Assembly (NCBI GenBank): GCA_947631515.1
Contig: CANRLP010000005.1
Location: forward strand, 1-33,649
Length of the DNA: 33,649 bases
Reading direction: 5' to 3'
From: an uncultured Bacilli bacterium
Lineage (GTDB): Bacteria; Bacillota_I; Bacilli_A; RF39; UBA660
Shown here: positions 1-33,649 of the stretch, in pieces
Layout of the letters: each line of letters begins with the position of its first letter
Numbering within the stretch: position 1 is the first letter of the stretch
Translations under genes and position numbers: made by a program
Notes under the pieces: model-generated
Seen by the model: only the letters and a program-made list of their open reading frames with translations
Told to the model about the DNA's origin: nothing
The model's database searches: none

Positions 1-1143
1 TATGACTATGAATTAATTGGTTTTGTTGATGAATATGATCATATCCATGCTGCCTCATTAATTTTAATTAAAAAGATCAATCATATTTTTAAATATGGCT
101 ATGCCCCAAAAGGTTTTATTATCGACTATTTTAATAAACAATTGGTAAAAGATTTTACTGATGCTCTTATAAACTACTATTTTAAAAAAAGACTTGTGTT
201 TATTAAAATAAATCCTGAAATTGCCATTAGTGAGATAAATACTAAAACTGGAGAAAAAACTTATAATTGGAATATTGAAATAAAAAATACTTTAATCGAT
301 TTAGGTTATGTCAAATTAAAAGATAATCTATATTTTGAAGCAATGCTTCCTAAATATAATGGTATAGTTAAATTAAAAGATTTTAGCTTAGAAAAATTAG
401 AAAAAAATACTCGTAATAAAATAAAAAGAGGAATAAATAAAGGTCTTAATATTGAAGTTGCAGATCGTAGTGGAATTGATATTTTATTTAATTTTATTAA
501 AAAGAAAAGAAATAAAGATGCTTTTTATTATAAGGATTATTATAATATATTTTCTAAATCAAATAATATTGATTTATTCTTAGTAAGTGTTGATACTAAT
601 ACTTATTTAATAAATGCTAAAGAATCATATGAAAAAGAATTAGACAAAAATTCTTCTTATAATAACAAATTAGCAAAAAAACAATCAGAAAAACTATTAA
701 ATATCAAAATGAATTCAGATCGTAAATTATTATCTTATAAAAATGATGTTTTAGAAGCTACAGTTCGTAACAACGAAAACTCTAAAATTTATATTGCAGG
801 GGCTTTAGTTGTAAAATACAAAAATCGTATTAATATTGTAATTAGTGGTTTTGATAGATTATACAAACGTTTTAATCCTAATTATTTTTTACATTATAAA
901 ATTTTAGATTATTATAAAAAATATTATGATTTTGCTGATTTAAATGGTATGACCGGCGATTTTTCAAAACAAAATCCCTACAAAGGGCTAAATGAATTTA
1001 AATTAGGATTTAAACCACAAGTTTATGAATTTATTGGAGAATACGATTTAGTTATTAACAATCCTGTTTATCACTCAATGCTAAAATCAGGAAAATTAGC
1101 TCAAACATTCAACAAAACTGACATCAAAAAAAAATTAACATAA
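1..1143 (+). CDS. FemA/FemB-like peptidoglycan bridge aminoacyltransferase, 5' truncated by the window edge
   Basis: Frame 1 is open from base 1 (YDYELIGFVDEYDHIHAASLILIKKINHIFKYGYAPKGFIIDYFNKQ...), upstream of the TTG start given in the ORF track. 'YGYAPKGFIIDY' and 'TRNKIKRGINKGLNIEV' resemble FemAB GNAT-fold transferases. Confidence 0.8.
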   Translation, partial: YDYELIGFVDEYDHIHAASLILIKKINHIFKYGYAPKGFIIDYFNKQLVKDFTDALINYYFKKRLVFIKINPEIAISEINTKTGEKTYNWNIEIKNTLIDLGYVKLKDNLYFEAMLPKYNGIVKLKDFSLEKLEKNTRNKIKRGINKGLNIEVADRSGIDILFNFIKKKRNKDAFYYKDYYNIFSKSNNIDLFLVSVDTNTYLINAKESYEKELDKNSSYNNKLAKKQSEKLLNIKMNSDRKLLSYKNDVLEATVRNNENSKIYIAGALVVKYKNRINIVISGFDRLYKRFNPNYFLHYKILDYYKKYYDFADLNGMTGDFSKQNPYKGLNEFKLGFKPQVYEFIGEYDLVINNPVYHSMLKSGKLAQTFNKTDIKKKLT

Positions 1144-1158
1144 AGTTAATCTTTTTTA
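1128..1158. terminator. Bidirectional intrinsic terminator between convergent genes
   Basis: A-tract, ATTAAC ATAAA GTTAAT stem-loop, then CTTTTTT; lies between the convergent stop codons. Confidence 0.55.
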
Positions 1159-2760
1159 AATTAATTTAGCATGTACTATCAAACGATGTTTAGAATCTAA
1201 ATAACAGGTAGATAACGTTAAGATTTTATCGTCTTCTTTTATTTGTAAACTAGAAGGCATTATACTTTTACTTTTAGCATCATTAATATAATTAAAAAAT
1301 GAGCTTCTACTTTTAAAATCCGTAATTAAATAATCATCTGTAACGTCAATAGTATAAATAGCAAAAATACGCCATACCTTTTTGTTACCTTTAATTGAAA
1401 AAGTAATATCTAAATTGCTACTATTATTATACCAACTAGCATTTAATACATTTTTTAAAGAACCAAACATAATTTGTTTTTTCGCACTATTATGAGCATA
1501 AATAATGGTATTTTGACTTAAATCATCCATATTATTACGATAATCAACAAAGACCCAACCCGATTGATTTTTAGTTTTATCAAAAGCATGATCTAAATAA
1601 TACTTATTATCAGAAGTTTGCACAACTGGATAATCTATTTTCGTATTATTAATTTTTAACCAACCGATAGTATCCTCATTTAAATTTAATAAACTTTTAT
1701 ATGCATCTGTATATTTTTGGTCATATACATTAGTTGTCCCCACTATCGAAGCGGGAATATTCTCTTGATTTGTTACCGGAGTATTAACATTATCTTCATT
1801 ATCTTCAGCTTCAGTTTCAACAACTTTCTCAACTACCTCTGAAATTGACTCTAGATTATTATCTATAATACTTTTTTCTTTATAATTTAAATATCTAGAA
1901 AAGCCAAAAATACTTGCTGATAAAATAACTAAAAATATTAATATAAACCGTAATATTTTGATATTTAATTCAGCCCATTTATATTTTTCCTTATATTCTT
2001 TACCATACTTAACTTTTACATGAATATTTGTTTTTTTATCTATGTCTTTTAATTCTAAAATATCTTTAGATATTTCCTTAATCGAATTCTCTGACGCATA
2101 AATATATAAATCTAATTTTTCTAAACCAGAATTGTATAATAAATTTATTAAAGTAACAAAATTCTTTTTTTGATAATTTTCTAAATATAAAACTTTTAAA
2201 ACATGATTGATATCTAAAAAATACTTAATATCATCAAAATCTTCTTTAGATAAAACTTGGCAATTTAAAACAATTTTTTCAGCATTACAGATTTTAGAAT
2301 AAGTATCTAAATGATTATTACTCATAAAATTACTTATAAATAATATTTCACTACGAGTTTTTACCACATCTTTTTTAAAATGTTGAATCATAGCGGCCGA
2401 CATACTATAACAATCTATTTCTTCTAATGACTCTATTTTAAGTAATTCTCTGACAATATTATAATCTAATGATTTATCTTCTTTAAAATGAATTTTGGTA
2501 ATTTCAAAACTTTTTAATAATTGACATGCCAAAACAGCTATATCATGATTAATAATTACAACTTCTTTTATTTTATTTTTTACAAGTAATAAATATAAAA
2601 ATGCTTCTACTATATTAAAGTGTTTATGAATATAATTTTTGGTAAATTGAAAAGAATACAAATCAACAATATTTGTATTATTCAAATTTTCTTCTTCGAC
2701 TATTTCATCAGTTAAAGTAAAATATAAAATACGATTTTTTATATAAACTCGAATTTGCAT
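1156..2760 (-). CDS. Class B-like sortase with ~270 aa N-terminal cytoplasmic domain and a TM segment before the catalytic domain
   Basis: C-terminus has 'LKINNTKIDYPVVQTSDNKYYLDHAFDKTKNQSGWVFVDYRNN', 'TIIYAHN' (catalytic His) and 'LTLSTCYLDSKHRLIVHAKLI' (TLSTC Cys plus Arg). Hydrophobic TM 'ILRFILIFLVILSASIFGF' precedes it. Confidence 0.88.
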   Translation of the reverse strand: MQIRVYIKNRILYFTLTDEIVEEENLNNTNIVDLYSFQFTKNYIHKHFNIVEAFLYLLLVKNKIKEVVIINHDIAVLACQLLKSFEITKIHFKEDKSLDYNIVRELLKIESLEEIDCYSMSAAMIQHFKKDVVKTRSEILFISNFMSNNHLDTYSKICNAEKIVLNCQVLSKEDFDDIKYFLDINHVLKVLYLENYQKKNFVTLINLLYNSGLEKLDLYIYASENSIKEISKDILELKDIDKKTNIHVKVKYGKEYKEKYKWAELNIKILRFILIFLVILSASIFGFSRYLNYKEKSIIDNNLESISEVVEKVVETEAEDNEDNVNTPVTNQENIPASIVGTTNVYDQKYTDAYKSLLNLNEDTIGWLKINNTKIDYPVVQTSDNKYYLDHAFDKTKNQSGWVFVDYRNNMDDLSQNTIIYAHNSAKKQIMFGSLKNVLNASWYNNSSNLDITFSIKGNKKVWRIFAIYTIDVTDDYLITDFKSRSSFFNYINDAKSKSIMPSSLQIKEDDKILTLSTCYLDSKHRLIVHAKLI

Positions 2761-2791
2761 AAATTATTCCTCATAATATTTTATAAAAATT

Positions 2792-4033
2792 TTATATTTG
2801 TGGAAATTTACTTTTATTTCTTACTCGTAAATAAGTTAAACTACCTATAACCATACTCAAAAATGCTACAATACTAATTGTTGTATAAACTCCTGTTTTT
2901 GGATTTTCAACAGTTTCTTCTTTAACTTCAGTTGTAGAAACTGTATCTTCTTTTACTTCTTCTGTATCATTAGAAAGATATTCTACTTTATTATCAGAAG
3001 TTTTTATACCATTAGCAACATCTAATTGAAATAATGTATAATATGGGTATTCCGTAGAACCATCTTCACTTGTTGGCATTACTTCATCTTCAGATATACT
3101 CATAGTTTCCATTCCTAGTAAAGAATTAGCAGGCATATTATATATAGCTTTTTTAATAGCTATACCATCAGTTGCCAAAGATAAATTAGTTTTATTATCT
3201 AAATAATTTTCTAAAGCATCTAATTCAGTATTATTTTTTTCAGCTAAAATTTCTAAAACCTTAGTAATAATTGTATTATCAATAATAATTGTAAAATCTA
3301 CTTTTTCTTTAGGAATATATGTTAATATACCATCTTTATAAGTAAATTCTACGGTATATTCTGATATATCTAATCCTAAAAGAATTTGCATCCAACTATC
3401 AAAATAAATAGTTACTTTAACATTTTCATCATTAACTTCATATTCATAATCTACCAATGAAATCATTTCTTCTAAAGATTTAGAAATCATTTGATCAACA
3501 AATGTTGACCATACAGTATCAGAATTCTTTTCTAATAAGACAATTTTCTTTAAAGGTAATGAATTAAGAACATTTCCAGAATAAGACAATTTATTATTAT
3601 CAACACTTAATTCAACAGTACTATTTTTACCAGTAAATGAATTACACAAATTAGCTGTTTCACTATTAATTAGTTCAGCAGTACATTCCTTTTCTTCCGT
3701 ATCATTTACAAAATTTTTTTTCGTATAAGTAATTTTATTATCTGCTAAAGTATAAGTACCCTTAGTATGTTCAACTACTGTTTTTTTACCACCAACATTT
3801 AAAGTTAAAATAAATTCTGAATCACTATCATTTAATAAATTAAATTGCATATTAATACCTAATTCATCAGCTGTTGCATTGGAAATTAAGCCATTTGCCC
3901 AACTAAGAGAGATTGGACTTTTAGTGTGTACTTTATAAACTCCACTATAAGAATCACTCAAACCATTTTCTTTAGCATAAACATTTGTTATAAAAAACAT
4001 ACTGATAACTAATAATATAATGCCTTTTTTCAT
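2792..4033 (-). CDS. Secreted cell-wall-anchored protein with NPKTG sorting signal (putative sortase substrate)
   Basis: Signal peptide 'MKKGIILLVISMFFITNVYA'; C-terminal 'NPKTG' + hydrophobic stretch + 'RVRNKSK' tail; 31 nt upstream of the sortase on the same strand. Confidence 0.8.
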   Translation of the reverse strand: MKKGIILLVISMFFITNVYAKENGLSDSYSGVYKVHTKSPISLSWANGLISNATADELGINMQFNLLNDSDSEFILTLNVGGKKTVVEHTKGTYTLADNKITYTKKNFVNDTEEKECTAELINSETANLCNSFTGKNSTVELSVDNNKLSYSGNVLNSLPLKKIVLLEKNSDTVWSTFVDQMISKSLEEMISLVDYEYEVNDENVKVTIYFDSWMQILLGLDISEYTVEFTYKDGILTYIPKEKVDFTIIIDNTIITKVLEILAEKNNTELDALENYLDNKTNLSLATDGIAIKKAIYNMPANSLLGMETMSISEDEVMPTSEDGSTEYPYYTLFQLDVANGIKTSDNKVEYLSNDTEEVKEDTVSTTEVKEETVENPKTGVYTTISIVAFLSMVIGSLTYLRVRNKSKFPQI

Positions 4034-4103
4034 TACCCTTACTCCTATTCTTAATTAAATTATATAAAAATAATTTTTAATTGCAAGGTAATTAAATAAT
4101 TTA

Positions 4104-5111
4104 TCAGCCATTATACACAGTTTCTTGACAATAATTTGCTCTTTGTTTATAAAATTCGTTTTGTAATTCTCTCACTTTATTATGGATATTTTGAACTACT
4201 TCCGTATAATTACGATTTTCGTGAAGAGTTAAAATAGAAATAGTATAGGGATAATCTTCTAAATTTAGACCAATATCATGATAATTAACTCCATAACTAC
4301 CATATTTATGATAAATTCGAATATTTTCCGTATTAAAAGCATTTCGCTCATCGTTATCCATAATAGACTTTAAAAAAGGACCATATTCTTCATTTTCCGT
4401 AATAATACGATAAGCTTCTTTCAAATAAATATTAGTATCTTCAGCTGTTTGATTTCCAAAATTATCTCCCCCAGTAAGTATTACTTTAGCTCCTAAACTT
4501 TGACCATAATTTTTTAAATTTCCAAAACCAATATAATCAATTAACATTAAATGAGCAGTATTATCACTAAGAGATATTGCATAAGTTATTAAATCTCTTA
4601 AAGAAACATTTTCTCCAATTTTTCGAGTAGCCATCCCCGAGCTATAATCTGCCCGATAATTTGCTGTATAAGTTAAAGTTTCTGTATCTAAATTTATTTC
4701 GCCATTAATAGCTTTATTTATTAAATATAATGCATCAACTATTTTTATTAAACTACAACCATAATATACTTTATTTTCATTATAGGTATAAGTAAGGTTA
4801 GTAGTTAAATCTTCAAAGTATACTGACGCTTCATATTTATTATTTATTATAAAATTATCAATATCTTTTCTATTTGGCTCTAATAAATCTTTTTCTTCTT
4901 CCGTAATTTCTTTAGTTAAACATAATTTATAAGCTTCTTCTTTTCTCTTTTTTTCTTCCTCTTGTTCTTTTTCATTTATTTCTGGTTCATTATCATTAAC
5001 CAAATTAACTTTTCTTAAATAATTAAATCCTTCAAAAATTATTATAATTAATAATAAACATAAAAAAATATTTTTATAATTAATTTTATATTTCTTGCGT
5101 CTTTTACTCAT
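4104..5111 (-). CDS. Membrane-anchored serine hydrolase (class A beta-lactamase/PBP-like fold)
   Basis: N-terminal TM; SxxK 'SLIK', 'SDN' triad and 'KYG' in place of KTG. Confidence 0.75.
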   Translation of the reverse strand: MSKRRKKYKINYKNIFLCLLLIIIIFEGFNYLRKVNLVNDNEPEINEKEQEEEKKRKEEAYKLCLTKEITEEEKDLLEPNRKDIDNFIINNKYEASVYFEDLTTNLTYTYNENKVYYGCSLIKIVDALYLINKAINGEINLDTETLTYTANYRADYSSGMATRKIGENVSLRDLITYAISLSDNTAHLMLIDYIGFGNLKNYGQSLGAKVILTGGDNFGNQTAEDTNIYLKEAYRIITENEEYGPFLKSIMDNDERNAFNTENIRIYHKYGSYGVNYHDIGLNLEDYPYTISILTLHENRNYTEVVQNIHNKVRELQNEFYKQRANYCQETVYNG

Positions 5112-5152
5112 ACTTTTTATTCCTTCCTCTATTATATTATCATGTTTTTGAC

Positions 5153-5180
5153 ATAAAAAAAAGCGATGTAAAATCGCTAT
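5153..5180 (-). terminator. Intrinsic terminator after tuf
   Basis: On minus strand AGCGAT-TTTAC-ATCGCT followed by TTTTTTTT. Confidence 0.8.
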
Positions 5181-5186
5181 TTTTAA

Positions 5187-6353
5187 TTATTCAATAATTT
5201 CAGAAACTACACCAGCACCAACAGTACGTCCACCTTCACGAATAGAGAATTTAGTACCGTTTTCAAGAGCAACTGGAGCAATTAATTCTACTGTCATATC
5301 AACATTATCACCAGGCATTACCATTTCAGTACCTTGAGGTAATTCAATGACACCAGTAACATCAGTTGTACGGAAATAGAATTGTGGTCTGTAATTTGAG
5401 AAGAATGGAGTATGACGTCCGCCTTCTTCTTTGCTTAATACATAAACACTAGCTTTGAATTTATGATGTGGAGTAACACTTCCTGGTTTAGCAAGTACTT
5501 GTCCACGTTCAACTTCATCACGAGCAATACCACGTAATAATACACCAGCATTATCACCTGCTACAGCAAAGTCTAGTTGTTTTCTAAACATTTCAATTCC
5601 TGTACAAACAGTTTTCTTAGTATCTCTAAGACCAACAATTTCAACTTCATCATTAAGATTTAATTTACCACGTTCAACACGACCTGTTACAACAGTTCCA
5701 CGTCCAGAAATAGTGAATACATCTTCAATACTCATTAAGAATGGTTTATCAGTATCACGAACTGGAGATGGAATATATTCATCAACAGCAGCCATTAAAT
5801 CACGAATTGATTGAGCAGCAGCTTCATCACCTTCAAGAGCTTTTAAAGCACTACCACGGATAATAGGACATTCAGTATCAAAATTATATTCACCAAGTAA
5901 TTCTCTAATTTCCATTTCTACTAAATCTAATAATTCTGGATCGTCTACCATATCACATTTGTTCATATAAACAACAATTTTAGGTACACCAACTTGACGA
6001 GATAATAAGATATGTTCTCTAGTTTGAGGCATTGGTCCATCTGCAGCAGATACTACAAGAATAGCACCATCCATTTGAGCAGCACCAGTAATCATGTTTT
6101 TAACATAATCGGCATGTCCTGGGCAGTCTACGTGAGCATAATGACGTTTTTCAGTTTCATACTCAACGTGAGCAGTATTAATAGTAATACCTCTTTCTCT
6201 TTCTTCTGGAGCTTTGTCGATATCAGCATAATCAACAAATTTACCAAAATATTTAGTAATAGCAGCAGTTAATGTTGTTTTACCATGGTCAACGTGACCG
6301 ATAGTACCAATATTAACATGTTCTTTTGAACGATCATATTTTTCTTTTGCCAT
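5187..6353 (-). CDS. tuf: Elongation factor Tu
   Basis: '[22 protein letters not shown]', '[26 protein letters not shown]', 'NKCD'; full length, 388 aa. Confidence 0.99.
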
Positions 6354-6422
6354 CGTTTATTTTCTCCTTTCAATTTACTACTATATTTTATCTAATGCTT
6401 GAATGTTTTTCAAGTATTATTT

Positions 6423-8495
6423 TTAGTTAACGCTGTTTTTCTTTATAATTTCTTCAGCGATTGATTTAGGAACTTCTTCATAATGATCTTTTTCCATTTG
6501 GAAGTTTCCTCTTCCTTGTGTATTACTTCTTAAATCGGTTGCATATCCAAACATTTCAGATAATGGAACCATTGCTGTAATACGCAAAGCGTTACCAAGA
6601 GATTCTTGACCCATTGGGCGACCTCGACGTGAAGTTAAATCTCCCATAACATTTCCCATATATTCTTCTGGAACAACTACATCAACTTTCATAATTGGTT
6701 CCAATAATACTACTTTACATTTATTTTTAGCTTCTTTTAAAGCTAGAGAAGCAGCTATTTTAAATGCCATTTCACTTGAATCGACATCATGATAAGATCC
6801 ATCATATAATGTTGCTTTAACATCAACCATTGGGTATCCTGCTAATACACCACCAGCCATTGCTTCTTGTAAACCTTTATCAGTTACTGGAATATATTCA
6901 CGAGGAACAACTCCACCTACAATTGCATCCACAAATTCATAACCTTTACCTGGATTTGGTTCAAATTTAATCCAAACATGTCCATATTGTCCACGTCCAC
7001 CAGATTGTTTAATATATTTACCTTCACATTCACCAGCTACAGTAATTGTTTCTCGATATGCAACTTGAGGTCTACCTTTATTACATTCAACATTAAATTC
7101 TCGTTTCATCCGATCAACAATAATATCTAAGTGTAGTTCTCCCATACCTGATAATACTGTTTGACCTGTTTCAGGATCAGTTTTAACTCGAAGTGTTGGA
7201 TCTTCTTCTACTAATTTATTAATAGCTAAAGCCATTTTATCTTGATCATTTTTTGATTTTGGCTCAACAGCAATATCGATAACTGGTTCTGGGAATTCCA
7301 TACCTTTCATAATGCATGGATTTTTTTCATCACAAAGAGTATCAGCTGTAGTTGTATTTTTTAATCCTACTGCAGCAGCAATTTCTCCAGCATATACTTC
7401 ATTAATTTCTTTTCTTTGATTGGCATGCATTTGTAAAATACGTCCAATTCTTTCTTTTTCACCTTTAGTAGAATTTAAAACATAAGATCCACTAGTAAGT
7501 ACTCCAGAATATACACGGAAGAATGCTAAACGTCCAACAAATGGATCTGTCATAATTTTAAACGCTAAAGCTGTAAATGGCTCAGTATCACTTGGATGAC
7601 GTTTAACGTCATTGCCATTTTTATCTGTACATTCAATTGCTTCTATATCAGTTGGTGCTGGTAAATAATCGACAACTGCATCAAGTAATGCTCTTGTTCC
7701 TTTATTACCTAAAGCATCAGCACATAATAATGGGAAGAATTCAACAGATAATGTTGCTTTACGAATAGCATTTTTTAATTCTTCTACTGTAATTTCACCA
7801 CCATCAAGATATTTAACCATTAAGTCTTCATCAAAATCAGCAACTGCTTCTATTAATGTTGTTCTATATTCGTTAGCTTTATCTTGCATATCAGCAGGAA
7901 TTTCCATTTCTGTTACTTCTTGTTTATCTGTTCCATCGTATTTATACGCTTTCATCGTAACTAAATCGATATAGCCACTAAAATCTGATTCAGAACCAAT
8001 TGGAAGTTGAATAGCAGCTGAATTAGCACCTAATCTATCTTTAATTGTTCCTAAAGTATAATAGAAATCTGCTCCCATTTTACCCATTTTATTAGCACAA
8101 ATCATTCTTGGAACTTTATATTCACTTGCTTGACGCCATACAGTTTCTGCTTGAGGTTCTACCCCAGCTTGAGCATCAAGTAATAAAATTGCACCATCTA
8201 AAACTCTTAACGAACGTTGAACTTCAATTGTAAAATCGACGTGCCCTGGAGTATCAATGATATTTAAGCGATATCCATTCCAATAAGCAGTTGTTGCTGC
8301 TGATGTAATAGTAATACCTCTTTCTTTTTCTTGATCCATCCAGTCCATTTGAGACTCACCATCATGAGTTTCACCAATTTTATGAGTAATTCCTGTTAAG
8401 AATAAAATTCTTTCAGTAGTAGTAGTCTTACCGGCATCAATATGTGCCATAATTCCAAAATTTCTTAATTTATTAATAGGTATATCTCTTGCCAT
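6423..8495 (-). CDS. fusA: Elongation factor G
   Basis: '[21 protein letters not shown]', '[23 protein letters not shown]', C-terminal EF-G domains; 690 aa. Confidence 0.99.
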
Positions 8496-8504
8496 ATAAT
8501 CCTC

Positions 8505-8972
8505 CTACCATCTATAATGAGCAAATGCTTTATTTGCTTCAGCCATTTTGTGAGTATCTTCACGTTTTTTAACAGCGCCGCCAGTACCGTCAGCAGCATC
8601 CATAAGTTCATTAGCTAAATTAATAGCCATTCCTTTACCATTTCTTAATTTTGCATAATTAACAATCCAACGAAGTGCTAATGCTTGACTTCTATCATCA
8701 CTAACTTCAATTGGCACTTGATAATTTGATCCACCAACACGACGAGATTTAACTTCTAGTGCAGGTTTAACATTTTCTAAAGCTTGATTATAAACGTCAA
8801 TTGGTTCTTTACCAGTTTTCTCTTTTATAATATCAAATGCTTCATAAAGAATTTTTTGAGCTGTACCTTTTTTACCATCTAGCATAATTTGATTAACTAA
8901 TTTTGTAACTACTTTAGAATTATACACTGGATCAGGTAAGACATCTCTTTTAATTGCTCTTCTTTTACGCAT
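8505..8972 (-). CDS. rpsG: 30S ribosomal protein S7
   Basis: '[38 protein letters not shown]'. Confidence 0.98.
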
Positions 8973-8993
8973 TTTTCTTTCCTCCTTTAACTA

Positions 8994-9407
8994 TTATTTT
9001 TTTGGTTTTTTAGTTCCGTATTTACTACGTCCTTGTTGTCTATTTTGAACGCCTTGAGTATCAAGAGTTCCACGTACAATGTGATAACGAACACCGATTA
9101 AGTCTTTAACACGACCACCACGTACTAAAACAACGCTATGTTCTTGTAAATTATGTCCTTCACCTGGAATATAAGCATCTATTTCTTTACCATTAGAAAG
9201 TCTAACTCTTGCATATTTACGAAGAGCTGAGTTCGGTTTTTTAGGTGTCTTAGTTCCAACACGAGTACAAACTCCTCTTTTTTGTGGGCTTTTTTGATCA
9301 GTTTGTTTTCTTTCAAGAGTATTTAAACCTACATTTAAAACAGGGCTTTTACTTTTTCTAGTTTTCTTTTTTCTTTTGTTAGTAACTAATTGATTGATTG
9401 TAGACAT
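8994..9407 (-). CDS. rpsL: 30S ribosomal protein S12
   Basis: '[15 protein letters not shown]...[53 protein letters not shown]'. Start trimmed from the ORF-track 9437 to the ATG at 9407, preceded by AGGAGGA. Confidence 0.97.
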
Positions 9408-9466
9408 ATATTTTGTCCTCCTTTCATTAACACACATCCTGGTGTATCAAATACTTATTTAAATTA

Positions 9467-9487
9467 GGTTCTAACTGACTTAGAACC
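9467..9487 (-). promoter_or_regulatory. Stem-loop in the rpsL 5' leader
   Basis: Perfect 8-bp hairpin GGTTCTAA-GTCAG-TTAGAACC between the predicted promoter and rpsL; no U-tract follows. Confidence 0.55.
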
Positions 9488-9507
9488 ATAATTAAAATTT
9501 CAAAAAT

Positions 9508-9537
9508 ACTATAACACTATCATTATATGTAAGTCAA
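9508..9537 (-). promoter_or_regulatory. Predicted housekeeping promoter of rpsL-rpsG-fusA-tuf
   Basis: Minus strand TTGACT - 18 nt - TATAGT upstream of the rpsL leader. Confidence 0.6.
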
Positions 9538-9577
9538 TAAAAAAATAGCAATAATCCTTCAATTTTTGCTATTTTTT
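9538..9577 (-). terminator. Intrinsic terminator after the small membrane-protein trio
   Basis: Minus strand AAAAAATAGCAA...TTGCTATTTTTTT stem-loop overlapping the stop of the 9569 gene. Confidence 0.7.
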
Positions 9578-9928
9578 ATCATAACCTTTTGTTTTATAAC
9601 CATCACATGATACATACGCTTTATAACTATATACTGTATTATCTAATTTAACCTCTACATAACCATCGCATTCTTTATCATTATATGATAGAGAATCTAA
9701 ATATTCATTTTCTTTTAATTCTTCGGCCGAAGTTTTTAATGTATCTCCCTGATCAGGATAAAGAAATTTTGCATCTACATATTTTTTTTCTGCCTCAACT
9801 AATTTATTTTCTAAATCTTTATAAACATTAACTTTATCTTTATAAATAAAACCAAAAACTGTTAATAATGCCACAATGCAAATAAGAATTAATGCCCATA
9901 TAATAGAATATTTATGCATTTTATCCAT
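9569..9928 (-). CDS. Small single-pass membrane protein with Cys-pair C-terminal motif, paralogous in its C-terminus to the next gene
   Basis: TM 'YSIIWALILICIVALLTVFGFIY'; C-terminal 'ECDGYVEVKLDN...SYKAYVSCDGYKTKGY'. ATG at 9928 preferred over GTG at 9937. Confidence 0.65.
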   Translation of the reverse strand: MDKMHKYSIIWALILICIVALLTVFGFIYKDKVNVYKDLENKLVEAEKKYVDAKFLYPDQGDTLKTSAEELKENEYLDSLSYNDKECDGYVEVKLDNTVYSYKAYVSCDGYKTKGYDKK

Positions 9929-9929
9929 A

Positions 9930-10358
9930 TTATTCACCTAATCTCCAAGCTTGATACCCTACAGTTTTATAATGTTCGCATTTAATATAAGAATCAAATT
10001 TTGTATCTAAATTATCTTTATATACTAATACATAACCCTTACACTCATTATCTTCCTCTGTAGGAATTAATTTTTTATTATTCAATATCTTATATTTTAA
10101 TAAGTTGTTTGTAGTAATTGTTATAGTACCATTACTTATTTTAGCATCATAATATTTTTCAAAATAAGTCATCGCTGCATTTTTTATATTATTTTCTACA
10201 TCATTATAAGTAACTTTGCCATTAATACTTTGGATAGTATCTCCTAAATCTTTTGATAGTTGTATTATAAAAAAAACAGCAATTAGTAAAAAAGATAATA
10301 AGACTGCTACCAAAATAAGCATTTCTTTTAAACCCCAACCATGATTATTTAATTTCAT
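9930..10358 (-). CDS. Type IV pseudopilin-like small membrane protein
   Basis: Start trimmed to the ATG at 10358 (GGTGAT SD). N-terminus 'MKLNNHGWGLKEMLILVAVLLSFLLIAVFFI' fits G|xxxxE plus hydrophobic helix; C-terminal 'ECKGYVLVYKDN...SYIKCEHYKTVGY'. Confidence 0.6.
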   Translation of the reverse strand: MKLNNHGWGLKEMLILVAVLLSFLLIAVFFIIQLSKDLGDTIQSINGKVTYNDVENNIKNAAMTYFEKYYDAKISNGTITITTNNLLKYKILNNKKLIPTEEDNECKGYVLVYKDNLDTKFDSYIKCEHYKTVGYQAWRLGE

Positions 10359-10408
10359 ATAATCACCAACCAAGTGTCTATTATAAGCTATGAAAGACAA
10401 ATAATCAA

Positions 10409-10678
10409 TTAATTAGTTGAACAAGTACGTTCTTTTACAAAAAATGGACCAAATTCACTTGCTGTTAAACATGTACGATTATAACGAATCATTTTATAGC
10501 CAAATCCAGTACAAATATAAGTAGTACCATCACTATATTCATGTTCTGTTTCATTAATGCAAAACATTGGATTTTTATTTTGGCGTACTCTAAAGTAGTC
10601 AGTAAATACCATAACTATCCAAAAAAATATTAGGGCTAAAATTGCTATTTTTAATATAGTTATTAATGTTTTTTTCAT
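10409..10678 (-). CDS. Small membrane-anchored hypothetical protein
   Basis: Start trimmed to the ATG at 10678 (AGGTGAG SD); 'MKKTLITILKIAILALIFFWIVMVFTDYFRV' TM, then 'FCINETEHEYSDGTTYICTGFGYKMIRYNRTC'. Confidence 0.6.
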   Translation of the reverse strand: MKKTLITILKIAILALIFFWIVMVFTDYFRVRQNKNPMFCINETEHEYSDGTTYICTGFGYKMIRYNRTCLTASEFGPFFVKERTCSTN

Positions 10679-10727
10679 ATTCTCACCTATTATCATTATA
10701 AAAGAGAGATTAATTCGAATCAAGAAA

Positions 10728-10783
10728 AAAAGAATGAAAATTCATCCTTTTACATAAAAAAAACTCATCAAAGTGAGTTTTTT
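10728..10783 (-). terminator. Two tandem hairpins/terminators after rplL
   Basis: Minus strand AAAAAACTCA..TGAGTTTTTT, then GGATGAA-TT-TTCATTC followed by TTTTTTTC. Confidence 0.65.
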
Positions 10784-10784
10784 A

Positions 10785-11153
10785 TTAAGCTAATTCTACT
10801 TCAGCTCCAGCTTCTTCAAGTTGTGCTTTAATTGTATTTGCTTCATCAGCTGCAACGTTTTCTTTAACATTACCACCATTATCAGCTAAAGCTTTAGCTT
10901 CAACTAATCCTAAACCAGTAATTTCTTTTAATAGTTTAATAACTTGGATTTTATTTCCACCAGCATTTTTAAGTACAACAGTTTTAGTACTAGAACCGGC
11001 GTCTTCAACAGCTCCAGCAGGTGCAGCAGCTACTGCTACAGCACTAGGATCTACTCCAAATTCTTCTTTCATTGCATCAACTAATTCTTTTACTTCAAGA
11101 ATAGTCATTTCTTTTAAAGCACTAATAAATTCATCTTTTGTTAATTTAGCCAT
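10785..11153 (-). CDS. rplL: 50S ribosomal protein L7/L12
   Basis: 'EFGVDPSAVAVAAAPAGA...KIQVIKLLKEITGLGLVEAKALAD'. Confidence 0.98.
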   Translation of the reverse strand: MAKLTKDEFISALKEMTILEVKELVDAMKEEFGVDPSAVAVAAAPAGAVEDAGSSTKTVVLKNAGGNKIQVIKLLKEITGLGLVEAKALADNGGNVKENVAADEANTIKAQLEEAGAEVELA

Positions 11154-11170
11154 TTTTTATTTCCTCCTAA

Positions 11171-11668
11171 TTAATTATTTTTTTCTAATTGTTCAGCATA
11201 AAGATTTAAACCTATTGCTAAATCTTTTACATATTGAATCATACCACCAGCAAGCATTGTAAGTAATCCTTCTCTTGATGGAATGCTAGCATAATCACGA
11301 ATTGTATTAATATCAGCTACATCGCCAGAAATAATACCAACACGGATATCTAATTTTTCATTTTCTTTTGCAAAGTCGGCAATTACTTTGATTGGTTCTA
11401 ATAAATTCTTACCAAAAAGAATTGCATTTGGTCCTTCTAAGAACCCATCTAAACTAAGATTTAAATCATCTAATGCTCTTTTTAGTAAAGTATTTTTATA
11501 TACTTTAACTTCGGCATCAGTTTCTCTTAATTTATTTCTCAAATCACTTAAATCAGCAACTGTTAAACCTTGATATTGGAATAAAATAACAGATTCACTA
11601 TTTTTAATTTTATCCGTAATCTCAGCAACAATTTCCTTTTTTTCATTAAGAACTTTTTGACTTGCCAT
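11171..11668 (-). CDS. rplJ: 50S ribosomal protein L10
   Basis: 'SESVILFQYQGLTVADLSDLRNKLRETDAEVKVYKNTLLKRAL'. Confidence 0.97.
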   Translation of the reverse strand: MASQKVLNEKKEIVAEITDKIKNSESVILFQYQGLTVADLSDLRNKLRETDAEVKVYKNTLLKRALDDLNLSLDGFLEGPNAILFGKNLLEPIKVIADFAKENEKLDIRVGIISGDVADINTIRDYASIPSREGLLTMLAGGMIQYVKDLAIGLNLYAEQLEKNN

Positions 11669-11689
11669 AACATCCTCCTTTTCTCACCA

Positions 11690-11808
11690 ATAGAAAAGCC
11701 CTTTTTTGGGAAAAAGAGCCTAAAATAAAGATTCGTTTTCCCTCGGTAGGATAATTAAGATTTCTCCCCTACTGTCTTTGGTTTTAACGCTTTTCTAATA
11801 CGTATTAT
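11690..11808 (-). ncRNA. Ribosomal protein L10 leader (autoregulatory 5' UTR)
   Basis: Structured ~120 nt rplA-rplJ gap with the expected elements on the minus strand, including 'CAGTAGGGGAGAAAT', 'CCTACCGAGGGAAAACG' and 'AGGCTCTTTTTCCCAAAAAAGGGCTTTTCT'. Confidence 0.8.
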
Positions 11809-11821
11809 ATTAAATTAATTA

Positions 11822-12520
11822 TTAAATGTCAAAAGAATTTTTATCTAATTTAATTCCAGGGCCCATAGTAGATGCTACAGTAATTGAATTTATAAATTTT
11901 CCTTTAACACTTGCAGGTTTTAATTTAGATATAGTATTAACAACATATTCTAAATTTTCTTGTAATTTTTTTTCGTCAAAAGAAACTTTTCCAATTACGC
12001 TATGAATATTTCCATATGTATCTGTTTTAAAGCTTACCATACCTTTTTTGACATCTTCGATAGCAGCTACAACATTAGTTGTAACAGTATTTGTTTTAGG
12101 GTTGGGCATTAAACCTTTAGGACCTAAAATTTTACCGATTTTACCAAGTTCTGGCATCATATCAGGAGTAGCGATAATAACATCATAATCAAACCAATTT
12201 TCTTTTTGGATTTTTTCAATCATATCTTTATCTCCAACATAGTCAGCGTTGGCATTTTTAGCTGCTTCGGCTTGAGCACCTTTTGCTATAACTAAAATTT
12301 TCTTAGTTTTACCTGTTCCATTTGGAAGTACAAATGAACCACGTAATTGTTGATCAGCCTTTTTAGGATCAACATTTAGTTTTAAAGCAACATCAATAGT
12401 ACTATCAAATTTGGTAATAGATGTTTCTTTTACTAACTTGATTGCTTCAGCAATTGGATATTCTTTATTTTTTTCTAATTTACTAGAAGCTTCCACATAT
12501 TTTTTACCTTGCTTTTTCAT
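11822..12520 (-). CDS. rplA: 50S ribosomal protein L1
   Basis: 'GTGKTKKILVIAKGAQAEAAKNANADYVGDKDMIEKIQKENWFDYDVIIATPDMMPELGKIGKILGPKGLMPNPKTNTVT'. Confidence 0.98.
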   Translation of the reverse strand: MKKQGKKYVEASSKLEKNKEYPIAEAIKLVKETSITKFDSTIDVALKLNVDPKKADQQLRGSFVLPNGTGKTKKILVIAKGAQAEAAKNANADYVGDKDMIEKIQKENWFDYDVIIATPDMMPELGKIGKILGPKGLMPNPKTNTVTTNVVAAIEDVKKGMVSFKTDTYGNIHSVIGKVSFDEKKLQENLEYVVNTISKLKPASVKGKFINSITVASTMGPGIKLDKNSFDI

Positions 12521-12567
12521 TATTTTCCTCCTAACTGTGGTTTATTAGCGGATTTTTATTTTTTTAA

Positions 12568-13167
12568 TTATTCTTCTTCAGTTGTTTCTTCATCTTTAGA
12601 TTCAGCTACTGGAACTTCAACATTTCCACTAGCTAATTCTTTTGCTTCTTCTTCTAATTCTGCCAATTCTTCATCTCGTTTAGCCATTTCAGCTTCATGA
12701 GCAGCAGCTTCTTTTGCTTGTTCAGCAAGTTCAGCATCATTAACACCTTTGATAGCAATACCCATGTTTCTTGCTGTACCTTCAATGATATTCATTGCAG
12801 CCTCAACATCATAAGCATTCAAATCTGGTAACTTTTCTTCTGCAATTTTTCTAAGATCTTCTTTAGAAATAGTAGCAACAATTTCGTTTGCTCCTTTTTT
12901 GCTTCCTTTTTGAATCTTAGCAGCTTTTTTAAGTAAGAATCCAGCAGGTGCAGTTTTTATAACAAAATCAAAGCTTCTATCTTCATAAACAGAAATTTCA
13001 ACCGGTAGAACATCACCCATTTTGTCTCTAGTAGCTTCATTAAATCTACTACAAAAATCTTGAATATTAATTCCTACTGGTCCTAAACAAGTTCCAACTG
13101 GTGGAGCCGGTGTAGCTTTACCTGCTTCGATTTGTAATTTTACTTTCTTTACGACTTCTTTAGCCAC
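12568..13167 (-). CDS. rplK: 50S ribosomal protein L11 with an acidic C-terminal extension
   Basis: (M/V)[41 protein letters not shown] start at 13167 preceded by GGAGGTG, not the ORF-track 13236 start. Normal L11 end 'GTARNMGI' is followed by ~60 extra residues. Confidence 0.93.
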
Positions 13168-13204
13168 GAAAAACACCTCCATTTTTTTAATTTTCTCGTG
13201 TAAG

Positions 13205-13243
13205 TGGTCTAGGGCAAATCCGCATTTCCCTCCCACTTATAAC
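13205..13243 (-). promoter_or_regulatory. Putative L1-binding leader hairpin upstream of rplK-rplA
   Basis: Minus strand TAAGTGGGAGGGAAATGCGGATTTGCCCTAGACCACTTA: outer TAAGTGG/CCACTTA stem, inner GGG-AAAT/ATTT-CCC stem; position and layout match known L1 operator leaders. Confidence 0.6.
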
Positions 13244-13320
13244 ATTGCTCTTCACATAAAATATATGTAATTTGCAACTAAGATAATAGCATAAAATAAG
13301 CATTTTTACAACAATTTTTA

Positions 13321-14259
13321 TTACAATTTTTTTATAAGTTTTAATATCTGACCTTCTGAACATATATAATTTTCACATAACCATTTTGCTTCGGCTTGAT
13401 CTATAGGTTCTAATTTATAAAAATCATTACCATCTTTATGATATAAAAAGCAATTATTTAGATTTTGATAAATATTAATATATATTCCCATAAATTCTTG
13501 TCTATTTCCATCATATAATTGAGTATAACCAATATATTCAAAATGACTATCTAAAAAGTATTCTAACATCTTTACTATAAAATTTTCTCCATCAGAAAAT
13601 CGAACATTCTCTCTTTCCACATTGATAATTAACATTACAGCTTTAAATACATTATTTATCAAATCTTTAGTATCTTGATAACAACTACTATAAATTTCTC
13701 GTTTTATCATAAATAAAATTTCATCTGTATAAATTCCTTTGCAATAATTAATTTTTTTATCAAATTTAGTTTCAGCCTGAAAGTAGTTTTTTAATTTTTT
13801 CAAATTTAATAAACTAGATATTTTATCAATTAAAATCCACAAAAAATCATCATAGTAAAAACCAGTGGTATGAAACCCAAATTTAATATTAGAAATATCT
13901 TCTAATCCAGTTGTCATATCTGCTACAAATGCCTTTTTACCTATCCAAAATTTAACATAGGCATGATAATAACTTTTACTAGTTTCTTTGTAAAGAGCTT
14001 TTATGCCAAAATAATTTAATAAATTAGCATATACATGAGCCCATGAAGAACATACTACATTAAAATCATTAACATTGCGAATATCAATTTTTTTATCAAA
14101 TAAAGCCATTTGCTCAGGGCTTTTACTTTTATAAGTATAATAAGTTGGATCGTAAGTAAAAAGTTCCCCTAAACGAATATAAATAAATCTAGCAATTGCC
14201 AAATCGTTTTTTAATCCCAATTTATGTATTTCTTCTTTTAATTTAACTAGTAAATCCAT
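13321..14259 (-). CDS. Transglutaminase-like (papain-fold) protein, function unknown
   Basis: Candidate Cys-His-Asp triad: 'FNVVCSSWAHVYANLLNYFGIKA' (Cys), 'SYYHAYVKFWI' (His), 'FVADMTTG' (Asp). Confidence 0.7.
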   Translation of the reverse strand: MDLLVKLKEEIHKLGLKNDLAIARFIYIRLGELFTYDPTYYTYKSKSPEQMALFDKKIDIRNVNDFNVVCSSWAHVYANLLNYFGIKALYKETSKSYYHAYVKFWIGKKAFVADMTTGLEDISNIKFGFHTTGFYYDDFLWILIDKISSLLNLKKLKNYFQAETKFDKKINYCKGIYTDEILFMIKREIYSSCYQDTKDLINNVFKAVMLIINVERENVRFSDGENFIVKMLEYFLDSHFEYIGYTQLYDGNRQEFMGIYINIYQNLNNCFLYHKDGNDFYKLEPIDQAEAKWLCENYICSEGQILKLIKKL

Positions 14260-14317
14260 ATCTAAAGCCTCTTTTTTATAGAAAGCTATTATATATGTAT
14301 TTTTAAATATGTCAATT

Positions 14318-14344
14318 AAAAAAAGAATTCTTGTGAATTCTATT
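14318..14344 (-). terminator. Intrinsic terminator after nusG
   Basis: Minus strand AGAATTC-ACAA-GAATTCT followed by TTTTTT. Confidence 0.7.
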
Positions 14345-14870
14345 TACTAACTTGAAACAATTCAACTTCAACAGGAGTTTCTTGTCCAAATAAATCAATT
14401 AATACCATTAAACGATTATTTTCAGTATCAATAGTATCAATTGTTCCAGCCATTCCTTTAAATGGTCCGTCGATAACATTGACTTTATCTCCAACTTTTA
14501 ATTCCGATTCAATATCTACTCTAGAAATACCCATATTAACTAAAATTCGATCAATTTCTTGAGGAGGTACGGGGGTTGGTTTAGCACCTTTACCAGATGA
14601 CCCTATAAAACCTGTTACTCCTGGGGTATTACGTACTGCATACCAAGCTTCATCACTCATGATCATTTCCACAAATACATATCCAGGAAACATTTTTTTC
14701 TTTTTTTCTTTTTTGACGCCATCTTTTATTTCTACTTCTACAGTTTCAGGAATAATAACTCGAAAAATATTATTTTCCATTCCCATAGATTCAGTCCGGG
14801 CTTCTAATTTTTCCTTTACATTTGCTTCATGACCAACATAAGTAGTTATAACATACCATAACTTATCCAT
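14340..14870 (-). CDS. nusG: Transcription termination/antitermination factor NusG
   Basis: 'WYVITTYVGHEANVKEKLEAR', 'KKKMFPGYVFVEM', 'RNTPGVTGFIG', KOW 'VGDKVNVIDGPFKGMAGTI'. Confidence 0.97.
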   Translation of the reverse strand: MDKLWYVITTYVGHEANVKEKLEARTESMGMENNIFRVIIPETVEVEIKDGVKKEKKKKMFPGYVFVEMIMSDEAWYAVRNTPGVTGFIGSSGKGAKPTPVPPQEIDRILVNMGISRVDIESELKVGDKVNVIDGPFKGMAGTIDTIDTENNRLMVLIDLFGQETPVEVELFQVSK

Positions 14871-15100
14871 TAATTAAACACTCCTTTTACAATAGATAAT
14901 AGAAAATCTAATGCTTGGAAAAATAACATTAAAATAATACAAAAAACTAAAGTTGCAATAGAATATTTTATAATATCTTTTTTACTTGGCCATGTTACTT
15001 TTTTAAGTTCTTTTTTTACGCCTTTTAATAAACTTTCTTTTTGTTTTTTTTCTTTCTTTTTCATTGCTTTTTTAGAAACTGTTTTTTCTTGTTTTTTCAT
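14870..15100 (-). CDS. secE: Preprotein translocase subunit SecE
   Basis: 'LLKGVKKELKKVTWPSKKDIIKYSIATLVFCIILMLFFQALDFLL'; ATG at 15100 with GAGGAG SD preferred over 15133. Confidence 0.92.
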   Translation of the reverse strand: MKKQEKTVSKKAMKKKEKKQKESLLKGVKKELKKVTWPSKKDIIKYSIATLVFCIILMLFFQALDFLLSIVKGVFN

Positions 15101-15121
15101 TAAAAACTCCTCTTTTTTCCA

Positions 15122-15149
15122 AAATAAAAACACTTTCGTGTTTCGTTAA
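15122..15149 (-). terminator. Hairpin/terminator between the sigma factor gene and secE
   Basis: Minus strand AAACACGAAAGTGTTTTTATTTT. Confidence 0.55.
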
Positions 15150-15178
15150 ATTTAATTTAGCATAAGAAACAATAAAAA

Positions 15179-15802
15179 TCAAGCATTTTCCCGTGTTTTT
15201 AATATAACTTTTATTTTATTTTTTATTCTTTGCATAGCATTATCAATTTGTTTAGGATTCTTATTTAAAATTTTAGCTATATCCATATATGATAAACCAC
15301 TAATTAAAAGTTTATATACTTCATATTCACTACTCGATAAAGACTTTTCGATTGTTTCTAATAATTCATCAAATTCTTCTTCTTTTGTAATATTTACTAA
15401 AGGATCATTTTTACTATCATCACTTATAACATCTCTAAGAGGTATTTCATATTGTTCATAAACGTGATCTAACGATAAACTTTCTAATAATATTTTATTT
15501 TTTATTCTTCCTGCTTTTTTAATTGTATTTTGCAAACGTCTATCAACACACAACGATATGAAGGTAGCCAAACTGGCGTTTTTATTTTCATCAAAAGAAC
15601 GAATTGCATCACTATATCCTACTAAAGCTTCTTGATATAAATCTTTATATTCAAATCCATATTTCATAGCCGAAAAAGCATATTTTTTTATAACAATATC
15701 AATAATATAACGATATTTCATAAATAATACATCTTTAGCATCTTCATTTTCTTCACAAATTAACGAAAATAATTCACTATCACTACAATCATCATATTTC
15801 AT
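15179..15802 (-). CDS. Sigma-70 family RNA polymerase sigma factor, SigH-like
   Basis: Region 2 'YKDLYQEALVGYSDAIRSFDENKNASLATFISLCVDRRLQNTIKKAGR'; region 4 HTH 'LSYMDIAKILNKNPKQIDNAMQRIKNKIK'; lies between rlmB and secE as sigH does in B. subtilis. Confidence 0.85.
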   Translation of the reverse strand: MKYDDCSDSELFSLICEENEDAKDVLFMKYRYIIDIVIKKYAFSAMKYGFEYKDLYQEALVGYSDAIRSFDENKNASLATFISLCVDRRLQNTIKKAGRIKNKILLESLSLDHVYEQYEIPLRDVISDDSKNDPLVNITKEEEFDELLETIEKSLSSSEYEVYKLLISGLSYMDIAKILNKNPKQIDNAMQRIKNKIKVILKTRENA

Positions 15803-15811
15803 AAAAATCCC

Positions 15812-16483
15812 CTAATTCATATTAAATATCAATATTCCTGCGGCTACACTAGCATTTAAACTATTAATTTTACCTTCCATTGGAATACTTACCTTTTCAT
15901 CAGTTAAATTCTCAACAATTCTACTGATACCTTTGCCTTCATTGCCAATAACTAATATTTTTTTATCAGCATAATTAACTTTTCGATAGTCTTTGCCATT
16001 CATAAAGGCCGAATAAACAAAATAATTTTGATTTTGTAAATGTTTTAAAGCATCTGCTAAATTAGTTACTTGAACAATTTTAACTCGATCTAAAGCCCCA
16101 CAACTTGTTTTCATTACAACATCATTTACATGGACACTTCGATCTTTAGGAATAATTATTATTTTAACTCCTGCAGCTTCACAAGTACGAATAATTGCTC
16201 CAAAATTGTGAACATCTTCTAAATGATCTAAAGCAACTATAAAATTTTCGTTTTGAATATCTTCTATTGAGTAATAAGAATATTCTTCTACATCTATAAC
16301 AATACCTTGATGGTTTCCTTTGACCATTTTATCTAATTGAGGTTTAGAAACTAAAAAATAGTGAAGAGAATTTTGTTTTAAATATTCAAAGATTTTTTGA
16401 TCATGTAAATTTTCATAAATATAAATTTTTCGAATGTTTTTTTTATCAATATCTTTTAAAACATTTCTGCCATATACTAAAAT
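15812..16483 (-). CDS. rlmB: TrmH/SpoU family 23S rRNA 2'-O-ribose methyltransferase RlmB, apparent ATT start
   Basis: C-terminal SPOUT: 'DVHNFGAIIRTCEAAGVKIIIIPKDRS', 'IGNEGKGISRIV', 'IPMEGKINSLNASVAAGILIF'. The frame continues upstream of the 16327 ATG as (I)LVYGRNVLKDIDKKNIRKIYIYENLHDQKIFEYLKQNSLHYFLVSKPQLDK, the usual RlmB N-terminal domain, back to an ATT at 16483 about 6 nt after GGAGGAG. Confidence 0.88.
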   Translation of the reverse strand: MLVYGRNVLKDIDKKNIRKIYIYENLHDQKIFEYLKQNSLHYFLVSKPQLDKMVKGNHQGIVIDVEEYSYYSIEDIQNENFIVALDHLEDVHNFGAIIRTCEAAGVKIIIIPKDRSVHVNDVVMKTSCGALDRVKIVQVTNLADALKHLQNQNYFVYSAFMNGKDYRKVNYADKKILVIGNEGKGISRIVENLTDEKVSIPMEGKINSLNASVAAGILIFNMN

Positions 16484-16562
16484 AAAAATCTCCTCCTTCT
16501 AAAAATTATTTATAAAATTACTGTATCTAAAAATTGTAACCTTAGTATACAATAATTTTGGT

Positions 16563-16598
16563 AATAAAAAAAGAGATTGTTTCAAATAATCTCTTTTA
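16563..16598 (-). terminator. Intrinsic terminator downstream of the YihY/BrkB gene
   Basis: Minus strand AAAAGAGATT-ATTTGAAAC-AATCTCTTTTTTT, perfect 10-bp stem. Confidence 0.85.
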
Positions 16599-16697
16599 GA
16601 CATTATTTTTCAATATCTTTTAGTACCTAAAAATACTAGATTGATATCAAAATATTTAAAATGTACTAAATAATGCCTGTGTACATATTTTTATTAT

Positions 16698-17543
16698 TTA
16701 CTTTATATTTAAATTAATTGCTCCTGTTTTTTCCAATTTGACAATTTCTTGCTTTTTATTTAAAGCCATGCCTACTACAAACATGATAGCTAAAAAGTAA
16801 ATCCATAACATTAACATGACTATATTAGCTAATGCTCCATAGAATAAGGAATAGTTTGCAAAGTTATTTATATAATATGAATAAATTGCCGTAACAACAA
16901 CCCACATAAACGTTGTAAATACTGCTCCATAATTAACATTTGCTGAAGCTATTTTTCTATCGGGAGCCATGGTATATAAAATTTTTATAAAGCAAAAGAT
17001 AATAAACCAAGTAACTGGACCTTTTAATAAGTGAAAGACAAAACTGATAGTATTAGTGATACTAGTGTTCATATTTACGTATTCTATTTTATTAACTATA
17101 TATTCTCCACATACTGGTATAAGCAAGATAAACAAAAATAATAAAACAATGATAAAAGTCATTATGATAGCTTTAACTCTTCTTTTTATAAAATCCGATT
17201 GATCTATACCATATATAGTGTTTGATGTAACAATTATGGATCTAGCGCCATTGCTGGCAACACAAAAACCTACAAACAAAGTAAAAAAGAAAGAAAAATT
17301 AACATTGGGTTCTGTAACTGTTGGAATTAGTAAATCGGCAACTTCAGGACTAAAAGCTTTGCTAATAAAATCCGTAATAGAAGAAATCGAAATATGCATA
17401 AACGTAGCTCCGTATGCTATTAATGTAACAATAGGAACAACTGATAAAACAAAGAAGAAGGCCAGTTGCCCTGGCAATACTACCATTTCTGGTCTTCTAA
17501 TAACACTATATACTTTAGATAAAAAATTTTTAAAACGGTTCAT
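16698..17543 (-). CDS. YihY/virulence factor BrkB family membrane protein
   Basis: 'RRPEMVVLPGQLAFFFVLSVVPIVTLIAYGA', 'YGALANIVMLMLWIYFLAIMFVVGMALN'; multi-TM. Confidence 0.88.
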   Translation of the reverse strand: MNRFKNFLSKVYSVIRRPEMVVLPGQLAFFFVLSVVPIVTLIAYGATFMHISISSITDFISKAFSPEVADLLIPTVTEPNVNFSFFFTLFVGFCVASNGARSIIVTSNTIYGIDQSDFIKRRVKAIIMTFIIVLLFLFILLIPVCGEYIVNKIEYVNMNTSITNTISFVFHLLKGPVTWFIIFCFIKILYTMAPDRKIASANVNYGAVFTTFMWVVVTAIYSYYINNFANYSLFYGALANIVMLMLWIYFLAIMFVVGMALNKKQEIVKLEKTGAINLNIK

Positions 17544-19585
17544 TACTCATTAACCTCTTTTTTATTATTCTTTTGTTTTTTAACATCTTCGACAGCTTCA
17601 TTCATGGCGTCTTCAACTGATTTAATATCATTTTCGATCATACTATAACCAATAGCTGCTCCATATTCATATGGCAACTTTTTAAATTCTTTAGCAAGTT
17701 TATGAATATAACTAGTTATTTGCTTAGTTTGATATCCTACTAAATAAATGACAAATTCATTACCATCAGTTCTTATAATATCACTATTATCTAATTGAGT
17801 TTTAACTAAAATATTAGCTGCTGCTTTTATTTGAATATCGCCTTGTTCATAACCCATTGTATCATTAATATCTTGAAGATTATTTAAATCTACAACAATA
17901 ATGGTTTGGGGATAAACTGTATTTTTAGCCCAATTTTCTAAATTTTCGCTCAAATAATTACGATTTTTTAAAGAAGTTAATTGATCGATATATTTTAATT
18001 TATCTTCTTTTTTGATTTTTTTAGATATTTTTACTTTCTTTGTAATTTTATAAACATATAAGAATGAAAGAACAAATATAATTAAAATATACATAAAATA
18101 ACGAGCAATAGTCCCAGTAATTGTTCCACTTTTAACTGTTTTTTCATAATTATAAAAACCTTTGTAAGTTGTTTCATTTATGTCTTTATATTGAATAAAG
18201 GTTTGGAATAATGTTTTAAATGGTTCTTTGGCATTAACTTTAAAATTATAGTCCTTATTTAGAGTGAAATTAAATCTTGAACTATATGAATCAAAAATAC
18301 TTTTTTCTAAAGCTTGATATATATTTGTATCTACAATTACATATTTCTTTTTCTTAATTAATTTAGTTAATTCTTTCTTATTTTTATAAGTATTTAAATT
18401 CAATTTAGTATTATTTTTTAAGTAATTATATAATTCTGATTCATTTTCAACATATATTTCTTCTTTTTCTAAAGATTTCAAGGAATTTATAACTGTACTA
18501 TCTTTTTTAGGTAGTAATACAGAATAACTTAATCCAATTCCAGAAGAAATGGAATCGTAAGGATTAGATAAGTTATAGTACCCAAAATATAAATCAATTT
18601 TTTGATTATTTATAGCTCTTGTTAATTGACTGACTTTTTTATATTTTGTGAACTCTATTTCCGTATCACTAAATTCCATAAATTCTTTTAAATATTGGGC
18701 AATTATACCACCATAATTACCACCAGATAATATTTCATAAGGTTCATTATCTATAAATCCATAATTATAAGTTACACTTTGCATAGCATCTACTTCCGTT
18801 GAAGATATACCTAAAGAATTTATAAATAATTGAAATAAATGATCTTCATAATATTCATTCATATTGTTTTTAGCCCAATCATTATAATATTTTTTTAGTA
18901 TTGAGCCGAGTGTATCTTGCGAAGTTGTCATTTTATAATAATAAAACATATCACTAAAGTGATAAGAAATAGCATAATTGTTAGATAAAATCGTTTTTAA
19001 ATACAAATGCATCGGTACAATGATATATTGAATATCTTCTTGGGTTTTAAAAGCTTCCAATAGGGCTTCACTATTATCATAAGAAGTCAAAGATAAACTT
19101 AAATCATTTAAATAACTGGTAACGTAAGACATATCATTATGCAAAACACCAATCTTTTTAGAATTTAAAGCTGCTAAATTATTAATATATTCATAAGATT
19201 TACTTACTAAAATATAATGGTCTTTATAAAAAGCTATATCATTATCATTTAAGCTATTAGCTACACCTAAAGTAACACCACTCGGATTATCTCCTAAATT
19301 ATAAGCTACCGAATTGACATCTAAACCATATTCTTTAGAAAAATCATCTAAAAAATCATAATAAAGACCAACTCCTGAATCTCCAAATACATCTACATTA
19401 TTTAAAACATTGATATTTTGAACAGTATTAGCTTGGTCGGCCAAAAAACGTCTTTCAGTAGCGGTTAGTTTATTAGGATTTTTAAAATAAATCAATAAAC
19501 TTGCTCCAATAGCTATTAAAATTGCTAAAATAATAGTGCTTATTATTACAATTTTTTTCTTACTTTTCATGTTATCACTACTCAC
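17543..19585 (-). CDS. Membrane protein with extracellular tandem SBP_bac_3-like domains and a cytoplasmic degenerate GGDEF domain
   Basis: N-terminal TM, two SBP-like segments, TM 'IARYFMYILIIFVLSFLYVYKI', then 'DQLTSLKNRNYLSENL...IIVVDLNNLQDINDTMGYEQGD...IIRTDGNEFVIYLV'. GGDEF is replaced by DGNEF. Confidence 0.82.
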   Translation of the reverse strand: MSSDNMKSKKKIVIISTIILAILIAIGASLLIYFKNPNKLTATERRFLADQANTVQNINVLNNVDVFGDSGVGLYYDFLDDFSKEYGLDVNSVAYNLGDNPSGVTLGVANSLNDNDIAFYKDHYILVSKSYEYINNLAALNSKKIGVLHNDMSYVTSYLNDLSLSLTSYDNSEALLEAFKTQEDIQYIIVPMHLYLKTILSNNYAISYHFSDMFYYYKMTTSQDTLGSILKKYYNDWAKNNMNEYYEDHLFQLFINSLGISSTEVDAMQSVTYNYGFIDNEPYEILSGGNYGGIIAQYLKEFMEFSDTEIEFTKYKKVSQLTRAINNQKIDLYFGYYNLSNPYDSISSGIGLSYSVLLPKKDSTVINSLKSLEKEEIYVENESELYNYLKNNTKLNLNTYKNKKELTKLIKKKKYVIVDTNIYQALEKSIFDSYSSRFNFTLNKDYNFKVNAKEPFKTLFQTFIQYKDINETTYKGFYNYEKTVKSGTITGTIARYFMYILIIFVLSFLYVYKITKKVKISKKIKKEDKLKYIDQLTSLKNRNYLSENLENWAKNTVYPQTIIVVDLNNLQDINDTMGYEQGDIQIKAAANILVKTQLDNSDIIRTDGNEFVIYLVGYQTKQITSYIHKLAKEFKKLPYEYGAAIGYSMIENDIKSVEDAMNEAVEDVKKQKNNKKEVNE

Positions 19586-20069
19586 TATCTTTTGTTACTT
19601 CGGTATTATTATTCCATATTAAACCAGTACCATTAACGTTTTTAGAACCCATTATTAAGAATCCTTCACTATTTTCTGTACCACTATTTTCCAATGTAAA
19701 ATGAATATCATAAAAATCTAGATATTTTTGTTCAAAATTTGTTATAGAGGCCAAGGCTTTACTTTGAGCTTCAACTAAGGTGACATTACTAGTAAATTCA
19801 AAATAAATATAAATTATTTTTCCTTGAGTATGAATAGAAACATTTTGTATAGTTTCATCTTTTTTCATATTATCTATAAAATTATTTTTCATTTCATCTG
19901 TAACTTGAACTTCTTCGATGCCATCTAAACGATCTCCATAACTAGATTTGGAAGAGCCAAAAAAATAACTAACACAAACTCCTAAAATCAATAATAAACA
20001 GACTGAAACAATAATAAATAACACAAATAAAATTCGATTTTCAACCCACAATTTCTTTAACTTATTCAT
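19578..20069 (-). CDS. Small single-pass extracytoplasmic protein, overlaps the start of the GGDEF gene
   Basis: TM 'ILFVLFIIVSVCLLLILGVCVSYFF'; 3' end overlaps the downstream gene start by 8 nt, suggesting translational coupling. Confidence 0.65.
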   Translation of the reverse strand: MNKLKKLWVENRILFVLFIIVSVCLLLILGVCVSYFFGSSKSSYGDRLDGIEEVQVTDEMKNNFIDNMKKDETIQNVSIHTQGKIIYIYFEFTSNVTLVEAQSKALASITNFEQKYLDFYDIHFTLENSGTENSEGFLIMGSKNVNGTGLIWNNNTEVTKDSE

Positions 20070-20147
20070 AACTTTCCTCTTTCATTTAAGGTTTTATTCA
20101 TTATACTACATTATATTGTTTTTTACTAGTTTTTTGCACTTGAGTAA

Positions 20148-20173
20148 TTAAAAAAAGAACCAATAGTTCTTCT

Positions 20174-20176
<3 letters not shown>
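20148..20176 (-). terminator. Intrinsic terminator after ligA
   Basis: Minus strand AAGAAC-TATTG-GTTCTT followed by TTTTTAATT. Confidence 0.75.
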
Positions 20177-22186
<2,010 letters not shown>

Positions 22187-22192
22187 CTATTT

Positions 22193-24280
22193 TTAACTGC
22201 CTTTTTTTAAACTTTTATGATTCTTCATTAATTTTTTAATTCCAATCTTACTATTAAAGGCTACTGTAATTAAAAGTTTATCAACTCCTACAACAACACC
22301 TCTTCCGTAAGTATCATGAATAACTACGTCTCCAGATTGCCACTCAATCTCTTCATTATTATACATTTCATCTTTTTTAAATGTAGGTTCATTTTTGATA
22401 CTAGCAGATGATTCTTCAAGTAAATCTTTATCAATTTCATCAATAAAACGACTAGGTGGATTTATACTTTCTTTACCATAAAGCATTCTTCTTTTAGCAT
22501 TTGTTAAATACAAAATATCTCTAGCTCGAGTAATTCCTACATACATCAGTCTTCTTTCTTCTTCTAAGCCATCTTTTTCAAATAAACTATTAGCATGGGG
22601 AAATATTCCCTCTTCCATCCCAATTAAAAATACTACATCAAACTCTAGACCCTTAGCACTATGAATAGTCATTAAAGTCACAGCATTTTCATAATTTTTA
22701 TGTTCACTCATATCAGCTATTAAACTTATTTCTTCTAAAAAATCATCTAAATTAACGCTACCTGTTCGTTCTTCAAATGAAGCAGTAATACTTTTAAACT
22801 CCATTAAATTTTCTAATCTTAATTCACTTTCTAAAGATTTATCTTCTTCCAGTTCTTTTTTAATTCCACTTTTTTCTAACACATCATCAATTAATTCTGT
22901 TAAAGATAAAGATTCACTATCTTGCGTTAACTCTAAAATTAAGTTTTTAAATTCTAACTCCTTGCCTTTATTTATAGCATCAAAGATGGTTACGCCATTG
23001 ATAGAAGCCTCAATTTCTAAATTTTTAATCGTAGTTGGACCAATTTTTCGTTTAGGAACATTTATAACTCTTCTTAAACTTATTTCATCATTATGATTAC
23101 TAATCAATCTTAAATAACTAATTATATCTTTAATTTCCTTACGTTGATAAAAATAATAACTACCTACTACTTTATAAGGAACATTGGCTTTAATAAACAT
23201 TTCTTCAACAATTCGAGCTTGACCATTGGTTCGATAAAAAATAGCTATATCCTTGGCTTGATATCCTTCATTTATTAACTTTTTAATTTCTTCAAGGCAT
23301 AAAGTAATTTCATGCTTTTCATCATAACTTCTTAAATATTGAATCCGACTTCCTAAAACTTTATTACTTTTTAAATTTTTTTCCTTGCGATCTTTGTTAT
23401 TTTTTATAACCGAATTGGCAGCATCAAGAATCATCTTAGTACTGCGATAATTTTCTTCTAAAGCTATTACTTTAGTATCAGCATAATCATGTTCAAAATT
23501 TAAAATATTTTTATAATTAGCTCCTCTAAACATATATATAGATTGATCTGGATCACCAACAACAAATATATTTTTGTGTCTACTACTTAAGATTTTAGAT
23601 AACTTATATTGAACCTCATTAGTATCTTGGTATTCATCAATTAAAATGTATTGATATTTATTTTGATAATGTTCTAAAACTTCTTTATTTTCTTTAAAAA
23701 GTTTTACTGGTAAAGACAACAAATCATCAAAATCTACTGAATTATTCTTACGAAGGACTTTTAGATATTCATAGTATATTTTTATAGCTAAACGCTCTAC
23801 ATCTGTATTGAAATACTTATCAATTTCCGCTTCACTAAGCATCTCATTTTTTATAAAACTAATCCGATTTCGAACATAAGATGGAGCACATTCTTCTTTA
23901 GTAATGCCCAAATCTTTCATTATTTTTTTAATTATAGTCAAAACATCATCACTATCTAAAATAGTAAAATTTCGTTCTAGACCTAAATGCATATAATTTT
24001 CTCTTACTATTCTTAAACCAAAAGAGTGAAAAGTTCCGACAAAAGTATTGTTTTCTGGAACTAAACGAGTCAAACGCTCTTTCATCTCGCGCGCTGCTTT
24101 ATTAGTGAAGGTAATAGCTAAAATAGAATAAGAGGGTATTCCTTGCTCTATTAGATAAGCAATTCGAGTAGTTAGAACTTTAGTCTTTCCACTACCGGCT
24201 CCGGCAATTACTAAACATGGACCATTAATATGCTTGACTGCTTCTCTTTGTTGCTCATTTAAACTTTGTAAATAGTCCAT
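22193..24280 (-). CDS. pcrA: UvrD/Rep-type ATP-dependent DNA helicase PcrA
   Basis: 'LNEQQREAVKHINGPCLVIAGAGSGKTKVLTTRIAYLI', 'QYILIDEYQDTNEVQYKL', 'VVGDPDQSIYMFRGA', 'VTLMTIHSAKGLEFDVVFLIGMEEGIFPH', C-terminal Tudor-like 'GDVVIHDTYGRGVVVGV'. Confidence 0.97.
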   Translation of the reverse strand: MDYLQSLNEQQREAVKHINGPCLVIAGAGSGKTKVLTTRIAYLIEQGIPSYSILAITFTNKAAREMKERLTRLVPENNTFVGTFHSFGLRIVRENYMHLGLERNFTILDSDDVLTIIKKIMKDLGITKEECAPSYVRNRISFIKNEMLSEAEIDKYFNTDVERLAIKIYYEYLKVLRKNNSVDFDDLLSLPVKLFKENKEVLEHYQNKYQYILIDEYQDTNEVQYKLSKILSSRHKNIFVVGDPDQSIYMFRGANYKNILNFEHDYADTKVIALEENYRSTKMILDAANSVIKNNKDRKEKNLKSNKVLGSRIQYLRSYDEKHEITLCLEEIKKLINEGYQAKDIAIFYRTNGQARIVEEMFIKANVPYKVVGSYYFYQRKEIKDIISYLRLISNHNDEISLRRVINVPKRKIGPTTIKNLEIEASINGVTIFDAINKGKELEFKNLILELTQDSESLSLTELIDDVLEKSGIKKELEEDKSLESELRLENLMEFKSITASFEERTGSVNLDDFLEEISLIADMSEHKNYENAVTLMTIHSAKGLEFDVVFLIGMEEGIFPHANSLFEKDGLEEERRLMYVGITRARDILYLTNAKRRMLYGKESINPPSRFIDEIDKDLLEESSASIKNEPTFKKDEMYNNEEIEWQSGDVVIHDTYGRGVVVGVDKLLITVAFNSKIGIKKLMKNHKSLKKGS

Positions 24281-24324
24281 ATAATCATTCCCATCTAATA
24301 AATTTATTATATCATTTAGAGCAA

Positions 24325-24350
24325 TAAAAAAGAAGCTTTTTACACTTCTA
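24325..24350 (-). terminator. Terminator after the three-gene helical protein cluster
   Basis: Minus strand AGAAG-TGTAAAAAG-CTTCT followed by TTTTTATT. Confidence 0.55.
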
Positions 24351-24355
24351 AACTA

Positions 24356-24643
24356 TTATAAAAATTCAACAATTTCTGGATTTTTTTCAATTTTTTCAAT
24401 TAAATCTTGATGATCATATTTATTAAATATATTAATAAAATTACTATTATCCATTAAGAACATATCATAAAAACGAATAAAAATTTCTTTGATATTATGT
24501 ATTCCCATATTTTTTAAATAATCCATATTTTGAGATACCAATCGATAAGAATTAAATATGCATTCTAACAACATTGGAGGTACATTATCACTAAAATTCT
24601 TAATCTCTTCTTCCGTAAAGTTATAATTTAATAAAAACTTCAT
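24356..24643 (-). CDS. Small alpha-helical hypothetical protein (cluster gene C)
   Basis: Intact 95 aa ORF, stop/start adjacency with gene B (24643/24644); 'MGIHNIKEIFIRFYDMFLMDNSNFINIFNKYDHQDLIEKIEKNPEIVEFL'. Confidence 0.6.
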   Translation of the reverse strand: MKFLLNYNFTEEEIKNFSDNVPPMLLECIFNSYRLVSQNMDYLKNMGIHNIKEIFIRFYDMFLMDNSNFINIFNKYDHQDLIEKIEKNPEIVEFL

Positions 24644-25462
24644 CTAATCGCCTCCTAAAAAATGAGTTTTAACTATCTTGTCAATATCTTCAACTGCTAA
24701 AGGACTATTGTAAAATAAAACAAATATTAAAGCATCATTATAATTTAAAGAGAGATTTAGTTGACTTAATTTATTTATTGTTTCTTTTATTGTTTGATAT
24801 GTGTTTATTTCTTTTTTATCAATAATAATTTTCCATTCATCATTTATAGGAAATAAATATTCTTCACAAATCTTATTTTCTACTTTTTGAAGTTCTAGAG
24901 CACTATTAAAATCTTCTTCTTCATTATTAACTTCATTGTTTTCTACTTTATCAACAATTGATTTATTTTGCATAATGGTTTTTAAGTATTCATTTATACT
25001 TATACTTTTTTTTGGACTAGGTTCTGGTTTTTCAGGAGCTATGTTTTCTAAGTCCATTAGTAAAACTTTAATATCATATTCATTTCCTTTTTTATAAGAA
25101 GAAGAGGATATCATTTTCATATTATTAATAATCATTTTAATATTTTTAGGAGCTGCTAACATTTCGGGATATTGTCTTAAAAAATCTAACTCACCCATAT
25201 CTTTAAAGGCTTTAATCATCCGTTTTAATTCGTCATAATCAACAGCAAAGATTCTTAAATTATAAATGCCATTTGCTTTTTGTAAAGGAATTTTATTTTC
25301 TACTAATAAATCGACGATAGCTGAAAATTTAGTTTCATCTTTTAACATAAGTAGACTTATTCCAAATTTATTAAAGCAATCAGAAAATAATGCTAAACTA
25401 TCTTCTGTATTAGCAATCATATTGGCAGCCTTTAATTTATTTAAAATAGTTACTATATTCAT
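24644..25462 (-). CDS. Alpha-helical hypothetical protein (cluster gene B)
   Basis: 272 aa ORF, 13 nt after gene A; helical modules 'TILNKLKAANMIANTEDSLALFSDCFNKFGISLLMLKDETKFSAIVDLLVENKIPL'. Confidence 0.65.
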   Translation of the reverse strand: MNIVTILNKLKAANMIANTEDSLALFSDCFNKFGISLLMLKDETKFSAIVDLLVENKIPLQKANGIYNLRIFAVDYDELKRMIKAFKDMGELDFLRQYPEMLAAPKNIKMIINNMKMISSSSYKKGNEYDIKVLLMDLENIAPEKPEPSPKKSISINEYLKTIMQNKSIVDKVENNEVNNEEEDFNSALELQKVENKICEEYLFPINDEWKIIIDKKEINTYQTIKETINKLSQLNLSLNYNDALIFVLFYNSPLAVEDIDKIVKTHFLGGD

Positions 25463-25475
25463 CTTGCATCCTCCA

Positions 25476-26615
25476 TTAATAAGCCATTAATGGAACATTT
25501 TTAGGGTCCATTCCATTACTACGTAAAATTTCTATTGATTTAGTTAATTTATCTAATGTATATTTTTCTAAAATACTTGGATTTAAGTATATATCAATTG
25601 GTTCTTTACCTACAGATAATAAAGTTTTTATTTTTTCTTTTAAATCTTCATCAACCATTAAGGTTACATGATTATTAAATATATCTAATCCTATTCCAGA
25701 ATCTTTTAAACATTGAATATTTTCTTTTATTAAATTTTCGTTTAAATGTTGATTTAAATAATCAATTTCTTGACCAGTAAAGCTTAAATAATCCATTCCT
25801 AAATTGGTTAAAATATCGGTAATATTTTCACTAGACTCTTCGCTAGCTATAGATACATCTTTAGCTTCTTCTTCAATTATTTTTACACTTGGTTCAGATG
25901 TTTCTTCTTCATTTTTTTCGATATCAACATCAGTTTCTTCAACAGAACCTAATTTTCCTCTTTTTTCTTTTTCTTTTACTTTTTCATCATAACTAAATAA
26001 AGCATCTTCAGGAAACATTAATATTTTGGCAGCTTCTCTTTGTTCTTCTTCGGTAAAATTAAATTGTTCTAATAAAGAAGTAATTGAATCCCTAGTTATA
26101 TTAATGCGACCAGATAAAGCTAATTCAAAATATTCATTTAATTTGTCTTGATTAGCTAAAGCAGAATCCCGACGAATAGCTAGTTCATCAATTGTGGTAA
26201 TAGCTGTATTCATTTCTTCTTCAACTTTTACTAATTCGTCTTCGGCCTTTTTCGTATCTGAAACAACAGTATCGATAGTACGTGGTAAAGATTTATTTAA
26301 TTTTTCAACAAGACTTTGAGGATCAAAATCAATGTGCAAACGATCCAATACAGTAGCATATTCAGACCGATCAATTCCCGATAATAAATCAATTAACTTT
26401 TCACCTTGATCATTTAATTCTTCATGTTGCTTTTCTAAATCGGCAATTTTATCTTGTAAATTTTTCTTTTCTTCCGTAGTTCTAGCTTTAGTTTCTTCTG
26501 CTTTATTTTTTTGTTTATCCATTTCTACTAAAACTACGCTATCTTCTCCACGTAAGTTATAAAGTTTATCTAATAAAGTACTTACATCCGGCGATAATGC
26601 CTTCATACTAATCAC
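25476..26615 (-). CDS. Coiled-coil protein with C-terminal helical repeats (cluster gene A)
   Basis: 379 aa; N-terminal coiled coil 'EMDKQKNKAEETKARTTEEKKNLQDKIADLEKQHEEL'; C-terminal 'ENIQCLKDSGIGLDIF...LTKSIEILRSNGMDPKNVPLMAY'. Confidence 0.7.
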   Translation of the reverse strand: MISMKALSPDVSTLLDKLYNLRGEDSVVLVEMDKQKNKAEETKARTTEEKKNLQDKIADLEKQHEELNDQGEKLIDLLSGIDRSEYATVLDRLHIDFDPQSLVEKLNKSLPRTIDTVVSDTKKAEDELVKVEEEMNTAITTIDELAIRRDSALANQDKLNEYFELALSGRINITRDSITSLLEQFNFTEEEQREAAKILMFPEDALFSYDEKVKEKEKRGKLGSVEETDVDIEKNEEETSEPSVKIIEEEAKDVSIASEESSENITDILTNLGMDYLSFTGQEIDYLNQHLNENLIKENIQCLKDSGIGLDIFNNHVTLMVDEDLKEKIKTLLSVGKEPIDIYLNPSILEKYTLDKLTKSIEILRSNGMDPKNVPLMAY

Positions 26616-26698
26616 TCCCTTATTCTATCAATTATTATAGCAAAAGCTTTTTAAAATGTAAATAAGGTAAAACTAATAATCAAAATACTATCATAAAC

Positions 26699-28243
26699 TT
26701 ATTTTAAAGTTTTTATTAATTTTTGAGCTGTTTTTAGTATTTCAGGTGTTGGAGTACTAATAACTTCGTCATAAAAATCTTGAAAATTAGAGTTAGGATT
26801 AATAATTCCTACATTAATCATTTCTTGTAACTCATAAGGTAATGTCTTTTGTAATTCCATAAGTTTCTTAACAACTTCTTGCTTTTTAATATAATTAATT
26901 TCATCATAGCGATTCATGGTGTAAAAAAAAGCTAAATTTCTTAAAAAGAAACGCATAAAAGTATTAGTAAAATCTTCATAAATTAGGTTTTTTAGATAAT
27001 ATTTACAAATATATTTTAATTTTTTTAAAACTAAATCGTTTTTTTCTTTAGAACTATTTTGAAATAATACTTGTAATAATAAATTACATATATCTCCTTG
27101 TAAAGTTAGAAATTGAGCATTAAAACTAGGTAATAAAAATTCATTTTTTAAATTTTCAAACTCTTTAGGCAAAAACTTTTCTATTAAACTATTGCCATCC
27201 AAACTTAAAAAATCAGTATCTTTATAACAATCTAAAAAAATCAAATTGGCATCTAAAAAGCCTTCGGTAAAATGAGAATGCGGACTAGTATATAAAAGTT
27301 CAAAAATTTTTAAAGTTGGATAACGTTTCCAAAAGCTTAAATTTGTCCCATTAATTTTAATCATAAATTCATAGGCATCATCAACAATATTTCTTAATAT
27401 TTCACTATTTTTATTTTTACTTTTCATAGAGTTATAAATTAACGAAATATCTAAATCAGAAATTTTTGAAATAAAATTATATTTTTTTAATAAGCCATAA
27501 GAACCTTGAATAAAAAATTGATTATTATAAGCAGAAGATTTTTCTAAAATATGACAATATAAATAATCACTCAATAATATGTCAATATTAATATTATTTT
27601 TAACGTTTAATTCTTCTAAAACTTCATCAAAATAAGGTGATTCAATAAATAATTTTTTATCTTTCCAATTAACTTTTGTAGTTTGTCCAATATATACTGG
27701 TTTGTAGTTAACAACTTCGCAAGATACATTTTTATAATTATTAGCAATAAAATCATTGGTATGTAAGTGACCATGATAATTTATTCCTTGCGCACATTTT
27801 TTAAATTCGTTGACAATCAGCTGAAATTGTAAATCTTTTTTTTCTTCATTAATTAGGGGTTCATGTGACAAATAGTTTTCTTTTAATCTAACAGGATTTT
27901 TAAATACATATTCGAAACCTAAAGTTGGAAAATGTTTAATTATATCTGAATAATCATGATTACCAAGAATCAAATATTTATGACCATTCATTTTTGATAT
28001 GGCTTCTCTAATATAATCTTTTTTAAAAGAAAAATCTCCTAGAAATATTACTATATCATCTTTTAAAACTATTTCGTTATGTCGATTAATGATATATTCG
28101 TTCATGGCATTTATATCAGAAAAATTTTGTCTCGTATATTGAATTATATTTTGATGGCAAAAATGTTGATCACCAATTACATAAATTTTACTATTTGGGT
28201 GTAACTTACATAACATTTGATAAATATCTAGAGTATAATTCAT
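26699..28243 (-). CDS. Metallophosphoesterase fused to an AbiEii/MNT-like nucleotidyltransferase domain
   Basis: MPE motifs 'GDQHFCHQNI', 'GDFSF', 'GNHD', 'SHEP', 'GHLHT'; NTase-like 'FFIQGSYGLLKKYNFISKISDLDISLIY' (GS...DxD) plus downstream Asp candidates. ATG at 28243 with GGAGAGGA SD. Confidence 0.75.
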   Translation of the reverse strand: MNYTLDIYQMLCKLHPNSKIYVIGDQHFCHQNIIQYTRQNFSDINAMNEYIINRHNEIVLKDDIVIFLGDFSFKKDYIREAISKMNGHKYLILGNHDYSDIIKHFPTLGFEYVFKNPVRLKENYLSHEPLINEEKKDLQFQLIVNEFKKCAQGINYHGHLHTNDFIANNYKNVSCEVVNYKPVYIGQTTKVNWKDKKLFIESPYFDEVLEELNVKNNINIDILLSDYLYCHILEKSSAYNNQFFIQGSYGLLKKYNFISKISDLDISLIYNSMKSKNKNSEILRNIVDDAYEFMIKINGTNLSFWKRYPTLKIFELLYTSPHSHFTEGFLDANLIFLDCYKDTDFLSLDGNSLIEKFLPKEFENLKNEFLLPSFNAQFLTLQGDICNLLLQVLFQNSSKEKNDLVLKKLKYICKYYLKNLIYEDFTNTFMRFFLRNLAFFYTMNRYDEINYIKKQEVVKKLMELQKTLPYELQEMINVGIINPNSNFQDFYDEVISTPTPEILKTAQKLIKTLK

Positions 28244-28313
28244 ATAATCCTCTCCAAAAATTATTTGATATATTATCATTTTTTTCATTTAAATTCAATT
28301 GTTAAATCGAACA

Positions 28314-28344
28314 AAGAAAAAAATGCTACTATAAGCATTTTAAA
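28314..28344 (-). terminator. Intrinsic terminator after the GT-C-like gene
   Basis: Minus strand AAAATGCTTATAGTAGCATTTTTTTC. Confidence 0.7.
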
Positions 28345-28378
28345 AGATTTATCATAGCATAATTATTTTTTCACTAAA

Positions 28379-30037
28379 TTATTTTTTTTCATAATAAAAA
28401 TATATAAATAAATGTATAATTAGATTTATTCCAAATAATATATAGCTAATTTTCATAAGAGTCGTACCTGTATATTTTAATTCATACGTTCCAGATTCAT
28501 TTATACTGGCTTGTAAAAAGCCATTTTCACTTTCTTTTATTTCTATATTCTTTTTATTGTTTGTTAATTGATAACCAATATAATACAATCTAGGAAACTC
28601 AATGTTACTTTCTTCTTTTACTTCTATTTCAAAAATTAAATCATTTGTATCATTCTTTATAATATTTATTGTTGCATCACCGCTTAATATTAATATATCA
28701 TTTGTTCTATTATTATAATATTCTTTATTTAAAGTTGTTTTATGTGGTAAATATTCTTTTTCATTTCCCATTCCATAATCTGTACTTATATTATTAATAT
28801 CCATTGTTTTATCTAAATGATAGGTATTATAAAACATTTCAGTTGTACATAAAAGCATTAAAAGAATACATACTTTTCCGAACCATTTTTGTGTGGATAT
28901 TTTATTTAAAAAAATCATTGCTAGCAATATTCCTGAAAATTGTACAAATAAGGTTAATCTCCAAGGAAATTGTAATGTTTGTAAAATACTAGGAATATAA
29001 GCCCATGGAAATAAATTTGTTGTCATAATAACAGAAAGTGCAAAAAATAACAAAAGAAATAAAAAGGTTTTCTTTTTCCATAATTTATTTTTTAAAGATA
29101 TAAACATACTTGCAAAAATCATTAAAGTAATACTCAATTGTAAATGATGACGTATATTATCAAATGTGTGAGGTTTAGAAAATGTAAGATATTCTGATAA
29201 TTTTAAGGTACTATATTGTAAATCTCCTTTAGCGGTTAAATAGTAAGGAACAAAGATTGTATAATCAGTACTTAACTTAACTTCTAACAATGTAAGCCAG
29301 AAAGGGGCTGTGAAACATAAAATTGAAACACTAGATACAATTAACCAAAGAATACTTTTCTTATTAAAAATTTCTTTTAAGTATACTATAAAAAATGTAC
29401 TCAATAATATTAAAGTCAAATAAATAGATACAGCCATATGAGAATAAATAGAAATCGTATATCCCAATGTGAAATAAATATAAAAATTTTTATATTTTTT
29501 TTCTTTTAATTCTAATAATCCCAATATAATAAGAGGAATAGCAATAAAGATAAACATTTCTGAAAACGCATCACGAATATATATTTCAGCAATATGATAA
29601 GGAGCACTCATATAAAATAAAGAGCCAAGCATTGCTACTTTGTTATTTTTAAAAATCTTTTTGCCTAATAAATAAAAAGTTATTCCAGATAATAAAATCG
29701 TTAGCCATCCTGTGATTCGCATACTGATTAAAATATTATTAATATTAAAAAGTTGTAAAAACTTAGCTATATATGCTGCAATTAAATGTGGCATAGGAGG
29801 ATAAAAAAATCTTACTCCATATCCAAAATTATTTGCAATTAAAGACAAAGGCTCCCTTACAAACCAATTATTCCAAGATAATTGATTTACTATACTTTTT
29901 ATATTCAAAAAATGAAATTCAGCGTCATGACCTACATATTCAAAGTTCCATAACATTGGCAACATAACAACTATGCTAAATATAAAAATTATCAAAATAT
30001 TTTTTTGATTCATTATTTTTTTTATTATACTTTTCAT
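28379..30037 (-). CDS. Multi-pass membrane protein, GT-C-like (6-pyruvoyl-tetrahydropterin synthase-related membrane domain) putative glycosyltransferase
   Basis: 'NFEYVGHDAEFHFLNIKSIVNQL', 'NNFGYGVRFFYPPMPHLIAAYIAKFL'; about 10 TM segments and a C-terminal soluble domain. Confidence 0.7.
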   Translation of the reverse strand: MKSIIKKIMNQKNILIIFIFSIVVMLPMLWNFEYVGHDAEFHFLNIKSIVNQLSWNNWFVREPLSLIANNFGYGVRFFYPPMPHLIAAYIAKFLQLFNINNILISMRITGWLTILLSGITFYLLGKKIFKNNKVAMLGSLFYMSAPYHIAEIYIRDAFSEMFIFIAIPLIILGLLELKEKKYKNFYIYFTLGYTISIYSHMAVSIYLTLILLSTFFIVYLKEIFNKKSILWLIVSSVSILCFTAPFWLTLLEVKLSTDYTIFVPYYLTAKGDLQYSTLKLSEYLTFSKPHTFDNIRHHLQLSITLMIFASMFISLKNKLWKKKTFLFLLLFFALSVIMTTNLFPWAYIPSILQTLQFPWRLTLFVQFSGILLAMIFLNKISTQKWFGKVCILLMLLCTTEMFYNTYHLDKTMDINNISTDYGMGNEKEYLPHKTTLNKEYYNNRTNDILILSGDATINIIKNDTNDLIFEIEVKEESNIEFPRLYYIGYQLTNNKKNIEIKESENGFLQASINESGTYELKYTGTTLMKISYILFGINLIIHLFIYFYYEKK

Positions 30038-30177
30038 TAACTTTTTTTCCTCTTTAAATTTATATTTACGTATTTCAAAGGCTAAGAAAAATTATCTTTA
30101 GCTCCAGCGCTAAGGATTATTTTATCTTTCTTTAAGTAATAATTTTATCTCCATATCTTATTTATTAACTTAACGGC

Positions 30178-30206
30178 ATTGTATCATATATACTTTAAAT
30201 ACTCAA
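30178..30206 (-). promoter_or_regulatory. Predicted promoter for the 28379..30037 gene
   Basis: Minus strand TTGAGT - 17 nt - TACAAT with extended -10 TGA; leaves ~135 nt leader. Confidence 0.65.
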
Positions 30207-30358
30207 TATTTCTATAACTTCTAAATGTATTATCTCACACTATACTTTGGTATTAAATCTAATAATAGATTTGATATAATTATTTATATGAGAAAAAATA
30301 CGCTATATTATTTTGGATTTTCTTCGTATTAATATCTCAAGAAATGGATTTGATCTTT

Positions 30359-30763
30359 ATGATAAAAAAATTTATGATTTTATGTTTAATTGCGTTTTTA
30401 TTATGTGGTTGTCACGATAATAAAAATAAAAATGATATTTTAAATTACATGGAAAGAATTTATTATAAAGATGATGAATATGCAATTTATTCAAATTTTA
30501 CTAATTTGCAAATAAAAATAGACAATCAAATTTACACCTTAAAAGATGCTTTTGAAAAAAATAAAATCACTTTAGAAGAGTTGATAAATAATATGATATG
30601 GTTTGCCGATTATAATGATGGCGGCTCAAAAGCTTATAAATCTAGTTCAGAAATGGAAGTTAATGGCGAATTTTATTTAGCAACATGTAATACAGTACAT
30701 GGAAATAAAAATATTGTAATTGGAAATACTTCCAATATTGTAGATTATTGTCAATATAATTAA
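30359..30763 (+). CDS. Putative small lipoprotein
   Basis: 'MIKKFMILCLIAFLLCGCHDNK' lipobox (LCGC). ATG at 30359 preferred over 30344. Confidence 0.65.
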   Translation: MIKKFMILCLIAFLLCGCHDNKNKNDILNYMERIYYKDDEYAIYSNFTNLQIKIDNQIYTLKDAFEKNKITLEELINNMIWFADYNDGGSKAYKSSSEMEVNGEFYLATCNTVHGNKNIVIGNTSNIVDYCQYN

Positions 30764-30941
30764 AAAAATAGAATTAGTGGTAAATATTTTATGAATTGTA
30801 TATCTATGATGATAAAAATATGAATTTATGAAATAATTATCTATAATATTTATGTAAAATGAAAAGAGGTTAATATATGCAAAAAAAGAACTGATATTTC
30901 TATCAATTCTATATGTATAAAAGCTTAAAGCTTATAAACCT

Positions 30942-31015
30942 TGGCAGGGGATGAGAGAATCGAACTCCCAACTAAAGTTTTGGAGACTCCTATTATACCA
31001 TTTAACTAATCCCCT
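30942..31015 (-). tRNA. tRNA-Trp (anticodon CCA), CCA end encoded
   Basis: AGGGGAT/ATCCCCT acceptor, anticodon loop CTCCAAA, T-arm GGGAG-TTCGATT-CTCTC, encoded GCCA. Confidence 0.95.
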
Positions 31016-31093
31016 AAATTTGTTAACGCCATTATTATAACAAACCTTTAACAAATTAGCAAATTATTTCATACTATATTCTAGGTGAAGAAT

Positions 31094-31516
31094 ATGCTAA
31101 TTAATTATACGTCAAAAGAATTAGATTTATTAGCCAGAATCATGCGAGCAGAAGCATTAAATGAAGGAGATTTGGGAATGCTTATGGTTGGTAATGTGGT
31201 AGTAAATCGCTCTATAGCTAACTGCTTAACTTTTACTAATGTTAGAAGTATTACCGATGCAATTTATCAACAAAATCAATTTTCTGGCATTAATAGTCCA
31301 CTTTTTCAAGCTTCTCCCACTACTATGGAAAAAAGTTTAGCAGAAAGAGTATTGCGTGGTGAATATTACTATCCCGCTACCCATGCTTTATGGTTTTATG
31401 CACCACCCCAAAATACATCTTGCCAAAATGTTTGGTATAATCAACCTCTAGCTGGTAAATATAGAAATCATTGTTTTTATCGACCTGATTCGGGAACTTG
31501 CAAAGAATTATATTAA
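31094..31516 (+). CDS. CwlJ/SleB-family cell wall hydrolase
   Basis: 'ELDLLARIMRAEALNEGDLGMLMVGNVVVNR', 'NQFSGI', 'ATHALWFYAP', 'HCFY'. ATG at 31094 with AGGTG SD. Confidence 0.85.
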   Translation: MLINYTSKELDLLARIMRAEALNEGDLGMLMVGNVVVNRSIANCLTFTNVRSITDAIYQQNQFSGINSPLFQASPTTMEKSLAERVLRGEYYYPATHALWFYAPPQNTSCQNVWYNQPLAGKYRNHCFYRPDSGTCKELY

Positions 31517-31538
31517 GCCATCAAAGGCTTTTTTTATG
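31515..31538 (+). terminator. Intrinsic terminator of the CwlJ-like gene
   Basis: AAGCC-ATCAAA-GGCTT followed by TTTTTT. Confidence 0.8.
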
Positions 31539-31545
31539 GATATAA

Positions 31546-31572
31546 AAAACAATCATTACGATTGTTTATTAC
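31546..31572 (-). terminator. Intrinsic terminator of the LysM gene
   Basis: Minus strand AAACAATCGTAATGATTGTTTTTTAT. Confidence 0.7.
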
Positions 31573-32507
31573 GGAATTAATAATTTTTGACCTACTGATA
31601 AAGTGCTAGATACTAAATTATTTAGTGATTGAATCTCACTTACGGTTGTATTTAACTTTCTGGCAATTCCATAAAGTGTATCACCTTTTTGAACTACATA
31701 AACTTCATTAGCTGTAGCATCAGTTGGGATAAGTAATCTTTGACCTATACTTAATAAGGTACTTTTTAAATTATTTAAAGCAACAATTTCATTTACTGTA
31801 GTTTTAAATCGATTAGCGATTTTATATAAACTATCGCCTTTTTGAACTATATAGTAATTATCAGTTTCGTTACTACTTGTAGTTTCTGGTTTTATTTTCA
31901 AGACTTGCCCTATACTTAAAGCACTACCAGATAAGTTATTTAACGCTTTTAATTCTTCTACTGATAAGCCATAGTTTCGAGCAATTGAGTATAATGTATC
32001 TCCTGATTTTACCATGTATGTATTATTTGATGGGGTATCACTAGCTATCTTTAAAACCTGTCCTATGCTTAGAGAATTATTTGTGAGATTATTCAAAGCT
32101 TTTAATTCTTCTACTGATAAATTATATTTTTTAGCAATACTCCATAAAGTATCTCCTGATTTAACAATATAAGTATTTTCTGTTGCTACTGGTACATATG
32201 GAACACCTATGTAAGTTGCTAAGGATTTTACTACTGCTTCCGCAAGAGCTGGCCAATTATTTTTTAGTTGATTAACATCATCTCCTGTAGAGTCTGCAAA
32301 GCCATATTCTACAATAATAGATTCATTATTGGGTGTTTCTCTTAAAAGATAATAATAATCTAAATTAGGATTACTAGGTAATCTTCTTTGATAGTATTTA
32401 CGAACGTTTTGTCCAGCAGCACTTAAGTTATCACTAATAATACTGGATAGGCGGTCACTATTTCGAAGAGCATAGATTACTTCAGCACCATCGCCACCTG
32501 GCGATAG
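31569..32507 (-). pseudogene. 5'-truncated N-acetylmuramoyl-L-alanine amidase (Amidase_3-like C-terminal part) with four LysM repeats
   Basis: Frame of the 31569 ORF stays open to a TGA at 32508-32510 and reads LSPGGDGAEVIYALRNSDRLSSIISDNLSAAGQNVRKYYQRRLPSNPNLDYYYLLRETPNNESIIVEYGFADSTGDDVNQLKNNWPALAEAVVKSLATYIG, then four LysM units. The amidase N-terminal half (zinc-site HGG region) is absent and no ATG or GTG start exists; the 32096 TTG start lies inside the first LysM. Confidence 0.8.
32490..32505. repeat. Perfect inverted repeat at the amidase break point
   Basis: ATCGCCA-CC-TGGCGAT. Confidence 0.75.
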
Positions 32508-32573
32508 TCAATGTGTAGTTTTTTTTATATGTCTTCATTCGCTATTTCAAAAAATTTATCAATAATATCGTAC

Positions 32574-33083
32574 TCAATCTTTATTTATTAATTTTTTTAA
32601 ATAAATATTTCTGATACCTCTTTTAAATTCTTTAGTGTTTACTAGTTCAAAATTATCTTTGACCAAATTATTTATAGAATAAATATTATCTGGATGAACT
32701 GTACTAATTACATATTTATATCCTAAATTTATACAATATTCATCAAGCGTTTTTAACATTTGGAATTGTAAATCATTCCCTATAAATTTATAATTAACAA
32801 ACATTGGACCATAATCTATAACTTCTTTAAAATTTAAATCAAGTTCAAATTTTAATAATGCTTTTTCATCAGCTGGGATTAACATTATTGAACATACTGG
32901 TTCATCATTTAAATAATAAATCCAAATTTTAGATTTATTTTCTAACATTTTAATTAAGTCTTTTTTAGAAAAATCTCCTAACCAATCAGGATATTCCATA
33001 TTGTTTTTAACTTGTTCTCTGAAATCAATATATTTATCTATATCAATATTTTCACTTATGCATGTTAATTCTTCTAATTTCAA
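32574..33083 (-). CDS. GNAT-like N-acetyltransferase
   Basis: 'KIWIYYLNDEPVCSIMLIPADEKAL...YGPMFVNYKFIGNDLQFQMLKTLDEYCINLGYKYVISTVHPDNIYSINNLVKDNFELVNT'. Confidence 0.7.
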   Translation of the reverse strand: MKLEELTCISENIDIDKYIDFREQVKNNMEYPDWLGDFSKKDLIKMLENKSKIWIYYLNDEPVCSIMLIPADEKALLKFELDLNFKEVIDYGPMFVNYKFIGNDLQFQMLKTLDEYCINLGYKYVISTVHPDNIYSINNLVKDNFELVNTKEFKRGIRNIYLKKLINKD

Positions 33084-33115
33084 AAAAAATCACCTCTACT
33101 TCAATTATATATTAA

Positions 33116-33649
33116 TTAAAATTCTTCACTTAATAAAAAATCAATTAAGTTTAGATGAATAATACCATCACGAGATAAATCTGTTTTATCAAGAGAGATA
33201 ACATATTTTGGATAATTATCTTCAATAGACTTATATGCTCCAAACTCTCTTTCAATGGCATTATCATTACCTGCCATTTCATAAGTTACTTGAATATATT
33301 TAATATTTCCATCTTTCTTTGCTATAAAATCTACTTCACCATTTTTAGTCTTACCTATATATACTTCATAGTTTCTATTTATCAATTCATTATAAACAAT
33401 ATTTTCTAAAACAACATAACTTTTAAATTCAGGATTATTATTTTTAATTTGAGCAATTCCTAAATCAGTTGCATAATACTTATTTAATGTTTTTAATACA
33501 CTTTTACCAGCAATATCATATCTATACACCTTTTTAAGTATTAATGCCTTACACAAAGCATCTATATAATTGTAAAGTGTTTCATTAGATATTTTCTTAT
33601 TTTCTTTATCTAAATATTTTATAATATTATCAGCAGAAAATTCACGACC
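33116..33649 (-). CDS. C-terminal part of an AAA-family ATPase with DUF4143-type domain, 5' truncated by the window edge
   Basis: Frame stays open to the edge: GREFSADNIIKYLDKENKKISNETLYNYIDALCKALILKKVYRYDIAGKSVLKTLNKYYATDLGI...VLENIVYNELINRNYEVYIGKTKNGEVDFIAKK. Confidence 0.8.
   Translation of the reverse strand, partial: GREFSADNIIKYLDKENKKISNETLYNYIDALCKALILKKVYRYDIAGKSVLKTLNKYYATDLGIAQIKNNNPEFKSYVVLENIVYNELINRNYEVYIGKTKNGEVDFIAKKDGNIKYIQVTYEMAGNDNAIEREFGAYKSIEDNYPKYVISLDKTDLSRDGIIHLNLIDFLLSEEF

What the first reader, a model, noticed from the sequence alone, without database searches (positions are those of the whole stretch)
26699..28243. Metallophosphoesterase fused to an AbiEii/MNT-like nucleotidyltransferase in one polypeptide
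The N-terminal half keeps the calcineurin-like MPE metal motifs in order (GDQH...H, GDFSF, GNHD, SHEP, GHLH). The C-terminal half has a minimal-NTase signature (FFIQGSYGLL...SDLDISL) with a helical tail like the AbiEii type. NTases of this kind nucleotidylate RNA or protein targets (for example AbiEii-like and MenA-like toxins adding nucleotides to tRNA); an attached phosphoesterase could reverse or trim the modification, or process an RNA end. A combined writer/eraser or RNA-repair enzyme is an inference. There is no partner gene next to it, so it may be self-contained.
Basis: partly seen in the sequence, partly recalled or inferred. Interest (0 to 1): 0.72.

Follow-up and report, generated by a model that had tools for sequence, protein, structure and literature searches.

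The report
Phosphoesterase fused to a tRNA-toxin-like nucleotidyltransferase
A gene in a small-genome gut bacterium makes one protein with two intact enzymes, one that removes phosphates and one that adds nucleotides, and because the same two activities are also paired in unrelated bacteria and in phages they probably work together on RNA ends, although nobody has tested this.

Summary
Window 26699-28243 (-) encodes one 514-aa protein. Residues 19-188 are a complete metallophosphoesterase (MPE); residues 200-356 are a polymerase-beta-type nucleotidyltransferase (NTase), followed by a helical tail. AlphaFold2 gives pLDDT 90 and pTM 0.89. Foldseek against the PDB matches the N-terminal half to 1xm7 and the C-terminal half to the AbiEii-like proteins JHP933, MenT3 and MenT4. 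All metal-binding residues of both enzymes are invariant in 23 diverse fusions (down to 32% identity), with no conserved neighbour gene. The fusion is rare (18 of 386 genomes of its family), lies in many different places and is missing, with 4.2 kb, from the same site in a close relative.

New here: the pairing recurs. In gut Alphaproteobacteria a true AbiEii gene (Pfam PF08843) is directly followed by a related MPE in all 24 genomes with a strong hit, without an antitoxin gene in the 14 loci listed. In a phage an RlaP NTase (an RNA-repair family) is fused to an MPE in the reverse order, near a Thg1 gene. So an NTase and an MPE acting on one substrate, most likely an RNA 3' end, is well supported. 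Whether the MPE prepares the end for refilling or erases what the NTase wrote is undecided. It is not a canonical AbiEii: no PF08843 match, no motif IV, no AbiEi.

The parts
26699..28243 (-). MPE-NTase fusion gene, 514 aa plus stop (ATG at 28243; an in-frame upstream ATG at 28288 would add 15 aa)
   Evidence: homologues start at the equivalent of 28243
27680..28189 (-). metallophosphoesterase domain, residues 19-188; motifs at 28163-28171 (DQH), 28034-28039 (GD), 27953-27964 (GNHD), 27863-27868 (SH), 27761-27772 (GHLH)
   Evidence: PF00149 E 1e-5 to 1e-7; phrog_547 E 6e-37; 1xm7 by profile E 3e-13 and by fold E 3e-8
27176..27646 (-). polymerase-beta-type NTase core, residues 200-356
   Evidence: PADLOC AbiEii profiles match in 17 of 23 homologues, best E 9.5e-10; fold hits JHP933, MenT3, MenT4
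27449..27505 (-). NTase motifs 1 and 2: G247-S248-x14-D263-L-D265
   Evidence: invariant in 23 homologues
27251..27253 (-). D331, the probable third catalytic acid (hDh strand)
   Evidence: invariant in 23 homologues; assigned from its position on strand 325-334 of the model
26705..27151 (-). C-terminal helical domain, residues 365-513; conserved N387, R431, N436, R445
   Evidence: model; conservation; no Pfam match
26666..30880 (.). 4.2-kb segment (fusion gene, membrane protein gene 28379-30037, small ORF 30344-30763) absent from the same site in the same-genus relative G011, where 72 bp stand instead

Best explanation
It is a bifunctional RNA-end enzyme. Shown: one polypeptide with two intact active sites, an MPE of the COG4186/1xm7 type and an AbiEii/MenT-like NTase with a helical domain, both under purifying selection, with no dedicated partner gene. 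Well supported by recurrence: the two activities act on a common substrate. Inferred: the substrate is an RNA 3' end, most likely tRNA. The MPE removes a 3'-terminal phosphate or 2',3'-cyclic phosphate and the NTase then adds one or a few nucleotides to the freed 3'-OH, as a small stand-alone 'clean and refill' unit carried as accessory cargo. The opposite order (the NTase writes, the MPE erases) is the main rival. The confidence given is for the clean-and-refill version; that both halves act on the same nucleic-acid end I put at about 0.7.
For: Both catalytic sets are invariant in 23 fusions and both halves show low dN/dS. The confident fold has MenT3/MenT4/JHP933 as the best NTase matches; MenT toxins extend tRNA 3' ends (PMC10435456, PMC11541572). 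An AbiEii NTase (PF08843, E 1e-17 to 1e-22) is directly followed by an MPE in all 24 gut alphaproteobacterial genomes with a strong hit; no AbiEi-like gene lies upstream in the 14 loci listed. A phage protein fuses RlaP (PF10127, 'RNA repair pathway DNA polymerase beta family', E 1e-5) to an MPE, with a Thg1 gene (PF04446, E 7e-27) near by. RlaP is predicted to restore lost nucleotides in RNA repair (PMC7824862). The MPEs of the three cases belong to different branches of the MPE tree, so coupling probably arose more than once. Precedent from established knowledge: bacterial CCA-adding enzymes that carry an HD phosphohydrolase domain.
Against: No substrate is known for either half. The nearest characterised NTases are toxins, not repair enzymes. 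The distribution is patchy and copies decay (frameshift, stops, remnant), which suits a toxin or defence gene as well as repair. The window's genome has its own CCA-adding enzyme candidate (PF01743). No RtcB was found in it (the assembly is about 90% complete), so ligation-based repair of internal breaks lacks that partner. The context of stand-alone phage MPEs is mixed.
Confidence: 0.4

Rival explanations
1. Self-contained writer/eraser: the NTase is a toxin-like enzyme that adds nucleotides to tRNA, and the fused MPE removes them (or trims the RNA), acting as a built-in antitoxin in place of AbiEi.
For: The NTase resembles MenT toxins by fold. In Alphaproteobacteria the MPE is the operon partner of a true AbiEii gene with no AbiEi upstream, while the two plasmid relatives inspected have an upstream overlapping partner gene, DUF6088 in one. 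Patchy spread, different insertion sites and decaying copies resemble TA or defence genes. GlnD (NTase plus HD domain) is a known writer/eraser (established knowledge).
Against: A fused eraser gives no labile antitoxin. In the Alphaproteobacteria the pair sits in one conserved place beside tsaD and, in most of the loci listed, rplS-trmD-rimM genes, unlike a mobile toxin. RlaP, the phage partner, is a predicted repair enzyme.
Confidence: 0.3
2. Regulatory phosphatase: the MPE removes a phosphate from the NTase itself (for example from invariant S262, next to DhD), reversing auto-phosphorylation like that of MenT3 S78 or MenT1 T39.
For: MenT toxins are silenced by phosphorylation at a residue just before the DxD motif (PMC11375011, PMC7205606), and the latter paper postulates an unknown phosphatase. 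S262 is invariant in 23 homologues.
Against: No antitoxin to induce auto-phosphorylation is present. RlaP-MPE needs another explanation. The spacing differs (S directly before D here, S-x-D in MenT3).
Confidence: 0.1
3. Small-molecule or protein modifier (for example antibiotic nucleotidylation, or nucleotidylation of a protein) with a phosphoesterase that processes the product.
For: The NTase superfamily includes such enzymes, and JHP933 has been compared with LinA/LinB (PMC4125220).
Against: LinA/LinB are not among the 50 listed fold hits; the AbiEii/MenT-like group leads them. The pairing with RlaP near Thg1 points to RNA.
Confidence: 0.15

Closest known systems
AbiEii / DUF1814 toxins (PF08843), including MenT3/TglT and MenT4
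   Same: NTase core fold plus helical domain; hG[GS]...DhD motif; conserved DY helix before it; weak but significant profile matches
   Different: No PF08843 match, no motif IV, no motif II arginine, no AbiEi antitoxin gene, x14 instead of x15 spacing, fused to an MPE
JHP933 of Helicobacter pylori (4ok0, 4o8s)
   Same: Best fold match of the C-terminal half (E 1e-6)
   Different: No MPE; 11-12% identity; function unknown
COG4186-type phosphoesterases (1xm7, phrog_547)
   Same: Full MPE motif set and fold; clear sequence relationship
   Different: These stand alone; the fusion MPEs form their own clade (100/100)
RlaP-MPE phage fusion (L119, L121) and alphaproteobacterial AbiEii-MPE operon (L103 and others)
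   Same: The same pair of activities
   Different: Other NTase families or subfamilies; reversed order, or two genes
CCA-adding enzymes with an HD domain; GlnD; Pnkp
   Same: Work-alikes: nucleotidyltransferase plus phosphohydrolase in one protein (established knowledge)
   Different: The hydrolase is HD rather than MPE in Cca and GlnD; in Pnkp the nucleotidyltransferase is a ligase-type domain. Not homologous as whole proteins

Membership tests
Calcineurin-like metallophosphoesterases (PF00149) | Profile match over the curated cut-off | tested here: met
   26.3 bits against a cut-off of 21.5; domain alone 32.9 bits
Calcineurin-like metallophosphoesterases (PF00149) | Motifs DxH, GD, GNHD, H, GHxH in order | tested here: met
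   invariant in 23 homologues
Calcineurin-like metallophosphoesterases (PF00149) | Phosphoesterase activity | not testable with these tools
   needs a biochemical assay
Polymerase-beta NTase superfamily | hG[GS], DhD and a third acidic residue, on an NTase fold | tested here: met
   PF18765 Polbeta weakly in 3 of 23 members
AbiEii/DUF1814 (PF08843) | Profile match | tested here: not met
   PF08843 is not among the families matched up to E 1 by the 23 members; the whole-genome search for PF08843 finds nothing in G000
AbiEii/DUF1814 (PF08843) | Motif IV, +DxxD, in the C-terminal domain | tested here: not met
   absent in 22 of 23; the one match is at a variable position; motif defined in PMC3985639
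AbiEii/DUF1814 (PF08843) | Arginine within motif II and x15 spacing | tested here: not met
   the position is variable, spacing is x14
AbiEii/DUF1814 (PF08843) | Fold of NTase plus helical bundle as in MenT/JHP933 | tested here: met
   Foldseek E 1e-6 to 7e-5, probability 1.00, TM normalised by target 0.47-0.54; some of the matches have high rmsd
[quoted passage not shown]
   no conserved neighbour in about 25 loci
CCA-adding enzyme | PF01743 match | tested here: not met
   no match; a separate PF01743 gene is in the genome at G000:C1
RlaP (PF10127) | Profile match | tested here: not met
   no match

The most novel reading that the evidence does not exclude
MPEs of the COG4186 type are a recurrent, independently recruited partner of polymerase-beta NTases, in places standing where the AbiEi antitoxin would be. 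Together they form an undescribed class of reversible or repair-type RNA 3'-end editing enzymes, found as a fusion in gut Bacilli, as an operon in gut Alphaproteobacteria and as a reversed fusion in phages.
Probability: 0.4. Interest if true: 0.8.

Novelty: new variant of a known kind. Interest (0 to 1): 0.62.

Why it matters
AbiEii/MenT-type NTases are known mainly as toxins held by AbiEi-like antitoxins. Here such enzymes are tied instead to a phosphoesterase, in at least three separate arrangements. If the pair heals and refills RNA ends, it would be a compact RNA-repair unit and would suggest that part of the AbiEii-like superfamily is not toxic. If the pair writes and erases, it would be a toxin with its antidote built in. 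The two are easily separated by expressing MPE-dead and NTase-dead versions.

Tried and rejected
1) Canonical AbiEii membership: rejected on PF08843, motif II arginine, motif IV and the lack of AbiEi. 2) The fusion as the cell's only CCA-adding enzyme: rejected for the window's genome, which has a PF01743 gene. 3) Phage or plasmid carriage of this fusion: no record covers 80% of the query, and a single-sequence C-terminal scan of viral contigs found nothing. 4) A mobile element around the window copy: the 4.2-kb insert shows no clear flanking repeats, and I recognise no integrase among its ORFs. 5) Direct sequence homology of the fusion NTase with the alphaproteobacterial NTases beyond the motif region: weak (hhalign E 0.0043), so I treat them as separately recruited. 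6) A repair context for all stand-alone phage MPEs: mixed, not used as evidence. 7) The first genome-contig scan, with a single sequence, found nothing; the alignment query did. 8) A 2016 Nucleic Acids Research paper that I recall as covering RNA-repair systems (doi 10.1093/nar/gkw722) is not held, so a prior mention of the coupling cannot be excluded.

Full report
What is there. The minus-strand ORF 26699-28243 encodes 514 aa. Pfam finds a metallophosphoesterase (PF00149) at residues 19-159 and nothing in the C-terminal half; PHROGs gives phrog_547 'phosphoesterase' at E 6e-37. PADLOC gives a weak AbiEii match at residues 198-292. Over 23 homologues this becomes firm: 17 match an AbiEii profile, best E 9.5e-10.

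The family. A search of 386 genomes of the same family finds 18 with strong matches that reach into the C-terminal half; at least four of these are truncated or broken. A further same-genus carrier, G015, appears. A scan of genome contigs gives 26 such loci (L038-L063), mostly gut metagenome-assembled genomes labelled Bacilli, Tenericutes or Erysipelotrichaceae. Twenty-three proteins, the window's and 22 others (one cut by a contig end), down to 32% identity, keep every MPE metal residue and G247, S248, K253, K254, S262, D263, D265, K306 and D331. Nearest-pair dN/dS is low in all three regions: mostly 0.05-0.3, and up to 0.7 in the helical tail of the most distant pair listed.

Structure. AlphaFold2 with the 23-sequence alignment gives pLDDT 90 and pTM 0.89; the C-terminal part alone gives 92.1 and 0.90. 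Against the PDB the first ten hits are 1xm7 (MPE), JHP933 and the MenT3/MenT4 toxins, E 3e-8 to 5e-5. The C-terminal model alone gives only JHP933, MenT3 and MenT4 below E 1e-3. TM-scores of about 0.5 over the target say same superfamily with a diverged helical part.

Genomic behaviour. No neighbour gene is conserved over about 25 loci; flanks include genes that I recognise by eye as thrS, serS, ileS, htpG, mnmE and others. The flanking coiled-coil gene of the window occurs in 20 of 21 same-genus relatives. In G011 the order coil gene, tRNA-Trp, orf143, LysM gene is kept, but window bases 26666-30880 are missing and 72 bp stand in their place. LigA joins G000 with G015 at 100/100 support, while the fusion of G015 joins G285 at 96/99: the gene history is not the species history. 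Several copies are broken: frameshift in G009, stop codons in G352 and G414, a remnant in G024, a truncated copy in G372; some of these could be assembly errors.

The pairing recurs. Among stand-alone MPE relatives, 24 loci from gut Alphaproteobacteria have an NTase ORF immediately upstream on the same strand. In the four tested it is a true AbiEii (PF08843, E 1e-17 to 1e-22). It lies typically 5-25 nt from the MPE gene, and the 14 loci listed show no AbiEi-like gene. In 114 genomes of that order, 24 have a strong NTase hit and all 24 have the MPE next to it; a 25th, weak hit has none. Two related AbiEii genes on rhizobial plasmids have an upstream overlapping partner gene instead, annotated DUF6088 in one and hypothetical in the other. 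On viral contigs L119-L121 a 471-aa protein carries RlaP (PF10127) followed by an MPE, near a Thg1 gene. In a tree of MPEs the fusion forms one clade (100/100), the operon type another (94/85), and the phage one sits with a phage MPE (98/87), with stand-alone MPEs between them. Some branches are long, and one early coupling with many losses is not formally excluded. But the NTases belong to different families or subfamilies, so repeated coupling is the simpler reading.

How it probably works. MenT toxins add nucleotides to tRNA 3' ends (PMC10435456, PMC11541572) and RlaP is predicted to restore nucleotides in RNA repair (PMC7824862). An MPE coupled to both kinds of NTase suggests a shared RNA 3' end. 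Two orders are possible: heal then refill, or write then erase. The MPE standing where an antitoxin gene would be in the Alphaproteobacteria speaks for the second; the RlaP and Thg1 context, and the conserved placement of the alphaproteobacterial pair, speak for the first. I favour the first slightly. The window's genome has a CCA-adding enzyme candidate and no RtcB was found, so 3'-end repair without RtcB ligation would be the form expected.

What is shown and what is not. Shown: gene, domains, intact catalytic residues, fold, family, selection, absence of a partner, empty site, recurrence of the pairing. Inferred: enzymatic activity of both halves, RNA as the substrate, the direction of the reaction, and any role in defence or addiction. 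The literature search covered openly licensed papers only and found no description of this coupling.

Noticed in passing
L103:5044-6513 and 23 other alphaproteobacterial loci: Two-gene operon of a PF08843 AbiEii NTase and a COG4186-type MPE, with no antitoxin gene in the loci listed, in a conserved place between tsaD-side genes and (in most) rplS-trmD-rimM.
   Followed up: yes
L119:5179-6591, L121:5161-6576: Phage protein with an N-terminal RlaP NTase and a C-terminal MPE, close to a Thg1-like gene.
   Followed up: partly
loci (L039, L050, L052, L055, L059, L062): The fusion gene lies beside an aminoacyl-tRNA synthetase gene (serS in two lineages, thrS, ileS) somewhat more often than I would expect by chance; not tested formally.
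   Followed up: no
window 26666-30880: Accessory segment next to tRNA-Trp carrying the fusion, a 552-aa membrane protein without a Pfam match and a 139-aa ORF with a lipoprotein-like start; absent in relative G011.
   Followed up: partly
L012:1483-2928: A stand-alone MPE gene is followed by an MNT-type NTase and a HEPN-like gene (by eye), a further MPE-NTase neighbourhood in the same family of genomes.
   Followed up: no
L042:95-1258: A TnpB-like (IS605 OrfB) gene lies directly upstream of one copy of the fusion, identified by eye only.
   Followed up: no
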